64,000 nt of DNA, from contig BAFH01000002.1 of NCBI GenBank assembly GCA_000296795.1, forward strand, positions 186,001 through 250,000, in the 5' to 3' direction. The notes beneath the pieces were generated by a model, which did not search any database, was not told where the DNA came from, and saw only the letters and a list, made by a program, of their open reading frames with translations. Below, one piece after another: positions 1 to 64,000 of the stretch. This DNA is from Candidatus Jettenia caeni (lineage in GTDB: Bacteria; Planctomycetota; Brocadiia; Brocadiales; Brocadiaceae). Both the position numbers and the translations under genes were made by a program. Numbering within the stretch: the first letter of the stretch is position 1; each line of letters opens with the position of its first letter.

Positions 1-969
1 TTTGGCACGGCATTTAACCCTATCGGGGAAGATGTCATTTTAGGCACATTGCCATTCTTTCACGTTTTCGGTTTTACTGTTTGTTTATGGCTTCCTTTAA
101 CGATGGGGATAGGGGTTGTTTTTCATCCAAACCCGACAGAATACGAGCGAATTGGCAGGGTTATTGAGGATTATCGTGTAACCATGCTTTTAGGAACCAG
201 CACCCTTTATCGTGGTTTTATGAAAAGGTGGAGTCAAGAACAGATTAAGAGTGTACGTCTGGCATTTGCTGGAGCTGAAAAATTACATGAGCATATAAGG
301 AAAAAATTTCATGAGAAATTTGGGATACCTATATTTGAGGGATACGGCCTTACAGAAAGTAGTTCCTGTGTAAGCGTTAATCATCCAGGCGATTTCAGAC
401 ATGGAAGTGTAGGTAAGGTTTTCCCAAATATTACCTGCCGGATTGTAAATCCAGAAACATACGAAGAGGTCACACCAGGAAAAGAAGGATTGATACTTAT
501 ACAGGGTCCAAATATCATGAAAGAGTATTATAGGTCGCCAGACCTAACCAAACAGGCATTTTATAATGACTTCTATGTAACCGGTGATATAGGGAAAATA
601 GAAAATGGATTTCTCTTTATTACCGATCGCTTAAAAAGATTTGCAAAAATTGGTGGAGAAATGGTTCCTCTTACCTTAGTTGAGAACAAATTATCGAGCA
701 TATTAGATAAACATACAGATCAGGAAAAAAGGAATTGTGCTGTTATAAACATCCCCCATACGCACAAGGGAGAGCAAATCATTGCATTCGTTGTTCACAA
801 CAATCCTGATAAATTCCTGTTGAATACTGAGCTTGATGAGCTCTGCGTTACAAGACTCTCACAACCAGATCATTATATTCCTATAGACACTATTCCCATA
901 CTTCCATCAGGAAAAGTAGACTATAAAAGGTTAAAACATATTGCGTTAGAACAACTTGCCGAGGTCTAA
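1..969 (+). CDS. Acyl-ACP/acyl-CoA synthetase, AMP-forming (5' end outside the window)
   Basis: This is the C-terminal part of an adenylate-forming ligase that activates a fatty acid to an acyl-AMP and passes it to ACP or CoA. The reading frame is open from base 1, so the true start lies upstream; the TTG at 49 is internal (LPFFHVFGF). Visible motifs are the adenylation-core stretch GYGLTESSS (window residues about 115-123) and the hinge region VTGDIG...DRLKRFAKIGGEM. The phrase RFAKIGGEM followed by a lysine-ended C-domain (PSGKVDYKRLK) resembles the synthetase half of Aas (2-acyl-glycerophosphoethanolamine acyltransferase/acyl-ACP synthetase) more than ordinary long-chain CoA ligases. Whether an acyltransferase domain precedes it cannot be seen. 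A cytoplasmic or membrane-associated lipid-recycling role is inferred. murB follows about 100 bp downstream. Confidence 0.85.
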   Translation, partial: FGTAFNPIGEDVILGTLPFFHVFGFTVCLWLPLTMGIGVVFHPNPTEYERIGRVIEDYRVTMLLGTSTLYRGFMKRWSQEQIKSVRLAFAGAEKLHEHIRKKFHEKFGIPIFEGYGLTESSSCVSVNHPGDFRHGSVGKVFPNITCRIVNPETYEEVTPGKEGLILIQGPNIMKEYYRSPDLTKQAFYNDFYVTGDIGKIENGFLFITDRLKRFAKIGGEMVPLTLVENKLSSILDKHTDQEKRNCAVINIPHTHKGEQIIAFVVHNNPDKFLLNTELDELCVTRLSQPDHYIPIDTIPILPSGKVDYKRLKHIALEQLAEV

Positions 970-1068
970 CAACACCTGTATTTCCTTCGTAAAGTTGGCA
1001 TGGTTGGCCATGAGATAATAAACAATAAGTTTAACCTTTACTATTTTTGATTGCACCTCCATTGTATT

Positions 1069-1983
1069 ATGTCAATTATATCATTAAATATTCCAAACCT
1101 GGAAAGAAATAAACCGCTTGCGCCTTTTACAACATATCAAATCGGTGGACCGGCGGATTTATTTGTGGAGGTATATACCATTGATGAGCTGACACATGCT
1201 TTGTTGGAGGCGCAACGAAAGGGTGTCCCTTTTTTCTTACTTGGTTGTGGAGCTAATATTCTCGTTACTGATAAAGGATTTCGAGGACTAATTATCCGGA
1301 ATTTAGCAAATAAAGTTACTTTCTTAGATAATAGCAGAGTATTAGCAGAAAGTGGCGCAACCGTCGCCCATCTTATAGAACATTGCAGGAATCGAGAGTT
1401 ATCCGGCTTTGAGCACTTTATTGGTATTCCCAGTACTGTGGGTGGGGCCCTATGGCAAAATTTACATTTTCTATCGGCAGATAGACAACGTACGCTATTT
1501 ATAGAAGAGATCGTTTTGTCTAGCCATATCTTAACAGAAGAGGGACAACACCGTACAGTTCAAGTTGATTACTTTCAATTTGGTTATGATCAGAGTATTT
1601 TACAGAAACGTCAGGATGTTGTGCTCGATGTTACCTTTCAACTTATTGCGAAAAGAAAAGACGAAATTCAGATAGTGATGGATGAAAATACGGCCTGGCG
1701 TAACGCTAAACAGCCGCAATTATCAGAATACCCAAGTTGCGGCTCTGTATTTAAAAAAATTAAAGGTATTGGAGCTGGAAGGTTGATAGAGCAGGCCGGA
1801 CTCAAGGGCGCACGTATCGGCAATGCAGAAGTATCGAAGAAACATGCAAACTTTATTGTCAACACGGGTAATGCCCGGGCTGCTGATATTTTACAATTAA
1901 TTAGGTATGTACAAGAGGAGGTAAAACGGAAATTAGGATACACCCTGGAAACAGAGATTACAATAATCGGGGAACAGGAATGA
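1069..1983 (+). CDS. murB: UDP-N-acetylenolpyruvoylglucosamine reductase
   Basis: MurB reduces UDP-GlcNAc-enolpyruvate to UDP-MurNAc with NADPH and FAD, a cytoplasmic step of peptidoglycan synthesis. The FAD-binding half shows TYQIGGPADLFVEV, GCGANILVTDKGFRG and GIPSTVGGALWQNLHF. The C-terminal half shows SCGSVFKK, carrying the proton-donating Ser, and ARIGNAEVSKKHANFIVNTG. The protein ends ETEITIIGEQ with the family's late Glu. The GIPSTVGGALWQN variant departs from the common GIPGTVGGAVxMNAG but is still clearly MurB. ATG 1069 is chosen; the longer frame from TTG 1051 adds only six atypical residues. The presence of murB fits the view that anammox planctomycetes make peptidoglycan. Confidence 0.93.
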   Translation: MSIISLNIPNLERNKPLAPFTTYQIGGPADLFVEVYTIDELTHALLEAQRKGVPFFLLGCGANILVTDKGFRGLIIRNLANKVTFLDNSRVLAESGATVAHLIEHCRNRELSGFEHFIGIPSTVGGALWQNLHFLSADRQRTLFIEEIVLSSHILTEEGQHRTVQVDYFQFGYDQSILQKRQDVVLDVTFQLIAKRKDEIQIVMDENTAWRNAKQPQLSEYPSCGSVFKKIKGIGAGRLIEQAGLKGARIGNAEVSKKHANFIVNTGNARAADILQLIRYVQEEVKRKLGYTLETEITIIGEQE

Positions 1984-2060
1984 GTATTCCAGAACAAACT
2001 GACCGACGCTCTAACTCAAATATTGAAAAAGCTCTTAAGACCGTAGAAACAGAAATTTGA
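1980..2060 (+). CDS. Possible 26-residue ORF overlapping the murB stop
   Basis: An ATG at 1980 overlaps the murB stop (ATGA overlap) and opens a 26-codon frame beginning MSIPEQTDRRSN and ending KTVETEI. The overlap is typical of translational coupling, and the composition looks protein-like. It may be a tiny gene, the decayed N-terminus of a gene that once followed murB, or chance. No family is recognised. The following 180 bases up to the Hsp20 gene hold nothing else recognisable. Confidence 0.22.
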   Translation: MSIPEQTDRRSNSNIEKALKTVETEI

Positions 2061-2240
2061 AAGCTTGGAAAAACGGAGAAGATGAGAGGATGGAAGATTG
2101 AAAATATGGATATTTCATACTCCCACCCTCATATCTTCTTAACTTCTAAATCACCGTGCCTCTGTAACCTCTATTAAACCTAATGTATATTATAAACCAG
2201 TTTTTCTCTGACAGGCTTAGAAATACCCGTATACCTCTCT

Positions 2241-2696
2241 CTAGCTAGCTTTTACAGAGATCTGCTTTGGTTTTACCTCTTCTTTCTTTTGCAAGGTAAT
2301 CTCGAGCACACCATTTTTATACTCTGCCGTTACTTTGTTTGAATCTACAGACGGAGGAAGAGGAATAGAACGGGAAAAACTCCCGTAACGTCTCTCCATA
2401 CGATAGAAGCTTTTATTCTTTTCTTCTTTTTCCTCCTTCTTCTCACCTTTTATTAAAAGGGTATTTTCCTGTATCGAAATATCTATATCCTTTGGGTCAA
2501 TTCCTGGAATTTCAGCTTTTACCGTAACTTTTTCATTGGTTTCTGACAGATCAATAGGGGGTATCCAGCCACCTGTTTCCATACCAAATTCTGATAAATC
2601 AGATCCTTTAAAAAAACGGTCAAACATGCGGTTCATTTCATTTTGTAGAGAAGAAATGGTTGGTAATTGCGACCACTTTATTAGCTCTCTGGCCAT
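2241..2696 (-). CDS. Hsp20/alpha-crystallin small heat shock protein (copy 1)
   Basis: This is a small ATP-independent holdase that binds unfolding proteins in the cytoplasm. The 151-residue product has the alpha-crystallin domain from about residue 45 to 140, with the markers IPPIDLSETNEKVTVKAEIPG, ENTLLIKGEK and the closing GVLEITLQK. The C-terminus has a short I-x-V-like tail (KQISVKA) used in oligomer contacts. The start at 2696 (MARELIKW) is preferred over an upstream frame because it matches the neighbouring paralogue and is preceded by GGAGAT (about 2704-2709). It is the second gene of a tandem pair with the copy at 2794-3237. No CIRCE or other heat-shock operator is visible upstream. 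Confidence 0.93.
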   Translation of the reverse strand: MARELIKWSQLPTISSLQNEMNRMFDRFFKGSDLSEFGMETGGWIPPIDLSETNEKVTVKAEIPGIDPKDIDISIQENTLLIKGEKKEEKEEKNKSFYRMERRYGSFSRSIPLPPSVDSNKVTAEYKNGVLEITLQKKEEVKPKQISVKAS

Positions 2697-2793
2697 ACTA
2701 TAATCTCCTTTAAAACAGAAAATGAAAGATAATAGATACAATTTTTATACATCTCAATATAACTGTCACATCAGCGGCAAGATTAAAAGGTTA

Positions 2794-3237
2794 TTAGCTA
2801 ACCTTTATAGAAATTTGTTTCGGCTTCACCTCTTCCTTCTTTTGCAAGGTAATCTCTAATACACCGTTTTTACACTCCGCTGTTACTTTATCTGTATCAA
2901 CAGTAGCAGGCAGAACAACAGAACGGGAGAAACTTCCATATTGCCTTTCTATACGATAGTAGTTTTTTCCCTTTTCCTCTTTTTCTTCTCTCTTTTCACC
3001 TTTCAAGAAAAGGGTGTTCTCCTGTATTGAGATGTCTATATCCTTCGGGTCAATACCCGGTATCTCAGCCTTTACTGTAATTTTGTCATTTGTTTCTGAT
3101 AAGTCAATAGGTGGTAGCCACATACCCGTTTCAGTTAAACTTCCCTCTCTAAAAATCCTATCCATCATCCTATTCATTTCGTTCTGTAATGAAGAAATAG
3201 TTGGCAAATACGACCACTTGGTAAGCTCTCTTGCCAT
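2794..3237 (-). CDS. Hsp20/alpha-crystallin small heat shock protein (copy 2)
   Basis: A second small heat shock holdase of 147 residues, closely similar to the downstream copy; both start MAREL(I/T)KWS and end KPKQIS(V/I)K. The alpha-crystallin domain covers about residues 40-135, with LPPIDLSETNDKITVKAEIPG and GVLEITLQK. Its N-terminal arm is shorter than that of its partner (one gap around residues 30-40), so the pair has diverged mainly in the arm that controls substrate binding and oligomer mixing. The order suggests this copy is promoter-proximal, with a 97-bp gap between the two. An AAAGGAG-like ribosome site lies just upstream of 3237. A recent tandem duplication is inferred. Confidence 0.93.
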   Translation of the reverse strand: MARELTKWSYLPTISSLQNEMNRMMDRIFREGSLTETGMWLPPIDLSETNDKITVKAEIPGIDPKDIDISIQENTLFLKGEKREEKEEKGKNYYRIERQYGSFSRSVVLPATVDTDKVTAECKNGVLEITLQKKEEVKPKQISIKVS

Positions 3238-3510
3238 AACAGGCTCCTTTCAAAAATTAAATTAATAAATGATAAAGCATTTGTTCTGTTATGAAGCAAA
3301 AATAATACCTAAAAATAATTTTTTACATATAATTTAATTAATATACCGCAAATTAATGATTTATGGCTTAGTAATATTATTCGAAGCATGAATAAGCACT
3401 GCCATATTGACAGTACAGTATTGAATAAATGCCACTAAGTTCGTACCATTATGTAAAAGTAATTTTTAATTTTCTTGAAAGGTTTAATAAAATTTGTTTT
3501 ATTTATTCTC

Positions 3511-5256
3511 ATGAAAATAAATAGAAACACTATAATTAAAGATCTTATTGAATTTCACCCGGAAACTCTTGCTGTATTTAAAAAATACAATCTCGTCATC
3601 GCCGGTGGTGTCCGTGGACCTAATGAGCCTATTGCCTTCTTTGCAAAGGCACATGAGGTTGATTATGATACCCTTGTTAAAGAGTTAAATGAAGCTATTG
3701 AAAAGGGTGGTGGAGAGCATATAGAAATACCGAAGCTTGAAGAAGACAAGATTTATGAGAAATTTGCTAAAACAGCTATCATTCTGACACTTACGGCAGG
3801 TGTAACTTTTGGCGCTATTATCCTGAGTTACATTGCTATGAAGGCAAATTTTAATTCGATTTACTATGCGCTCATTCAGGCACATGGCCACGCACAACTT
3901 TATGGATGGGTTGGACTTTTCATTATGGGCTTTGCTTTGTATATCGTACCAAGGGTAAAGAATACTCCTCTTCAAAACAAAGGCCTGGTAAATACCTGTT
4001 ATGGACTTATTGTTACTAGCATTTTACTGAGAGCAATCATACAACCCTTACCTTTTCATGCTATTAGATTTTTACTCCTGGTATCCGGTATTCTTGAAAT
4101 CCTTTCAATTTGCCTATTTATCTTTATTATTCTCAAGACTATTTTCTCAAGTAAAGAAAAGATCGCTGTCTTTGATAAGTTTTTCAAGATGGGAATTATT
4201 TGGTTTATCATAGCTGCATGTATTGATTTAGGAATGGTAATCTATTTATATGCCCATTCCTCCTACGAGATTCCCAGATCTATTTTCAGCCCTTATGTTC
4301 ATCTTTATCTCTTTGGCTTTGTATGTATGTTTATTTTTGCTGTAAATATAAGGACTGTATATGCATTTCTCGATATTAAGCCTGTCAGGGAAGAAGCTGT
4401 CAACTCGACCTTTTGGATTTTAAATATATCGATCCCAATTTATTTCATTGCACATATATTTGCAGATAAAAGCGTCCTGGCGCTTCGCTGTTCACAGATC
4501 ATTGTATTCCCTATGGCATTTGCTATTTTCGCATTTATCTATGGCTTACGTGTCTTTGAAAGGTCTACAAAAGAACTCCATGATGTAATTATGGATAGGA
4601 GCTATGCCAAGACGATTCGTACGGCGTATATTTGGCTTATCGTCAGCACTATTATATTACTTGTAATACCGTTTTTAGGGCATGGAACACACGTGCAGAA
4701 ATTATTCCACGGTTCGCTGAATCACGCCCTCACCGTTGGATTCATAACGATGATAATTATTGGCTATGCATCTAAAATGGTCCCAACCTTTAAAGGGATT
4801 GATATGCATAGTCTGAAGTTGTCAAATATCACCTTTGTCCTGTTGAATATTGGCTGTTTTATCAGAGTATTCTCCCAAATATTAGTAGGTATAAGCGAAG
4901 GAAAATCAGTATTTTATGTAGCGGTTGGCACATCTGGCTGGTTTGAGTTGGCGGCGCTAGGTATTTTTGGATACAATCTATGGAAGACTATGGATACTAC
5001 TATCCAAGAATCCAAGCCTTCGCTCCCTAAAAAATTAACTAAAGTTACAAAAGATACAAAGGTATTTGATATTGTAGATCAACACCCGGAAACACTTCAA
5101 ATATTCCTGGATTTTGGATTTGCTCAAATGGCAAATCCAGTTATGAGAAATACTATGGGGCGAGTCGCAAGTATAGAGATGGCAACAAAGATGCATAACG
5201 TAGATCTGGATAAGTTCCTTGATGCCCTTAATAATAAGATTGCAGAAAAAAAATAA
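3511..5256 (+). CDS. NnrS-family membrane protein with DUF1858 domains at both ends
   Basis: This is a polytopic inner-membrane protein of the NnrS/heme-copper-oxidase-like type linked to nitric oxide and nitrosative stress. An N-terminal DUF1858-like segment (about residues 5-70; IIKDLIEFHPETLAVFKKY) precedes roughly twelve hydrophobic helices (about 85-510). A second DUF1858-like segment closes the protein (about 525-580; VFDIVDQHPETLQIFLDFG). His-rich stretches such as AHGHAQLYGW and FHGSLNHALTVG look like metal-binding positions in the membrane. Both DUF1858 copies lack the cysteine pair common in that family (GFAQMANP here). ATG 3511 is chosen over TTG 3475 because it begins at the domain; neither has a strong ribosome site. 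The cytochrome c' gene follows 420 bp downstream. Confidence 0.8.
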   Translation: MKINRNTIIKDLIEFHPETLAVFKKYNLVIAGGVRGPNEPIAFFAKAHEVDYDTLVKELNEAIEKGGGEHIEIPKLEEDKIYEKFAKTAIILTLTAGVTFGAIILSYIAMKANFNSIYYALIQAHGHAQLYGWVGLFIMGFALYIVPRVKNTPLQNKGLVNTCYGLIVTSILLRAIIQPLPFHAIRFLLLVSGILEILSICLFIFIILKTIFSSKEKIAVFDKFFKMGIIWFIIAACIDLGMVIYLYAHSSYEIPRSIFSPYVHLYLFGFVCMFIFAVNIRTVYAFLDIKPVREEAVNSTFWILNISIPIYFIAHIFADKSVLALRCSQIIVFPMAFAIFAFIYGLRVFERSTKELHDVIMDRSYAKTIRTAYIWLIVSTIILLVIPFLGHGTHVQKLFHGSLNHALTVGFITMIIIGYASKMVPTFKGIDMHSLKLSNITFVLLNIGCFIRVFSQILVGISEGKSVFYVAVGTSGWFELAALGIFGYNLWKTMDTTIQESKPSLPKKLTKVTKDTKVFDIVDQHPETLQIFLDFGFAQMANPVMRNTMGRVASIEMATKMHNVDLDKFLDALNNKIAEKK

Positions 5257-5380
5257 ACCATTACGATCTGATATCAATATACTCCAGCCTTTTCACTCAT
5301 AATAGACTTTTCCATTTCAAATTACCTCTTAAAAAGTAGTTTTCTCACTCTTTTTTGTCTAAAAAAAGAAATAACAAAAA

Positions 5381-5419
5381 TGTGCCATGTCACATGACAC
5401 ACTTGTGTGACATGGCACA
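5381..5419. promoter_or_regulatory. Double CRP/FNR-like palindrome between the NnrS-like and cytochrome c' genes
   Basis: Two perfect 14-base arms, TGTGCCATGTCACA (5381-5394) and TGTGACATGGCACA (5406-5419), are inverted copies separated by 11 bases. Each arm is itself a TGTG-N6-CACA site, the form read by CRP/FNR-superfamily regulators, and the spacer adds further TGACA/TGTGT half-sites. The whole could also fold into a long hairpin without a U-tract. The rest of the 5257-5676 gap is A/T-rich and holds no gene. A weak sigma54-like element (TGGTAC, five bases, TTGTT, at 5531-5546) lies nearer the cytochrome gene. Control of cytochrome c' by a CRP/DNR-type sensor is inferred. Confidence 0.5.
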
Positions 5420-5676
5420 CTTATACTGTTTTATCTAAATAATTAATTCTATATGTTTACATTCTATAACAGATTAGCTTTATTGATCTTATTTAAATAA
5501 AAATATACTTAAATTATTTTTTCCTCATTATGGTACATTTTTTGTTAATTAAAGATTTATATTCATAATTTCAAATTATTATACATTTTATTAAGATGCT
5601 CCATTAAGTAACAAATTAATAATAACAACGTCACACGATTCGCATAACAAGTCCAATTTAAGAAAGGAGATGGATA

Positions 5677-6222
5677 ATGAAAAAACGTTTTATGTTAATT
5701 TGTCTATTTACCCTAGCTGCAGGAGCTATATCCTATCCCTATACATGGAATATTGGTACGACTCTGAGTAATAATATCGAATCTTATCATAAGGAAAAGC
5801 CTTCTCCAACCCGTGAACTCATGCGGATGATTAGCTCTCATATGTCTAAGATATTCGATGCTATAATGGCGGGGGATCATAATACCGTATCTAAGGAATC
5901 CAATGCAGTAGCTGAAACTAGTAAAAGTATCATGAGAAATTTCTTTCCGGAGGATGGGAAGATTGGAGAGTGGTTCAAAGAAACGGGCAAAGACCCAAAC
6001 AATCCCGAAGAAGTAACTACAGTAAAAAAGGACTTTGAACAATATTCAAAAAGCATTGTTGATGCTGCAATGAACATTGCTGAAAATGTTAAAAAACAAA
6101 ATATTGTTGAAACATATAAAAATTTTGACACCATGTTAAAAAATGCATGTTTTGCTTGTCATGAAACTGCCCGTCCGAAATGGCCAGAATGGCCGGAATG
6201 GATGCAGATAACCGGAGGTTAA
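5677..6222 (+). CDS. Cytochrome c'-like class II monoheme cytochrome
   Basis: This is an exported 181-residue heme protein. A signal peptide (about residues 1-20) precedes a mostly helical body of four predicted long helices. A single CFACH heme site lies near the C-terminus (Cys158, Cys161, His162), the usual placement in class II cytochromes c. Members of this family often have a five-coordinate heme that binds NO, so an NO-buffering or detoxifying periplasmic/anammoxosomal role is plausible. The tail is unusual: ARPKWPEWPEWMQ, Trp/Pro rich. A strong ribosome site (AAAGGAGA) lies at 5661-5668. The NnrS-like gene and the palindromic regulatory region upstream support a nitrogen-oxide role. 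The start is clear. Confidence 0.82.
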   Translation: MKKRFMLICLFTLAAGAISYPYTWNIGTTLSNNIESYHKEKPSPTRELMRMISSHMSKIFDAIMAGDHNTVSKESNAVAETSKSIMRNFFPEDGKIGEWFKETGKDPNNPEEVTTVKKDFEQYSKSIVDAAMNIAENVKKQNIVETYKNFDTMLKNACFACHETARPKWPEWPEWMQITGG

Positions 6223-6345
6223 TTTATATAAGATATAGAAAAACTATCTTCTTATACCACCATTCTATATCTCAATCGCCCTCAAATTGTTTCTCTACTG
6301 AGATTTTTATGGCACGAAACAAATAGAAATAACCAAGAGGAGATT

Positions 6346-7056
6346 ATGCAAGAGGAACAATATGTCTGCATCGTATGTGGTTACAATATGGTAAATTACC
6401 ATCCAGACTTTTGCCCATTCTGCGGAGCGCCAAAAAAAAAGTTTATCACCTCAGAAGAGTGCTCTACAAGGTTTAAAGTGGAAGGTACTCTGATAAACGA
6501 AAAAGTGACACGCTTAAACTCCGTGCCGCCTCTCGGACTAGAACACGCCGCTTATCGTATCGAGACAGGTGGGAAAGTCTTCTGGGTAGATTGTCCTTCA
6601 TGCTTCGACAGGAATCTAAAAACGGCAGACGTCATTACATTTACCCACCATCACTTTCTTGGTGCAAGTAATCAATACCGCAATTTTTTCCATTCCCAGG
6701 TATGGATCCATACGCTTGATTCTTCTCATAATATCTGTCGGGGATTCACTTTTGATACAACCTTTAAAGAAAATTTTGTTCGATCCTACATTGAGGCATT
6801 CCATATCGGAGGCCACACACCAGGCTTCACCTTGTATTTTCTTGAGGATGTTTTATTCATTTGTGACTATGTCTTTTTTAAAAAAACTGATATGCAATTT
6901 AACCCTTTTGGCCCGCAAGAAGAAACTAAGCAATGTGCAGCTACAATTAATAACGTATTACAGGGCAGAAGAATAAATAATGTTTGCGGGTTTAATTATG
7001 TAGCTGAGTACAGGGATTGGAGAGAAAGATTTGACCGTTTATTAAGCGAGGGCTAA
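6346..7056 (+). CDS. Rubredoxin-type zinc/iron knuckle fused to a metallo-beta-lactamase-fold domain
   Basis: The product has 236 residues. The N-terminus carries a rubredoxin-like C-x2-C...C-x2-C motif (Cys8, Cys11, Cys23, Cys26; YVCIVCGY and FCPFCGAP). The rest is a metallo-beta-lactamase fold with THHHFLGA in place of the canonical HxHxDH loop and a later GGHTPG and ICDYVFF. The metal-binding set is therefore incomplete compared with flavodiiron proteins or hydrolases, and the catalytic activity is uncertain. Similar rubredoxin-linked domains occur in oxygen and NO defence proteins; given its position after the cytochrome c' gene, a redox-stress role is inferred. A GAGGAG-type ribosome site precedes ATG 6346. 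Confidence 0.75.
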   Translation: MQEEQYVCIVCGYNMVNYHPDFCPFCGAPKKKFITSEECSTRFKVEGTLINEKVTRLNSVPPLGLEHAAYRIETGGKVFWVDCPSCFDRNLKTADVITFTHHHFLGASNQYRNFFHSQVWIHTLDSSHNICRGFTFDTTFKENFVRSYIEAFHIGGHTPGFTLYFLEDVLFICDYVFFKKTDMQFNPFGPQEETKQCAATINNVLQGRRINNVCGFNYVAEYRDWRERFDRLLSEG

Positions 7057-7211
7057 GTATCAATTGATTGGATTCTTCCTGTTTTGTTAACTAAAAAATG
7101 TTTGACAATATACTAAGTAATTTTATAGAATATTAAATTAGTTTTTTCGCTTGAGAATCTCTACATGTTAGGTTTATTCTCGGGAAATCAAGTTTCTTTC
7201 GAAAATATATT

Positions 7212-7262
7212 GCTGTAGTTAAAACGTAACTACCCCAGTAGCTATGCTGAGAGTGTTCTCAG
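7212..7262 (+). promoter_or_regulatory. Structured 5' leader of the Lys/Glu repeat gene
   Basis: Two short hairpins can form in the leader: GTAGTT (7215-7220) with AACTAC (7228-7233), and CTGAGA (7247-7252) with TCTCAG (7257-7262, loop GTGT). An alternative pairing ACTAC/GTAG with a CCCA loop competes with the first. A strong ribosome site (AGGAGGAGAAGG) follows before ATG 7303. The element matches no riboswitch I recognise. The segment AACGTAACTAC is also present at the left end of the IS66 copy near 33706, so part of the leader could be a mobile-element footprint. Confidence 0.3.
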
Positions 7263-7302
7263 AAGCACGGGATGTTTTTTCCTGATCTAGGAGGAGAAGG
7301 AA

Positions 7303-7662
7303 ATGTTGAAAAAGTTGGGTCTTAGTGTTGCTTTTGCTGGTGCGTTAGCCTATAGTGGTGTATTAAATACGGTATTTGTAAGCTCTGTTACAGCAGAGGA
7401 GAAGAAAGAGGAAAAGAAGAAGGAAGGTGGACACCTCATACAATTAGTAACAGAAGAGAAAAAAGAAGAAAAAAAGAAAGAAGGACACCTCATACAAGTA
7501 ACGACAGAAGAGAAGAAAGAGGAGAAGAAAAAAGAGGGTCACTTAATACAGATGACAACAGAGAAGAAGGAAGAAGAGAAAAAGAAAGAAGGACATCTCG
7601 TACAGATAATAACAGAAGAAAAGAAAGAAGAAAAAAAGAAAGAGGGACATTTAGTACAATAA
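7303..7662 (+). CDS. Exported low-complexity protein with five Lys/Glu-rich repeats
   Basis: The 119-residue product is a signal peptide (about residues 1-31, ending SSVTA) followed by five near-identical units of 18-19 residues. Each unit has the form TEEKKEEKKKEGHL(I/V)Q plus a variable residue. The units correspond to about 54-base DNA repeats with synonymous drift (gag/gaa, aag/aaa), so the protein pattern appears conserved by selection. The mature part is almost entirely alternating acidic and basic blocks broken by a GHLIQ step, suggesting a charged helix or disordered spacer with a His per unit. No family is recognised; metal binding through the spaced His residues or a cell-envelope structural role is possible. 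It stands alone, with a strong ribosome site and its own terminator. Confidence 0.75.
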   Translation: MLKKLGLSVAFAGALAYSGVLNTVFVSSVTAEEKKEEKKKEGGHLIQLVTEEKKEEKKKEGHLIQVTTEEKKEEKKKEGHLIQMTTEKKEEEKKKEGHLVQIITEEKKEEKKKEGHLVQ

Positions 7663-7704
7663 GCAAGAATTGCTTAACGTAATAATGTATTCCTTAAAAA
7701 TAAC

Positions 7705-7736
7705 AAAAAAGGCAACTCAAAAGAGTTGCCTTTTTT
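7705..7736. terminator. Bidirectional intrinsic terminator between convergent genes
   Basis: A perfect 8-bp stem, GGCAACTC (7711-7718) and GAGTTGCC (7723-7730), with an AAAA loop is flanked by six A before and six T after. It can therefore terminate the repeat-protein gene on the plus strand and the ketosynthase operon on the minus strand. Confidence 0.92.
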
Positions 7737-7799
7737 GTTGCCATTATCGCCAAATTTTATCATGATAATCCTTGAGTACCTACAGTAATTCTTTCTTTA

Positions 7800-8888
7800 T
7801 TATGATGCTTTCAGAAGGAAAGCATGTGCACAAAGCCCGGCGCCAAAAGCTACCATGATGCACCAGTCACCAGGTGCTATTCCTTTCTCCAAAATCTCCT
7901 GCAACACAAACCATACCGTAGGCGAAGACATATTACCATACCGGGCTAAAATATCACGGGTTGCTTTCAAATGTGTTTCGGAAATTCCAAGTTCATTTCT
8001 GATTGCATTAATTACCTTTTCCCCTCCCGGATGAAAGACCCAATGCTGTATATCTTCAATCCGTAATCCTCTTGGTTTCAAAAGATCCATCACTACCCTC
8101 GCAACCGTTTTACTTGCTATTTCCGGTATGAGAACAGAAATTTGATTATGGAGTTGACCATTCCTATAGATATAACGTATATCATTACGATATTGAGGAT
8201 CGTAAAGGCTTGCTGAACCAACTAAAGCCAATCCTTTTGAACGCTGGCACAATATGGTTGCAGACGCACCGTCCGCAAAGATTGCATTCGAAACTATCAA
8301 ACTCAAGTCATCAGACATTTGAAATGTGGCGCTGCAAATCTCCACCGAAACACTTACAATCACACTATCGATTGATCCACTAACCAGCCCTTTGCATATT
8401 TGCAAATTCGGAATTGCCCCTCCACAACCACTGCCAACCAAATCATAAGCTTGTACTTGATGAGACAATCCCAATCGTTCTATAAGATAGGTTGATATGC
8501 CAGGGCAAATATAGCCGGTACACGTGTTAACCACAAGTCCCGACACATCATTTACAGTCAATCCAGCCTGGATAAGGGCATTCGTAATCGCCTGAGAGGA
8601 AAGACCAACTGCCCAATTGGTAAAACGCGCAATACGGTCATCAGGGTTTTCGTTCACAAGACATTCGATATCTTCGACAGCAAGATATCGGTTCGATACA
8701 CTTGGATGAGCAAAAACTCTCCGCATAATCGATAAGCTTCTTTGACTCAGTTTATCTGAGTAATATTTCATAAGAAACGCTTCAGCCTGGGCCTGGCTTA
8801 TATGAAAAGGTGGCGTAGCAACTGCTATTGATGCTATGGAAACATCTTCCTTTAAGAAGTTTGAAGCCGTTATCTTATCACAGGTCAT
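7800..8888 (-). CDS. Type III polyketide synthase-like ketosynthase (chalcone synthase/KAS III superfamily)
   Basis: This is a homodimeric thiolase-fold condensing enzyme that would extend an acyl-CoA or acyl-ACP starter with malonyl units. The catalytic Cys is in DLVGSGCGGAIPNL, the His in WVFHPGGEKV and the Asn in RYGNMSSPTVWFVL. The Cys-His-Asn triad with GNMSSPTV and the late AFGAGLCAH loop is closer to type III PKS/chalcone synthase than to FabH. ATG 8888 is preferred: it begins three bases after the radical SAM stop (8891-8893) and gives a family-like N-terminus. A GTG at 8948 would overlap the upstream gene by 58 bases. The tight spacing indicates translational coupling with the radical SAM gene. 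The product is unknown; a specialised lipid or alkyl-pyrone/resorcinol-type compound is inferred. Confidence 0.8.
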   Translation of the reverse strand: MTCDKITASNFLKEDVSIASIAVATPPFHISQAQAEAFLMKYYSDKLSQRSLSIMRRVFAHPSVSNRYLAVEDIECLVNENPDDRIARFTNWAVGLSSQAITNALIQAGLTVNDVSGLVVNTCTGYICPGISTYLIERLGLSHQVQAYDLVGSGCGGAIPNLQICKGLVSGSIDSVIVSVSVEICSATFQMSDDLSLIVSNAIFADGASATILCQRSKGLALVGSASLYDPQYRNDIRYIYRNGQLHNQISVLIPEIASKTVARVVMDLLKPRGLRIEDIQHWVFHPGGEKVINAIRNELGISETHLKATRDILARYGNMSSPTVWFVLQEILEKGIAPGDWCIMVAFGAGLCAHAFLLKAS

Positions 8889-8890
8889 CT

Positions 8891-10318
8891 TTATGTATCT
8901 ATTCTTAAAAACCTCAGTATACGCCGAATAGAACGTGTGTATCTCCACAAGGGAGTCCTAACTCCTAATCTGTATCCCAAACGATTAATTGCTGGTAGAA
9001 TTGATAAACCAATAGAATTCGAGTCGATATAGTTCATGTGCGTGGCCAGAGTGTGATGCATCTTATCTATAAGCCAATCCTGATCAAGGGTAGGGGAAAC
9101 ATAAAACACCGGATCAAGCATTTCCGGTGAAGAAAGCGTCAAGACTCCTTCTTTTCGTGCAATATGTTCAAGTTCGGTTCCGGGATATATCCGAATTCCT
9201 ATATTGAAAAATACGATGTCTCTCGGATGTATACATTGCTCTGCAAAACGTAAAGTTTCCCGAACTGTTTCTTCTGTTTCGCATGGACCACCGAGCATAA
9301 AGATCCAAAGGCAAGGCAACCGGTGACGTTGGATAATTTGGGCTGCATTATAGACGTCTTTCACGGTAAAACCCTTGCTAAGTCCCTCAAGGACAACACC
9401 AGATGCACTTTCAACAGTAATCCCAATACCAACAAAACCGGCCCGCTCCATTACCATAAGAAGATCTTCGTCGATAAAGAGTGGATTCAACTCCAGGCTT
9501 TGGAGGCGAACATTAAGTCGAACACGGGCAAGGTCTTCACATACCTTTACTGCATGATCATAAGGAGAATTAAACACATTGTCAACAAATTCGATATCCC
9601 GCAGTCCTTGGGAGGTGAGGTGTTTAATAGCATGAACGATAGCTTTGGGGTCACATAAACGGTAATCATGTCCTTCGATTTTTCTATAGGTACAGTATAC
9701 ACATTTGAAATGGCATCCAAGTTTGGTTTGAATGGGAACGGTAGATAATCTGGACAGATAGGCGCGCACATTAATCCACCGATGAAAATTAGGAACGAGA
9801 TAACCATCTAAAAAGCGGGCTACATACCCGGTATTTCTTTTGAAATTATCATCCTCAAGGTATGCTATACCGGGTATCTTATTCGGCGCCTCACCTTTTG
9901 AAAGAGTCCCTAATAGCTGAGGAAAGACAATCTCTCCATCTCCTAGCACTGCCCAATCCGCTCTTGTATAGCGAAGCAATTCTTCAGGCATTACAGCAAC
10001 TGCAGAGCCTCCCAGGATAACGGTTGCTTTTGTCTTATTACGAATACTGTTTACAAGAGGTTCTAAATCCTTGAAAAATGCTACCGGATTTTGCATATCA
10101 TTATTGTCGATATTTCGAATGGAAAGGCCAACAATGTCTGGTTTTATCTTAATCAATGCTAACTCCACAGTATGGAGTGGGTCTGATTCAAACATCAAGT
10201 CCAAGACATTGACTGTATAACCAGCACGCTCTGCGGCCTCTGCAACCAGGCACGCGCCAATAGGCATAACTGGTACAGGGCCGCTATAGCGATTTGTGAC
10301 AATAATGAGAATATTCAC
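8891..10318 (-). CDS. B12-binding-domain radical SAM enzyme
   Basis: The 475-residue protein has an N-terminal Rossmann-like cobalamin-binding region (about residues 1-150; PVMPIGACLVAEAAERAGY, VILGGSAVAVMPEELL, DWAVLGDGE). A radical SAM barrel follows with the 4Fe-4S motif CHFKCVYC (C-x3-C-x2-C, about residues 203-210). After the barrel come GGPCETEETVRETLRFAEQ and a C-terminal extension. The family includes BchE-, HpnR- and P-methylase-like enzymes that methylate or cyclise unreactive carbons. It lies between the CuA lipoprotein gene (19-bp gap) and the ketosynthase (2-bp gap). This operon implies modification of the ketosynthase product. The substrate cannot be read from the sequence. Radical SAM genes next to ketosynthases have been proposed for ladderane lipid synthesis in anammox bacteria, but that remains a hypothesis here. 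Confidence 0.85.
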   Translation of the reverse strand: MNILIIVTNRYSGPVPVMPIGACLVAEAAERAGYTVNVLDLMFESDPLHTVELALIKIKPDIVGLSIRNIDNNDMQNPVAFFKDLEPLVNSIRNKTKATVILGGSAVAVMPEELLRYTRADWAVLGDGEIVFPQLLGTLSKGEAPNKIPGIAYLEDDNFKRNTGYVARFLDGYLVPNFHRWINVRAYLSRLSTVPIQTKLGCHFKCVYCTYRKIEGHDYRLCDPKAIVHAIKHLTSQGLRDIEFVDNVFNSPYDHAVKVCEDLARVRLNVRLQSLELNPLFIDEDLLMVMERAGFVGIGITVESASGVVLEGLSKGFTVKDVYNAAQIIQRHRLPCLWIFMLGGPCETEETVRETLRFAEQCIHPRDIVFFNIGIRIYPGTELEHIARKEGVLTLSSPEMLDPVFYVSPTLDQDWLIDKMHHTLATHMNYIDSNSIGLSILPAINRLGYRLGVRTPLWRYTRSIRRILRFLRIDT

Positions 10319-10337
10319 ATTCTTTACCCTTTTCTCA

Positions 10338-10709
10338 TCACTCTACAATAAGTTTTCCGTTCATTCCAAAATGTCCAACGCCGCAAAAGTGGGCACATTT
10401 AAAAGGATATGTTCCGGGTTCCTGAGCATAAAACTCAACGGTAGTTTTTGTTTTTGCAGGAATGGTCACATTAATTCCATACTGAGTGAGCTTAAAGCCA
10501 TGAGTAACATCAAGGCTCTCTATCTCCAAAACAACATGAGTGCCTTGTTTGACATGAATTATATCAGGTGTAAATTCAAATTGTCGCGCAGTCATATAAA
10601 TCTCCTGTACCGGAGCATCAGGAGGTAAATATTCTAACGCCTTTTTTTTCTCTCCAGAAGCACATCCAGAAAGAATAATAAAAACGAGTAAAAGAATTGT
10701 GTATTTCAT
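10338..10709 (-). CDS. CuA-type cupredoxin lipoprotein
   Basis: The 123-residue product has a lipoprotein signal with lipobox LSGC (Cys16), so it is probably anchored outside the cytoplasmic membrane. The mature part is a single cupredoxin domain similar to cytochrome c oxidase subunit II. All CuA ligands are visible: His70 (DVTHGF), then CAHFCGVGHFGM supplying Cys105, Cys109, His113 and Met116. It lacks the transmembrane hairpin of true subunit II, and no oxidase subunit I is nearby. It is the first gene of a three-gene minus-strand operon with the radical SAM and ketosynthase genes. It probably acts as a soluble-domain electron carrier; whether it serves respiration or the biosynthetic enzymes downstream is open. 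Confidence 0.85.
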   Translation of the reverse strand: MKYTILLLVFIILSGCASGEKKKALEYLPPDAPVQEIYMTARQFEFTPDIIHVKQGTHVVLEIESLDVTHGFKLTQYGINVTIPAKTKTTVEFYAQEPGTYPFKCAHFCGVGHFGMNGKLIVE

Positions 10710-10762
10710 TCTATAATTCCTCCTTTTGATGATTGCTCCCTATTTTATTCAAACACAGTAAA

Positions 10763-10796
10763 TAAAAAACCCCAATATCCTCAACAGATATTGGGG
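10763..10796 (-). terminator. Intrinsic terminator of the cold-shock gene
   Basis: CCCCAATATC (10770-10779) pairs perfectly with GATATTGGGG (10787-10796). Read on the minus strand, the stem is followed by six U (complement of 10764-10769). It lies between the cold-shock gene and the CuA operon, and so separates them. Confidence 0.88.
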
Positions 10797-10908
10797 TCTT
10801 GGCATCGTAATTATAATTATAATTTAAGTGACAACTCCATATTTTTAAACACCAAGACTATTGCAATTGATTATACTGTGAAATATAAGAGTGCGCTTTT
10901 CAATAAAT

Positions 10909-11109
10909 TTATAATTTGACGACTTTTGCGGCCTTGTAGCCTTTTTGGTCTTTTACGATTTCAAATTCTACTTTATCTCCCTCTGCAAGAGTCCTGAACC
11001 CCTCAGATTGGATCGAGGTTTGATGCACAAAAACATCTTCTCCATTTTCCTGAGAAATAAAACCGAATCCTTTCTTATCGTTAAACCATTTTACTGTTCC
11101 AGTTGCCAT
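10909..11109 (-). CDS. Cold-shock domain protein, CspA family
   Basis: The 66-residue single-stranded nucleic-acid-binding protein has the RNP1 motif KGFGFI (residues about 15-20) and RNP2 DVFVH (about 29-33). It is an RNA chaperone that relieves structure and affects translation or antitermination. The start [10 protein letters not shown] at 11109 is chosen because an excellent ribosome site AAAGGGGGTG lies immediately upstream; a longer frame to 11130 would swallow that site. A terminator-like hairpin in its 5' leader (11154-11182) may regulate it. It ends at the terminator at 10763-10796. Confidence 0.95.
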
Positions 11110-11145
11110 TCTAAATTCACCCCCTTTCATTATTTTTAAAATTTA

Positions 11146-11182
11146 AAAACAAAAAGGCTACGAGGTTTCAGCCTGTAGCCTT
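11146..11182 (-). terminator. Terminator-like hairpin in the cold-shock gene leader
   Basis: On the minus strand GGCTAC (11180-11175) pairs with GTAGCC (11161-11156), with an inner AGG/CCT pairing. The stem is followed by a run rich in U (complement of 11146-11155) about 40 bases before the cold-shock ATG. It could end transcripts arriving from the right, or act as a leader attenuator or temperature-sensitive element for the cold-shock gene. The choice depends on where the promoter lies, which I cannot fix. Confidence 0.55.
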
Positions 11183-11334
11183 AATTATCACTAATCATAT
11201 AGAATATGTTTTTTCCCATGCAACCAAACCACATGTAATAATCTATCAAACACTATCTACAAAAGCAAGAAAAAATACTGATAAATTTTGCATCTTTGTA
11301 TTTCTCATAAAGAATGGAAAAATATCAGTATTAC

Positions 11335-11727
11335 TGACATTCAGAGGTTTTCACGAGCATCGAGAGATGGTGATTGATTTTTAAGAAGGTTACAAGAATC
11401 TCACCAGGAAAAATCTTCGGAAAGAAAAAGGTATACCGGGAAGTGATGCTTTTGAAATGCTTGCTACCAGGAAATGGGATCATCTGAGGTAAGCGGTTTT
11501 TGAAGTAGCAGGACAATGTTATTAAGCATCTTTATTAAGGGAATGGTAAAAATGCTAAGGGGTTGCCTGCAAAGCTCATATCCATGCCCGGAATTTATCC
11601 CTTTGGCGGCAGGGTAAATCCTATCTCGGTATGTCTTGAACAGGGATTAGTTGCCCATAGAGAATATCATCCCTGGATGTTTTTTCTGCCATCCCTACAT
11701 GTTTTCTTTCATTCCCCTGTTTCACTT
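11335..11727. repeat. Long dispersed intergenic repeat, copy A
   Basis: This stretch shares extended similarity with 43806-44175. A core of about 105 bases (11475-11580 here) differs at only two or three positions, and the flanks are more diverged. The start TACTGACATTC and the segment CGAGAGATGGTGATTG are shared. Short open frames on both strands are preserved in part but have no start context or ribosome sites, so it looks non-coding. The region 11183-11334 to its left is A/T-rich with no gene seen. Confidence 0.75.
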
Positions 11728-11815
11728 GTCATTCCCGAATACTTCCCCGTTTTCACGAGAACAAGTTTATCGGGAATCCAGTGCCTTTCCTGTTTTCTTC
11801 CCCATGCTCGAATAT
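11728..11815. repeat. Partial copy of the GTCATTCCCGAAT palindromic repeat
   Basis: GTCATTCCCGAAT, then ATCGGGAATCCAGTGCC, matches one half (reverse-complement orientation) of the 132-bp palindrome at 44176-44307. It adjoins copy A of the long repeat just as the full palindrome adjoins copy B, so the two repeats probably move or were duplicated together. Confidence 0.7.
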
Positions 11816-11846
11816 CAGTTATGAAAGTCATTAAAATAAATTCACA

Positions 11847-13529
11847 TTATAGGTTAGTCTTTATTTCTTCTATTTCTCTCTTTATTTCCTCAGCATCAGG
11901 GGCATTTGGGTTGAGCTTCAGGTAGACTGAGTAATCCCTTAAAGCATTTTTCATCTCTCCTAATTTTTTAAAAGTATTCCCACGGTGGAGGTAGGCAAGA
12001 GGATTGTAGGGAAAGAGTTCCAGTGAAGTGCTAAAATCCATAAGCGCCTCACGGGATTTTTCTAATTGGTTTTTGATTTGACCTCGTTCATAATATACAC
12101 CAGCCATTCTAGGATTTAATTCTATCACCCTGTCATAATCCGCCATTGACTTTTCAATTTCTCCCTTCCCACGATATGCCTTGGCCCGGATATAATAGGC
12201 GAACGCATTATTTGGCACACACTGAATGAAGGTCGTCAAATCTTTAATAGCATCATCAAAGTGCTGCAGGTCAGCATGCAGGATACCTCTTTTCATATAC
12301 GTTTCGGCATGATTGGGGTCGATTTCTAACGCCTTATTGAAATCTGCCATGGCTTTTTCTGATTCACCTGATTCAGCATATGCCAGACCACGATGAGCAT
12401 ATGCGACTGCAAATGTATGATCTAAAGAAATGACTTTGCTCAGGTCTTCGATACTCAAATCAACCCTGCCAACCATTTTAAAGGCAATGCCCCGGTTATA
12501 GTATGACAGAATTGAATTGGGGTCTAAAGACACTGCCATACTATAGTCTATAATAGCCTTTTCAAGCTTTTCCATAGATGCATAAAGAGAACCTCGATTG
12601 TAGTAAGCTGGCGCATAATCGGGATTCAAATCAATAGACTTATTATAATCATATATAGCATGTTCAACATTGCCCGTCTTTTCATAAATAACACCGCGAT
12701 TGCAATAGGCAACCGCATCGTTCTTGTGCAATTCTATGGCACGGTTTACATCTTTCAATGCATTTTCTATATTACCTTGTTCCTTTTGTATTATCGAACG
12801 ATTCAGATAAATATTGGCTATAACCTCGTCCATAGTTAGATTTTTTAGATAATATCCCTTTTTGATACTCATCTGTGAGATGCGTTTGCCGGGCATATTT
12901 ACATAGTAGCTGTCAGGAGTAGCCATACCCTCATAACCTATTTCAATATTTTTACGAAAATCTCCATCATCATACCGCACAAATATATGTTCAGGGACAC
13001 TTACCCCATAAATAGGAAGGTGTAACTCTTCTGCTATGCAGAGATAAAGAATGGACAGACCTTCGCAATTACCAATCCTTGTATCCAACACCTTATGTAA
13101 GGATATATATTCAAGACCACCCGCCTGAACATATTGAAATTTCAATTCCTTAAAAAGGACACTATTCATGGTTTTAATAATCTTTTCTGGCTCTCTTTCA
13201 TCATTGAGAATTGTTTTAATATTTTTAATAATAGTATTGAGCTTTTCAATATACTGTTCTATATCTATTTCCGGGTAGGATTCCTGAGCAATTTTAAGGA
13301 CAATCCTTGCAAGGCTTGTTTCCTGAGTACTTATTTCCCAAATTGGTTTTGATCCTAAATCGTTTGCGAACGAATCTGATGAAGTAAAACCCAGACTAGT
13401 AAAAAAACATTTGAAACCACAAATTACACAAATTACACAGATACATAGATTTTTTACTAAGAGAATAAAGAAATTATTTACATCTTTTATCTGTGTAATC
13501 TGTGATTGCCTTTCCATTTTAATATGCAT
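11847..13529 (-). CDS. TPR protein with N-terminal transglutaminase-like (SirB1-type) domain
   Basis: The protein has 560 residues. After a hydrophobic N-terminal stretch (about 17-48), a transglutaminase-like segment (about 75-240; GNCEGLSILYLCIAEELHLP then VPEHIFVRYDDG) supplies a candidate Cys/His pair. About nine tetratricopeptide repeats follow (about 265-550), each with the AYxNRG-type helix A and ALxDxxKAIxLxPxx-type helix B. It probably acts as a protein-interaction scaffold in envelope or polysaccharide assembly. It overlaps the sugar-phosphate transferase gene by 11 bases, so the two are co-translated. Residues about 4-40 are encoded by a dispersed inverted repeat (13414-13507), which seems to have created the signal-like segment. 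The start could be 13529 or 13517. Confidence 0.82.
   Translation of the reverse strand: MHIKMERQSQITQIKDVNNFFILLVKNLCICVICVICGFKCFFTSLGFTSSDSFANDLGSKPIWEISTQETSLARIVLKIAQESYPEIDIEQYIEKLNTIIKNIKTILNDEREPEKIIKTMNSVLFKELKFQYVQAGGLEYISLHKVLDTRIGNCEGLSILYLCIAEELHLPIYGVSVPEHIFVRYDDGDFRKNIEIGYEGMATPDSYYVNMPGKRISQMSIKKGYYLKNLTMDEVIANIYLNRSIIQKEQGNIENALKDVNRAIELHKNDAVAYCNRGVIYEKTGNVEHAIYDYNKSIDLNPDYAPAYYNRGSLYASMEKLEKAIIDYSMAVSLDPNSILSYYNRGIAFKMVGRVDLSIEDLSKVISLDHTFAVAYAHRGLAYAESGESEKAMADFNKALEIDPNHAETYMKRGILHADLQHFDDAIKDLTTFIQCVPNNAFAYYIRAKAYRGKGEIEKSMADYDRVIELNPRMAGVYYERGQIKNQLEKSREALMDFSTSLELFPYNPLAYLHRGNTFKKLGEMKNALRDYSVYLKLNPNAPDAEEIKREIEEIKTNL
13414..13507. repeat. Inverted repeat inside the start of the TPR gene
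   Basis: CACAAATTACACA and AATTACACAGAT on the left face ATCTGTGTAAT and ATCTGTG on the right, about 50 bases apart. Related arms occur around 38795-38985. Translated on the minus strand it gives the NNFFILLVKNL...VICVICG segment, which is not family sequence. Confidence 0.7.
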
Positions 13530-14922
13530 GCTTGTCTATAAATCCATTCAACAAGGTAAGCCAGATTATCTTTAAATCAAAATTTAGCGACCAATTTTCG
13601 ATATAATAGAGATCGTATTCTATTCGTTTTTCCAACGATGTATTGCCACGTAAACCACTAACCTGAGCCCAACCGGTAATTCCGGCCTTCATCTTGTGTC
13701 TTAACATATATTTTGGAATAGTACCCTTAAAACTTTCTATAAAAACAGGTCGTTCAGGCCGTGGACCAACAATACTCATGTCTCCTTTTAACACATTAAA
13801 AAACTGTGGCAGCTCATCCAGGCTGGTCATTCTCAGGAGTTTACCTATTCTCGTACGCCTCGGATCATCTTCTTTTGTCCAAACAGGCCCCGTTACCTGT
13901 TCCGCATTTATAAGCATCGTTCTGAATTTAAGTATATGGAATGTCTTTCCATCCATCCCCATTCTCTCCTGCTTAAATAAGACAGGACCTTCGGAAGTTA
14001 ATTTGATCATTACTGCAATAATAAACATGAGAGGACTTGCAAACGTTAAGACAAGAGAAGCAAAAATAATATCTAAAAGCCTCTTTACAATAATATTCCA
14101 TCCGTAAAGAGGTGTATCGCGTAAGCTAATAAGCGGCATACCCTCAAATTCACTCACGCTACCACGTAAAGTAACGAAATCGGAGATATCAGGCAAGACC
14201 ATAATACTAACCATCTCATCACCGATCCAATCCAAGACTTCCTTTAACTGATGATGTACAGAGAAAGGTAAGGCGACAAAAACAATATCAATCTTATGCT
14301 TGCTTATTAAGGAGCGAACATCTGAATACTTTCCCAAAACAGGTATTCCTTGTATTTTATTTCCAGCACTATCCATATCACGGGTTAGAAATCCGGATAT
14401 CCGAATCCCAAGTTCGGGATGTTTCTTTAATTTGTTTACAAGATCTTGACCCAACTTTTCCGTACTAATAATTAAAGCATATCGTAAATTATACCCTTGC
14501 TTCCGTAAAAAACGAAGGAATTCCCGAAACATGATACGTGTCAAACTAAGGAATATCGTATTAATAAGCCAAAAGTAAAAAAACGTCAACCGGGAAAATT
14601 CATATTGGCGAAAAAGAAATGTCAGTGAAATGACGATCAATGTAGCAAAAGTAGAAGATTTACTGATATCGATCACCTCAGAAATTTTCGTGGAAATTCT
14701 CCGCGGACGATATAAGCCAAACATCTTAAAAACCATACCCCACAGAGGAATCATAAAAATAAGGAGAGTGAGATAGCTTTTAAGGGGTGGAATTCCTTTA
14801 TAAACCGGTACAATCCCGGAATAAAAGCGCAAATAATAGGAAAACACCCATGAAAGGGAAATGATGAGCCAGTCCAAAAGCAGTAATAATGATTCGAAAA
14901 ATTTGCTATGTTTTTTTAGCAT
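13519..14922 (-). CDS. Exopolysaccharide polyprenyl glycosylphosphotransferase (WcaJ/WbaP type)
   Basis: This 467-residue membrane enzyme transfers a sugar-1-phosphate from a UDP-sugar to undecaprenyl phosphate, the first step of a polysaccharide repeat unit. The N-terminal half has four or five membrane helices (about residues 10-125). A Rossmann-like CoA-binding-type region (about 140-250) follows. The catalytic domain (about 270-467) begins with a membrane-dipping helix and shows KRLLDIIFAS, GPVLFKQERMG, FHILKFRTM, SLDELPQFFNVLKGDMSIVGPRP and the final WLTLLNGF. These are the family's defining motifs. The gene lies between the glycosyltransferase (7-bp overlap) and the TPR gene (11-bp overlap) in one minus-strand operon. 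Confidence 0.93.
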   Translation of the reverse strand: MLKKHSKFFESLLLLLDWLIISLSWVFSYYLRFYSGIVPVYKGIPPLKSYLTLLIFMIPLWGMVFKMFGLYRPRRISTKISEVIDISKSSTFATLIVISLTFLFRQYEFSRLTFFYFWLINTIFLSLTRIMFREFLRFLRKQGYNLRYALIISTEKLGQDLVNKLKKHPELGIRISGFLTRDMDSAGNKIQGIPVLGKYSDVRSLISKHKIDIVFVALPFSVHHQLKEVLDWIGDEMVSIMVLPDISDFVTLRGSVSEFEGMPLISLRDTPLYGWNIIVKRLLDIIFASLVLTFASPLMFIIAVMIKLTSEGPVLFKQERMGMDGKTFHILKFRTMLINAEQVTGPVWTKEDDPRRTRIGKLLRMTSLDELPQFFNVLKGDMSIVGPRPERPVFIESFKGTIPKYMLRHKMKAGITGWAQVSGLRGNTSLEKRIEYDLYYIENWSLNFDLKIIWLTLLNGFIDKHAY

Positions 14923-16064
14923 AGGAATCTTTCCATATATTGTTTCATTTTTTCTTTACATATCAGACGATCAAAACTCTCAGCATGCTTCCTAATAGAT
15001 AAAGGATCAAATAGAGATTTGTGCTTTTCAAAAAATCTTACAGCCTCTATCAAAGATTCCGTCGTTTGTTCTTTAAAAAATACCCCTGTTAGCGCTTTGG
15101 ACTGTTTTCGTATCATATCTCCTGGAAATTCAGGATAAGGATATATTCCCTCCACAGTCTCGAGCACTCCACCTCTGGCAAAGGCAATTACCGGCCTACC
15201 ACACGCTTGTGCTTCCAAGGGAACGATGCCAAAATCTTCTTCACCGGGAAAAACCAATGCCTTACAATTTCTGTAATATTTCTTCAATGATTCGTCCGAT
15301 TGCCATCCTAAACATTGTACGTATTTTTTTGCCATATTCCTGATCAGGTTATCCTCTTGCCCGCATCCAATAATAATCAAAGGTAAACGAAGTTCCTCAA
15401 ATGCGTCTACAGCAATATCGATTCTCTTATATGGGGCAAAAGCCGATACGATAAGGTAGTAATCTCCTTCTGTTTGAACATCTGGAGGCGTATAAAAAGA
15501 ACAATCTACAGGCGGATGAATAACCTTCGCCGGCCTTTTATAGTATTTTTTTATCCGATGGGCAACATTATGGGAGTTCGCTACAAAGTAATCCACCCGG
15601 TTACTGGAGGTAACATCCCACATCCTTAAATAATGAGCTATGGCAGGTATCAAAAGCCTTGAGAATAATCCTTTCTTATCATTACTAAAATAGGTATGGT
15701 AATAATCCCATACATAGCGTATTGGAGTATGGCAGTAACATATATGAATTGTGGATGGAGAGGTTATGATCCCTTTAGCCACACAGTGACTGCTAGACAA
15801 AACGATATCATAATTTCTCATATCGAAATTTTCGATTGCCAGAGGGAATAAGGGAAGAAATGAGCGATAGCGGCTCTTAGAAAAAGGTATTCTTTGAAGA
15901 AAGGAAGTATGTATCTTTTTGCTTTCTATAGTTTTCGAAACAGAACCATAGATGTGAATCAGGGTAAAGATTTCCGATTCCGGAAAAATCTCACAGAGGA
16001 TCTCTAAAACCTTCTCTCCACCTCTCATCCCTGTAAGCCAGTCGTGAACTATTGCTACACGCAC
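14916..16064 (-). CDS. Glycosyltransferase family 4 protein
   Basis: The product is a 382-residue GT-B fold glycosyltransferase that probably adds the second sugar to the lipid-linked unit made by the adjacent transferase. N-terminal features are VAIVHDWLTGMRGGEKVLE and the CHTPIRYVWDYYHTYF stretch. The C-terminal nucleotide-sugar domain has YLIVSAFAPYKRIDIAVDAF and the E-x7-E element in FPGEEDFGIVPLEAQACGRP followed by GGVLETV. It has no signal peptide and is cytoplasmic. It is the first gene of the operon, and its start overlaps nothing. Acceptor and donor sugars cannot be deduced. Confidence 0.92.
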   Translation of the reverse strand: MRVAIVHDWLTGMRGGEKVLEILCEIFPESEIFTLIHIYGSVSKTIESKKIHTSFLQRIPFSKSRYRSFLPLFPLAIENFDMRNYDIVLSSSHCVAKGIITSPSTIHICYCHTPIRYVWDYYHTYFSNDKKGLFSRLLIPAIAHYLRMWDVTSSNRVDYFVANSHNVAHRIKKYYKRPAKVIHPPVDCSFYTPPDVQTEGDYYLIVSAFAPYKRIDIAVDAFEELRLPLIIIGCGQEDNLIRNMAKKYVQCLGWQSDESLKKYYRNCKALVFPGEEDFGIVPLEAQACGRPVIAFARGGVLETVEGIYPYPEFPGDMIRKQSKALTGVFFKEQTTESLIEAVRFFEKHKSLFDPLSIRKHAESFDRLICKEKMKQYMERFLC

Positions 16065-16288
16065 GATGTGCTCTCTTGTTAAGTATTGTTTAGAAATACG
16101 TATACTTATATTAGCAAAAATTTACGTAAATAATAAGAGAAAGTCAAGGGTAAAGTACTATAATATGACCGTTACTATCGGGGAAAAACAGGTTAGAAAT
16201 AGATTATTAACGAATATAATAACTCCTGCACCATTGGATTCAGGAGAATGTTATTGCATTCTCAATAATAAACCTTTACATTGAAGGT

Positions 16289-16975
16289 ATGATAAACCAA
16301 ATTACCCGAAACCTAAAAACATTCTTAGTTTTTACCATAATCTTATACCTGTGTAGTAGTACGTATGCCGGAGAAGAGAGAAAGCGTGAGCGTCCTGGTC
16401 ATCTTTTTAGCCCTTTAAAGATACCATTACTTGAAGACGCTGAGCGGGATACATGGCAAAAACCGGAAAAGATATTACATGCCCTGGAAATTGAAAAAGG
16501 ACAGGTCGTTGCAGATGTTGGCGCTGGTTCAGGGTATCTTACGGTAAGATTATCTGAGCGTGTGGGAATAACAGGAACTGTTTATGCTGTTGACGTACAA
16601 CAAGAGATGCTTAATTATATAAGCAAGCGATTACGGGGCACAGGACTAAAAAATGTAATTACCATACTGAGTGACATGGATGATCCTAAACTACCTGCTA
16701 AAGCTTTGGATATTGCTATTTTATTAAGCACTTATCATGAAATAGCACAACCTATTGATTTTATAAAAAAAATTAAGCCGGCCTTAAAACCTAATGGGAA
16801 ATTGGCTGTTCTCGAATTTACTGAAGAAAGTCCCATTGGTCCTCCCTTGCCATTTCGTTTACCTGAAGATATTGTTATACGCGAAATAATGCAAGCTGGT
16901 TTTATATTGTCAGAAAAGCTTACATTTCTTCTGCCTTATCAATACGTTTTGATTTTTACTTCATCCCATGAATAA
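16289..16975 (+). CDS. SAM-dependent class I methyltransferase with a possible signal peptide
   Basis: The 228-residue product starts with a hydrophobic segment (about residues 11-28, ending STYAGEE), suggesting export or membrane anchoring. This is unusual for a SAM enzyme but common in this family of 'methyltransferase-like' proteins. The SAM-binding motif I is VVADVGAGSGYLTVRL (about 66-81), motif II follows at VYAVDVQQEML, and motif IV-like is LDIAILLSTYHE. The substrate is unknown. Its stop overlaps the start of the following Ig-like lipoprotein gene by eight bases, so they form an operon. The ribosome site (GAAGG) lies very close to ATG 16289, making the start moderately sure. Confidence 0.8.
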   Translation: MINQITRNLKTFLVFTIILYLCSSTYAGEERKRERPGHLFSPLKIPLLEDAERDTWQKPEKILHALEIEKGQVVADVGAGSGYLTVRLSERVGITGTVYAVDVQQEMLNYISKRLRGTGLKNVITILSDMDDPKLPAKALDIAILLSTYHEIAQPIDFIKKIKPALKPNGKLAVLEFTEESPIGPPLPFRLPEDIVIREIMQAGFILSEKLTFLLPYQYVLIFTSSHE

Positions 16976-17363
16976 GTTACGCCAAAGGTTATTTAAACAA
17001 AAGGTCTTATTCCTTTCTCTAGCGTGTCTTTGTATCATCCTCACAAACTCCTGTACACAACTTCCCCGTTACAGTGAAGAACTAAATATTATTGTCAGCC
17101 CTCACAAACTCAGTGTCCACTCAGGCTCTGAAGACACCGTATTCGTTAGCTTATTAAACAGGCAGGGAGAACCACTTACCGGTATGAAAATCGAAGCTAC
17201 AAGCACCTCTCCAACTGTGGCTACTGTTACACCAGAGGCATTAACCGATACAGCAGGTAAAGCAACGTTTGCCGTAAAAGGTATTTCTCCGGGTACCACC
17301 AGAATTATCATTTCTGTCAATGGATATAAGGCTGACATGGAAGTCGTTTTTGTAGAACACTGA
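16968..17363 (+). CDS. Lipoprotein with a bacterial Ig-like (Big_1/invasin-type) domain
   Basis: The 131-residue product has an N-terminal hydrophobic signal and a lipobox-like LTNSC (Cys29). One Ig-like beta-sandwich domain follows (about residues 38-130) with the typical phrases GEPLTGMKIEATSTSPTVAT and TDTAGKATFAVKG...GTTRI. Such domains serve adhesion or structural roles on the cell surface. It is translationally coupled to the upstream methyltransferase gene (ATG within its last codons), so the two may act on the same envelope component. The intrinsic terminator at 17423-17451 ends the operon. Confidence 0.82.
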   Translation: MNKLRQRLFKQKVLFLSLACLCIILTNSCTQLPRYSEELNIIVSPHKLSVHSGSEDTVFVSLLNRQGEPLTGMKIEATSTSPTVATVTPEALTDTAGKATFAVKGISPGTTRIIISVNGYKADMEVVFVEH

Positions 17364-17422
17364 AGAAAAAACTACGGTAAGAGGGACTTCTCAAATCAAG
17401 ATTATAGGGCTTCTAAAGAGAA

Positions 17423-17451
17423 CCATCTTGTAATCACAGGATGGCTTTTTT
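17423..17451 (+). terminator. Intrinsic terminator
   Basis: CCATC (17423-17427) pairs with GATGG (17440-17444), followed by C and six T. It lies 60 bases after the Ig-like lipoprotein gene. The remaining 190 bases to the next gene hold nothing recognisable. Confidence 0.75.
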
Positions 17452-17637
17452 CGTTAGTAAGGGGTTTGAAATAGAGTACGCTAATTAGAAGCCCAATTTT
17501 TTTAAAAGGCTAAAAATATCTTTGGAATATTAGTAACAAATAACTTCTTTTTTATATATGTATTCTCTATTTTATTATTTCCATGCATCTCAAATTTATT
17601 TACTATAGAGCAATAACCGTACTTTACTACGAAGTTC

Positions 17638-18126
17638 TTAATACCATAAATCTTGTTTTACCTTAGTATTCCCACGCTCCTCAATAGTTTTAATCAGCTT
17701 TTCTTTTGTCGTCCATCCACGGTAAAATACAACCTTTATCGTACTCGTATCGACACCTACGTCGGAATTACATACTCCAAAAACCCCTAAAAGATATGCC
17801 CGTACATCATGCGCCTCTACCTCAACCATACCTTCTGTTTCAAAAATAATGGTATCCGTAAGAATATGTGCTTTAAATCCATTATCTTCCAGTGTCTTAA
17901 CTATTTTTCTGGCAAATCTGATCCAGCCCTCGTAATAGTTAATAGCAACTTCCCTTGTATCAAGGGCAATATCTTTGGTCGTAACTCCTGGAAGTTCATC
18001 CAATACCTGTCTCAATCTTTCTGCATCTGATATACTGGTGAGATTATCAATTCTAAAAGCAAGATTGTCCGGCAGTGAGGTATGAAAGCCCGCATCATGA
18101 ACGACCTTTATAATTTGTTCTTCCGT
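17638..18126 (-). pseudogene. 5'-truncated gene with HMA-like domains that lack metal-binding cysteines
   Basis: The frame is open from a stop at 18127-18129 to 17638, with family-like sequence beginning immediately after that stop (EEQIIKVVHDAGF). The original N-terminus is therefore missing, and the first usable start is a TTG at 18015. Two or three ferredoxin-like beta-alpha-beta-beta-alpha-beta units of the heavy-metal-associated type are visible (FRIDNLTSISDAE..., IIFETEGMVEVEAHD...). The usual GMxCxxC is replaced by residues without cysteine, so copper or mercury binding of the classical kind is excluded. It sits directly after the terminator of the upstream cytochrome gene, leaving no room for its own promoter. 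It is a remnant, or less likely a short gene from TTG 18015. Confidence 0.6.
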
Positions 18127-18156
18127 TTAAAAATATATTTTGAAAGCCTTCCAGAG

Positions 18157-18192
18157 AAAACGAATGGCCCGTTAGAACGGGCCATTCGTTTT
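18157..18192. terminator. Strong intrinsic terminator of the hydrazine-synthase-gamma-like gene
   Basis: AAAACGAATGGCCCGTT (18157-18173) pairs almost perfectly with ACGGGCCATTCGTTTT (18177-18192), with a 3-base loop. The stem's own A/T ends give a U-run on either strand. It directly follows the cytochrome stop on the minus strand. Confidence 0.93.
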
Positions 18193-18198
18193 AAAACA

Positions 18199-19224
18199 TT
18201 ATAAAGCCTTCATGAATTCGACTAAATCTTCCAACTCCTGTTGACTCAGATGCGATGTCCTGCCGTGCATATCCTTCTCATTTACGCTATTGTTGATCGT
18301 ATCCATCAACGTCCTTGCACTCCCATCATGGAAATAAGTCCCTGATGCATAAATGTCCCTCAAGGTCGGCGTATCAAACTCCTTTACCAGGTCTAACCCT
18401 ATGATCGGTGTATCACTCTCTTCTCCATAGGGATCCTCACCAGCCTCCAATGCCTTCATGTTAAATACCTTACCCGGTGTTGACCTGAACCCCTTTACTC
18501 CTACCCTGCCGGTTCCTACATCATGCGTCTGTGCATCACTATAGAGCGCCTTCGGATCGCTTGACTCACCAGGATGACATTCCACACATCCTACCTTCGG
18601 ATCATTAAACAGCTTCTCACCCCTCTTCTGCGCCTCGGTCAAACTACCATCCGCATTCCTGAACGGACTTCCCGTAAACTCCAGTGACCGAATGTAACAG
18701 ATCAATGACTCTAATCTCTCCGGTGAAAAGTTCTCGCTCCTGAACACAAATCCAGGGTCTCTGCCGCATACCCTGTCGAGTGAGCTTGTTGCCCCTACGA
18801 TCTCATCCGGATGCCCCGTAAATCCCTCATGTCTGAAGGGTGGTAAATATCTACCGCCACGGATATACTTTACATTCTTCCAGCTTCCCCAGCCTTCATC
18901 TCCTAAATCCCAGATGAGTCCGGTTGTCTGACCTCTTTCGTAATGACAACTCGCACATGCATACTCTCCTTGTAACGCCCATGAGGCATCGTTAAACAGG
19001 AACTGGCCGTACCTGACCAATTCACTCTTATAGGGTGAGTGCTTTACCCGATAATGCACCTCAGGCACCGTTAATGGCTCACCTCTGGGAAGCGGCTCCC
19101 ATTCAGGCCCTGTCTGTATCGTTGCTATTACCTGTGGCGTCCCCGCCATTATCTCACCGGCTGTTACTACCCCGGTTATCCCAAGGACTGCAACTAAGCC
19201 GATCTTTACTGTTTTCGTAAACAT
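18199..19224 (-). CDS. Diheme MauG/CcP-family cytochrome c, probable hydrazine synthase gamma subunit
   Basis: The 341-residue exported protein has a signal peptide (about 1-22) and two heme sites, CASCH (90-94) and CVECH (213-217), the layout of MauG/cytochrome c peroxidases. Extra Cys153 and Cys176, FHDG (His299) and MHG (His320) fit my recollection of the hydrazine synthase gamma chain, in which an added Cys is bonded to a heme. The opening GPEWEPLPRGEPLTVPEVHY and GLDLVKEFDTPTLRD are consistent with it. Codon use (AAG over AAA, GAG over GAA, more G+C than neighbours) and a near-perfect AAGGAGG ribosome site suggest very high expression. Hydrazine synthase joins NO and ammonium to hydrazine. 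No alpha or beta subunit gene is in the window. A general diheme peroxidase is the alternative. Confidence 0.65.
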   Translation of the reverse strand: MFTKTVKIGLVAVLGITGVVTAGEIMAGTPQVIATIQTGPEWEPLPRGEPLTVPEVHYRVKHSPYKSELVRYGQFLFNDASWALQGEYACASCHYERGQTTGLIWDLGDEGWGSWKNVKYIRGGRYLPPFRHEGFTGHPDEIVGATSSLDRVCGRDPGFVFRSENFSPERLESLICYIRSLEFTGSPFRNADGSLTEAQKRGEKLFNDPKVGCVECHPGESSDPKALYSDAQTHDVGTGRVGVKGFRSTPGKVFNMKALEAGEDPYGEESDTPIIGLDLVKEFDTPTLRDIYASGTYFHDGSARTLMDTINNSVNEKDMHGRTSHLSQQELEDLVEFMKAL

Positions 19225-19259
19225 ACTGAGCCTCCTTAAGCAATGTAAAAATTCCAAAA

Positions 19260-19345
19260 TTAACAATTAACTAACCATAAAAAATCCAGACTACTCTCTT
19301 CTTCTATATCTTCATGTAAATATCTTTCCAGAATCACCTCCTTTT
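19260..19345 (-). promoter_or_regulatory. Leader of the cytochrome gene with an extra consensus ribosome site and a mini-ORF
   Basis: On the minus strand AAAAGGAGGTGAT (19345-19333) is a full-length match to the anti-Shine-Dalgarno end of 16S rRNA, about 110 bases before the real start at 19224. A GTG inside it could open a 25-codon frame that ends at 19260, though the spacing is poor. It may be a ribosome standby site or mRNA stabiliser for a highly expressed gene. The rest of 19346-19765 has a palindromic repeat (19381-19459) and otherwise no gene. Confidence 0.35.
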
Positions 19346-19380
19346 ATTTATAATAATTTACAAAAATAACTTTGCCGTTA

Positions 19381-19459
19381 TTGTCATCCCAGACATAGCA
19401 AGTAATTACACTGAATTGCGCTACGCTTTTATTGCCAGCATACGTACTGGTAATGACAA
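19381..19459. repeat. Palindromic REP-like element
   Basis: TTGTCATCCCAG (19381-19392) faces CTGGTAATGACAA (about 19447-19459) in inverted orientation, about 55 bases apart. It resembles in form, but not in sequence, the GTCATTCCCGAAT palindromes at 11728 and 44176. Confidence 0.5.
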
Positions 19460-19765
19460 ATATTAAAGAAGCGGGAAAACCAATAGGTTAAAATGTATAA
19501 ATTTTAAGAGTATCTACTTAAGAATTCCGCACTTACCTTAGTTATAAGAAATAGTAAGCAATGGAAATGCCAAGATATATCAACTCAAATAATATAAACG
19601 TAAATATCATTAAAAAAAGAACTTAGATATGTTTAAAATTTTCTTTACGAAAAATTGAAAATTTTACATTTGACGATGATAAGTCTGATAGGGGGTTATC
19701 GGATGAATTAATTTTGTATTAAACCTTGTAATTATTACACTTAGGACAATGCCTAAATATGGGCA

Positions 19766-21172
19766 TTATTGCGCCCATTCGCTGGCAGATAAGCAGAGTT
19801 TTGTTATATTGTATTTTGCAAGCTTGTTTTGAAGTGTTGTGCGAGGTATACGCAATATCTCAGACATACGCACCTGGTTACCCTGTGTCTTTTGGTATGC
19901 CCAGATGAGAAGTTTTTTTTCTGCCTCACCGAGGGTTTCTTGTAAATCAATAGAATCAATCGTGGAAAGTTCGATAGGAAATATGCCAGAGGGTGCATTT
20001 CCCTCCACTACATTTATGGGAAGATTTTTCGGTATAATGGTACGAGAAGAACAAAATGCCACGGCATGTTCAATAACGTTTTCTAATTCCCGGATATTCC
20101 CAGGCCAATTATATAATAACAGTAAATTGAGCGCCTCTTGTGATATTGATTGAACATCAACACGTTGCCGTATGGCATATTTTTTCATAAAATAATTTAC
20201 GAGGAGAGGTATATCGTCTTTTCTTTCCCTCAGTGGCGAAAGATGAATAGTAACTACATTAAGCCGGTAATACAGGTCTTCTCGAAACTGACCTTTCTGT
20301 ACCAATTTCTTCAGTTCCTTTTTTGTTGCACAGATGACACGGACGTCGACAGGGATAGTCTCTTCTCCTCCAACACGCTCAAACTCCCGTTCCTGGAGTA
20401 CCCTGAGTAGTTTGACCTGCATTTCTAAGGGAATATCATCCACATCATCGAGAAATATAGTGCCTCCATCAGCTAATTCAAAACGTCCACGCCTTGTTTT
20501 TATTGCCCCTGTAAAAGAGCCTTTCTCATGTCCAAAGAGTTCACTCTCCAGAATTTCTCTATTTAAGGCAGCGCAACTCAGTTTTACAAAAGGCATATCG
20601 CATCGATTACTATTGTAATGGACTGCGCCGGCTATTAGTTCTTTTCCGGTACCACTTTCGCCCTGGATAAGTATCGTAGTATCACGATTAGATACGGTAC
20701 TGATAATCTCAAACACCTGTTTCATAGCCTCGCTTTTTCCTATAATATTGTCGTACCCATACTGGCTAAGAACTTGTTGCTTCAACAGGGTATTTTCTGC
20801 AATCATATTTTTGTGCCTAAGCGCCTTCTGGAGTTTGATAATTAATTCTTCCAGGGAAAATGGCTTGGTGACATAATCGTATGCCCCTTCTTTCATAGCT
20901 ATAACAGCATTTTCAATGGAACCATAAGCAGTCATAAGGATGACAACAATATCCGGATATGCTTTTTTTACTTCTCTCAGGAAATCTATACCATCCATCT
21001 TAGGTAAGCGTAAATCGGTTATTACTGCATCGAAGCTTGTGGATTGCAATATTTTAAGACCTTCAATAGCATTTGGTAGAGAAGTAACCTTATATCCCTC
21101 TTTCACCAACTTATCTTCAAGGGAAATACGTATAAGTTTTTCATCATCAACTACGAGCACTCTACTCTTCAT
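19766..21172 (-). CDS. NtrC-family sigma54-dependent response regulator
   Basis: The 468-residue regulator has three domains. The receiver (about 1-120) carries phosphoacceptor Asp53 (ITDLRLPKMDG) and Lys102-type KPF. The AAA+ sigma54 activation domain (about 140-370) has Walker A GESGTGKE, Walker B GTIFLDDVDDIP and the loop GSFTGA, where Ala to Ser varies the canonical GAFTGA that touches sigma54. The C-terminal Fis-type helix-turn-helix (about 425-465) reads GNQVRMSEILRIPRTTLQNKL. It is encoded 13 bases after its kinase partner and is co-transcribed. Target promoters would be sigma54-dependent; a candidate lies at 25547-25561 upstream of the nearby secreted-protein pair. The signal is unknown. 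Confidence 0.94.
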   Translation of the reverse strand: MKSRVLVVDDEKLIRISLEDKLVKEGYKVTSLPNAIEGLKILQSTSFDAVITDLRLPKMDGIDFLREVKKAYPDIVVILMTAYGSIENAVIAMKEGAYDYVTKPFSLEELIIKLQKALRHKNMIAENTLLKQQVLSQYGYDNIIGKSEAMKQVFEIISTVSNRDTTILIQGESGTGKELIAGAVHYNSNRCDMPFVKLSCAALNREILESELFGHEKGSFTGAIKTRRGRFELADGGTIFLDDVDDIPLEMQVKLLRVLQEREFERVGGEETIPVDVRVICATKKELKKLVQKGQFREDLYYRLNVVTIHLSPLRERKDDIPLLVNYFMKKYAIRQRVDVQSISQEALNLLLLYNWPGNIRELENVIEHAVAFCSSRTIIPKNLPINVVEGNAPSGIFPIELSTIDSIDLQETLGEAEKKLLIWAYQKTQGNQVRMSEILRIPRTTLQNKLAKYNITKLCLSASEWAQ

Positions 21173-21185
21173 AATAGATGTACCA

Positions 21186-23135
21186 CTATTCTTCTTTAAA
21201 GCAAGGGAGGCATAGTATAAACGTGGTTCCTTTATCTACCTTACTTTCAACATGGATTTCTCCACAATGATCTTCTATAATTCTTTTTGAAACAGCTAAT
21301 CCCATGCCCAGCCCCTTTTCACCCTCTTTATTCTTTGTAGTAAAAAACGGTTCGAATATCTTATTCGTAATCTCATCCTGGATACCACATCCAGTATCAA
21401 TAATGTAAACCGTAACACATGCTGTATGTTTTTTGCAAATATCGGTCTTTATCGTAAGTGTTCCTCCGTTTGGCATACTCTCAATAGCGTTAACCATGAT
21501 ATTAATAAATACCTGAGAGATATGGTCAGCGTCTACATAAGAAAAAGGAAGAGATTCATTCAATTCTCTCTGAATAAAGATATGATCAGGCTCAATTCTA
21601 TGCTCTATAAACTCAATAGAACTCTTCATGATTGTATTAATGTTATTTTTGGATACACAAAGAGTATACGGCCTGGAAAAAGTTAAAAGCCGCTTTACTA
21701 TTATCTCAACTCGTTTCAGTCCTTCCAGCATGAGAGCGGAATATTTTTTTGTCTGGAAGATATTTTCAGGCTCATTTCCCAGCATACTGGCAAAATTTTG
21801 TAAACCTCCCAATGGATTATTGATCTCATGAGCTACATCAGCCGCAAGCTCACCTACAGCCGCAAGGCGCTCTGCGCGTAATAATTGCGCCGTCCGGTCT
21901 TCCACCTTTTGCTCAAGATTTGAATATGATTCCTTTAACTTCACTGCCATTTGATTAAATTCCCGGGCAAGAAGACCAACTTCATTCTGGGAGATAATTG
22001 ATATGCGATGATTAAGATTTCCGGCAGCAATAGCTTTTGCCCCTTCTGCTAATTGCAGTATAGGCTTTGTGATTCGGTTGGTAAGTGAGATACCAATAGC
22101 AACAACTACTGTAATACAAATCACCATCAGAGCAATAACACGGGTCTTTAGTTTTTCAACCGGAGCAAATGCCTCTGTTATATCCTGTTTTGCCACGAGT
22201 CCCCATTTGAGAATGGGAATATGCCGATAGGCAGAAAGCACTTTGGTATTCCTATAATCCATAGATTCCTTTATCCCCTCTTTACCATCAGAACTTAATA
22301 CCGATGGGATATCTGAAGTAGAATGGATAGCGCTCGTGAATTTCAGGGCTGCTCCTTGCTTATGACGAAGATCATTTAAATAAACGATGTCTTCCCCGCT
22401 CCTCCTTACCAGGAGCGTTTCTCCCGTATCTCCCATTCCAGGCCAGTTACGAATCAGTGGTTCAATACTATTTTTGACGTTAACATCAAGCAATATGATA
22501 CCAATGATAATATCACTGCTCTCAAGGGTAACAGTATCCGTCATACATACAGGGCAAAAATACGTCATATAATTTTGTCCGGTAAGCTCAGAGGTGTAAA
22601 TATCCTTTACTGCTACATCTTTTTTTTGAAGGATATCAATATAGTCGTCGAATGAATGCAGAGTTTTGCCAATGATATTGGGATATGTTGAGATGACAAC
22701 CTCTCCATTAGCACCATCGATAATAGAAATAATATTATAATGTTTGTAAAATTGTTTCAGGATATGAAGATTATCTAAAATTCTTATGTAATTTATCCGG
22801 CCTGCCTCTGAACTTATCAGTTGTTCAACACTTTCAAATCTTCGCCTTTGTTGTAAAAGACTGGTTGCCGCAGCAGCAAGCACTTTATTGCGGGCAATTA
22901 TCGAAGTATCTGTCAATCGCTCTTCTAGCCAACTGCTCAACTCATTCTTTTTTAAATCAGCAATAGAGGTAAGCTGTTCAACGACTCTTTGTTCTATAGC
23001 ACTCTTGCCACTGTAATATTCCATAATACAAACCACCAACAATGGCACAGTAGTCAGGAAACAAATGCAGCAAATAAGCTGTACTTTAATACTCTTGAAG
23101 ATATTTTTATAATAGTTCATAGCATGACTATCCAT
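21186..23135 (-). CDS. Membrane sensor histidine kinase (Cache/HAMP type)
   Basis: The 649-residue kinase has one membrane helix near the N-terminus (about 17-38). An extracytoplasmic Cache-like sensor (about 40-320; VISTYPNIIGKTLHSFDDY) follows, then a second helix (about 335-358), HAMP (about 360-412) and a short coiled coil. The HisKA domain has the H box ELAADVAHEINNPLGG (His436). The HATPase domain shows VFINIMVNAIESMPNGG, IDTGCGI and GLGMGLAVSKRIIEDH. It autophosphorylates and passes the phosphate to the downstream NtrC-like regulator. The promoter probably lies in 23136-23504, where no gene is seen. The ligand is unknown; Cache domains usually bind small metabolites. Confidence 0.94.
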   Translation of the reverse strand: MDSHAMNYYKNIFKSIKVQLICCICFLTTVPLLVVCIMEYYSGKSAIEQRVVEQLTSIADLKKNELSSWLEERLTDTSIIARNKVLAAAATSLLQQRRRFESVEQLISSEAGRINYIRILDNLHILKQFYKHYNIISIIDGANGEVVISTYPNIIGKTLHSFDDYIDILQKKDVAVKDIYTSELTGQNYMTYFCPVCMTDTVTLESSDIIIGIILLDVNVKNSIEPLIRNWPGMGDTGETLLVRRSGEDIVYLNDLRHKQGAALKFTSAIHSTSDIPSVLSSDGKEGIKESMDYRNTKVLSAYRHIPILKWGLVAKQDITEAFAPVEKLKTRVIALMVICITVVVAIGISLTNRITKPILQLAEGAKAIAAGNLNHRISIISQNEVGLLAREFNQMAVKLKESYSNLEQKVEDRTAQLLRAERLAAVGELAADVAHEINNPLGGLQNFASMLGNEPENIFQTKKYSALMLEGLKRVEIIVKRLLTFSRPYTLCVSKNNINTIMKSSIEFIEHRIEPDHIFIQRELNESLPFSYVDADHISQVFINIMVNAIESMPNGGTLTIKTDICKKHTACVTVYIIDTGCGIQDEITNKIFEPFFTTKNKEGEKGLGMGLAVSKRIIEDHCGEIHVESKVDKGTTFILCLPCFKEE

Positions 23136-23378
23136 ACGTGCTATTATGAATAATTCTTATAAAAAATATATTTTTAGGAGATATAACCTGTTTTTAATAA
23201 TAACAAAATCACTCATTATCTTTCAAGTTTCACTCATATGATCTTATAGAGAATCCTTATCCCCTGGAGAAGCAAGTAGTTCATCCTTATTTATAATCTT
23301 CATAAAGATAGAGGAAAAGAAGGAGATATTTAAAGGAAGTTCCGGAAAGAAATAGAATTGATATACAGAAAAGGAAAA

Positions 23379-23405
23379 GGGGCCACTGTCATTTTTTGTG
23401 ACCCC
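23379..23405 (-). terminator. Terminator of the secreted-protein pair
   Basis: GGGGCCAC (23379-23386) pairs with GTGACCCC (23398-23405) with one mismatch. On the minus strand it is followed by TTTTCCTTTT. It lies 100 bases after the stop at 23505. The rest of 23136-23504 shows no gene. Confidence 0.65.
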
Positions 23406-23504
23406 ATTTCTTATCGTTTTACTGATTGTTTAATCTCTTATACTTCTTTGAAAGACTTGAAGAATCTATGTATCTGCAGTCTTAGCATAATAAAGTCATT
23501 AGGC

Positions 23505-24488
23505 TTATTTTTCTAATACAAACGCCACAGGAATAAGGCAATCTGCCGTAACGCGTATATCGGTATCTGGCGATGTATATACGACAACAGAAGATGTGCC
23601 GCTCAATGTTACCGGATGTGTATGGACATCCCAGAGCTGAGGTAATGGCAAACCTGTACTCCCATCCCAATCACTGGTAACAAGAGGCGGACCGGCTATC
23701 TGTGTACCGTTAAAGGTCGTTTTTTCATTGGATAAATTAAATTCATTTTCATGTGGTTTGAGATAACCCCCTCGTTGCCCATCAGCCCCACACATGGTAA
23801 AAAGTCCACTACCGGATAAGGCTGGATGGGTGAAAGTAAATGTCCCGGTATGATCAAACTTCGAATCATTAAGCGCATCATAGATACGTACCTGTTTGCC
23901 AGTGGTAGACTCATCACTATATACGGCAATAAGCGTTGCGCCTTTAAGCATTCTTGCGCCAATAACATCTGCAGATATTAAATCTCGGCCTTTCGTTGTT
24001 GTTGTTCCATTAAAGTTAATAACAACCTTATAGTCTATATTGGGATTATTTGCCGGTATGAATGGAGTTACATTTGCCCTATAGGTGTGATTTCCAATGA
24101 ACTGCCAGCATGTGTCACTATTATCAGCTCTTTTGGTGCCATTTACACGATTACCATTAAATACTACTACGGATCCAAGGCCTGTTGCGTTAGTATCCGA
24201 AAAATTCCAGTAAAGAAAAGCCCTCACGATAGTGCTACCATTTGGAACTCCTCTTAAAGAAATCCAGCCTGAGGTTTTATCTGCCAACGCTATTCCATTT
24301 GCAACATGACTGGCATTAGAAATGGTAACACTTGGAGCAATTGTTTTTTCATTAGGAAGTTTTGGCTCAAGGGCTAAAGATAGTACTCCTGTATCTGTCG
24401 CGCCATTAGCGGCAAAAATTACTTTGTTTTGTGAAATCAGCATAATACCTATCAAGGCAAAAGCAGATAAGATTAATTTCTTCCTCAC
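23505..24488 (-). CDS. Secreted beta-rich protein of unknown function (paralogue 1; DUF3344-like)
   Basis: The 327-residue protein has a clear signal peptide (about 1-26, ending VIFAANG). The mature part is rich in Gly, Ser, Thr and Asn and looks all-beta. It has recurring phrases VRAFLYWNFSDTNATGLGSVVVFNG, TYRANVTPFIPANNPN, GATLIAVYSDEST and LSGSGLFTMCGADGQRGG. These resemble DUF3344/surface-layer-associated domains, but I would not assign a function. It is about two-thirds identical to the gene upstream (24534-25478), with an insertion after the signal peptide (LSLALEPKLPNEKTIAPS) and differences in the middle. A GGAGGGGAAAT ribosome site precedes the start. Both genes are flanked by two sigma54-type two-component systems, suggesting regulated envelope proteins. 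Confidence 0.7.
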   Translation of the reverse strand: MRKKLILSAFALIGIMLISQNKVIFAANGATDTGVLSLALEPKLPNEKTIAPSVTISNASHVANGIALADKTSGWISLRGVPNGSTIVRAFLYWNFSDTNATGLGSVVVFNGNRVNGTKRADNSDTCWQFIGNHTYRANVTPFIPANNPNIDYKVVINFNGTTTTKGRDLISADVIGARMLKGATLIAVYSDESTTGKQVRIYDALNDSKFDHTGTFTFTHPALSGSGLFTMCGADGQRGGYLKPHENEFNLSNEKTTFNGTQIAGPPLVTSDWDGSTGLPLPQLWDVHTHPVTLSGTSSVVVYTSPDTDIRVTADCLIPVAFVLEK

Positions 24489-24533
24489 TATTTCCCCTCC
24501 TTTAGAGACTTAAGCACTTAGATTAAAGTAAAT

Positions 24534-25478
24534 TTATTTTTCTAATACAAATACTACAGGAACAAGGCAGTCAAGATTTGCAGCATTGGGATCTTTTGCT
24601 GTATAGACAACAATAGAAGATGTTCCACTAAATGTTACTACATGTGTATGAACATCCCAAAGCTGAGGTAATGGCAAACCTGTACTCCCGTCCCAGTCGC
24701 CACCGGCAACAGAAGTACCAGCTACCTGTGTGCCGTTAAAGGTCGTTTTTTCATTGGATGTATTAGCATGAGTATCATGCCCGGAACCACGCTGTCCATC
24801 GGCGCCGCACATGGTGAAAAGCCCACTGCCGGATAAGGCTGGATGTGTCAGGGTAAATGTCGCACTCCCTGAAAATTCTGAACCGTTTAGCGCATCATAG
24901 ATACGTACCTGTTTGCCGGAGGTAGACGCATTGCTATACACAACAATAAGTGTCGCCCCTTCAAGCCTTTTTGTCTGGGATTCCGTTGGAGCCCATGGGT
25001 TTTGACCTGTGGTTGATATTATTCCATTAAAATTAATAACAACTTCATAATCCTGATTTGGATTGTTTGCCGGTATGAATGGAGTTACATTTGCCCTATA
25101 GGTATGATTTCCCGTCAACCCCCAACATGGGTCAGCGCTATCAGCTCTTTTGATGCCATTTACTCGATTACCGTTAAATACTACTACGGATCCAAGGCCT
25201 GTTGCGTTAGTATCCGAAAAATTCCAGTAAAGAAAAGCCTTCACAACAGTACTACCATCTGGAACACCTCTCAAAGGAATCCAACCTGAGGTTTTGTTTC
25301 TTAACGCTATCCCGTTTGCCACATGACTTGCGTTAGAAATAACATTAATTGGATCCACGGTTTTTTCTACGGTAGTCTTTGTATCAGTTACACCATTAGC
25401 AGCAAAAATTACCTTGCTTTGTAAAACCAAGATAAAACCTACGAGAGCAAAAGCAGATAAGATTAATTTTTTTTTCAC
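24534..25478 (-). CDS. Secreted beta-rich protein of unknown function (paralogue 2; DUF3344-like)
   Basis: A 314-residue paralogue of the neighbouring gene with the same signal peptide plan (MKKKLILSAFALVGFILVLQ...AANG) and the same domain throughout. The two conserved Cys (CGADGQRG, DCLVPV) and the closing VVFVLEK are shared. The 45-bp gap between them repeats the ribosome-site block TAAAGGAGGGGAAAT found upstream of both, so the duplication included the leader. This copy is promoter-proximal. A sigma54-like element lies about 70 bases upstream. Extracellular or outer-membrane placement is inferred from the signal peptide only. Confidence 0.7.
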   Translation of the reverse strand: MKKKLILSAFALVGFILVLQSKVIFAANGVTDTKTTVEKTVDPINVISNASHVANGIALRNKTSGWIPLRGVPDGSTVVKAFLYWNFSDTNATGLGSVVVFNGNRVNGIKRADSADPCWGLTGNHTYRANVTPFIPANNPNQDYEVVINFNGIISTTGQNPWAPTESQTKRLEGATLIVVYSNASTSGKQVRIYDALNGSEFSGSATFTLTHPALSGSGLFTMCGADGQRGSGHDTHANTSNEKTTFNGTQVAGTSVAGGDWDGSTGLPLPQLWDVHTHVVTFSGTSSIVVYTAKDPNAANLDCLVPVVFVLEK

Positions 25479-25546
25479 TATTTCCCCTCCTTTAACAAGC
25501 CTAAGCGCTTAATTAAAATAAATGTATTTTATTCATGCGTAACAAA

Positions 25547-25561
25547 TGAATTATTGTGCCA
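25547..25561 (-). promoter_or_regulatory. Imperfect sigma54-type promoter candidate
   Basis: On the minus strand a perfect -24 box TGGCAC (25561-25556) is followed after five bases by TTCA (25550-25547), where the -12 consensus is TTGC. The -24 box is exact but the GC doublet at -12 is absent, so it is a candidate only. It would start transcription about 60 bases before the secreted-protein gene at 25478. The 25479-26069 region holds no gene; it also must carry the promoter of the divergent kinase at 26070. Confidence 0.35.
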
Positions 25562-26069
25562 TACTATCTCCCTTCTTATTTAAAATTATTTTTTGATATG
25601 TAAGTATCAAAGTTATGGAGAATTGTATTGATTTCTAAGATGCTATGGAAATTTAATTTTTAGTCTTTGGCTTTCCCAAAGTTTTGATTATTGCATTTTC
25701 CAAAGAAAAGGTATTATCAGGTTTACAATTTGACGTGCTTTTCCATAAGAAGCTTCAAGTGATGCAAATGCTGCTTTTCAAAATTTACCTTTTGGAAGAG
25801 ATAGGAAGATTATAATTATAAATCAAACTTTAATATCGTGAGCTGCTTACTTTCAATATCCGTTCTTGGCAATTTTGAAACTGTCTTGTATAAGGGCTGA
25901 TTTATACATAAAAGCAAAAACATTGTCAATAAAAAATTAAAAAGGAAATCAGCGCTTTCAGAATTTATACAGCTCACGTATTTGCAGCTTGATGTTGGCT
26001 ATAGAGTATAGTAGAATTATGTAATTTAAACTTTAACCTCGCCATTTTCTCAATTCTGAAAACTACACT

Positions 26070-28556
26070 ATGGTAAAAGGGGTAAATCTTTTTAGCGGTA
26101 TTGGCAGAAAATTACTCTGCTGGTTTTTGCTATTATCTATTTTACCTATTATCATGGTTGCCATTCTTACCTATCGGTATGCGCGGGAAACCATTAAAAG
26201 CGAGCTCCTTAACGAAGAGGCATTCCTTGCAGAGGGAATCAAAAATCATATCCTAACGATACTCAATGCAGGTGAATACTCATCACAGTTTTTTGCATCC
26301 GATGAGTTTATCCGAAAGCATTTAGAGATATTAAATCATGCGCCAGATAACAAGCATGTCGTCAAAAGATTTAACGATTACATGGTATATAAAACAAGTC
26401 TCAATAAAGATTTTCACGAGACTTTTGTTTTAAACTGGGCAGGAATTATTGTAGCATCGAGCAATAAAAATAGTATCGGTAAAATCGAATCTGGCACAGA
26501 TTATTTTACCTATGGTAAGAAAGGACCCTATGTAAAAGATGTCTACACGGACGAGAATACAGGAGAATATTCAATAGCCTTTGCAGCCCCAATTTTAAAA
26601 AAAAGAAACCGGAAGTTTCTTGGTGTACTCGTCATAAGATTTAATGCAAACAAATTAAATGAAATCACAACAGGGAAAAGGCTTGATAGGAAAGAAGACA
26701 CGGGTATGTTCCTGAGAAGAGGCAAGACAAGTGAAGCATATCTTGTAAATAAAAACCATCTGTTGATTACCAATTCGAGATTCAAGGAAAATGCAATTTT
26801 ATCCCAGCCGGTTACTACAGTTCCTGTAACTGCCGCACATAACTTTGGAAAAGAGATCGTGGGTGTATATAGAAATTATATGGGAAAACAGGTGCTTGGG
26901 GCTGCACGGTATTTAAAAAAAATGCAGTGGGTTTTATTGGTTGAAACAGACGAATCAGAGGCATATTTCCCAATCTCCAGATTCAAGTATCGGGCTATTA
27001 CTGTTGTAGGCATATGCATTATTGGTGTAGTATTTATTTCATTGTTTATTTCGAGAGGAATTATCAATCCTATTATCCTTCTCGTTAAAGGGATGAAAAG
27101 AATAGCAGAAGGTGACTTAAATTTCCGGGTAGAAACACAAGTAAAAGATGAATTGGGGGAGCTTACAGACTCATTTAACCACATGGCCGATGATATTCAG
27201 GATGCCCGTGAAAAATTACTCAAGCTAAAGGCTGATCTTGAGGAAAGAAAGGAATATTTAGAAAATATCTTAAAATATGCAAATGAATTAATATTTACCT
27301 TAAACATTCAGGGAAATTTCACCTTTATCAACCCAAAGATTAAAGAATGGGGCTATGATGAAGAAGAGCTAATCGGCCAACCGCTGATTTCCATCCTCTT
27401 TGATAAACGGCAGGAAAATGTAGATCAGCTTATTTACCATGGTTTTAGGAAAATATTTGAGGTTGAGATATTAGACAAACAAAAGAACATTCGAAATGTA
27501 TTACTCAGTACATCCATCGTAAAAAATAATGAAGGTCAATTAATCAGTATACTAGGGGTTGCCAATGATGTAACAGAATTAAGAAGGTTAGAGCAAAAGC
27601 TCGTACAATCTGACAGACTCGCTTCTATAGGTCAACTAGTAGCCGGAATTGCCCATGAGATCAATAATCCAATTGGAGTAATCTATCTTTACAGTACAGA
27701 AAGCCTGAAGCTTTTTGAAAGGGTTACGAATGCCTTTCAACACGTTAGCACTCTTCCCATTTCAGAAGATACAAGACGACTCAACGGACTTGTTGCTTAC
27801 CTGGACAAAAAAACATCTGGTACGTTGGAAAAGGATACGTTAAAAAAAGAACTTATGTACATTATCGATGATTTAAATAAAAACTGCAACGAGTTAACTG
27901 AAACATATAATGCTATTAGCAAAACAAGATCTTTCCTGTATGAATACCTGGAGGGATCGGTAAAGGAATCTATACGATGCAAAGATTTAATCAGTGGCCT
28001 GCTGGACTTTTCAAGACAAAAGAAACCTGAAATGCGATTATCCAATGTAAATACCCTTATAGATAATGTCCTGAATATTGTAGAGAAACAGTATCGGAAA
28101 GAAAAGATCGAAGTAATCCGTATCTTAGATCCTCATATCCCCGATATTATGATGGATGCCCGTCAAATGGAGCAGGTTATCATTAACATCACGAATAATG
28201 CGGTCTTTGCCATGAGAGAATCCGGAGGAAATATTGAACATGCCGGAGTACATAGAAAGGGTATGCTGACGGTAGGGTCGTGTTTCCATCCGGAGAAGGA
28301 ATCTGTGGAAATTTTTATAAAAGACACAGGGGTGGGTATTAATAAACACGAATTGAAGAAAATATTCGATCCCTTTTTTACCACGAGAAAAGACGGAAAA
28401 GGGACAGGACTGGGTTTAAGTATCAGTTATGGTATTGTAAAAATGCACGATGGCAGCATTGAGGTAGATAGCGAATTCGGAAAAGGAACGATGTTTAAAA
28501 TATTTTTACCCCTGAAATCAAAAAAAGAACACGATATACGTGTCGTTAAGTTATAA
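26070..28556 (+). CDS. Membrane sensor histidine kinase with Cache, HAMP and PAS domains
   Basis: The 828-residue kinase has a membrane helix (about 13-35), an extracytoplasmic dCache-like sensor (about 40-300), a second helix (about 307-330) and HAMP (about 330-385). A coiled coil leads to a PAS domain (about 395-505). HisKA has the H box GQLVAGIAHEINNPIG (His529) and HATPase has QVIINITNNAVFAM, IKDTGVGI and GKGTGLGLSISYGIV. The stretch between the H box and LLDFSRQKK is about 120 residues, roughly twice the normal length and strongly charged. This gives an elongated dimerisation stalk. It pairs with the regulator gene 20 bases downstream. The signal is unknown. Confidence 0.94.
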   Translation: MVKGVNLFSGIGRKLLCWFLLLSILPIIMVAILTYRYARETIKSELLNEEAFLAEGIKNHILTILNAGEYSSQFFASDEFIRKHLEILNHAPDNKHVVKRFNDYMVYKTSLNKDFHETFVLNWAGIIVASSNKNSIGKIESGTDYFTYGKKGPYVKDVYTDENTGEYSIAFAAPILKKRNRKFLGVLVIRFNANKLNEITTGKRLDRKEDTGMFLRRGKTSEAYLVNKNHLLITNSRFKENAILSQPVTTVPVTAAHNFGKEIVGVYRNYMGKQVLGAARYLKKMQWVLLVETDESEAYFPISRFKYRAITVVGICIIGVVFISLFISRGIINPIILLVKGMKRIAEGDLNFRVETQVKDELGELTDSFNHMADDIQDAREKLLKLKADLEERKEYLENILKYANELIFTLNIQGNFTFINPKIKEWGYDEEELIGQPLISILFDKRQENVDQLIYHGFRKIFEVEILDKQKNIRNVLLSTSIVKNNEGQLISILGVANDVTELRRLEQKLVQSDRLASIGQLVAGIAHEINNPIGVIYLYSTESLKLFERVTNAFQHVSTLPISEDTRRLNGLVAYLDKKTSGTLEKDTLKKELMYIIDDLNKNCNELTETYNAISKTRSFLYEYLEGSVKESIRCKDLISGLLDFSRQKKPEMRLSNVNTLIDNVLNIVEKQYRKEKIEVIRILDPHIPDIMMDARQMEQVIINITNNAVFAMRESGGNIEHAGVHRKGMLTVGSCFHPEKESVEIFIKDTGVGINKHELKKIFDPFFTTRKDGKGTGLGLSISYGIVKMHDGSIEVDSEFGKGTMFKIFLPLKSKKEHDIRVVKL

Positions 28557-28576
28557 ACCTTTTTAGGTAGTTTTCC

Positions 28577-29986
28577 GTGAAGGTGAATAGCACAAAAATA
28601 CTGGTTGTTGATGATGAAATTGGATATAGGAAAGTACTGCAGAATGCATTAACAGAACGTGGCTTCCTTGTTAAAACGGCAGAATCCGGCGAAGATGCGC
28701 TTGATGAGCTCAAAAAACAGGAATTCTCCATTGTTATCATAGATATGAAACTCCCTGGAAGCATTGATGGACTAGAATTACTTCAACGGGTTAAAGGAAT
28801 GTATAATTCCTCTGTATTAATCATGACTGCCTACGGCGGAATAGAAACCGCTGTAGAGGCAATGAGACGGGGGGCATTTAACTACATTACGAAACCCTTT
28901 AATCTCGATGAAATTATCCTCAACATTGACCGCCTGGTTGCACAACAAAAGATTATTGAAGAAAACAAGTACCTCCACTCGGAATTAGAAAAGGTCTATG
29001 GGTTAAAAAAGATTGTAGGCAGTTCAAGGGAAATACACAAGGTACTGGACATGATCTCTCGCGTAGCTTTTAGCACTGCTACTGTATTGATCACGGGTGA
29101 AAGTGGCACAGGAAAGGAACTTGTTGCCAGGGCAATTCATTTTACGGGAAACAGGAAAGATGAAAAATTCGTAGTGATCAATTGCGCTACCCTATCAGAA
29201 AATCTCCTGGAGAGTGAATTATTCGGTCATATAAAAGGCGCATTCACCGGTGCTATTAAAGACAAAAAAGGTCTCTTTGAAGAGGCAGATGGCGGTACCT
29301 TGTTTATGGACGAAATCGGTGACATTCCAAAATCGGTTCAGGCGAAGATACTGCGTGTCTTACAAGAAGGAGAATTCATTACTCTTGGGGATACTGTTAC
29401 AAAAAAAGTTGATGTGCGGATTATTGCGGCAACAAATCAAGATCTGTTAAAGGGCGTACAGGAAAAAGAATTCCGGGAGGATTTGTATTATCGCTTAAAC
29501 GTAATTAATATCAAAATGCCGCCATTACGAGAGAGAAAAGAGGATATCCCGCTTCTGGTAAAACATTTTATCGAGAAATACAATAAAAAAGAAAACAAAC
29601 AGATCAAAGGAATTTCCCCTGAAGTAGAGAAAGAGTTTTACCATTACAACTGGCCTGGTAATGTCCGTGAACTCGAAAATATCATAGAAAGAGCAATCAC
29701 TTTGACACATGAAGATATTATATCGGTACAGGTAATCTTGCCCTTGGTAAAAAAAGAAGAAAAGGATGAGATTACGGGAGATGCACTATTTGCCCGGCCT
29801 TACAAAGAGGCGAGGAGAAAGGCAATCGATTCTTTTAACATAAAATACATAACAAATATCCTTAGTAAAACCAATGGAAATGTAACCTATGCAGCAAAGG
29901 AGAGCGGAATAGAGCGTCAATATCTGCAACGTATGCTGAAAAGATACGACATTAAATCGAGGAATATTATCATGGAAGAAGATTAG
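28577..29986 (+). CDS. NtrC-family sigma54-dependent response regulator (second)
   Basis: The 469-residue regulator starts at GTG (MKVNSTKILVVDDE). The receiver carries Asp56 (IIDMKLPG). The AAA+ domain (about 140-370) has GESGTGKE, an intact GAFTGA loop (IKGAFTGAIKDKKG), GTLFMDEIGDIP and the arginine-finger stretch REDLYYRLNV. The Fis-like helix-turn-helix is GNVTYAAKESGIERQYLQRML. It is co-transcribed with the PAS kinase upstream. Unlike the regulator at 19766-21172 its GAFTGA loop is canonical, so sigma54 activation is expected. The pair lies divergently from the two secreted-protein genes, which may be its targets. Confidence 0.95.
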   Translation: MKVNSTKILVVDDEIGYRKVLQNALTERGFLVKTAESGEDALDELKKQEFSIVIIDMKLPGSIDGLELLQRVKGMYNSSVLIMTAYGGIETAVEAMRRGAFNYITKPFNLDEIILNIDRLVAQQKIIEENKYLHSELEKVYGLKKIVGSSREIHKVLDMISRVAFSTATVLITGESGTGKELVARAIHFTGNRKDEKFVVINCATLSENLLESELFGHIKGAFTGAIKDKKGLFEEADGGTLFMDEIGDIPKSVQAKILRVLQEGEFITLGDTVTKKVDVRIIAATNQDLLKGVQEKEFREDLYYRLNVINIKMPPLRERKEDIPLLVKHFIEKYNKKENKQIKGISPEVEKEFYHYNWPGNVRELENIIERAITLTHEDIISVQVILPLVKKEEKDEITGDALFARPYKEARRKAIDSFNIKYITNILSKTNGNVTYAAKESGIERQYLQRMLKRYDIKSRNIIMEED

Positions 29987-30296
29987 GTCAATATCAGTAT
30001 ACCCTCCAGACGTCTATAACAGTATTCTCTGAAGAAAAAGCCACAATACAGTCTTCATTTTCATCAACACTTGCAGCTTAGTTGAAAGTTACCTGCGTGT
30101 TGTAAATCCTGTTTATCCTGTCAAAATCTTACCATAAAATAGATGGAAATCAGATCATCATAGAGGTAGTATAGAGCGCTAAAAATATATATTCATACGC
30201 TAAAAGAATAAAACCCTTCCCCCAAAAAGCGGGGACTAAGGGGCATGTAGATAAACCGAAATAAACTCAGAAGATGAAAGGAAATTTCCACGTAAA
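29987..30296. other. Intergenic region with fragments of small repeats
   Basis: No gene is seen. The segment contains AAATCCTGTTTATCCTGTC and CCCCCAAAAAGCGGGGACTA, short phrases that recur as dispersed palindromes in many bacterial genomes; the second can form a hairpin (CCCC...GGGG). The region must hold the promoter of the permease, whose GAAAGGAA ribosome site is near 30279. Confidence 0.45.
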
Positions 30297-31769
30297 ATGA
30301 GAAGGCTATTTGCAAAAAAAACATTGCACGATCTTTCCAGAGAATCTGATCATCACCACTTCAAACGGGTATTAGGTCCTGTCTCATTAACAGCCTTAGG
30401 TGTTGGCGCTGTCATTGGCGCTGGTATATTCGTCTTGACTGGTTTAGCAGCAAAGGAATTTGCGGGGCCCAGCTTGATTCTCTCATTCGTTCTTTCAGGC
30501 TTTGCCTGTATCTTTGTAGCCCTCTGTTATGCCGAATTCGCATCAATGGTTCCCCTGGCAGGCAGCGCTTATACCTATGCCTATGCAGGATTGGGTGAAT
30601 TTTTTGCCTGGATTATAGGATGGGATCTCATCCTTGAATATTCCCTTGCATCGAGCCTTGTAGCTGTCGGGTGGTCGCATTATTTTTTAAAATTACTAGG
30701 ACTTTTTGGAATACATATTCCCCCATGGCTTACCAGTGATTACTGGACATTATCTCATCAGGCGAAAGAATTATTTGCTCAAAACGTGCCTTATTTCAAT
30801 GGAATACCTATTGTATTCAATCTTCCTGCCGCACTTATCATTGTCGTCATTACTGCCCTGCTCGTTCTTGGTATAAGAGAAAGCGCCCGGTTTAATAATA
30901 TCATTGTTACCGTAAAATTGTTGGTAATATTATTAGTAATTTTTGCCGGGTGGTTTTATGTAAAAGGCGATAATTGGGGAAATAGTTGGGATACTTTTGC
31001 GCCTTACGGTATGGCCGGCATTGGTACAGGCGCCGCCTACGTGTTTTTTGCTTATATCGGTTTCGATGCCGTTTCAACAACTTCCCAGGAGGCTAAAAAT
31101 CCGCAGAGAGATGTACCCATTGGTATCATTGCCTCTTTGGTACTCTGTACCGTTTTATATATTGCCGTCACCGCAGTTCTCACGGGTATGGTTTATTATA
31201 AAGATATAAATATCGATGCGCCTCTTGCAGATGCCTTTATGCGTTTTGGATTGGTGAAAATATCCTTTTTCATTTCGGTTGGAGCCGTGGCAGGACTTAC
31301 CAGCGTGCTTCTGGTCTTACTCATGAGTCAGGCACGTATATTCTGGGCCATAGCCAGGGATGGTCTCCTTTCTGAACGAATCTTCGCTGCCATCCATCCT
31401 CGTTTCGGGACGCCGTATATATCTACCATCATTGTTGGCGCCTGTGTTGCTCTTACCGCCAGTTGCTTTCCTATAGAAGAGATCGCAAAACTGGTGAACA
31501 TTGGAACACTTCTGGCATTCTGTCTCGTTTGTGCCGCCGTTATCATTCTGCGTATTAAGGACCCACATCATCCAAGAGCATTTAAATGCCCATTTGTACC
31601 CATAACACCTATCTTAGGAATTATCTCCTGCGGCTATATGATGATCCGCCTTGAATTCTCTACCTGGCTTAGATTGATTGTCTGGCTGGCTATAGGCTCG
31701 ATCATTTATTTTGCTTATAGCAGGCATCATAGCAAACTTGCAAAGAAACATACTATAAAAATAAAATAA
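30297..31769 (+). CDS. APC-superfamily amino acid permease (cationic amino acid transporter type)
   Basis: The 490-residue protein has about 12 to 14 membrane helices. It begins with a soluble stretch and then LGPVSLTALGVGAVIGAGIFVLTG, the helix-1 signature of the APC superfamily. GFACIFVALCYAEFASMVPLAGSAYTYAY (helix 3 region) and FFAYIGFDAVSTTSQEAKNPQRDVP (helix 6 and loop) are diagnostic. It most resembles YfnA/CAT-type transporters that import basic or neutral amino acids in symport with protons. It appears monocistronic. Substrate specificity cannot be read. Confidence 0.93.
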   Translation: MRRLFAKKTLHDLSRESDHHHFKRVLGPVSLTALGVGAVIGAGIFVLTGLAAKEFAGPSLILSFVLSGFACIFVALCYAEFASMVPLAGSAYTYAYAGLGEFFAWIIGWDLILEYSLASSLVAVGWSHYFLKLLGLFGIHIPPWLTSDYWTLSHQAKELFAQNVPYFNGIPIVFNLPAALIIVVITALLVLGIRESARFNNIIVTVKLLVILLVIFAGWFYVKGDNWGNSWDTFAPYGMAGIGTGAAYVFFAYIGFDAVSTTSQEAKNPQRDVPIGIIASLVLCTVLYIAVTAVLTGMVYYKDINIDAPLADAFMRFGLVKISFFISVGAVAGLTSVLLVLLMSQARIFWAIARDGLLSERIFAAIHPRFGTPYISTIIVGACVALTASCFPIEEIAKLVNIGTLLAFCLVCAAVIILRIKDPHHPRAFKCPFVPITPILGIISCGYMMIRLEFSTWLRLIVWLAIGSIIYFAYSRHHSKLAKKHTIKIK

Positions 31770-31835
31770 TAAAGATTTGCAAATAGTTAGATCGTATATA
31801 TCATTAATCTCTATAATAAGGAGAAAATACAAAGA

Positions 31836-31928
31836 ATGAGCGGTAAGGTGATTGAGATTTTTGAGGATAAGATTCTTAAAAAGTCAGTGTTAGTTAACTT
31901 TCCTGTTTATTTTATTCAAGATTGCTAA
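31836..31928 (+). CDS. Small 30-residue ORF, possibly a thioredoxin N-terminal remnant
   Basis: An AAGGAG site (31818-31823) precedes ATG 31836, which opens a 30-codon frame (MSGKVIEIFEDKILKKSVLV...). The first 22 residues resemble the start of thioredoxins, where KSxxPVLVDFWA would follow; here the frame soon ends without a CGPC site. Either a decayed gene or a chance leader. It lies between the permease and the IS4 insertion and is not itself split by the element. Confidence 0.3.
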   Translation: MSGKVIEIFEDKILKKSVLVNFPVYFIQDC

Positions 31929-31962
31929 ATCAGAAAACATAAGGGCAAATGATAGTATTTTC

Positions 31963-33356
31963 ACATAAGTTGCGCATAAACTAGACAAAAATCGTGCTAA
32001 CCAGCCATAGATAAGGGAAAGATGCCAGTCATGGCTGAGAGAGCCTGAAAAATCTTGTTCTTAACGATTCTATTGCCGTGAAATTTTGTTAAGTCATGCT
32101 TCAGTTCGTACAAAAATACTGCTTGGGAAGACTGACTTACCTGTTTTTTCGCTTCAGCAATTGAAAATTTTGGATACAGAGACTTCAGAATGTTATATGC
32201 CAGAATCACCAAAAGAATATGGTTCATATAAGCTTCAAAATCTCTGCAATGATACGAGCCAAAATGCAGATACTGTTTGAGTTCCTTAAAGAGAATCTCT
32301 ATTCTCCATCGCAAGAGATAGGCATAACAGATTGCTCTGAGAGAAAGTCTTTTACCAACACCTATAAGGGCAAGGGTTTGACGATCACGCTGAGAGAGCA
32401 CTACGGTGGCAGGGCCAACCTTTGATACTTCAGCGCTGATTGACATAACTTTTAAAGTATTTTTTCGTCCATTACAAGAAATGGATATTTTTTTAAGGGC
32501 TGGTAAGTATTCTTTCTTAAAATCAGCAGTATGCCGGGTGTATCCCTTGATGGTAATCTTTCGATTGGAGTCTAAAGAACTGACAAATGACCATTGGGGA
32601 TGAGTGGTAATTTCTGATACGATAAAGTGCGCTACAAAGGCAGAGTCGGCAACCACGATGACATGGGTTTCTAACGGAAGAGAGACCTCCTGTAAGATCT
32701 CTACGGCTAATTGGTTTTGGGTCTTAAACTCTTGGTTGGTTCTTCTACAAAATGCTTTGGTAAGATAGGGTTTTACGGCTATAATCCATGATGAATTGTC
32801 TTCACAGATAAGCAGGGCAAAGACAAAACAGTGGCCAATAATGAATCCACGGGAAGTCTTGAACTTCTGAAGATTGCAGAGCTTTTTCCCTCTTTTGGCC
32901 TTCATTGTAGAATCGATAATCAGATGTGCCTTTTTCCCAATTCTTCCGGAGAGTTCTTTGGGAAGCATTTTCTGAGAGAGATTATCTAAGAATAGATTGT
33001 TCTTCATGTGTCTGGATACTTGTGCTTTATGTCGTTTGAGATATTGGGCAACTAAGCTGATACTGAAATGACCCCAATAAGTCATTAGTGTCCACAGATA
33101 AACAGCAATAAGTTTTTCCTGAACGGATTTAGGGGTACGGTGAAACAGCATCTGTGAAAGCAAAGGGATTGAGAATGGTTTCTTCATGGTGGCTTCTCCT
33201 TATGAAAAATACTTGAACTATTCTTTCATAAAGAATGCCATACGTTGGGACTGTTCTCAACCCTTATTTTTCAGGCTTTTTCAGCCATACGGTCCTTAAT
33301 TTCCTGGTATTTGGCTACTCTTGGACAAATTTATCCTATTTCTGCGCAACTTATGT
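31963..33356 (-). mobile_element. IS4-family insertion sequence, complete, with 8-bp target duplication
   Basis: The 1394-bp element has terminal inverted repeats starting ACATAAGTTGCGCA at the left (31963-31976) and TGCGCAACTTATGT at the right (33343-33356), 14 bases perfect with further partial matching. GTATTTTC flanks it directly on both sides (31955-31962 and 33357-33364), an 8-bp target duplication. Intact ends and duplication imply a recent insertion. It separates the permease and small-ORF region from a zinc-ribbon gene. Confidence 0.9.
31997..33187 (-). CDS. IS4-family transposase
   Basis: The 396-residue transposase has DDE catalytic positions visible in HLIIDSTMKAKRG, VIVVADSAFVAHF and the YREK signature in YLLRWRIEILFKELKQ (Y-x2-R-x3-E-x6-K), diagnostic of IS4. 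It appears intact, so the element may be active. It is the only gene of the element, on the minus strand. Confidence 0.93.
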   Translation of the reverse strand: MKKPFSIPLLSQMLFHRTPKSVQEKLIAVYLWTLMTYWGHFSISLVAQYLKRHKAQVSRHMKNNLFLDNLSQKMLPKELSGRIGKKAHLIIDSTMKAKRGKKLCNLQKFKTSRGFIIGHCFVFALLICEDNSSWIIAVKPYLTKAFCRRTNQEFKTQNQLAVEILQEVSLPLETHVIVVADSAFVAHFIVSEITTHPQWSFVSSLDSNRKITIKGYTRHTADFKKEYLPALKKISISCNGRKNTLKVMSISAEVSKVGPATVVLSQRDRQTLALIGVGKRLSLRAICYAYLLRWRIEILFKELKQYLHFGSYHCRDFEAYMNHILLVILAYNILKSLYPKFSIAEAKKQVSQSSQAVFLYELKHDLTKFHGNRIVKNKIFQALSAMTGIFPLSMAG

Positions 33357-33391
33357 GTATTTTCTCAGTTCTTAAAAAGGAGATATATACG

Positions 33392-33628
33392 ATGACTAAT
33401 GGAGGGAAAGGCAAAAGAATTCGATGTAAAAGTTGTCATAGAGTGTTAAATAAAATCTGGTTTACGGCCTTATGCACAGAGGAATGGTCATGGAATGGTA
33501 AAGAATACAATGAATGTACCGCAATGCATAGTCTTACCAATAGTCCCGATTCGAATGTAGAGTGTCCACATTGTGGAAATATAATTGGTACAGGACGTGA
33601 TTTTGGTTTTGGAGAAGGTTATAAATAG
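33392..33628 (+). CDS. Small zinc-ribbon protein of unknown function
   Basis: The 78-residue protein has two C-x2-C pairs, RCKSCHRVL (near residues 12-15) and VECPHCGNIIGT (near 59-62), forming a likely zinc ribbon. A Trp-rich middle segment (WSWNGKEYNECTAMH) lies between them. Start at ATG 33392 is supported by AAGGAG at 33377-33382; a longer frame runs back into the IS4 element and is not real. The element inserted only about 30 bases upstream of the gene, so its native promoter is probably displaced. Function unknown; DNA- or RNA-binding or chaperone-like roles are possible. Confidence 0.6.
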   Translation: MTNGGKGKRIRCKSCHRVLNKIWFTALCTEEWSWNGKEYNECTAMHSLTNSPDSNVECPHCGNIIGTGRDFGFGEGYK

Positions 33629-33710
33629 AAATAAGGCTAATAATGTAATAATGATGGAACTATCACAAATAATTCGTAATAAGAGTAAGATTAATTATAG
33701 CTATGTAACG

Positions 33711-35272
33711 TAACTACTCAGGTAGTTTCACGAAAACAGCATAAATAGCGAGTGGATTTTTTTACTACGACTCTTGTTCTTTGGCACGTTTATCCATAAA
33801 CCGGGATGAATGGAGAACCGCTAAATATAGTTCCAATGGCCTCTATGATCTTTCGGGATTGTTTACGAACGGTTGAGATAAAACTACGGATTCGACAAAA
33901 GTCATGAGCCATATCCTCACTACGAAATGTGCCTGAGATCTTTTGTTTCAACTTCGCCATTCGAATATCCCGCTCGGCCAAGTTATTATCAAAAGGCACA
34001 TTGAAGTCATACATGAATGCCAAGACTTTTTGACAATGGATATCAAACCGTTCCACTAAACATCTGGCCTTACCTTTTTTGGGTCTCCCCCGTTTGTTCC
34101 TTCCCTCAGGGGGATCTCTGAGCAGATTCGCTTTATAGCCTTTTTCAACAATCGATTGATAGAGTCTCTCAAAATACTTGATCTGCCTCTGGCTCAATTG
34201 CCTTTGCCTTGCTTCTCTGGCTTTTTCGGTCTTGTGTTTTATCTCGAGCAAACACTTGATCATCTCACTGGCCCAGGACTGATCATAGCGCTCTTTGATA
34301 AAGGTAAGTTCTCTTAAGTGATGAGCATTACATAAGCCATGACGGCATTGCTGGTAGGTAAAATAGGCGCTCAAACTGTCATGGATGGCCGTTCCTTGAT
34401 AGGCGGGTAATATTCCAATATCGTTCATAGCCTCCTGGCCGCGTCTTTGATGAATTGAATAATAGGTGAGCTCTTTGGTACTGGCAGTATGTAACCAATA
34501 CGTATCTCCATTCGAGGACATCCCTGTTTCATCAAAATTTACTGGTGATGAGACTTTCAGCTGCTCTTTAATTCTTTCAACTGGTTCTTCCAGATGTGCT
34601 GATCCTTCTTTGAGGATACTATCCAATACTCCTTCGCTGATTGGACAAGAGAATACATCCTCAAACAACTCAGCAGTCCTTTGGGAAGGTAGAAGTTGGT
34701 ACCCTCTTAAATAAATGGCAATGGCTCTCAGGTTTGATCCATACTGTACCGGAGCTGCTACTTCTTCGGGAAATGGCGCCTTATGTGTCTGCCCACACTG
34801 AGGACAGGTTTTCACTTCAGCCCTGTGTTCAGTTACTTGTACTTTGATTGGGGGGATGTCAAAAACCTGACGGCGTCTGTAAGTCTGAACTGTTTGGTCT
34901 TTCAGAACGTGTCCACAACTGCACTTTTTCTTAACCCTGTGCCAGGTAACATAGTCAGGATTTTCAACTATCTGGAGTGTTTGACCTGGATGCCCCTTCT
35001 GGCCTCCCGGTTTTCGTTTGCTCTTTGATTGCAAATCCTTGTATTTCTTAAAAACATCACTGCTTGGTGGTTTGTTACTATTACTGCTATTTTGGGCTAA
35101 CTGATTCTCTAGCTCTTTGATACGATGCTTCAAATGCTCAATGGTTGCGCTTAGTTCCACAACAGCAGCGCTTAATTCACAGAGGGTTTTTACAACTGCT
35201 TCCGGGCCAGCATGATATATTTCCAGCGCTTCTTCTGGTGTTAAAGCTTTCATACGTAAACCTTAAGTGAAT
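33711..35272 (-). mobile_element. IS66-family insertion sequence (ISBst12-like, transposase only)
   Basis: The element holds one long transposase gene without the small tnpA/tnpB genes of larger IS66 members. Probable ends are near GTAACTACTCAGGTAG (left, from 33711) and the region around 35257-35272 (reverse complement GTTATTCACTTAAGGTTTACG); the two are only partly similar and I could not find a convincing 8-bp target duplication. Boundaries are therefore approximate. Confidence 0.7.
33790..35253 (-). CDS. IS66-family transposase (TnpC)
   Basis: The 487-residue transposase has an N-terminal coiled-coil region (about 20-55) ending in the IS66 phrase AQNSSNSNKPPSSD. A zinc-finger-like CSCG...CPQCG (about residues 110-155) follows. 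The catalytic domain has VNFDETGM, IHDSLSAYF with CNAHHLRELTFI, and NNLAERDIRMAKLKQKISG. These are the defining DDE features. It appears full length. ATG 35253 gives the usual start. Confidence 0.94.
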   Translation of the reverse strand: MKALTPEEALEIYHAGPEAVVKTLCELSAAVVELSATIEHLKHRIKELENQLAQNSSNSNKPPSSDVFKKYKDLQSKSKRKPGGQKGHPGQTLQIVENPDYVTWHRVKKKCSCGHVLKDQTVQTYRRRQVFDIPPIKVQVTEHRAEVKTCPQCGQTHKAPFPEEVAAPVQYGSNLRAIAIYLRGYQLLPSQRTAELFEDVFSCPISEGVLDSILKEGSAHLEEPVERIKEQLKVSSPVNFDETGMSSNGDTYWLHTASTKELTYYSIHQRRGQEAMNDIGILPAYQGTAIHDSLSAYFTYQQCRHGLCNAHHLRELTFIKERYDQSWASEMIKCLLEIKHKTEKAREARQRQLSQRQIKYFERLYQSIVEKGYKANLLRDPPEGRNKRGRPKKGKARCLVERFDIHCQKVLAFMYDFNVPFDNNLAERDIRMAKLKQKISGTFRSEDMAHDFCRIRSFISTVRKQSRKIIEAIGTIFSGSPFIPVYG

Positions 35273-35318
35273 AACTTTACTAAATCCAGTAAAAAATAAC
35301 GAATTTGATCATTTTTTT

Positions 35319-35349
35319 ATGGCCTATATCAAAAAGTACCTGAATAGTA
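35319..35349 (+). pseudogene. Severed 5' end of the HNH nuclease gene
   Basis: ATG 35319 reads MAYIKKYLNS and runs up to the TA target of the IS630 element. Joining it at TA to 36590 continues in frame as NSYYVTVKM, the start of the nuclease. No good ribosome site is seen before it, and the IS66 element ends about 50 bases upstream, so the native promoter may also be gone. Confidence 0.65.
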
Positions 35350-36587
35350 TAAGGTTTCATTAAAACATCGACAATATCAGTGATATTTGCTATAATACTT
35401 GCCAAAAACTTCGAAAGGAGAGATCATGGCAAGAAAAACAAAGAGGAGTATCTTATTGCTTAAGGATGATCAATTGCAAGAACTTAACAGAATTATCCGA
35501 ACACGCACGTCTCCTGCTCAAGAAATCCAGAGGGCAAAGATTTTATTATCATATCACGGAAACCCAAACATTTCAAAAGTAGCTCAAGACGTAGAAGTTG
35601 CCCGTGATACCGTATACAAGTGCATTGACAAGGCGCTTGAAATGGGAGTCGAAAGTGCCTTGAAGGATTTATACCACCGTCCAAAAGATCCAACAATAAC
35701 AATGGAAGCAAAGGCCTGGCTTGTGAACATAGCCTGCTGCAAACCAAAAGACCTTGGAATGGCTGCGGAGTTGTGGACACAAAAAGCGCTTGCAGGCTAT
35801 GCGCGTAAGCATGCTACACAAGCCGGACATCCATCATTAAGCCGGGCAGGAAAGACCACGGTAAATCGAATACTAAAAAATCAAACATTACAACCCCACA
35901 AGGTTAAGTACTATCTTGAAAAACGCGATCCTGCGTTTGAATCAAAAATGAAAGAGGTTCTCTTGGTTTACCAAGAGGTTTCTCTGCAAAAGGATTCCCC
36001 AAATATGGATGATAAAAAACAATTATACACTGTTTGCGTTGATGAAAAACCGGGTGTTCAAGCTCTTGCAAATGTTGCACCCGATCTGCCACCTCAACCT
36101 AATCAGTATCCTCAGATTGCAAGAGACCATGAATACAAACGTCTCGGAACTGCTTCGATTTTAGCGGGCATAGACTTGCACGATGGCCATGTGTTTGCTC
36201 AAGTTCAACACCGTCATCGAAGCAGGGAATTTATTGAGCTGTTGAAGGAAATAGATGCATACTATCCTCTTGATGCTCAAATTCGAATAATTCTGGACAA
36301 TCATTCTTCCCATATTTCCCGGGAAACACGGGCATATCTTGCAACACGGCCGGGACGGTTTATTTATGTTCACACGCCAACTCATGGGTCTTGGCTTAAC
36401 CTTGCGGAAACGTTATTTGGCAAAATGGCACGCACCTTTCTTCGCCATATGAGAGTCTCTTCATGGGATGACCTTAAGAAAAGAATAGTGTTAGGGGTAC
36501 AAGAAATCAATGAGCAACCCGTGGTGCACCGATGGCGCAAATTTGAATTTTTAACAAACTAATTGTCGATGTTTTAATGAAACGTTA
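35350..36587 (+). mobile_element. IS630-family insertion sequence inserted in the HNH gene, with TA target duplication
   Basis: Terminal inverted repeats GTTTCATTAAAACATCGACA... (35354-35375) and its exact reverse complement at 36562-36583 are perfect over 22 bases and continue outward with one mismatch to TATAA/TTATA. TA on both sides (35348-35349 and 36588-36589) is the target duplication typical of IS630/Tc1. Removing the element restores an unbroken reading frame from ATG 35319 into the HNH gene, which proves the insertion site. Confidence 0.88.
35426..36562 (+). CDS. IS630-family transposase
   Basis: The 378-residue transposase begins MARKTKRSILLL with an N-terminal helix-turn-helix (about 35-75; NISKVAQDVEVARDTVYKCI). 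The DDE domain shows CVDEKPG, RIILDNHSSH and SWLNLAETLFGKMAR. ATG 35426 is chosen because of the GAAAGGAGAGATC ribosome site; an upstream frame start has none. Its stop falls within the right inverted repeat. It seems intact. Confidence 0.93.
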   Translation: MARKTKRSILLLKDDQLQELNRIIRTRTSPAQEIQRAKILLSYHGNPNISKVAQDVEVARDTVYKCIDKALEMGVESALKDLYHRPKDPTITMEAKAWLVNIACCKPKDLGMAAELWTQKALAGYARKHATQAGHPSLSRAGKTTVNRILKNQTLQPHKVKYYLEKRDPAFESKMKEVLLVYQEVSLQKDSPNMDDKKQLYTVCVDEKPGVQALANVAPDLPPQPNQYPQIARDHEYKRLGTASILAGIDLHDGHVFAQVQHRHRSREFIELLKEIDAYYPLDAQIRIILDNHSSHISRETRAYLATRPGRFIYVHTPTHGSWLNLAETLFGKMARTFLRHMRVSSWDDLKKRIVLGVQEINEQPVVHRWRKFEFLTN

Positions 36588-37413
36588 TAATAGTTACTAT
36601 GTAACAGTTAAAATGACGCAGGGCCGTATAAACAAGGGGTTAATAGCCATTCCAGTCTCTTTGTCGAAATGGTTTCCTGATCACAATGGTATTATTAAGG
36701 TATATTTAGATGATTCAACTGATTTAGAGATCAAGAAATACTCCTCTTATAACAGTAGCACTCGTGAATGTAGAATTTATGGAATGCGGGAATGGTTTGA
36801 GAAAAATAGAATCGAAAATGATGATGAAATAGTAATTCAAATTATAGACCAGAACAATTTTAAATATAAACTAATAAGGGAATCAAATTTTATAATTAAA
36901 ACTCAGCAGATTCAGAATAAATTTGATAATTCAATTGATGAGCAAGAAGCATTACAGCATCTAGATGAAATAGTAAATTGGACAAGAACAAAAGAAGAAA
37001 TTGTTAAATTAAGTGAGTTCCATAGATTAATTAGACAAACTAGTACTATAGGAGAAAGAAAAAGAACCATTAGAAGAAAAGCATCTGCTAAAGAAAGTGC
37101 CCCACCTAGCGTAAAAGTTTTACTTAATAGAATTTATTCAGGACATTGCCAGATTTGTGACTTTTGGTTTTTAAAAAAAGATAAAAACCCCTATTTTGAG
37201 ACTCATCATATTAACCCCGAAAAAGATGACTATATTCAAAATTTATTAGCAGTTTGCGGAAATTGCCATAATCAATTCCGCTATTCAAACGTAAGACAAG
37301 AGTTTAAGGAAGGATGGATTTCAAAGGTGTTTTTCAACGATAGAGTATTTGAAGTAAATCAAATAGTTTTTAAACAAAAATTTGAGGAAGCAGCAAAAAA
37401 AATTTTTATTTAA
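36577..37413 (+). CDS. HNH endonuclease with an N-terminal pseudobarrel-like domain, 5' end replaced by IS630
   Basis: The 278-residue product carries a C-terminal HNH/His-Me finger (about 185-250): CQICDFWFL, FETHHINPEKDD, NLLAVCGNCHNQF. The two Cys pairs bind zinc and HH-N is the catalytic set. The N-terminal half (about 5-110; VTVKMTQGRINKGLIAIP, then YGMREWFEKN) looks like a B3/EcoRII-N-type DNA-recognition barrel. A restriction or defence nuclease is inferred; no methyltransferase gene is nearby. The present ATG 36577 lies in the right end of the IS630 element. Before insertion the frame began at ATG 35319 (MAYIKKYLNSNSYYV...), so only about nine residues changed. Base composition is more A/T-rich than the surroundings, hinting at transfer. 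Confidence 0.75.
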   Translation: MKRYNSYYVTVKMTQGRINKGLIAIPVSLSKWFPDHNGIIKVYLDDSTDLEIKKYSSYNSSTRECRIYGMREWFEKNRIENDDEIVIQIIDQNNFKYKLIRESNFIIKTQQIQNKFDNSIDEQEALQHLDEIVNWTRTKEEIVKLSEFHRLIRQTSTIGERKRTIRRKASAKESAPPSVKVLLNRIYSGHCQICDFWFLKKDKNPYFETHHINPEKDDYIQNLLAVCGNCHNQFRYSNVRQEFKEGWISKVFFNDRVFEVNQIVFKQKFEEAAKKIFI

Positions 37414-37555
37414 ATTTAGTGCCTGATTTAAAGTAGTTCTCAAATTAGACACGGACAAATAAGTTTGCTCATACTACGCTTTGATATGGAATTGTAAGCG
37501 TTAATTTAGATTGAATATTTGCTTTTTTCTTTAACATTTTTCTCATGTACATGGT

Positions 37556-38821
37556 ATGCAGGTCTCTATCGTAAAAGCTATATTTAACTGGCGGATACTG
37601 GTTACCTTCTTTTTGGGTATAAGCTCTGGCATCCCTCTTTTAGTTACCGGTTCTACACTTCAGGCGTGGATGACGGATGAGAAGGTAGACCTTGCGGTAA
37701 TCGGGATGTTTTCTTTAGTGGGGCTTCCTTACACAGTAAAGTTCCTTTGGTCCCCTTTTTTGGATCGATACGTACCGCCATTCTTTAGTCGCAGACGTGG
37801 ATGGATGCTGATTTTTCAAGTACTTCTTATGCTGGCTATTGGGGCGTTTTATCTTGTGAGACCTGCTGAGTCTCCGTGGATTATAGCCTTTCTGGCGGTA
37901 CTTGTATCATTTTTTAGTGCGAGCCAGGATGTTGTTGTTGATGCTTATCGACGAGAGCTTTTAAAGGATGAAGAGCTAGGGCTAGGGTCTTCTCTGGCTG
38001 TTAATGGGTATCGGACAGGCATGCTCATTTCTGGTGCGTTTGCGCTCTTTCTGGCTGACCGTATTTCCTGGAATTACGTTTATGTACTGCTAGCCGCCTC
38101 ACTGCTCATAGGTATTATTACTACCTGTTTCAGTCCAAACCCTGAAGGGCAGATCATACCACCTCAATCTCTTCGTGATGCCGTTATAGAACCTTTTATC
38201 GATTATTTTAAGAGAAAAGGGGCTTTTGAAATTCTGGCGTTTATCCTCCTCTATAAGATTGGCGATATTATGGCAGCCAATATGACAATCCCTTTTATTT
38301 TGAAGATTGGGTTTACCAAAACGGATCTGGCTGTTATTGCACAAACCTTTGGTATATTTGCTACCATTGCGGGAAGTCTTATTGGTGGCATTCTCATGAT
38401 AAGAATTGGACTTCATAATGCCCTCTGGATTTTTGGAATTCTTCAAGCTATTTCCACCTTATCGTTTTCTACACTCGCATCTATCGGGGCATATTACTCT
38501 ATCCTGGTGTCAACGATAACCTTTGAGAATCTAACGAGCGGTATGGGAGTTTCTGCTTATACGGCTTTTATGGCAAGCCTGTGCAATAAGAGGTTTACCG
38601 CCACACAATATGCCCTTTTGAGCAGCCTTATGGGTGTTCCCCGGGTAATTGTTTCATCCCCTACCGGGTATTTGGCCGAATATCTTGGGTGGAATTATTT
38701 TTTTATCTTTTGCACTCTGGCCGCTATTCCTGGCCTGATATTCCTCTTTCGTTACCGGACATGGCAAGAAAAATCTTATCCTTTGAAATCAGAGATTTCA
38801 CAGGTTACACAGATACCATAA
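37556..38821 (+). CDS. MFS transporter, AmpG (muropeptide permease) family
   Basis: The 421-residue protein has about 12 membrane helices. The opening FFLGISSGIPLLVTGSTLQAWM and VGLPYTVKFLWSPFLDRYVPPF...RRRGWM are the AmpG hallmark; ASQDVVVDAYRREL follows. AmpG imports GlcNAc-anhydro-muropeptides for cell-wall recycling, which fits murB and uppP in the window. The last residues (SEISQVTQIP) are encoded by a dispersed inverted repeat that begins near 38785, so the native C-terminus may have been replaced. The ribosome site is weak. Substrate is inferred by family. Confidence 0.85.
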   Translation: MQVSIVKAIFNWRILVTFFLGISSGIPLLVTGSTLQAWMTDEKVDLAVIGMFSLVGLPYTVKFLWSPFLDRYVPPFFSRRRGWMLIFQVLLMLAIGAFYLVRPAESPWIIAFLAVLVSFFSASQDVVVDAYRRELLKDEELGLGSSLAVNGYRTGMLISGAFALFLADRISWNYVYVLLAASLLIGIITTCFSPNPEGQIIPPQSLRDAVIEPFIDYFKRKGAFEILAFILLYKIGDIMAANMTIPFILKIGFTKTDLAVIAQTFGIFATIAGSLIGGILMIRIGLHNALWIFGILQAISTLSFSTLASIGAYYSILVSTITFENLTSGMGVSAYTAFMASLCNKRFTATQYALLSSLMGVPRVIVSSPTGYLAEYLGWNYFFIFCTLAAIPGLIFLFRYRTWQEKSYPLKSEISQVTQIP

Positions 38822-38985
38822 GGAAATTTTTTGCTCTGATTCTTAGCGGTATACTATGAGGTGTAAAATGGCAATAAGGGCGAGGCATTTGCACACGATA
38901 GGTGGATTACTTATTTCATAATCAGCAGATACTTTGCCCTTGCAAATAGCTTAAATTATCTATGCAATCTGTGAAATCTGTGGTT
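38785..38985. repeat. Inverted repeat pair related to the one in the TPR gene
   Basis: GATTTCACAGGTTACACAGATAC (about 38792-38815, overlapping the AmpG 3' end) faces CTATGCAATCTGTGAAATCTGTGG (about 38960-38983). The shared ACACAGAT/ATCTGTG arms match those at 13414-13507. The space between has no gene. Confidence 0.6.
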
Positions 38986-39034
38986 CCCGTATTTGTCTTT
39001 TTATGGATACTGTATTAACCTGGAGGTTTGTAAA

Positions 39035-40405
39035 ATGAAGAACTCTGTTTTTTTTATCAGTCTTTCCTGTCTGTTTCTTTTTCCTGTTTTAACTCGTGAT
39101 TCCAGAGCACAGGAGAAGCACATCTCTATTACTGTTTACCAGAATAATCTTGGCTTGGTTCATGATGTCCGCAAGATAGATTTAAAAGCTGGGGATCAGC
39201 AAATTCGTTTTACCGATGTTCCGTCTTCAATTGATCCTACCTCAGTTCATTTTAAATCACTGAGTGCACCGGATCAGGTAGCTGCTCTTGAACAAAACTA
39301 CGAGTATGATCTGGTGAGTGCAGAAAAAATATTGCAGAAGTATATCGATCAGGTTATTCAATTATTTACGAAAGAGGGTAAAGTCTTTGAGGGAAAGTTG
39401 CTCAGTACCGGTGGAAATGTTGTGCTGGAGAAGAAGGACGGAGGGATTCAATCTATTGCCATGGCGAATGTTCTGAATGTAGACTTCCCTGAATTACCAG
39501 CAGGTTTGATTACCAGACCGACCCTTGTCTGGTATCTTTCGAATGAAAAAGCCGGCACACATACGATAGAAACGAGCTACCTGACGGGAGGAATTGGTTG
39601 GCATGCAGAATATGTTGCGTTGGTAAATAAAGATGAAACAACATTAGATTTGTCTGCCTGGGTTTCCATCCAAAATCAATCAGGCACAGATTACGAAGGC
39701 GCTAAGCTTAAACTGGTAGCAGGTGATGTTCATCGGATAACCCCGCCTCCACCGGTATATACTGCTTATGAAGAACTGGCAATGGAAAAAGTCGCTTCGG
39801 CTCCCCAATTTAAGGAAAAGGCCTTCTTTGAGTATCATCTTTATACACTTCAGCGTGATGCCACAATTAAAAATAATCAAATAAAACAGCTCTCGCTTTT
39901 TCCAACGGCAACAACATCCGTAAAAAAGATCTATGAGTATGATGGATCTAAAAACGAGAAGAAGATTAATGTAAAATTGGAATTTATAAACGCAGAAGAA
40001 AATGGTTTGGGATTGCCCATTCCTGCCGGAAAGGTACGGGTTTATAAATCCGATGAAGACCAGTCGCAAATCTTTCTCGGTGAAGACCAGGTAGATCATA
40101 CACCGAAGAATGAAAAAATACGGCTGTATGTAGGAGATGCATTTGATATCGTTGGTGAACGAAAACAGATCAATTATAAACAATTAGGTGACCGCGCACG
40201 GGAAGAGACATGGCAAATCAAGTTACGTAATCATAAAAAAGAAGATGTCGAGATTCTCGTAATAGAACATGTCTGGGGAGATTTTGAAATTCGTGAATCC
40301 TCACATCCGTATCATAAAAAAGATGCAAATACCCTTGAATTCCTCATTCCGGTAAAAAAAGATACAGAGACAATAGTGAAATATACGATATTGTACCGTT
40401 GGTAA
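39035..40405 (+). CDS. Exported DUF4139 domain protein
   Basis: The 456-residue protein starts MKNSVFFISLSC with a signal peptide (about 1-24, ending DSRAQ). The mature part matches the DUF4139 layout: an N-terminal beta region with VYQNNLGLVHDVRKIDL and the middle GIGWHAEYVALVNKDETTLDLSAWVSIQNQSGTDYEGAKLKLVAGDV. A long C-terminal beta domain has WQIKLRNHKKEDVEILVIEHVWGDFEI. Function is unknown; mucoidy-inhibitor-like relatives are envelope proteins. Start at 39035 is supported by GGAGG at 39023-39027. It is oriented with corA and ndh but separated from them by 170 bases. Confidence 0.85.
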   Translation: MKNSVFFISLSCLFLFPVLTRDSRAQEKHISITVYQNNLGLVHDVRKIDLKAGDQQIRFTDVPSSIDPTSVHFKSLSAPDQVAALEQNYEYDLVSAEKILQKYIDQVIQLFTKEGKVFEGKLLSTGGNVVLEKKDGGIQSIAMANVLNVDFPELPAGLITRPTLVWYLSNEKAGTHTIETSYLTGGIGWHAEYVALVNKDETTLDLSAWVSIQNQSGTDYEGAKLKLVAGDVHRITPPPPVYTAYEELAMEKVASAPQFKEKAFFEYHLYTLQRDATIKNNQIKQLSLFPTATTSVKKIYEYDGSKNEKKINVKLEFINAEENGLGLPIPAGKVRVYKSDEDQSQIFLGEDQVDHTPKNEKIRLYVGDAFDIVGERKQINYKQLGDRAREETWQIKLRNHKKEDVEILVIEHVWGDFEIRESSHPYHKKDANTLEFLIPVKKDTETIVKYTILYRW

Positions 40406-40579
40406 TTTATAATGGTTGTAAAATGAGTAAAAATGTATTAAATAGAACCTAAGGCTAATACAATAGGGTATTTTTTGCTATGAAACATATATGGCAATTC
40501 CAAAAAGCAGGAATCGTTTTCATATTTGATAGTACGTAATTATCTTATTTAACAACAACCGTCGTCTGTTTTTGAAAAT

Positions 40580-41509
40580 ATGATTACCATCTTCAAAAGT
40601 ACGGATCAAGGGTTAAAAACTATTCATACCCTGAGCGATGGAATCTGGATTAACGTTACAGATCCCAGTTCGGAAGAAATTGCACAGGTAGAAAAATGGG
40701 GTATTCTTCCTGAGTTCGTAACTCATTCTCTGGATATTGATGAACGTGCCCGGACAGAGAGAAATAACAGTCTTATCCTGATCGTGCTCCGTCTTCCCTA
40801 TAAACAGGACAAGATAGCAGATATTCCATACATCACTGTGCCGCTTGGGATTGTTCTGGCTGATAAATTTATCGTAACGATCAGCCGAAAAGAGACCGTC
40901 ATTATTAAGGAATTTGCTGCCGGCCGTATACATGACCTGTCTACTGATAAAAAGAATCGGTTTGTCCTGCAGTTGTTTTTCCACACGGCAAATCAATACC
41001 TGAATTATCTGCGTGATATTGATGCCGCTGTTAGTATACTGAAAGATAAGCTCTACCGGTCGGTGCAAAATAAAGAGGTTCTGGACTTACTCAAGTATCA
41101 AAAGAGCCTGATCTATTTTACTTCTGACTTAAAATCAAATGAATTAATGTTTGAACGGTTGCAAAAAGGTCAGTTGTTTCAGGCTTACCCGGAGGATGCA
41201 GAACTCCTGGATGATGTCCTTATTGAGATTCGCCAGGCAATGGAAATGACGAGCATCTCAGAGAATATCCTGAGTCAGATGATGGATGCATTTGCATCCA
41301 TTATCTCTAATAATCTCAATGTAATCCTGAAGTTCCTGGCTTCGATAACGATTGTAATTAGCCTTCCCACTTTGGTTGCCGGTTTTTATGGCATGAATGT
41401 GCGTCTTCCGGGGCAGAATTACTCCTTTACATTTTCATCGATATTGCTTGTCTCTCTTGTGATATCTTTGATAGTAGTAATTATTTTCAAAAAGAAAGAC
41501 TGGTTGTGA
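40580..41509 (+). CDS. corA: CorA-family divalent cation transporter
   Basis: The 309-residue protein has a long soluble N-terminal domain (about 1-245) that forms the funnel, and two C-terminal membrane helices (about 250-270 and 283-303). The signature GMN is present in VAGFYGMNVRLP after the first helix. The final KKKDWL cap is typical. It imports Mg2+ (or Co2+/Ni2+) as a pentamer. The start lies after an A/T-rich gap with no strong ribosome site. It may be co-transcribed with the NDH-2 gene 58 bases downstream. Confidence 0.92.
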   Translation: MITIFKSTDQGLKTIHTLSDGIWINVTDPSSEEIAQVEKWGILPEFVTHSLDIDERARTERNNSLILIVLRLPYKQDKIADIPYITVPLGIVLADKFIVTISRKETVIIKEFAAGRIHDLSTDKKNRFVLQLFFHTANQYLNYLRDIDAAVSILKDKLYRSVQNKEVLDLLKYQKSLIYFTSDLKSNELMFERLQKGQLFQAYPEDAELLDDVLIEIRQAMEMTSISENILSQMMDAFASIISNNLNVILKFLASITIVISLPTLVAGFYGMNVRLPGQNYSFTFSSILLVSLVISLIVVIIFKKKDWL

Positions 41510-41567
41510 ATGAAAGCATGAGATGGATGAATATCTTATGTATTATTGATATTCCAGGAGACAAGAG

Positions 41568-42818
41568 ATGAAGCGAGTGGTAATCGTCGGAGTTGGTTTC
41601 GCCGGACTTAGAGCAGCCCGGACCTTAGCAAATAAGGGCTTCGACGTTTTGCTGCTTGACCGGAATAATTATCATCTCTTTCAGCCGTTGCTGTACCAGG
41701 TAGCAACAGCAGAACTGGAACAGGAATCGATTGTCTATCCCATCAGGGAGATTATACGGCGCTGGAGGGGAGTACACTTCCGGCTTGCTGAGGTATGGGG
41801 TATTGATCTTGAACGTCATCAGGTGTTAACAGCCAACGGTGTAATTGCATATGACTACCTTATACTTGCCACAGGCAGTGTAACGAATTTCTTTGGTATG
41901 GATACTATGAAACGTTACGGATATGATCTTAAATATCTCAACGATGCAGTCGTACTGCGGAATCAAATCCTGAGCTCTTTTGAATACGCAGCACAAAAGC
42001 CAAATGCATCCGAGCGTTTAGCATTGCTTACCTTTGTAGTTGTTGGCGGGGGACCGACTGGCGTTGAATTCACCGGCGCACTGGCAGAATTAGTTCATCA
42101 TGTCTTATCGAAGGATTATCCGGAGTTGCAGGTAAAGGATATCAGGATTATTCTTATAGAGGCAGGCGACAGTCTCTTATCGAATTTCCCCAAAAAGCTG
42201 CAGGACTATGCGCTTTTCAAACTTCATCGGATGGGTATCGAGGTGCGGCTTAAGACGGCTGTCAGCGGAGCCGAATCTCATCAGGTATTGTTGAAAGACG
42301 GGACATCAATTCCTTCCCGCACACTCTTTTGGGCAGCAGGTGTTCGCGCCTCATCGCTGGCTGATGCATTACCAGTGATGAAGGTCCGTGGCGGCCGCAT
42401 TATCGTCAAACAGGACCTCACGATTGAAGGCTATCCCAATGTCTTTGTTATTGGTGACATGGCTTACCTGGAGCAAGATAGACAACCGTTACCTATGATA
42501 GCGCCTGTGGCAATGCAACAGGGAGAATACGCAGGCAGGGCAATTCTTCAGGGCGAGCGTGGACGTCCGATAGGTCCATTTTACTATCGTGACAGAGGTT
42601 CAATGGCAACAATTGGCCGTGGAGCTGCAGTTGCCCATACAATGGGCTTTAGCTTTTCAGGCTTTAGTGCATGGGTTATCTGGCTGGCACTGCATTTGTT
42701 CTTTTTAATCGGTTTCCGTAACCGAATTGTGGTGTTGCTCAATTGGGGCTACGAATACTTCCTGTTAAAACGGCAAATTCGTATCATTACACAAGAGAAG
42801 AAGGAGATAAAACGGTAG
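41568..42818 (+). CDS. ndh: Type II NADH:quinone oxidoreductase (NDH-2)
   Basis: The 416-residue flavoprotein oxidises NADH and reduces quinone without pumping protons. The FAD dinucleotide fold is VVIVGVGFAGLRAARTL (about 4-20) and the NAD fold is FVVVGGGPTGVEFTGALAEL (about 160-180). NVFVIGDMAYLEQDRQPLPMIAPVAMQQGEYAGR is the second FAD segment. A C-terminal amphipathic or membrane region (LALHLFFLIGFRNRIVVLLNWGYEYF) anchors it. The start is preceded by GGAGACAAG. Adjacent to corA; uppP is convergent. Confidence 0.93.
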   Translation: MKRVVIVGVGFAGLRAARTLANKGFDVLLLDRNNYHLFQPLLYQVATAELEQESIVYPIREIIRRWRGVHFRLAEVWGIDLERHQVLTANGVIAYDYLILATGSVTNFFGMDTMKRYGYDLKYLNDAVVLRNQILSSFEYAAQKPNASERLALLTFVVVGGGPTGVEFTGALAELVHHVLSKDYPELQVKDIRIILIEAGDSLLSNFPKKLQDYALFKLHRMGIEVRLKTAVSGAESHQVLLKDGTSIPSRTLFWAAGVRASSLADALPVMKVRGGRIIVKQDLTIEGYPNVFVIGDMAYLEQDRQPLPMIAPVAMQQGEYAGRAILQGERGRPIGPFYYRDRGSMATIGRGAAVAHTMGFSFSGFSAWVIWLALHLFFLIGFRNRIVVLLNWGYEYFLLKRQIRIITQEKKEIKR

Positions 42819-42893
42819 AGACCGTGAATACAAGGGCACAAAAATGGCTTAAAGCTTCCGGTAACTCAAGGCTTTTTTCCCTGAAGGCTCATT

Positions 42894-43673
42894 TTACATC
42901 TGTATCTTTAATAAAACTGCAACAATAGCCAATACCACACCAACGATAATACGATAATATCCAAACCATTTAAAGCCGTGCTGTTTCAGGAAGCCAACAA
43001 AGGCTTTAATAGCTAACATAGCTACAATAAATGCCACAATATTTCCAAACAGAAGAATCTTTATATCATGATGCTGAATGGTTGCATAAGAATCTATTAA
43101 TTTCTTGGCGCTGGCGCCAAGCATAGTCGGAACGGCAAGAAAAAATGAGAACTCTGCTGCCGTTCTCCGGTTGAGTCCGGTACTCATCCCACCTATAATA
43201 GTGGCCGCTGACCGCGATACACCCGGAATCATAGCGATACACTGAAAGCATCCTATTTTGAAACCCTGAGACCAGGATATTTCCTGTTCTTTAGCCTCGT
43301 TGGCATGCCTAAACCATTTGTCCACAAAGATGAGAACAATTCCTCCGAGAAAAAGGGTAGTAATTACTACCCATATATTCATCAATAAGCTATCAATATA
43401 ATCACCGAGTAAAACACCTATAACCGCAGCCGGCAGAAATGCAAAGGCTAATTTCAGGTAGAACCGGAAGGAGGTAAAAAACTTTTGCCAGTAAAGCGCT
43501 ACCACAGATAAAATAGCGCCGAATTGGATAACAACCTCAAAATTCTTTACAAGGGTATTTTCGTTGATTCCCATAATCGTAGAAGCAATGATCATATGAC
43601 CGGTAGACGAAATAGGTAAAAACTCAGTAATACCTTCGATGATAGCGAGAATCAAAGCTTCTAAATAAGTCAT
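42894..43673 (-). CDS. uppP: Undecaprenyl-diphosphatase
   Basis: The 259-residue, roughly eight-helix membrane enzyme dephosphorylates undecaprenyl pyrophosphate to recycle the cell-wall and polysaccharide lipid carrier. Both active-site signatures are present: [16 protein letters not shown] (about 13-28) and [15 protein letters not shown] (about 148-162). It therefore supports both the peptidoglycan and the exopolysaccharide genes in the window. It is convergent with ndh, with a 75-base gap. Confidence 0.95.
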
Positions 43674-43805
43674 AGGTTAGCTACTATTATCCATGAAATG
43701 AAAAGAGGATAGATATATCTTTTAAACCCGTTAGATTATAAAAGAACATATTTTTAATGCAATAGAAAACTTTTGTAGATTTCGGAATAACTTTTCGTAT
43801 GTAGT

Positions 43806-44175
43806 AACTGACATTCACGAGTATCGAGAGATGGTGATTGGTTTTTGAAGAGGTTATATGCATCCCTCCAGGAAATACCTTATGGGGAGTGACTCTTTTA
43901 CAATACTTGCTACCAAGAGACGGGATCATCTGAGGTAAGCGGTTTTTGAAGTGGCAGGACAATGTTATTAAGCATCTTTATTAAGGGAATGGTAAAAATG
44001 CTAAGGGGTTGTCTGCAAAGCTCATATCCATGCCTGAAATTTATTCCTTTGGTAGCAGGGTAAATCCTATCTCAGTATGTCTTGAACAGGAATTAGTTAT
44101 CCACGCAGAGTATCATTCCCACGTGTTTTTCCTGCTATTCCCTGGTGATTTCTATTATTCCCCTGTTTCCCATTT
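43806..44175. repeat. Long dispersed intergenic repeat, copy B
   Basis: This copy is homologous to 11335-11727. The core 43922-44027 differs from copy A at two or three positions only; the remainder shows small indels (for example a shorter middle). Both copies adjoin the GTCATTCCCGAAT palindrome on the same side. No terminal inverted repeats or protein are evident. The bases 43674-43805 and 44308-44517 hold no gene. Confidence 0.75.
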
Positions 44176-44307
44176 GTCATTCCCGAATGTCTTTATCAGG
44201 AATCCAGCATAGGGAAGAAACGGGAAAGGCACTGGATTTCCGATAAACTTGTCCTCGTGAAACTTGTCTTCATGGAAATGAGGAACGGGGAAGCATTCGG
44301 AAATGAC
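44176..44307. repeat. 132-bp palindromic MITE-like element
   Basis: GTCATTCCCGAATGT (44176-44190) faces CATTCGGAAATGAC (44294-44307) with one mismatch. Inside, AGGAATCCAGCA faces CACTGGATTTCC. The whole can form a long hairpin. A half copy lies at 11728-11815. Non-autonomous mobility is inferred from form. Confidence 0.7.
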
Positions 44308-44517
44308 AGGAGGAATCATCGTTGTGTGAGTAATAGTAAATATATTCAGGGAATAGTCTTGTTAATCCTCATCGGTCAACATGTTTGTAGTTACACAAAA
44401 TATTATTGAATAATAGAGGCTAACCTTGCGTTCGCTCTGATTACGGAAAAACATACAGGTAAAAAATAACTCTTCTGCTCAGCTTAAAAGAAAACCTCTC
44501 GAATGCCAGGCAATATG

Positions 44518-44545
44518 GTAGAGACGGAAGATTTTACGTCTCTAC
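44518..44545. repeat. Perfect hairpin at the end of the RlmI-like gene
   Basis: GTAGAGACG (44518-44526) pairs perfectly with CGTCTCTAC (44537-44545). The stop codon of the minus-strand gene (44542-44544) lies in the stem. A half copy of the AACCTCTCGAAT repeat (44491-44503) is next to it. It may be a small repeat that also serves as a weak terminator; there is no U-run. Confidence 0.55.
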
Positions 44546-45789
44546 GCATGGATTGTGTTCTGACGCACGCTGGCGTGTTTGGTTTCACCATGGAATTCTA
44601 TACCTTTTTTTATATAGGGAAATACTCTCGCAAAAACGGCTTTGAGATATCTCCCTTCGGGAAAAATGGTAGAAAAGGGATGGTCGGATGATGCACCGGC
44701 AACCTTGAAAATCTGGAGTACAACTCCTGCTTCTGCGGCTGAACGGGTCAGGATGGAAAGAAAATCCTTCTCAGAGACAAGCCCTGAGCAGGAACACGTC
44801 AGTAGAATGCCGCCCGGCCTAATGACCTGCATACCAAGCCGGTTAATATCCCCATAGGTACGATGCGCCCGCTTCATTTCATCCTTATGGCCAGCAAGTT
44901 TGGCAGGGTCGAGGATTAAAACATCAGTCTGCTCTCCTTTTGCATGCATCGTGCGAAGATAATCAAATACATTCACGTGTTGAAAGGTTACCTTTACAGT
45001 GTTCAGGCGTGCATTCTCTAGTGCCATTTCCAATGCCTTTTCATCCAGGTCTATCCCGGTAGCTGATTTTGCACCCATCAACATTGCAGAGATAGCAAAT
45101 CCTCCCGTATAGCAAAAGCAATCAAGCACCTCTTTACCGGAGCAGTATTGTGATAGTGTTAAGCGGTTTTCACGCTGATCAAGAAAAAATCCTGTTTTGT
45201 GCCCTGTCTCGAGATTTACTCTCATCTGTAACAGATTTTCTTTAATTTCTACAGAATCCGGACCTGGATAATCCTTTGCTACTGGTAAAAAATCTATTCC
45301 TTCTTTTGCTGCGGTTCGTTCATCGGGGCGTACTGCAACCCGGGCGCCTGGATAAAGAGACTGTAAAGATGATACGATCCATTCTGTTATGCCAACATAC
45401 CCGGCGGAGTATGGTTCTATAACAAACACATCAGCAAACTTATCGATAATCAATCCGGATAGACCATCGGATTCTCCATGTATCAGCCGATAAGAATTCG
45501 AGATCTTCTGGATTCCGAGAACTTCTTCACGCAGTGTCTTGGCTTGCTGAAGTTTTCTTAAGAAGAACTCCTTATTGAGCGGTTCAGATGCGTCTTCAGT
45601 CAATAGGCGAATGCCAATATTGCTTTTATAATTATAGATACCCCTGCCGATAAATACCCCCTCTTTGGATACTACTTCTACCAACATTCCTGGTTTTAAA
45701 CGTTTTTGGGGATGGCGGATCATTCTGTCGAATATCCAGGGATGAAGGGAGTTTCTTTTTGCTTTTAGTGAAATAACGGGTAGTGTCAT
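44542..45789 (-). CDS. Class I SAM-dependent rRNA methyltransferase, RlmI-like (PUA domain)
   Basis: The 415-residue protein has an N-terminal PUA domain (about 1-80; SLKAKRNSLHPWIFDRMI). A linking domain and a Rossmann methyltransferase domain (about 200-395) follow, with TGFFLDQRENR, VLDCFCYTGGFAISAMLMGA and GIDLDEKALEMALENA. The motif IV equivalent is LILDPAKLAGHK. RlmI methylates C5 of a 23S rRNA cytosine. The last 16 residues (HGETKHASVRQNTIHA) derive from an adjoining repeat and are not family sequence. It is transcribed after, and two bases from, the CBS membrane protein gene, so the pair is an operon. Confidence 0.88.
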   Translation of the reverse strand: MTLPVISLKAKRNSLHPWIFDRMIRHPQKRLKPGMLVEVVSKEGVFIGRGIYNYKSNIGIRLLTEDASEPLNKEFFLRKLQQAKTLREEVLGIQKISNSYRLIHGESDGLSGLIIDKFADVFVIEPYSAGYVGITEWIVSSLQSLYPGARVAVRPDERTAAKEGIDFLPVAKDYPGPDSVEIKENLLQMRVNLETGHKTGFFLDQRENRLTLSQYCSGKEVLDCFCYTGGFAISAMLMGAKSATGIDLDEKALEMALENARLNTVKVTFQHVNVFDYLRTMHAKGEQTDVLILDPAKLAGHKDEMKRAHRTYGDINRLGMQVIRPGGILLTCSCSGLVSEKDFLSILTRSAAEAGVVLQIFKVAGASSDHPFSTIFPEGRYLKAVFARVFPYIKKGIEFHGETKHASVRQNTIHA

Positions 45790-45791
45790 AT

Positions 45792-46805
45792 TTACAATGT
45801 TTTTTCTCTCATTTCTCCAAAAATAACCTTTAAAATATCCTTTATCTGGATTAATCCGGAAATAATTCCCTCGGTATTTTTAACCAGGGCAAAATGTAAT
45901 TCCTTTCTCTGAAAATCGGTAAGTATTTTACTAATCTTCTCATCCTCGGAGACAAAATAAGGTTCCATCATGAGATCTTCAAGGATGAATAATGGATTAT
46001 TGAGTAGTATGTTGATAACCGTTTTTGCGTGGATTATTCCAATGGTGTTATCAATACAATGCTTATATATGGGGTACCTTGTATAACCTTCTTCTGTAAC
46101 AATCCTCACAATATGTTCAGGAGATGTATCAGCATTTATGGCAACAATCTTATGCCTGGGCACCATAATTTCTTTTACAAGCTTGTCATTAAATTCAAAT
46201 ACCTTATGTAACAACGCGTGTTCTCCATCAGCCAATACACCAGTCTCTCCACTTTCATTAATAATGTGTTTTACCTCATCACGGCTGAAAATTATTTTCT
46301 TATATTTGATATTTACACCAAAGAGATTAAAACAAAGGCAGGCAACATAGGTAATCAGCATGACAATAGGTGATAGAATCCATCGTATCCATTCATATGG
46401 TTTGACAATCCATAATGAAAGCTGGTCGGGAAACTGGGTTGCAAGCATTTTCGGAAAGGTTTCGCCGAAGAGCAGCAAAATAAGGGCAACAATAATGGGA
46501 GCCATAAATACACCCCACTCGTGTAAATAATATATTGCAACCGTTGTTCCTATCGTTGATACTACGGTATTAACAATGTTATTTCCTGTAAGGATGGTAC
46601 TGAGGAGCTTATCTGGTTCGTTAATAATTTTGTAAACAGAGACGGCTCTTTTGTTATTTTGTTTCATGAGGAAATCCAGTCGTATCTTATTAAGAGAAAA
46701 AAGCGCTGTCTCAGATAATGAAAAAAAGGCGGAGACGAAGAGAAGCAGAAAAAAGAGTATCAGCATAAAAATAATTGTTGTGGTTGAAAAGTGTATTGAA
46801 TCCAT
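45792..46805 (-). CDS. DUF21/CNNM-type membrane protein with CBS pair
   Basis: The 337-residue protein has three to four N-terminal membrane helices in a CNNM/DUF21 domain (about 10-180; SAFFSLSETALFSLNKIRL, LLFGETFPKMLA). A tandem CBS pair follows (about 205-325; VKEIMVPRHKIVAINADTS, GYTRYPIYKHCIDNTIGIIHAK). It lacks the C-terminal CorC_HlyC domain often found in this family. Relatives (CorB/CorC, MpfA) take part in magnesium or cobalt homeostasis, with the CBS pair sensing Mg-ATP. It is translated between the PTS IIA-like gene (15-base gap) and the RlmI-like gene. Confidence 0.87.
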   Translation of the reverse strand: MDSIHFSTTTIIFMLILFFLLLFVSAFFSLSETALFSLNKIRLDFLMKQNNKRAVSVYKIINEPDKLLSTILTGNNIVNTVVSTIGTTVAIYYLHEWGVFMAPIIVALILLLFGETFPKMLATQFPDQLSLWIVKPYEWIRWILSPIVMLITYVACLCFNLFGVNIKYKKIIFSRDEVKHIINESGETGVLADGEHALLHKVFEFNDKLVKEIMVPRHKIVAINADTSPEHIVRIVTEEGYTRYPIYKHCIDNTIGIIHAKTVINILLNNPLFILEDLMMEPYFVSEDEKISKILTDFQRKELHFALVKNTEGIISGLIQIKDILKVIFGEMREKTL

Positions 46806-46820
46806 AAAAACAACTTTCTT

Positions 46821-47279
46821 TTATTCCTTCTCTTTTTCTCTGATAAGGTTTATGATTTCTTCTGGCGATGTGGATTGAATGATCTTTTGTTTGAAAGACT
46901 CATCAATGAAGAGACGGGCTATTCGGCTTAAAAGTCCGAGGTAGGTATTATTTGTTCGCTCCCTGGTGGCGATTAAAAAAATCAAATGTACTGGTTTTCC
47001 ATCAAGGGAATTGAATTCGACCCCTGATTCTGAAACTCCTAAGCATGCAATAATATCAGTAACCCCGGAGGTCTGGGCATGCGGGATTCCAATGCCACCT
47101 CCGATTCCTGTACTTTTAATCTTCTCGCGTTCAAGTACCTTCTTTAAGAGATTTTCAACATCTTTTACCTTCTCTGAAGTTTTTACTGCATGTACCATCT
47201 TTTCTAAAACATCATATTTGTCCTTCCCATGTATATTGATAAGTATACGGTTTTCCGTTAATACATCTGAGAGTTTCAC
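46821..47279 (-). CDS. PTS EIIA-like (PtsN/fructose type) regulatory protein
   Basis: The 152-residue phosphocarrier domain has phosphorylated His67 in GGIGIPHAQT and downstream VHLIFLIATRERTNNTYLGLLSRIARLF. No sugar permease subunits are adjacent, so a regulatory nitrogen-PTS-like role is more likely than sugar uptake. The start GTG 47279 (MKLSDVLTENRIL) is favoured because AAAGGGG lies five bases upstream; a GTG at 47294 is the other option. Probably an operon with the CBS protein and RlmI-like genes. Confidence 0.86.
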   Translation of the reverse strand: MKLSDVLTENRILINIHGKDKYDVLEKMVHAVKTSEKVKDVENLLKKVLEREKIKSTGIGGGIGIPHAQTSGVTDIIACLGVSESGVEFNSLDGKPVHLIFLIATRERTNNTYLGLLSRIARLFIDESFKQKIIQSTSPEEIINLIREKEKE

Positions 47280-47294
47280 ATTCACCCCTTTCAC

Positions 47295-47792
47295 GGTGTA
47301 AGCTTCACCTCATCCTGGTTTATTACTGCCAATAGTCTTCTCATTATCATCGGGAAGGATGAAATATCCGAAGCAATCTAGAGAGATATCCCTGTTCACT
47401 TTTCATGAAGGCAACGTTGTTATAAGACGATTAATTTTATCTTACAAATAAAGAATTTGAGATATAAACGTATAAACTCTCATCTCAGGAAAGTAAAAAT
47501 TACGGGTAGGTTAGCTGTCTCACTTACAGGCAAAGATCATCTTTTGCATATATTTTTCTAAAAATGATGGAGCCAAATCTGAAATCTCTCATCATAATTT
47601 ATATTGTAATTTAGGATTAATAAAAATCAATCCTTTTAAATTTTACATATATTCTTATAAAAACTGTGAAATACATACTATTGTTGAGTGCAGAAAAGAA
47701 CAACAAGTTATAATCGGGTAAGATGGAAAAAGCTATAAGGTGATCTTGCAAGGATGTACCTTACATTATGTATGAGGAGTGATAAAAAATAC
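47295..47792. other. Intergenic region without recognisable genes
   Basis: About 500 A/T-rich bases between the divergent or tandem minus-strand genes. I see no ORF with a ribosome site, no RNA gene and no clear terminator. The promoter of the PTS IIA-like operon should be here. Confidence 0.4.
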
Positions 47793-48338
47793 TTATGGCG
47801 CTAAATTGTCAATTGTATCGGGAGAATTTTTCTGTTCAGATTTGGAATGTTCTATTAACTGAAGAGAGTTGGCTAAAATGGCATTTTCAACACTTGCTGC
47901 AATATAGCTAGCTAATATGGTTAAAAAGAGATTTTCATATTTATTATGTTCAAAGATATCAAACTTCTCAGGCACGGTACTAAATACAGCGCATAAGCCA
48001 ATAAGCTTCCTGTTTTGAATAAAGGGTGTATTCATAAAAGAGGCATATCGTACATCTAAAACGGGATGGGCAAGGATATTCTTTAGCCTTGTGGATGACG
48101 GAAGCTTTGTATCCCTGACCTTAGAGATAGGAATTCCCAGAGAACAAACCGGCGTGAGGTTTTTCTTCGTATCATGTAACATAAGTACAGATGCGTCTGC
48201 CTCTGTAAATACCTTAAAATGCTTAGTTGCTGCCCGTAAAACCGCCTTGTAATCCAAGTCCCTGGAAGATAATAAAAAGGCATCCGATAGGGTCTTAAGG
48301 CGCTGATATAACTTTTTTTCATATGAAATCGATGACAT
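47793..48338 (-). CDS. GAF-domain protein
   Basis: The 181-residue cytoplasmic protein is a single GAF domain (about 15-160) with DLDYKAVLRAATKHFKVFTEADASVLMLHD, LTPVCSLGIP and NRKLIGLCAVFS. GAF domains bind small ligands or sense redox state. No output domain is attached, so it would act by protein contact. Start MSSISYEKK at 48338 is preferred to 48368, which lacks a ribosome site. The C-terminus is Ser/Asn/Asp rich and probably disordered. No operon partner is seen. Confidence 0.72.
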   Translation of the reverse strand: MSSISYEKKLYQRLKTLSDAFLLSSRDLDYKAVLRAATKHFKVFTEADASVLMLHDTKKNLTPVCSLGIPISKVRDTKLPSSTRLKNILAHPVLDVRYASFMNTPFIQNRKLIGLCAVFSTVPEKFDIFEHNKYENLFLTILASYIAASVENAILANSLQLIEHSKSEQKNSPDTIDNLAP

Positions 48339-48613
48339 TATATACCGAGCCGAATATAATAACCGCAAATTAATACTTATCCATACAACACTTACATATT
48401 TCTCTATTTTGAATACCTAATTTCTATACTATTATTACAGTTAAAATATTACCAGTTCTCTAAAAAATTAAGTAATTAAATTATACGATTTAATTATAAA
48501 AATAACAGCGTTTTTTAAAACAAATAGTCTTACCTGCTACTTTTCTTCATCCACTCTACCTTTTCACCCCTTTTCAGCGTAAGACTAATAAATATAATAC
48601 ATTAAAATTACAC

Positions 48614-48642
48614 TTGACAATAAATATCCTGTTAGGTAAACT
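48614..48642 (+). promoter_or_regulatory. Candidate sigma70-type promoter of the aroF operon
   Basis: TTGACA (48614-48619) and TAAACT (48637-48642) are 17 bases apart. The -35 is perfect and the -10 matches four of six. It would give a leader of about 270 bases before aroF, with the terminator-like hairpin at 48858-48889 inside. The remainder of 48369-48919 holds no gene. Confidence 0.45.
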
Positions 48643-48857
48643 TTAACACTTAAATTTCATAACAAACAGAGTATTACTCCGGAAACTAATGCTTGTTAGG
48701 GTTATTAATTACCTTGCAAAGGGTATATCGAGAAATGGTTTTTATGCTTATGAAATCTCCTGTAAAGTCTTATTTTATTTTCTGTTATTTTCGATATTAT
48801 CATAAAAGAGGGCGATCTTAGGATTCGATATTAAAATAATGGAAGTTAAACATATTG

Positions 48858-48889
48858 CCCTAAAACAGCTAGTTTTAGGGCTTTTTTTT
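48858..48889 (+). terminator. Intrinsic terminator in the aroF leader (possible attenuator)
   Basis: CCCTAAAAC (48858-48866) pairs perfectly with GTTTTAGGG (48872-48880), followed by C and eight T. The next gene upstream (47793-48338) lies on the other strand, so no plus-strand transcript ends here. Position 30 bases before the aroF start suggests transcription attenuation of aromatic amino acid synthesis. I found no T-box or convincing leader peptide. Confidence 0.7.
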
Positions 48890-48919
48890 GCCCACAAAAT
48901 TTGGTGGAGGTGTAGCTAA

Positions 48920-49936
48920 ATGATTATTGTAATGAAGGCTGAATCTACAAAAAAGGATATCGATCACGTTCTCGATAGTGTAGAAAAGGCCGGCTTAAAA
49001 GGAGTCCTCTTGCAAGGAACAAATCGGAATGTAATTGCGATTATTGGGGATGAACGGGTTGTACCGAAAGATTTTTGGGATGTTTTGCCAGGTGTGGAAA
49101 AATCCGTTCCGATTCTTGCACCCTATAAATTAGCCAGTAAAGAGGGGAAAGATTTTAAAACGATCATCCATTTTAACAATGGTAAAAAAATAGGGGGCGA
49201 TCACATTGCCGTTATTGCAGGACCGTGCGCTATAGAAAGTAAAGAGCAAATTATTGAAATTGCCAAAAGGGTAAGAGATGCAGGCGCAACTGCATTACGG
49301 GGAGGCGCATTTAAGCCACGAAGTAATCCCTATACCTTCCAGGGCCTCAAGGAAGAAGGTCTCGTACATCTGGCCCGTGCCCGCGAAGTATCGGGTCTGC
49401 CCATCGTTACCGAGGTGCTTACTCCTGAGCATGTAAAATTAGTGAGTAAATACAGTGATATATTACAAATCGGAACCCGCAATATGCAAAACTTTCTGCT
49501 TTTGCGGGCAGTAGGTGAATCGGGGAAGCCGGTAATTTTAAAGCGAGGAATGTCTGCTACGATTGAAGAATTTCTTTTAGCAGCAGAGTATATCCTGGCA
49601 CAGAATAATCCGAATGTAATTCTCTGTGAGCGGGGGATCCGAACATTTGAGACGCACACCAGATTTACCTTATCGTTAAGCATTGTTCCACAACTTAAGG
49701 AAATGACGCATCTCCCTATCATTGTAGACCCAAGTCATGGAACAGGAAAGAGAAGTCTTATTAATCCAATGTCAAAAGGTTCTATCGCTGTGGGTGCTGA
49801 TGGTTTATTAATCGAAACTCATCCTGAACCTGAAAAGTCGTTCGTGGATGGTCCGCAAACAATCACCCTCGAATCCTTTGATGAGCTGATGCAGGAGTTG
49901 AAACCTGTGGCAGAAGCCGTTGGAAGAAAAATATAA
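48920..49936 (+). CDS. aroF: 3-deoxy-7-phosphoheptulonate (DAHP) synthase, type I-beta
   Basis: DAHP synthase condenses PEP and erythrose 4-phosphate, the first step of the shikimate pathway. The 338-residue protein has an N-terminal ferredoxin-like regulatory domain (about 1-75; MIIVMKAESTKKDIDHVL). The TIM barrel follows with VIAGPCAIESKEQI, GGAFKPRSNPYTFQG, LQIGTRNMQNFLLL, ILCERGIRTFE and PIIVDPSHGTGKR. These bind PEP, sugar phosphate and the metal. GGTGGAGG precedes the ATG. It leads a plus-strand run with the PNPOx-like gene (3-base gap), aminotransferase, trpS and argS. A terminator in its leader may control it. Confidence 0.95.
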   Translation: MIIVMKAESTKKDIDHVLDSVEKAGLKGVLLQGTNRNVIAIIGDERVVPKDFWDVLPGVEKSVPILAPYKLASKEGKDFKTIIHFNNGKKIGGDHIAVIAGPCAIESKEQIIEIAKRVRDAGATALRGGAFKPRSNPYTFQGLKEEGLVHLARAREVSGLPIVTEVLTPEHVKLVSKYSDILQIGTRNMQNFLLLRAVGESGKPVILKRGMSATIEEFLLAAEYILAQNNPNVILCERGIRTFETHTRFTLSLSIVPQLKEMTHLPIIVDPSHGTGKRSLINPMSKGSIAVGADGLLIETHPEPEKSFVDGPQTITLESFDELMQELKPVAEAVGRKI

Positions 49937-49939
49937 TCA

Positions 49940-50449
49940 GTGAGAAGAAAAGATAAAGAAATAACGGATAGGATTGAGATCGAAGAGGTTCTTTCAACTG
50001 CTTCTGTGGGAAGATTAGGGACATGCGCCAACGGGATTCCCTATATTACACCAATGAATTTCACCTATGACAAAGAGACCTCAAAGATTTTTCTCCATTG
50101 CGCAAACGAAGGAAGAAAATTAGATAACATACGGGTTAATCAGAACGTTTGTTTTGAAGTAGAAGAGGTTAAAAATGTAATTATAAAGCAGCCTACCTGC
50201 GGTTCTTCTGTTGCTTATAGATCTGTCGTTCTGTTTGGCAGTATAAAAATACTTACCGATATACATGCTAAGAATAATGCCCTTCAGAAGCTTGCCGACA
50301 AGTATGCACCACAAAATCCCAAAGCTCCTTTTACTGATGCAATGCTGAGTAGGACGAATGTGCTTGAGATAGAAATTAAAGAAATGACCGGGAAAAGAAG
50401 TCCTGTTAAACCAATAGTACCTGCGACTACAGATCCGTCAAAAAAATAG
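49940..50449 (+). CDS. Pyridoxamine 5'-phosphate oxidase-fold flavoprotein (NimA-like)
   Basis: The 169-residue protein starts at GTG and has the split-barrel FMN-binding fold: EEVLSTASVGRLGTCANGIPYITPMNF (about 12-38), FLHCANEGRKLDNIRVNQNVCFEVEEV. Related proteins reduce nitroimidazoles or bind heme/F420. The substrate is unknown. It follows aroF by three bases and is clearly co-transcribed with it. The C-terminal tail (KRSPVKPIVPATTDPSKK) is probably disordered. Confidence 0.82.
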   Translation: MRRKDKEITDRIEIEEVLSTASVGRLGTCANGIPYITPMNFTYDKETSKIFLHCANEGRKLDNIRVNQNVCFEVEEVKNVIIKQPTCGSSVAYRSVVLFGSIKILTDIHAKNNALQKLADKYAPQNPKAPFTDAMLSRTNVLEIEIKEMTGKRSPVKPIVPATTDPSKK

Positions 50450-50493
50450 AATAGCAAATCAACACAAAAATTAGAAGAAAGGATGATGTATTT

Positions 50494-51681
50494 ATGGAGA
50501 TTACGGCATCAAAGAGGTTGCAGTCCATTGGTGCGTATGCCTTCGCAGAAGTTGATAAAGAAGTTGAAAAGTTAAAAACGATGGGGATAACTCCCATTGA
50601 TTTTGGAGTTGGCGACCCTACGGTACCAACGCCTGAGATTGTACGTAAGGCGGCACAAAAAGGAATAACACTACGTAAATCATCCGGTTATCCTAGCTAT
50701 ATTGGCACACTTGAATTCCGGCAAGCTATCGCCCAGTGGATTCAAAAAAGATTTGGTATACAAATGGATCCGGTCACAGAAATCTCATCAACTATTGGTT
50801 CAAAAGAAGCTGTATTTAATTTTCCTGAAGGAATTGTCAACCCGGGCGACTATGTGATTATACCCTCTCCTGGCTATCCACCCTATACGCGGGGTACTTT
50901 ATTTGCCGAAGGCATTCCCTATTATGTACCGCTTCTTGCTGAAAATAAATTTCTCATAGACTTGAAATCCATTCCGGAAGAAGTCTGCAGGAAGGCCAGG
51001 ATTCTCTGGATTAACTATCCGAACAGTCCCAGTGGGGCTGTAGCGCCTTTGCCGTATTTAAGAGAAGTTGTAGAATTTGGTAAAAAATATAACATCATTA
51101 TTGCCTCGGATGAGGCCTATAGCGAGATTTATTTTCAAGAGGCTCCTCATAGTATCCTGGAGGTTACCAGGGAAGGCGTTATCGTATTTAATTCCTTCTC
51201 TAAGAGGAGCGCCATGACTTGCTATCGGGTTGGATGGGTTGCCGGTGATAAGCGGATTATCGATATATTTAAAAAGGTAAAAACTAATATTGATTCGGGT
51301 ACGGCCACATTTATTCAGGATGGAGCTATTGCCGCCCTCAGTGATGAGACCCACGTGGAAAAGATGAGAGCGGAATATAAAATCAAAAGGGATTTACTGG
51401 TTGATGCATTTCACTCTATCAATTTCCCAAATTGTACCCCGGAGGCTACCATTTATTTGTGGCAAAAGGTACCTCAAGACATGAGTTCTGTGGACTTTGC
51501 CAGAAAACTGCTTTCGCCTGATATTGCAATTGTAACAACTCCGGGCGCATGGATTAGTGATAAGACAGAAAGCGGGCAAAACCCTGGTGAAGGGTATGTA
51601 CGTTTTGCCCTGGTACCAAGTATTAAAAATACCAGGGAAGCAGCACGGCGAATCAAAAAGTTATTACCAAAGGTTTTATAA
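50494..51681 (+). CDS. Class I PLP-dependent aminotransferase (LL-diaminopimelate or aspartate/aromatic type)
   Basis: The 395-residue fold-type I enzyme has IDFGVGDPTVPTPE (about 35-48), SGYPSYIGTLEFRQAI, SPGYPPYTRGTLFAEG and NYPNSPSGAV. Catalytic Lys lies in FNSFSKRSAMTCYRVGW and the carboxylate-binding Arg in GEGYVRFALV. It could be LL-diaminopimelate aminotransferase (DapL-type, expected in planctomycetes), or an aromatic/aspartate aminotransferase; its position behind aroF favours an aromatic amino acid step. A GAAAGGATG ribosome site precedes ATG 50494. Confidence 0.85.
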   Translation: MEITASKRLQSIGAYAFAEVDKEVEKLKTMGITPIDFGVGDPTVPTPEIVRKAAQKGITLRKSSGYPSYIGTLEFRQAIAQWIQKRFGIQMDPVTEISSTIGSKEAVFNFPEGIVNPGDYVIIPSPGYPPYTRGTLFAEGIPYYVPLLAENKFLIDLKSIPEEVCRKARILWINYPNSPSGAVAPLPYLREVVEFGKKYNIIIASDEAYSEIYFQEAPHSILEVTREGVIVFNSFSKRSAMTCYRVGWVAGDKRIIDIFKKVKTNIDSGTATFIQDGAIAALSDETHVEKMRAEYKIKRDLLVDAFHSINFPNCTPEATIYLWQKVPQDMSSVDFARKLLSPDIAIVTTPGAWISDKTESGQNPGEGYVRFALVPSIKNTREAARRIKKLLPKVL

Positions 51682-51690
51682 ATAAAATAC

Positions 51691-51760
51691 TCACCGCAGA
51701 GAACGCAAAGATCGCAGGGATAAAAAATATTTTCTTATTTCTCTGCGCCCTCTGCGGTGA
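51691..51760. repeat. Palindromic repeat between the aminotransferase and trpS
   Basis: TCACCGCAGAG (51691-51701) faces CTCTGCGGTGA (51750-51760), perfect 11-base arms, with further pairing of CGCAAAGATCGCAGGG/TTTCTCTGCGCCC inside. This phrase is a widespread intergenic repeat type in bacteria. It fills the whole gap in the operon. Confidence 0.8.
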
Positions 51761-51778
51761 AAATAACAGGATAGTCTT

Positions 51779-52756
51779 ATGAAAAAGCGTTTATTTAGTG
51801 GAATTCAGCCCAGCGGTGATGTGCATATCGGCAACTACTTAGGGGCCATTAAAAATTGGGTACGATTGATTGATCAGTATGAATGTATTTTTTGCATCGT
51901 AGATTATCATGCAGTTACTATTGAATACAATCCGAAAGATATGCAAAAGAGAATCCTGAATGCAGCAGCGGTCAATATTGCATCTGGCTTAGACCCTAAT
52001 CGTTGCATCGTTTTCGTTCAATCATACGTGCCAGAGCATACCGAGCTTGCATGGATATTAAACACGATAACTCCTATGGGCCATTTAGAGCGTATGACCC
52101 AATTTAAAGACAAATCAAAACAGAACGCCGAAAACATTAATGCAGGGTTGTTTACCTATCCTATCTTACAAGCTGCCGATATCTTAATTTATAAAAGTGA
52201 GGCTGTTCCGGTAGGTGAAGATCAGGTTCAGCATATTGAGCTTGCACGGGAAATCGTGAGAAAATTCAATACACGGTATGGAGAAACGTTTCCGGAACCG
52301 AAAGAAATCCTTTCTGAAGCCTCACGGATTATGGGCCTTGATGGAAAAGCCAAGATGAGTAAGAGTCTTGGGAATTACATATCGCTGGTAGAAACGCCTG
52401 AATCAATAGGAAAAAAACTCTCGACGGCTGTAACTGATGAGAACAGAAAAAGGCGCACTGACGCTGGTAATCCTGATGTTTGTAATCTCTTTACCCTGCA
52501 TAAGCATTTTTCCAAAAACGAACAGATTGAAACTATCAATGCAGTGTGCCGTACTGCTGAGATTGGCTGTGTTGAGTGTAAAAAGATTTTGTCAAATAAT
52601 ATCATCGAGACGCTAACTCCTATCCGTCTGAAATATGAGCATTTGGTCAATGACCAGGATTACCTGTTAAATATCTTACACACCGGCGCTAAAAGATGTA
52701 AGGAAATAGTAAGAGATACGATGAGTGAAGTAAAAAAGAAGATGGGTCTGATTTAA
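51779..52756 (+). CDS. trpS: Tryptophanyl-tRNA synthetase
   Basis: The 325-residue class I synthetase charges tRNA-Trp. The HIGH-equivalent is SGDVHIGNYLGAI (about 11-23), the KMSKS loop is AKMSKSLGN (about 191-199), and GEDQVQHIELAREIVRKFN lies between. Length is normal for the bacterial enzyme. Its stop directly abuts the argS ATG (no gap), so the two are co-translated. Co-location with aroF is consistent with tryptophan-linked control of the operon. Confidence 0.96.
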   Translation: MKKRLFSGIQPSGDVHIGNYLGAIKNWVRLIDQYECIFCIVDYHAVTIEYNPKDMQKRILNAAAVNIASGLDPNRCIVFVQSYVPEHTELAWILNTITPMGHLERMTQFKDKSKQNAENINAGLFTYPILQAADILIYKSEAVPVGEDQVQHIELAREIVRKFNTRYGETFPEPKEILSEASRIMGLDGKAKMSKSLGNYISLVETPESIGKKLSTAVTDENRKRRTDAGNPDVCNLFTLHKHFSKNEQIETINAVCRTAEIGCVECKKILSNNIIETLTPIRLKYEHLVNDQDYLLNILHTGAKRCKEIVRDTMSEVKKKMGLI

Positions 52757-54454
52757 ATGGATTATTTTGTAAAAAGTATCGCATCTTTATTAAAAGAGAA
52801 AACAAACCTCCGGGAAGATGAGATAGAAAAGCTTATCGAGATACCACCCGTCCAAAAGATGGGTGATTATGCATTCCCCTGTTATACCCTCTCAAAGGTA
52901 CTCAAAAAGCCACCAAATAGTATTGCTGAAGAACTATCCAAAACCTTACATGCCATCAGTCCAGTTGCAGAAATAAGGGCTATAGGTCCTTATGTAAATT
53001 TCTTTGTAGATAAGACAATATTCTCAAAAATGCTATTAAAAAAGGTGCATGAAGAACAGGATCTTTATGGCAGTGCAAAGGTAGGGAGCGGAAAAACTAT
53101 TGTTATCGATTATTCTTCTCCGAATATTGCCAAACACCTTGCTGTTCACCATCTCCGTTCTGCACTAATCGGGAATGCGATTTACCATATCTATAAAACC
53201 CTTGGATATAACTGTGTCGGGATTAATCATCTCGGCGATTGGGGGACACAATTTGGACAATTGATTGTTGCATATAAAAAGTGGGGAGATGAGAGTGCAC
53301 GGAAGGTATATACCGTTACGGACTTGAACAATCTTTATGTAAGATTTCACCAGGAGGCGGCGAAGAATGCCGCATTGGAGGATGAGGCAAGGGAATGGTT
53401 CAAGAAACTTGAAGCAGGGGATTCTGAGGCAAAAGAGTTGTGGCAGCATTTCAAGGATATTAGCCTGAAAGAGTTTCAAAAGATTTATGATATGCTTGAA
53501 ATACATTTCGATGCCTTTATTGGTGAAAGTTTTTACAATACGATGGTTGAGGATACGGTAAAGAGGATTAAAAAAAAAGGCTTAACAAAGATTAGTGAAG
53601 AGGCATTGATTGTTGATTTGGAACCTTACAACATGCCTCCATGTCTCTTACGCAAGAAAGACGATGCGACCCTCTATGCCACCCGTGATATTGCTGCCGC
53701 TGAATACCGGATGAAGACCTACACCTTTGATAACATGGTCTATGTGGTTGGTTCAGAACAAAAGCTGCACTTTAAGCAGGTCTACAAAGTCCTGGAACTG
53801 ATGGGATACGACTGGGCAAACCGTTGTGTGCACGTGGATTTTGGCCTTATGAAGTTTAAAGACGGCAAGATGTCCACCCGGAAGGGGAAGGTCATCTTAT
53901 TGGAAGACCTGTTAATTGAGGCAATTGAGCGTGTTAGAAAGATCATAGAAGAAAAAAATCCTTCATTAGAAAATAAAGATGCTGTGGCAAAAGAGGTTGG
54001 TATTGGCGCTGTTATCTTTACTGACTTATCGACCAGGCGGACAAAAGACGTCGTTTTTGAATGGGAATCGGTCTTAAACTTCGAGGGAGAAACCGGTCCT
54101 TATGTCCAGTATACCCATGCCCGACTCTGCAGTATCCTGAGAAAATATGGTAAGCCTGTAACAGCAGATATAAACTACGAATTATTAAAGGAAGACGAAG
54201 CCTTTGCCCTCGTCAAAAACTTATCACAATTCCCTACTACAATCCTGAAGGCTGCAGAATTTTACGAGCCGTCGTTAATCTCCAATTATCTTATCGATGT
54301 GTGCGCCAGCCTGAACAGATTTTATAATACCCACCGCGTTTTGTCTGATGATGAGGAATTAACCAGGGCCAGGATACTACTGGTCGATTCCACCAGACAG
54401 GTCATAAAAAACGGCCTTAGTATTCTTGGTATACACTCTCCTGATCGGATGTAA
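52757..54454 (+). CDS. argS: Arginyl-tRNA synthetase
   Basis: The 565-residue class I synthetase has the N-terminal additional domain (about 1-100), SSPNIAKHLAVHHLRSALIGN where HVHH-like residues stand for the HIGH motif, and GINHLGDWGTQFGQLI. KMSTRKGKVI supplies the KMSKS-like loop, and the C-terminal DALR domain (about 445-565) ends the protein. The HIGH variant (AVHH instead of HVGH) is notable but occurs in some lineages. ATG follows the trpS stop immediately. No terminator is seen after it. Confidence 0.95.
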   Translation: MDYFVKSIASLLKEKTNLREDEIEKLIEIPPVQKMGDYAFPCYTLSKVLKKPPNSIAEELSKTLHAISPVAEIRAIGPYVNFFVDKTIFSKMLLKKVHEEQDLYGSAKVGSGKTIVIDYSSPNIAKHLAVHHLRSALIGNAIYHIYKTLGYNCVGINHLGDWGTQFGQLIVAYKKWGDESARKVYTVTDLNNLYVRFHQEAAKNAALEDEAREWFKKLEAGDSEAKELWQHFKDISLKEFQKIYDMLEIHFDAFIGESFYNTMVEDTVKRIKKKGLTKISEEALIVDLEPYNMPPCLLRKKDDATLYATRDIAAAEYRMKTYTFDNMVYVVGSEQKLHFKQVYKVLELMGYDWANRCVHVDFGLMKFKDGKMSTRKGKVILLEDLLIEAIERVRKIIEEKNPSLENKDAVAKEVGIGAVIFTDLSTRRTKDVVFEWESVLNFEGETGPYVQYTHARLCSILRKYGKPVTADINYELLKEDEAFALVKNLSQFPTTILKAAEFYEPSLISNYLIDVCASLNRFYNTHRVLSDDEELTRARILLVDSTRQVIKNGLSILGIHSPDRM

Positions 54455-54483
54455 TTGCTATTCATTCTTCTGCTATTTTTATT

Positions 54484-54579
54484 TTGTTTGTCTCAAAGAA
54501 AAAAGGTATCGATGTGTCTACAATAGTAAATGAATGGATAAAAAAAGATATATCTATAGTAGAAATAATAACAAAATAA
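54484..54579 (+). pseudogene. Remnant of an antitoxin-like C-terminus
   Basis: An open stretch without a start encodes SKKKGIDVSTIVNEWIKKD... and ends at 54579. The phrase KGIDVSTxVNEWIKK resembles CopG/ribbon-helix-helix-type antitoxin C-termini. No upstream part of the gene remains. It lies just after argS and before an active MazEF pair. Confidence 0.35.
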
Positions 54580-54769
54580 TACATAGCGAATTACCTCACA
54601 GGATGCGGCATAACAACTTCGATGCTTGTGATTTCAGGCATTGTTTTGTATAAAAACACAGAACTATACCCAAGAGAATAAAGCGGATTGTTTTTGTAAT
54701 AGTCTCTCCGATTTCCATATTATCCTTGATGCCAAGGGTTTATTAAATAGTAGTTCAACAAGTTATTCT

Positions 54770-54890
54770 ACCAACTCTTCGACTAGTTCATCCGATAGAC
54801 CTCTGGAAAGGAAATCACCTCACTTGCCAAATTATTTTAAAAACAATGTCAATAATTAAATATGGTGTCCCCTGAATTAAGAATAATCAA
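54770..54890 (-). pseudogene. Remnant of a REP-associated (IS200-like) transposase
   Basis: The stretch around TCATCCGATAGACCTCTGGA (54789-54808) and the tail ATATGGTGTCCCCTGAATT (54860-54878) match the better-preserved remnant at 57563-57900. In the minus frame it reads GDFLSRGLSDEL after a stop codon. Only about 120 bases survive. The stretch 54890-54995 also contains an open end (ending NEIVKLLN) of some lost gene. Otherwise 54580-55070 has no gene. Confidence 0.5.
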
Positions 54891-55070
54891 AGAAGACAAA
54901 CCAGCATCGATGAGCTATCGGTACTTATGAACGCCATTGCAAAGCCAGGGGCATCTGAACATGCGGCAAACGAGATAGTAAAGCTATTAAACTGATGTTT
55001 ACAAACCAATTCCAGGATTGCTTTTTACATGTAATTACATTATAATTACATAACATTATGGAGATATATT

Positions 55071-55319
55071 ATGAGAACAAAACTAGTGTCCATAGGAAAT
55101 TCAAAAGGTATCAGGATACCTACGGCAATACTTAAGCAATGCAAGATTGAAAATGAAGTGGATCTGGAAGTTGAAAAAGAAAAAATAGTCATCAGACCGG
55201 TAAAAACCATACCCAGAGAGGGATGGAATGACGCCTTCAGACTAATGCACGAGAAAAAGGATGACGCACTGTTGCTTGATGAGACCATAGACTTCATGGA
55301 AAATTGGGAATGGAAATAA
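55071..55319 (+). CDS. MazE-like antitoxin (AbrB/SpoVT fold)
   Basis: The 82-residue antitoxin starts with a swapped-hairpin DNA-binding domain, KLVSIGNSKGIRIPTAIL (about 4-21) and EVDLEVEKEKIVIRPV. A C-terminal acidic tail (DDALLLDETIDFMENWEW) would wrap the toxin. It binds its own promoter and neutralises MazF. Its end overlaps the toxin start by 10 bases (55310-55319), the usual coupling. AGATATATT-type spacing precedes ATG; the ribosome site GGAG is at 55059-55062. Confidence 0.9.
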   Translation: MRTKLVSIGNSKGIRIPTAILKQCKIENEVDLEVEKEKIVIRPVKTIPREGWNDAFRLMHEKKDDALLLDETIDFMENWEWK

Positions 55320-55633
55320 AGCAGTACGATATCTATCTCATCAATCTTGATCCAACGGTCGGTTCTAAAATCCAGAAGACAAGACCTTGCCTGGTAATCT
55401 CCCCAGATGAAATGAACAGAAACATTCAGACAATCATTATTGCCCCCATGACAACAAAATCCCACAGCTATCCAACCAGGGTAAAAATAACCTTTGAGAA
55501 AAAAATGGGATGGGTCGTACTCGATCAGATAAGGACTATAGACAGGAGCCGGTTGGTTAAAAGATTAGGGCAAGTAACTAATGATGCCATCACAAAGATC
55601 AAATCGATAATTAAAGAGATGTTAGTTGATTGA
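55310..55633 (+). CDS. MazF/PemK-type endoribonuclease toxin
   Basis: The 107-residue toxin is a sequence-specific mRNA interferase. Family motifs are IYLINLDPTVGSKIQKTRPCLVISPD (about 8-33), IIAPMTT and WVVLDQIRTIDRSRLVKRLG. The conserved Arg of KTRPC and Thr of APMTT are the catalytic area. It appears intact. Start ATG 55310 overlaps the antitoxin end; a slightly longer frame begins at 55304. The nucleotidyltransferase gene follows after 38 bases. Confidence 0.92.
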   Translation: MEIKQYDIYLINLDPTVGSKIQKTRPCLVISPDEMNRNIQTIIIAPMTTKSHSYPTRVKITFEKKMGWVVLDQIRTIDRSRLVKRLGQVTNDAITKIKSIIKEMLVD

Positions 55634-55671
55634 TACTATACTCATGTTCAAAAGGAGCAAGAGGACTGAAC

Positions 55672-56175
55672 ATGTATTATTTTGAGATACTGGAAGGATT
55701 GTATAAGAGTAAGATCAGATATCTCATCGTAGGTGGATTGTCTGTTAACCTTTATGGTGTTCCTCGGGTGACTCAGGACATTGACATCATTATCGCTATG
55801 AATAAAGAAAATATTCTCAAGATAACATCTCTACTGAAGGAATTAGGTTATGTTCCGCGCCTACCTGTAAACCCCGATGACCTTGCAAATCCTGATAAAG
55901 TGAAGAACTGGATTGAAAATAAAAACCTTAAGGCATTCAGTTTTTATCATAAAAAAGACAACTATAAGGTGGTTGATATTGTGCTTATCCATCCATTGGA
56001 TTTTGAAAAGTCCTTTATAAATAGAACCATAAAAAAGGCAAAGGATATAGATATTTATTTGGCATCAATAGACGATATAATAAAAATGAAAGAATTTAGC
56101 GGGAGAAATCAGGATTTAAGCGATATAGAAATGCTGAAAAAAGTAAGAGAATATATGGGAGGAAAGAATGGATAA
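55672..56175 (+). CDS. Nucleotidyltransferase-fold protein (AbiEii/DUF6036-like)
   Basis: The 167-residue protein has the DNA polymerase beta-type core: YLIVGGLSVNLYGVPRVTQDIDIIIAM (about 17-43), with GG, and D-x-D metal ligands in QDIDIII. The later VVDIVLIHPL contributes the third acidic residue. Such proteins often form toxin-antitoxin or abortive-infection pairs. Start 55672 is supported by AAAGGAG and GAGGACTG upstream. A 56-residue gene overlaps its end by eight bases and is the likely partner. Confidence 0.78.
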   Translation: MYYFEILEGLYKSKIRYLIVGGLSVNLYGVPRVTQDIDIIIAMNKENILKITSLLKELGYVPRLPVNPDDLANPDKVKNWIENKNLKAFSFYHKKDNYKVVDIVLIHPLDFEKSFINRTIKKAKDIDIYLASIDDIIKMKEFSGRNQDLSDIEMLKKVREYMGGKNG

Positions 56176-56338
56176 GGGTTTTGTCTATACATTTGAAGAC
56201 GAAAAAATAATTGAATATATGAAATTATCCACAGAGGATAAATTAAAATGGCTGGAAGAGATCAACGAACTCACTAACGCGGTTTTAAGTGACCGGGAAA
56301 AGGAGTTAAGGGAAAAATTGAGGGCATGTGAAATATAA
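56168..56338 (+). CDS. Small protein (56 residues) coupled to the nucleotidyltransferase gene
   Basis: The frame starts at ATG 56168 inside the end of the upstream gene (GGAAAGAATG) and ends at 56338. The product MDKGFVYTFEDEKIIEYMKL... continues with KWLEEINELTNAVLSDREKELREKL. It is highly charged and helical. Similar short acidic/basic helical proteins accompany AbiEii- or MNT-like genes. A ribosome site AGGAAAG is present. A partner or antitoxin function is inferred only from the overlap. Confidence 0.65.
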   Translation: MDKGFVYTFEDEKIIEYMKLSTEDKLKWLEEINELTNAVLSDREKELREKLRACEI

Positions 56339-56458
56339 TTGACGAAAGAAAATAATCGTGTTTATCTGTCTACCCTTAATGACAGAGTGAAACTTTTTGA
56401 TGAGAACCCATTCAACGGTATTATTTTATACAAGAGCAAAAAGCAGGAATCTTCTTGA
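56339..56458 (+). pseudogene. C-terminal remnant of a DUF1016-type (PD-(D/E)XK) nuclease
   Basis: A 39-codon open stretch reads YLSTLNDRVKLFDENPFNGI then ILYKSKKQESS before a stop. The phrase DENPxxGIILxKxK is typical of DUF1016 nuclease-like proteins. No start codon with a ribosome site and no upstream part are present. 56459-56595 holds nothing recognisable. Confidence 0.35.
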
Positions 56459-56595
56459 ACAATTACTAGAGTATATTGCTTAATTCTATTTTTCGTGTCT
56501 AAAGTTTTTGATTGAAATTCAGCTAGCTTACTTTTCTCTTTTATCAATAAAGGTATACATAAGCTAAGGCATATTGGTTAGATTGGGCATGTGAT

Positions 56596-56808
56596 TTATA
56601 CTTTTTGTCGTTTGTAATGTGATAATAAAGTATTTACTTCCGGGTGCTTAGAATGTACACCATTTTTAAATTGGTTTTCACAAACCAGATTATGGAATTC
56701 TTTCTTTTGCCTTTCTGGCAATGAGTTATATAAATCGCTCCAGACAGCAGCACCATTATTTTTGTGATCTTCTCGGATTTGTGCAACAAAGCCCTTATGA
56801 ATCTAAAT
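56596..56808 (-). pseudogene. C-terminal remnant of an unidentified gene
   Basis: A 68-codon open frame on the minus strand begins right after a stop and contains no start: IHKGFVAQIREDHKNNGAAV... to ...LLSHYKRQKV. Its composition is protein-like (good codon use, no low complexity), so it is probably the tail of a lost gene. I do not recognise the family. Confidence 0.3.
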
Positions 56809-56815
56809 TATCTAA

Positions 56816-56940
56816 CTGACATTCGAGAGGTTTTTATATGTCCTGTAGTTTTAATGGCTTATAAAAAGGGTGTTTTTGTTGCTCAATTAATTAATTCTTG
56901 AAATAGCAATAACTTAACAATCGAACCTCTCGAATACCAG
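56816..56940. repeat. Palindromic MITE-like element with CTGACATTCGAGAGGTT ends
   Basis: CTGACATTCGAGAGGTT (56816-56832) faces AACCTCTCGAATACCAG (56924-56940), 17-base arms with two mismatches. A half copy is at 44491-44506 (AACCTCTCGAATGCCAG). The long dispersed repeats begin with a related CTGACATTC. No ORF inside. 56941-57049 holds nothing recognisable. Confidence 0.65.
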
Positions 56941-57049
56941 ATCTAACAAGCCACAGGGATGTTGTAAAGACATTTATGAATCATTTCCGGATTAGAATTC
57001 TGGGTGAATTCCGGGTAGCGTAGGGAACTGGCTCTATATAGTTTAGGTT

Positions 57050-57420
57050 GGCCTATCTGTTTCTGCCCCTTTCGTCTGGCAGTGCCTCAATAGCCTCACC
57101 ATGCTTGTTTCGCCAGTCTTCCCTCATCAAACCGTGCTTGCGGTTTTCCCGCACATGGCTTTCTAATGCTCCTCACCATAAGGCATACACCTGTCTCCAT
57201 ACCTCTATGGTCGGCACTTTGTAAAGACCATATCGTTCAAACAACATGCTGTTTGTGTATCGCTTAAGCCCTGTCTTCCTGTCTCTGATTTTATGACGTC
57301 TGTACAGGTGTATCCGAAGCCGGAATTGAGTGTGTTCTCTTACTTGCTTGAGGACTCTGCTGCAATTGCGATAATGGAAGTATCCTGATCTTTTCCGTGG
57401 TTGTTAGCATTTCTGCAATC
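57050..57420 (-). mobile_element. Remnant of a group II intron (domain V and reverse-transcriptase C-terminus)
   Basis: On the minus strand the frame ending at 57173 encodes the maturase end of a group II reverse transcriptase: NCSRVLKQVREHTQFRL, YRRHKIRDRKTGLKRYTNS and LFERYGLYKVPTIEVWRQV. After it, GCCATGTGCGGGAAAACCGC and AAGCACGGTTTGATGAGG (57165-57127) look like intron domain V with its GAAA tetraloop. Everything upstream of about 57400 (the polymerase body) is missing and the frame there meets a stop. It adjoins the transposase remnant at 57563. Not functional. Confidence 0.7.
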
Positions 57421-57562
57421 TTCCTTTACCTCTCCTCCTCGGTTGCATGAACAAAGCAGGGTTCCTTCTCCCTCTACAGCCCGATGTGATTTCGTTTCCT
57501 TATACAGAGCGGTTTATGCCCCTCAAACATTACTGCATAGGGTCTCTCCAGCACTGGTCTGT

Positions 57563-57850
57563 TTATCTTCCCCTGCATGCCGCCCCTGCTACCCCGAAAG
57601 ATATTGCAGATTTCTGCTTATGGAGCATTCTTCCAAGAACATTTTCAAGCCAGGCTATAAAATTGTCAGCACCCAAAGGTCTCCCGGTTCGCTCGTGACA
57701 TCGAAACTTTTTGGCCTCTTCATCCGATAAGTCTCTGGAAAGAAAATCATCCCACTTGCCAAACACTTCAAGTATCTGTGAACGGCGATTTCCTCGTTGA
57801 GTAATATGGTGTGGAACTTCCGGTACAACTACACGAGCAATTCTGGACAT
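57563..57850 (-). pseudogene. REP-associated tyrosine transposase (IS200-like) with internal deletion
   Basis: The 95-codon frame joins a typical N-terminus, MSRIARVVVPEVPHHITQRG, directly to a typical C-terminus, WDDFLSRDLSDEEAKKFRCH followed by GRPLGADNFIAWLENVLGR. The catalytic middle (His-hydrophobe-His is kept as HHI but the Tyr helix is lost) is deleted. The end (SFGVAGAACRGR) reads into foreign sequence. The flanking ATGGTGTCCCCAGAATT is the usual element end. 57851-58153 holds no gene. Confidence 0.75.
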
Positions 57851-58153
57851 GCACGCATCTTAACTATTAAAAAAACAATATCAATAATTACGTATGGTGT
57901 CCCCAGAATTTGTATGGTATGAAGGGTGGATAGTCCGCCTTTTTAGACGGGGAAGGCATCTTCTTTTGTATAAAAAATATGGTTATTGAGTGTGCCATAA
58001 AAACCAGGCCTTAACGAACCAAACTCCTGGCAGAGCTGCCCTGTTTTATTGGGACCTTCAGGCGTTTTGCCTGGCAATAACAATAGCTATCTTCCCTATA
58101 GGTGTATTCACCTACTCGCTTCTTCCGCTTTAGTCTGGTCGCTGTGGGTGCTT

Positions 58154-58690
58154 TCAGAAGTCTGCCAAGGGTTTTTTTCTAATAAGTCCATGTCCTGTTC
58201 CCACTAGAGATTCTTCTTGCACTCTATTCTTGACTATTGCATCCAGTTTAGTAAAGATACTAAAATCTCCCATTAAAATATCACGGGCATATTTCCGCAC
58301 ACAGTCCGAATAATGAGTTACGATATCATTAACTAACTCAACGGTTAAAGGTTTATTAAAATACTTACAATCGAGCTTAAGGGAAGGAATTCTCAAGGCA
58401 AGAAGATCTTCGAGATTAAAACCAGTAAGTTTGCTTTCTGAATTGATGAGAATGGGATTCTCTTGAATCTCTCCGTTAACAAGCTGGAAAAGCTCCACGT
58501 ATATGTATTGTTCTCTCCATTCTAACCCAATCACTACCGCAGTTGTCTTATTCTGATAGATAAGCCTGTAGACTCCTTCATCTGCCTTCTTCTTAGCTTT
58601 TCCAAAACTAAATTCTTCTATCAGGAATTGGAATTTCTTAATACTAACCTGATAAAAAGCACTTGTAATTTTGATCATTGTTTCTTGCAT
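58154..58690 (-). CDS. Hypothetical protein, putative immunity protein of a polymorphic toxin
   Basis: The 178-residue protein starts MQETMIKITSAFYQ at 58690, one base after the stop of a broken toxin gene (58692-58694), with GGGG six bases upstream. Such coupling is typical of toxin-immunity pairs. The sequence has alternating beta and helical segments (FLIEEFSFGKAKKKADEGVY, TAVVIGLEWREQYIYVELFQ, LEDLLALR) and a C-terminal helix (YSDCVRKYARDILMGD). It is cytoplasmic, with no signal. I do not recognise a named immunity family; the earlier frame to 58804 belongs to the toxin remnant and is not part of the gene. Confidence 0.55.
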   Translation of the reverse strand: MQETMIKITSAFYQVSIKKFQFLIEEFSFGKAKKKADEGVYRLIYQNKTTAVVIGLEWREQYIYVELFQLVNGEIQENPILINSESKLTGFNLEDLLALRIPSLKLDCKYFNKPLTVELVNDIVTHYSDCVRKYARDILMGDFSIFTKLDAIVKNRVQEESLVGTGHGLIRKKPLADF

Positions 58691-58691
58691 A

Positions 58692-58979
58692 TTAAGCCCC
58701 AATGATACTACCATAAGGAATAATAGGATAGTGTTTCTGATTAATAATCTGTTTCTCCATCTTATAAAAATGGCTACGAATACTTCTTGTGGGGTCAATC
58801 CCAATATCTACTATCTCATATCCCTCTCTCACCATCTTTATTATCCATGCCTGATTTCTTTTCATAGCTAATTTCTCATCCCAGGGGTCAATTCTCCATC
58901 CTTGATACCTCTAGCTTCAATCTGTCTTGCCGCAGCCTTTATACGCCTCATATTCTCGCCAATGACTATCCCCTTTTTG
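58692..58979 (-). pseudogene. C-terminal toxin domain of an RHS/polymorphic toxin, frameshifted remnant
   Basis: Two minus-strand frames together give a known type of toxin tail: KKGIVIGENMRRIKAAARQI (58979 onward) in one frame and LAMKRNQAWIIKMVREGYEI then DIGIDPTRSIRSHFYKMEKQ in another, ending at 58692. The phrases GIVIGENMxRVxxAA and NxAWIxxMxxEGxEIIDIGxDP occur together in RHS-associated toxin C-termini. A frameshift around 58860-58890 joins them, and the large N-terminal carrier is absent. It was probably an orphan tail even before the frameshift. Confidence 0.6.
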
Positions 58980-59045
58980 GATGTATTAGAAATTTAATCC
59001 TCAAATCTTTTTTATCCTTACGGCAAAGCTCGGGCTAGCCATAAT

Positions 59046-60242
59046 TTATCGAAAAGAACCAGAAATAAGATGTTCGATTAATCGGTGACCTTCCTTTATG
59101 TGGAGACCTGAGGCATGGGCATTGGCCTCAGTATAAGAAAATCCTATACCCTTCTCTATACCGGTTCCGTATACCACAAAAGGAACAGCTTCGGGGGTGT
59201 GGGTCCGTTTAACAATTGGTGTGTAATGATCAGGAAGGACGAGAATGCGCAGGCCGTTAAATTTATCTTTCGCCTCAAGGATTGGTCCTATAATCTTACT
59301 GTCGATCTGCTCAATAGCTGACACCTTCTCATGCACATTACCCTCATGTCCCGCTTCATCGGGAGATTCAATGTGTATCTGAACGATATCATAATTTTCT
59401 AACGCCTGAATGGCATATTGACCCTTATTACTATAATTCGTATCAAAATAACCAGTAGCGCCAGGCACATCAATGATATCCCATCCAAGATAACATGCAA
59501 TACCTTTAATCAGGTCTACAGCAGTAATAACGGCACCTCTGAGATGAAACCGTTCCTGAAACGCAGGCATATGAGGACGATGCCCTTGTCCCCATAACCA
59601 GATCATATTAGCCGGATTTTCTTCCAAATCTACACGAACCTTATTTACATCATGATTAAGTAAAAGTGTCCGGGAACGCTCCATAAGATCAGCAAGAATC
59701 TCACTCCCATTTCCCCTCGGAAGATGTTTTTGAATCGACTGCCCCATAATATCGTGAGGTGGAAAACATTTGGCATCCATCTTCTGTGTGCCTCTGTATA
59801 CCATAATGTGCCGATAGCTTTTCCCTGTATAAAATTGAATAAGATCGTTACCTAACTTTTCGTTTAATAATCTAATAAGGAGACCCGCCTCTTCTGTCTT
59901 TATGTGACCTGCACAAAAATCTTCTAAGGTATCTTCATTGGCCGTAATCAAGTTGCAACGAAATGCCCAGTCACTATTATTCAGTTTAATGCCAATACTA
60001 GCAGCCTCTAATGGCGCACGCCCTGAATAATATTCGCCCGGATTGTATCCCACGATCGTAAGATTAGCGACATCACTACCGGGTGAAAACCCGCCTGGAA
60101 TAGTTCGAACAACACCAAGTTGACCATTTTGGGCAAGAAAATCCAGATGAGGAGTACGGGCCGTCTCGATTGGTGTCCGGCCACCGAGCTTCTCCAGAGG
60201 ATAATCAGCCATACCATCAGGAATAATAATACAATATTTCAC
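59046..60242 (-). CDS. ApgM-like phosphoglycerate mutase / possible homoserine kinase
   Basis: The 398-residue protein is an alkaline-phosphatase-fold enzyme of the cofactor-independent (ApgM) type. Metal ligands are visible in IIPDGMADYP (Asp9), GGFSPGSDVANLTIVGY (nucleophilic Ser), HIESPDEAGHEGN, LVLPDHYTPIV and RTHTPEAVPF. Some proteins of this family next to hom act as homoserine kinases for threonine synthesis instead of mutases. The hom gene lies upstream on the same strand, separated by a repeat. Both functions remain possible; I give no symbol. Confidence 0.85.
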   Translation of the reverse strand: MKYCIIIPDGMADYPLEKLGGRTPIETARTPHLDFLAQNGQLGVVRTIPGGFSPGSDVANLTIVGYNPGEYYSGRAPLEAASIGIKLNNSDWAFRCNLITANEDTLEDFCAGHIKTEEAGLLIRLLNEKLGNDLIQFYTGKSYRHIMVYRGTQKMDAKCFPPHDIMGQSIQKHLPRGNGSEILADLMERSRTLLLNHDVNKVRVDLEENPANMIWLWGQGHRPHMPAFQERFHLRGAVITAVDLIKGIACYLGWDIIDVPGATGYFDTNYSNKGQYAIQALENYDIVQIHIESPDEAGHEGNVHEKVSAIEQIDSKIIGPILEAKDKFNGLRILVLPDHYTPIVKRTHTPEAVPFVVYGTGIEKGIGFSYTEANAHASGLHIKEGHRLIEHLISGSFR

Positions 60243-60390
60243 ACTATCTCCTATTCTAGATAAACCAGAATTAACAGTTCTCTAATTTCAAAATTACCCA
60301 TGCCAGGCTACATAAACACTCATCACCGAGCCTACAACCCCATATGCATCAAGCTAAAATGTGTAAAGATAAGGAATAATGAACCACCCA

Positions 60391-60493
60391 TAATCCCCCT
60401 TAGTCCCCCTTTAGAAAAGGGGGAAATCAAATCCCTTTTAAAAAAGGGGAAAATCCCTTGTCCCCCCTTTTTTAAAAGGAGTTAGGGGGGATT
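60391..60493. repeat. Palindromic repeat between the ApgM-like gene and hom
   Basis: TAATCCCCCTTAGTCCCCCTTT (60391 onward) faces AAAAGGAGTTAGGGGGGATTA (to about 60493), with GGGGG/CCCCC pairings inside. This is a widespread repeat type in bacteria. It can form a very strong hairpin and may end transcription on either strand. The rest of 60243-60585 holds no gene. Confidence 0.8.
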
Positions 60494-60585
60494 AGAGGGA
60501 AGCACGGACGCACGTTGTCTTCACTTTCCACTTATCGACTTATTTGATACCCAATCCCGAGAATTTAGCACTTTTCAGTAAGGAA

Positions 60586-61881
60586 TTATTCCTCTACGCG
60601 GAGAAATTTTGTAGAATCTTTTATGATATCTAATCGCTTAATTTCTGTAAGCGCTTTTTGCAGATTACCCTCTTCTGCAAGATGGGTCATCATCACGAGA
60701 GGGACGTTGCCATTCTCTTTGATTTTATGCTGAATAACTGAGGCAATACTGATTTCATAATTTCCCAAAATACCCGATATCTTTGCGAGTACCCCTGGCT
60801 TATCAACAACAGAGAATCTCAGATAATAGCGCGTTTTGATTTGCATAATATCCGCTATGGAAATATGCTCACAGTTTCCAGAAAAGGTCTTCATCGCATG
60901 AAATGTTATACCTGCTCTTCCAAGTCCAACATCCACAAGGTCTGCAACCACAGCGCTGGCAGTGGGCATTTGACCAGCTCCCTTACCATAAAGCATAGTT
61001 TCACCCACAGCACTTCCATTGACACAGATAGCATTAAAGACACCGTTTACCGAGGAAAGCGGGTGATCGTGCGGCAGGAGTGTTGGATGCACACGTAATT
61101 CAATAGCGCTTTTTATCCTTTTCGCCACCGCTAAAAGTTTTAAGGTGTATCCCAACTCGTGTGCATACCAAATATCGGAGAGATCTATAGTACTGATACC
61201 CTCGCAATAAATATCCTTATAATCAAAATCAACACCAAAGCCGATTCTTGCTAAAATAGCAAGCTTGTGCGATGAGTCTATACCGTCAACGTCCATAGAA
61301 GGATCTTTCTCTGCATAACCCATCTTTTGTGCCTCTGCAAGGGCATCGCTGTATTTTACATGCTCTTTGGTCATCTTTGTTAAGATATAATTGGTAGTGC
61401 CATTTACAATACCAAAAATAGACTCTATCCTATTTGCAATAAAGCCGTCTCTTAATGCTGCAATAACGGGGATACCTCCACCTACACTTGCCTCAAAGGA
61501 AATACTTTTGCCACACTGCCGTGCCTTACGAAAAAGTTCCAAACCATGAAGGGCTAAAAGCATTTTATTTGCAGTTACAATATCCTTACCTTTTTCAAGC
61601 GCTTTCGTAATAATTTCTTTTGCAGGATGCAATCCCCCAATAAGTTCTATAATAACGTGGATATCCGGATCGTTTATCAGTATATCCACATCATCTGTAA
61701 AAAGAATATCCGATGGCAAATCTATTCTGTTTCTTACATCGAGATTACGATCGGCAATACCTTTTAATACCGGAACACAATCGAGTTTTTCCAGGAGAGG
61801 AGAATGTTTTTCTAAAAGGATCTTTACAACCCCTGTCCCAACGATACCCACACCAACAATGCCGACATTGAATGTTCTCAT
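60586..61881 (-). CDS. hom: Homoserine dehydrogenase
   Basis: The 431-residue enzyme reduces aspartate semialdehyde to homoserine, the branch point to threonine and methionine. NAD(P) fold is VGIVGVGIVGTGVV (about 5-18). Catalytic region: TANKMLLALHG, FEASVGGGIPVIAALRDG, GIVNGTTNYILTKM and EKDPSMDVDGIDSSHKLAILA. A C-terminal ACT domain (about 350-430; YYLRFSVVDKPGVLAKISGIL) gives threonine feedback. A normal, complete protein. It is the first of two minus-strand threonine-related genes. Confidence 0.96.
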   Translation of the reverse strand: MRTFNVGIVGVGIVGTGVVKILLEKHSPLLEKLDCVPVLKGIADRNLDVRNRIDLPSDILFTDDVDILINDPDIHVIIELIGGLHPAKEIITKALEKGKDIVTANKMLLALHGLELFRKARQCGKSISFEASVGGGIPVIAALRDGFIANRIESIFGIVNGTTNYILTKMTKEHVKYSDALAEAQKMGYAEKDPSMDVDGIDSSHKLAILARIGFGVDFDYKDIYCEGISTIDLSDIWYAHELGYTLKLLAVAKRIKSAIELRVHPTLLPHDHPLSSVNGVFNAICVNGSAVGETMLYGKGAGQMPTASAVVADLVDVGLGRAGITFHAMKTFSGNCEHISIADIMQIKTRYYLRFSVVDKPGVLAKISGILGNYEISIASVIQHKIKENGNVPLVMMTHLAEEGNLQKALTEIKRLDIIKDSTKFLRVEE

Positions 61882-62123
61882 AATTATTATTTCCTATGAC
61901 TGATAAAGTCGCAAAACACATAAAGCACTGATATTGCTATAAAGAAAATTTACTATAACGGAAGAGTTTGTTTATTTCAATAAAATTTGCAAACGAAAGA
62001 ACTCGTTTTGTCTATCATATGCCGTTTAATTTTAGTTGTAATATTTTATAAGGTCTGATAAGATTGATTTGAACATCTATACCTATAAAAGCAATTCTCA
62101 CATACGATATCATCAAAGAGTAC

Positions 62124-63050
62124 ATGGTAAGTTTTAAACAAAGAGATATTATCTCTATCCGTCATTTCAACAAAGAAGAGTTATTATACATCCTTGATTT
62201 AGCAAAAGAAATGGAGCGGACAACCTATACAGATACCCTGAAAGATAAAATACTTGCTTCATTATTCTTCGAGCCTTCAACACGAACACGCCTCAGCTTT
62301 GAATCGGCTATGCAACGGCTCGGTGGAATGGTAATTGGCTTTGCAGATTCCGGTATTACATCAGTAGCTAAGGGCGAGTCGCTTCGTGACTCTGTAAAGA
62401 TTATAGAAGGATATTGTGATATCATCGTTTTAAGGCACTACCTTGAAGGTTCTGCACAATTAGCGGCAGATGTTGTTAATATACCGGTGATTAATGCAGG
62501 AGATGGCGCTAACCAACACCCGACACAAACTTTCCTGGATCTCTATACAATCCAAAAAACAAAAGGGGCATTAGAAGGACTTACCATTGGATTTCTAGGT
62601 GATCTGAAATATGGAAGAACAGTACATTCGCTTGCCTATGCCCTCGCATATTTTGGCACAGAAATGTTCTTTATCTCACCACCTGGTTTGAGAATGCCCA
62701 GAGATTCTATAGATGAACTTAAGGATAGAAAGGTAAAGTGCTACGAGAATGAATCATTATCAGGTATCAGCAAGAAACTCGATGTGATTTATTGTACAAG
62801 AATCCAAAAGGAACGGTTTGCAGATCCTGTTGAATTTGAGAAGGTTCGTGGTGTATACAGATTGAGCAAGGCGATGCTGGAAGAATTAGAAATTAAGAAA
62901 GATTTAAAGATATTACATCCTTTACCGCGCGTAGATGAAATGGATGAAAGTCTTGATAAGACTAATTATGCAGTCTATTTTCACCAGGCACGTAATGGTG
63001 TGCCTGTCAGAAAAGCTATACTTTCTGCTGTCTTGGGAGTTATTGAATGA
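62124..63050 (+). CDS. pyrB: Aspartate carbamoyltransferase catalytic chain
   Basis: PyrB condenses carbamoyl phosphate and aspartate, the committed step of pyrimidine synthesis. The 308-residue chain has FFEPSTRTRLSFESAMQRLG (carbamoyl-phosphate loop), VAKGESLRDS, GDGANQHPTQTFLDLYT and ILHPLPRVDEMDESLD. The start is preceded by an A/T-rich leader with no clear ribosome site. Its stop overlaps the pyrI start (ATGA), so both chains are made in step. No attenuator is visible in 61882-62123. Confidence 0.97.
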   Translation: MVSFKQRDIISIRHFNKEELLYILDLAKEMERTTYTDTLKDKILASLFFEPSTRTRLSFESAMQRLGGMVIGFADSGITSVAKGESLRDSVKIIEGYCDIIVLRHYLEGSAQLAADVVNIPVINAGDGANQHPTQTFLDLYTIQKTKGALEGLTIGFLGDLKYGRTVHSLAYALAYFGTEMFFISPPGLRMPRDSIDELKDRKVKCYENESLSGISKKLDVIYCTRIQKERFADPVEFEKVRGVYRLSKAMLEELEIKKDLKILHPLPRVDEMDESLDKTNYAVYFHQARNGVPVRKAILSAVLGVIE

Positions 63051-63496
63051 AACATCTCGATGTCTCCGCTATTAAAGATGGATCGGTAATTGACCATATA
63101 GATAACAAAAGCACTCTCAAAGTTGCTGATATACTCAATATCCAGAATGAAGAACAAGTAGTGCTTGTAGGGATGAATTTAAAGAGTAAACTTCTCGGCA
63201 AAAAAGGTATAATAAAAATAGGCGGAAAAATTATTGACCAAAAAGAGGTGAATAAGATTGCACTCATTGCACCGAATGCAACGGTCAACATTATTAAGGA
63301 TTATGAGGTTGTAAAGAAGTTTAAAGTGGCAGTCCCCGAGGTTATAGAAGGTATTGTTAAATGTTTTAATCCCAATTGTGTGAGTAATTATAATAATGTA
63401 ACTTCTAAATTGAATGTAGTAAATAAAAACCCCATACGGTTAGAATGTCACTATTGTGAACGTACCATGAGTGCAAAAGACATTTTATTGATTTAA
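63047..63496 (+). CDS. pyrI: Aspartate carbamoyltransferase regulatory chain
   Basis: The 149-residue regulatory chain binds CTP/ATP and confers allostery on PyrB. The allosteric domain begins LDVSAIKDGSVIDHI, and the zinc domain has CFNPNCVSN...LECHYCE with four Cys. pyrI in a planctomycete-type genome indicates the class B enzyme. It overlaps pyrB by four bases and precedes panC by 25. Confidence 0.95.
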   Translation: MKHLDVSAIKDGSVIDHIDNKSTLKVADILNIQNEEQVVLVGMNLKSKLLGKKGIIKIGGKIIDQKEVNKIALIAPNATVNIIKDYEVVKKFKVAVPEVIEGIVKCFNPNCVSNYNNVTSKLNVVNKNPIRLECHYCERTMSAKDILLI

Positions 63497-63521
63497 AAGT
63501 GAATTGGGGGAAAAAATCGAT

Positions 63522-64000
63522 TTGCTGCAGGTAATTAAATCAATAAAAGATATGAAACAAAAAATTAAAACCATCAAAGACAGCCACTTAACGATTGGTT
63601 TTGTTCCTACGATGGGGGCCTTGCACGAGGGGCATTTAAGTTTAGTAAGGAATGCAAAAAAAGAGCACGATGAAGTTGTGGTAAGTATTTTTGTAAATCC
63701 CTTACAATTCGGGAAAAATGAAGATCTCCGGCACTACCCGCGAACGTTTGACAGAGATTGCGAACTGCTCTCAAGAGAAGGAGTAAATCTTGTGTTTTAT
63801 CCAGATATAACAGAAATATATCCGGATGGGTTTTGTACCTCTGTTATTGTTCATGATCTGGAGGACAAGCTCTGTGGCAAAACACGCCCAGGACATTTCA
63901 GAGGGGTTGCAGTAGTCGTGCTAAAACTCTTTCATCTTATCAAACCTGATTCTGCATATTTTGGACAAAAAGACTTCCAGCAAACCGTTATTATCAAGAG
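63522..64000 (+). CDS. panC: Pantothenate synthetase (3' end outside the window)
   Basis: PanC joins pantoate and beta-alanine with ATP to form pantothenate, the precursor of CoA and of the ACP prosthetic group. Visible: FVPTMGALHEGHLSLV with the HxGH-like motif, FVNPLQFGKNEDL, YPRTFDRD, GKTRPGHFRGVAVVVLKL and FGQKDFQQ. The TTG at 63522 is the likeliest start, with GGGGG at 63506-63510; no ATG lies near. It follows pyrI in a compact arrangement. The frame is open to the window end. Confidence 0.93.
   Translation, partial: MLQVIKSIKDMKQKIKTIKDSHLTIGFVPTMGALHEGHLSLVRNAKKEHDEVVVSIFVNPLQFGKNEDLRHYPRTFDRDCELLSREGVNLVFYPDITEIYPDGFCTSVIVHDLEDKLCGKTRPGHFRGVAVVVLKLFHLIKPDSAYFGQKDFQQTVIIK

Follow-up and report, generated by a model that had tools for sequence, protein, structure and literature searches.

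The gene on the reverse strand at positions 18199-19224 of the DNA analysed here is a true hzsC, encoding the gamma subunit of hydrazine synthase (HZS), and this identity is well supported by its sequence. It is a third hzsC in the genome of Candidatus Jettenia caeni, probably the remnant of a third HZS locus now serving as a separately regulated dosage copy, whose product joins the same HZS complex as the gamma made from the operons; this physiological role is one that we infer. Anammox is defined by hydrazine synthase, whose subunits are generally regarded as the products of a single operon that is present once or twice. A separately regulated hzsC found across the family suggests that the supply of gamma can be controlled apart from that of alpha and beta. 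The window, that is, the whole 64-kb stretch that was analysed (G000:C2:186001-250000), comes from a genome of 4.09 Mb in 4 contigs, and the features around the gene are as follows.

17638..18015, minus strand: truncated HMA-domain gene (PF00403), beyond the terminator
18157..18192, minus strand: intrinsic terminator hairpin directly after the hzsC stop codon (-26.3 kcal/mol, z -7.9)
18199..19224, minus strand: hzsC, stand-alone copy, HZS gamma (NF052341 model; 5c2v_C match)
19231..19237, minus strand: Shine-Dalgarno sequence AAGGAGG, 6 nt before the ATG
19333..19343, minus strand: extended anti-Shine-Dalgarno complement AAGGAGGTGAT in the 5' leader, about 110 nt upstream of the start
19557..19572, minus strand: sigma-54 promoter-like site TGGCATTTCCATTGCT, one mismatch to TGGCAC-N5-TTGCW
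19766..21172, minus strand: NtrC-type response regulator of the locus III lineage (Pfam: receiver, sigma-54 activation, Fis HTH)
21186..23135, minus strand: sensor histidine kinase (Pfam: weak dCache match, HAMP, HisKA, HATPase)

Identity of the stand-alone gene

The hzsC reading frame is intact, starts with ATG and encodes a precursor of 341 aa with a signal peptide at approximately residues 1-27. It scores 747 bits over residues 4-341 against NF052341, the NCBIfam equivalog model for HZS gamma (cut-off 625), and matches the gamma chain of Kuenenia stuttgartiensis HZS (PDB 5C2V chain C) with an E value of 2e-199 over residues 28-341, the entire mature length. The two proteins share both CxxCH haem motifs (C90xxC93H94 and C213xxC216H217 in the Jettenia protein) as well as Cys153, Cys176 and His320, and all of these are invariant in the 31 family copies compared. 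Three cysteines bind the gamma-I haem of HZS (PMC12607021). The earlier note on this DNA, made from the sequence alone, had pointed to these same residues in proposing a dihaem cytochrome like HZS gamma, and it was right on both counts; the alignment with Kuenenia HzsC that it suggested spans the mature protein and keeps the linked cysteine positions. A general MauG/CcP identity can be set aside. Although the protein belongs to the dihaem family (CCP_MauG) that also includes MauG, MbnH and the bacterial dihaem cytochrome c peroxidases, its closest match is HZS gamma, and it falls far under the curated cut-offs of the MauG model (34.9 bits against 443.85) and the MbnH model (61.2 bits against 362.85). 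The Kuenenia gamma gene, given as kuste2859 or kuste2860 in different papers, sits between hzsB and hzsA in its two complete clusters; the Jettenia gene, unlike it, has no hzs neighbours and is flanked by a promoter-like site and a terminator of its own. A divergent hzsC relative, 39% identical over its full length, was also seen in Scalindua RBC_AMX3 (L078), a genome that has a normal hzsC as well.

Copy number and the two operon clusters

The genome holds three full hzsC genes, namely the orphan and two inside hzsB-hzsC-hzsA clusters that are 100% identical across 5284 bp. The locus I cluster lies inside contig C4, and the locus II cluster runs across the C1/C2 junction, with C1 ending inside the cluster and C2 opening with an hzsB fragment that adjoins a kinase and regulator. 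The orphan is 97.6% identical to the cluster hzsC over 1010 bp, and the match stops exactly at the stop codon; no similarity between the orphan and the clusters was found outside the gene, and its flanks within the window hold no hzsA, hzsB or remnant of either, just as had been claimed from the sequence. The earlier note left open whether this was a second, orphan gamma gene or the genome's main copy placed apart from its partners. The genome search that it proposed recovered the orphan and two complete, identical clusters elsewhere, so the gene cannot be the main copy; it is indeed an extra orphan, as the third copy rather than the second. An assembly error is ruled out in the same way as a hidden neighbouring hzsA or hzsB, since the same stand-alone arrangement recurs in closed genomes.

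Pairs of identical hzsABC clusters have been described in Brocadia H1_AMX1 (PMC7648391) and in Ca. Brocadiaceae (PMC12758564), and their near-perfect identity within a genome resembles that between orphan and operon copies; these pairs are, however, whole operons, whereas the orphan is a single gene that has diverged slightly in Jettenia. The passages of these two papers that the analysis covered make no mention of an orphan hzsC. An incomplete extra set of hzs genes, alongside two full clusters whose mature proteins it matches exactly, has been reported in Kuenenia MBR1 as a third, partial hzsB-hzsC copy (KSMBR1_2703/2704) (PMC5854607, PMC12607021), which differs from the Jettenia orphan in retaining hzsB. 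In the closed Kuenenia genome this third hzsB-hzsC lies in a 7.2-kb tandem duplication of the neighbouring cluster and is not accompanied by locus III regulators, so that it is a local duplication and not an instance of locus III. Extra partial hzs copies are thus already known in Kuenenia, and a conserved orphan hzsC is seemingly unreported: no report of one was found in the openly searchable literature, including that on hydrazine synthase with gene conversion, concerted evolution or sigma-54.

Conservation across the family

Conservation of the stand-alone hzsC is well supported by comparison of gene order and sequence. The order histidine kinase, NtrC-type regulator, stand-alone hzsC is found with a full-length gene in 10 species, comprising three Jettenia, four members of the Brocadia group (G015, G017, G018, G022), two of genus g7 and one of g11, with closed or near-closed genomes among them. 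In four more species (G019, G020, G023, G038) the contig ends inside hzsC right after the same regulator, as expected where assemblers break at a repeated gene, which brings the number of species in the family that carry the orphan to 14 or more, in every case behind the histidine kinase and the NtrC-type regulator. A further contig, in G036, begins with a partial hzsC that carries the orphan's downstream neighbours. The regulator encoded in the window groups in a tree with the regulators of other orphan loci, and orthologues of the kinase, approximately 78-98% identical, adjoin the orphan in most other genomes. Gene counts agree with this picture: three hzsC stand against two hzsA and two hzsB in two single-contig genomes (G015, G033) and one near-closed genome (G017), and the same holds for G028 if a split hzsA is counted once. 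In the latter, a single-contig Jettenia genome, a frameshift interrupts the second cluster's hzsA (L115, 4469-6920), either through sequencing error or in reality, and the other copy is intact. The orphan can also be lost, as five genomes (G012, G013, G014, G024, G039) carry the locus III regulator with no hzsC adjacent.

The presence of three near-identical copies in several genomes has practical consequences, in that hzsC-based quantification, short-read assembly and transcript mapping will all be biased, and several bins have lost hzs genes at exactly these repeats. A number of near-complete anammox bins (G019, G020, G023, G024, G025, G030 and others) seemingly lack full hzs genes, and in several of them contigs terminate within hzsC or hzsB, which makes calls of presence or absence from short-read bins unreliable. 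Two unusual arrangements were also noted. A Scalindua genome has a tandem pair of hzsB followed by hzsC, downstream of a kinase and regulator of the locus II type (L124, 6046-8443, G059). On contig C179 of G036 (L093, 8848-13200), an hzsC with an orphan-type N-terminus, leader and sigma-54-like site is followed directly by hzsA, with neither hzsB nor a regulator; this may be a chimera formed at the repeat or a different state of locus III.

Gene conversion of the coding body

The coding body and its surroundings have different histories. In a tree of mature hzsC DNA, each orphan groups with operon copies from the same genome wherever both are known, the locus label changes 10 times on the tree, and a tree holding all orphans together is strongly rejected. 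Mature hzsC is 96-100% identical within a genome and 81-88% identical between genera, even for the same locus, and dS is 0.005-0.15 within genomes as against 1.2-1.6 between genera. The regulators of loci I, II and III, by comparison, form three separate groups, that of locus III with 84% support, and the first codons of the gene are locus-specific, encoding MFTKT or similar in orphans and MRxGM or similar in operons. A body that follows the genome, joined to a gene start, leader and terminator that follow the locus, points to gene conversion; the hzsC coding body thus appears, with good support, to be homogenised with the operon copies as the 5' end and flanks evolve independently. The orphan would be a clean case of bacterial gene conversion confined to coding sequence.

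Trees of the coding body alone would also permit separate recent insertions of hzsC beside the same regulator in each lineage, in place of one old copy maintained by conversion. This is highly improbable, as the N-terminal codons, leader element, promoter-like site, terminator and synteny would all have had to originate repeatedly across genera.

Conversion has not been equally complete everywhere. In Brocadia and g7, where both copies can be compared, the mature orphan and operon proteins are identical. In Jettenia, each of the three orphans departs from the operon version at 5-8 residues, five of them common to two species, so conversion is patchy there and the protein is not fully interchangeable by sequence with the operon gamma. 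Residues that set the orphan apart from operon gamma include A83, V118, L174, F254 and N315. Most substitutions that postdate the last conversion are silent, and dN/dS over that interval is at most approximately 0.16, consistent with purifying selection.

Leader, promoter-like site and terminator

The near-perfect ribosome-binding site described in the earlier note is confirmed, and a strong GGAGG site is kept in all orphan leaders compared. Further upstream, AAGGAGGTGAT is the sole match with at most one mismatch in the 64-kb window, and a near-perfect complement of the 16S rRNA 3' end (0-2 mismatches) is found approximately 85-133 nt before the start in 15 of 15 orphan-type leaders. The element occurs at a similar distance in most locus II hzsB leaders and was not found in locus I leaders. 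It resembles the Shine-Dalgarno elements that stabilise mRNA in Bacillus. The orphan-specific leader at 19225-19550 is unique sequence.

Transcription is predicted to depend on sigma-54, with a start near 19545: the -24/-12-like site is conserved, an NtrC-type activator gene is adjacent and rpoN is present in the genome. Matches to the consensus with no more than one mismatch are found in 11 of 12 orphan-type leaders, the expectation from shuffled sequence being approximately 0.1 per 700 bp leader at up to three mismatches; a sigma-70 scan of the region gave no excess over shuffles. A strong hairpin of -24 to -34 kcal/mol follows the stop codon in every orphan locus folded, in contrast to the operon copies, which have none. 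With this hairpin directly after the stop and a promoter-like site and leader of its own, the orphan looks monocistronic, leaving the broken HMA gene outside the unit. In several Brocadia and g11 genomes (L085, L086, L090, L129, L131), the last 76 nt before the orphan hzsC hold a conserved hydrophobic micro-ORF of 23 residues (e.g., MMCFTVLVGLIVGFAIFYVVKEV) that ends at the hzsC Shine-Dalgarno sequence and is disrupted in Jettenia; it might encode a small membrane peptide or act as a leader element.

Origin of locus III

Loci II and III are tied together by their common leader features and related regulatory proteins, with kinases 45-57% identical, regulators approximately 62% identical, and an extra PAS domain in the locus II kinase. 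At locus III of G035, the promoter-like site and leader element are followed by hzsB, hzsC and the terminator, with no hzsA. This hzsB-hzsC stretch beside the locus III regulators (L099, 8941-11157) is 97% identical to the genome's own cluster. G035 is the exception among the orphan loci, as no remnants of hzsB or hzsA were found at the others, either between regulator and hzsC or downstream. Most simply, locus III would originally have contained hzsB-hzsC, of which only hzsC survives in most genera; alternatively, G035 may have gained hzsB by recombination. The G035 frames are broken by scattered short indels, many in homopolymers, a pattern which, in a 97% match, suggests assembly error or a poorly polished repeat, and the two genes are not counted as proven decay.

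Proposed role

It is proposed that a third HZS locus arose by duplication, along with its two-component system, ahead of the radiation of the Brocadiaceae, and that most genera would then have kept only its hzsC. The kinase, on some signal, would phosphorylate the NtrC-type regulator, and transcription with sigma-54 would yield extra gamma subunit. This gamma would be built into the same alpha-beta-gamma complex, whose alpha and beta come from the two operons, and would provide the gamma-I/gamma-II haem module that serves NO reduction. Its interchangeability with operon-made gamma would be kept up by gene conversion and selection, and a protein so maintained likely supplements the gamma of that HZS complex under a second form of control.

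A lone gamma might instead work without alpha and beta, as an inducible NO-to-hydroxylamine reductase or as an NO scavenger or NO-handling cytochrome under the adjacent two-component system, which would give half of the hydrazine synthase machinery a role outside the complex. NO has been proposed to be reduced to hydroxylamine at the gamma-I haem (PMC12607021), and hzsC alone has been kept at the locus under its own regulator, with hzsB and hzsA absent. A protein acting on its own would, however, be free to alter its contact surfaces, and the mature sequence is identical or nearly so to the gamma that forms the complex; moreover, no report of activity of free gamma was found in the literature covered. 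We regard a solo function as decidedly improbable.

It is also unlikely, if less far-fetched, that locus III is a decaying, non-functional relic or silent reservoir in which hzsC stays intact only through conversion from the operons. Frequent conversion, the lack of hzsB in most genomes, the several locus III regions without hzsC and the broken HMA neighbour in Jettenia would all fit such decay. Yet the sigma-54-like site, Shine-Dalgarno sequence, leader element, N-terminus and terminator are conserved although they lie outside the converted stretch, and the predominance of silent changes since the last conversion likewise argues against such a relic.

Composition and expression

The earlier note had read shifted codon choice and G+C as signs of very high expression. 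The shift itself is real, with a G+C of 0.493 against a median of 0.396 for the window's reading frames and a GC3 of 0.51 against 0.36. Adaptation of the ribosomal type was not found for this gene, as the codon adaptation index that had been proposed as a check, computed against ribosomal genes, is 0.607 for the orphan, under the window median of 0.642, and does not bear out the claim. Measured against hzsA and hzsB, codon use scores 0.72, the top value for the window (median 0.57). The unusual composition characterises hzs genes as such and has been preserved by conversion. As its codon use matches hzsA/hzsB and not ribosomal genes, high expression of the orphan is only indirectly suggested. 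In Kuenenia the hzs operons are very highly expressed and their copies indistinguishable (PMC7438415), and near-identity makes read mapping among the Jettenia copies ambiguous in the same way.

Other neighbouring genes

The truncated HMA gene that follows the orphan was correctly described from the sequence: intact relatives are 255 aa long and begin with an N-terminal leader, which this gene lacks, and the upstream frame is closed, so the gene has probably decayed. At positions 23505-25478 of the window, on the minus strand, lie two tandem paralogues with DUF3344-like domains, 69% identical to each other, and this pair is conserved beside the locus III kinase in other Jettenia genomes. The partner genes hzsA and hzsB are present elsewhere in the same genome, in the two clusters described above.
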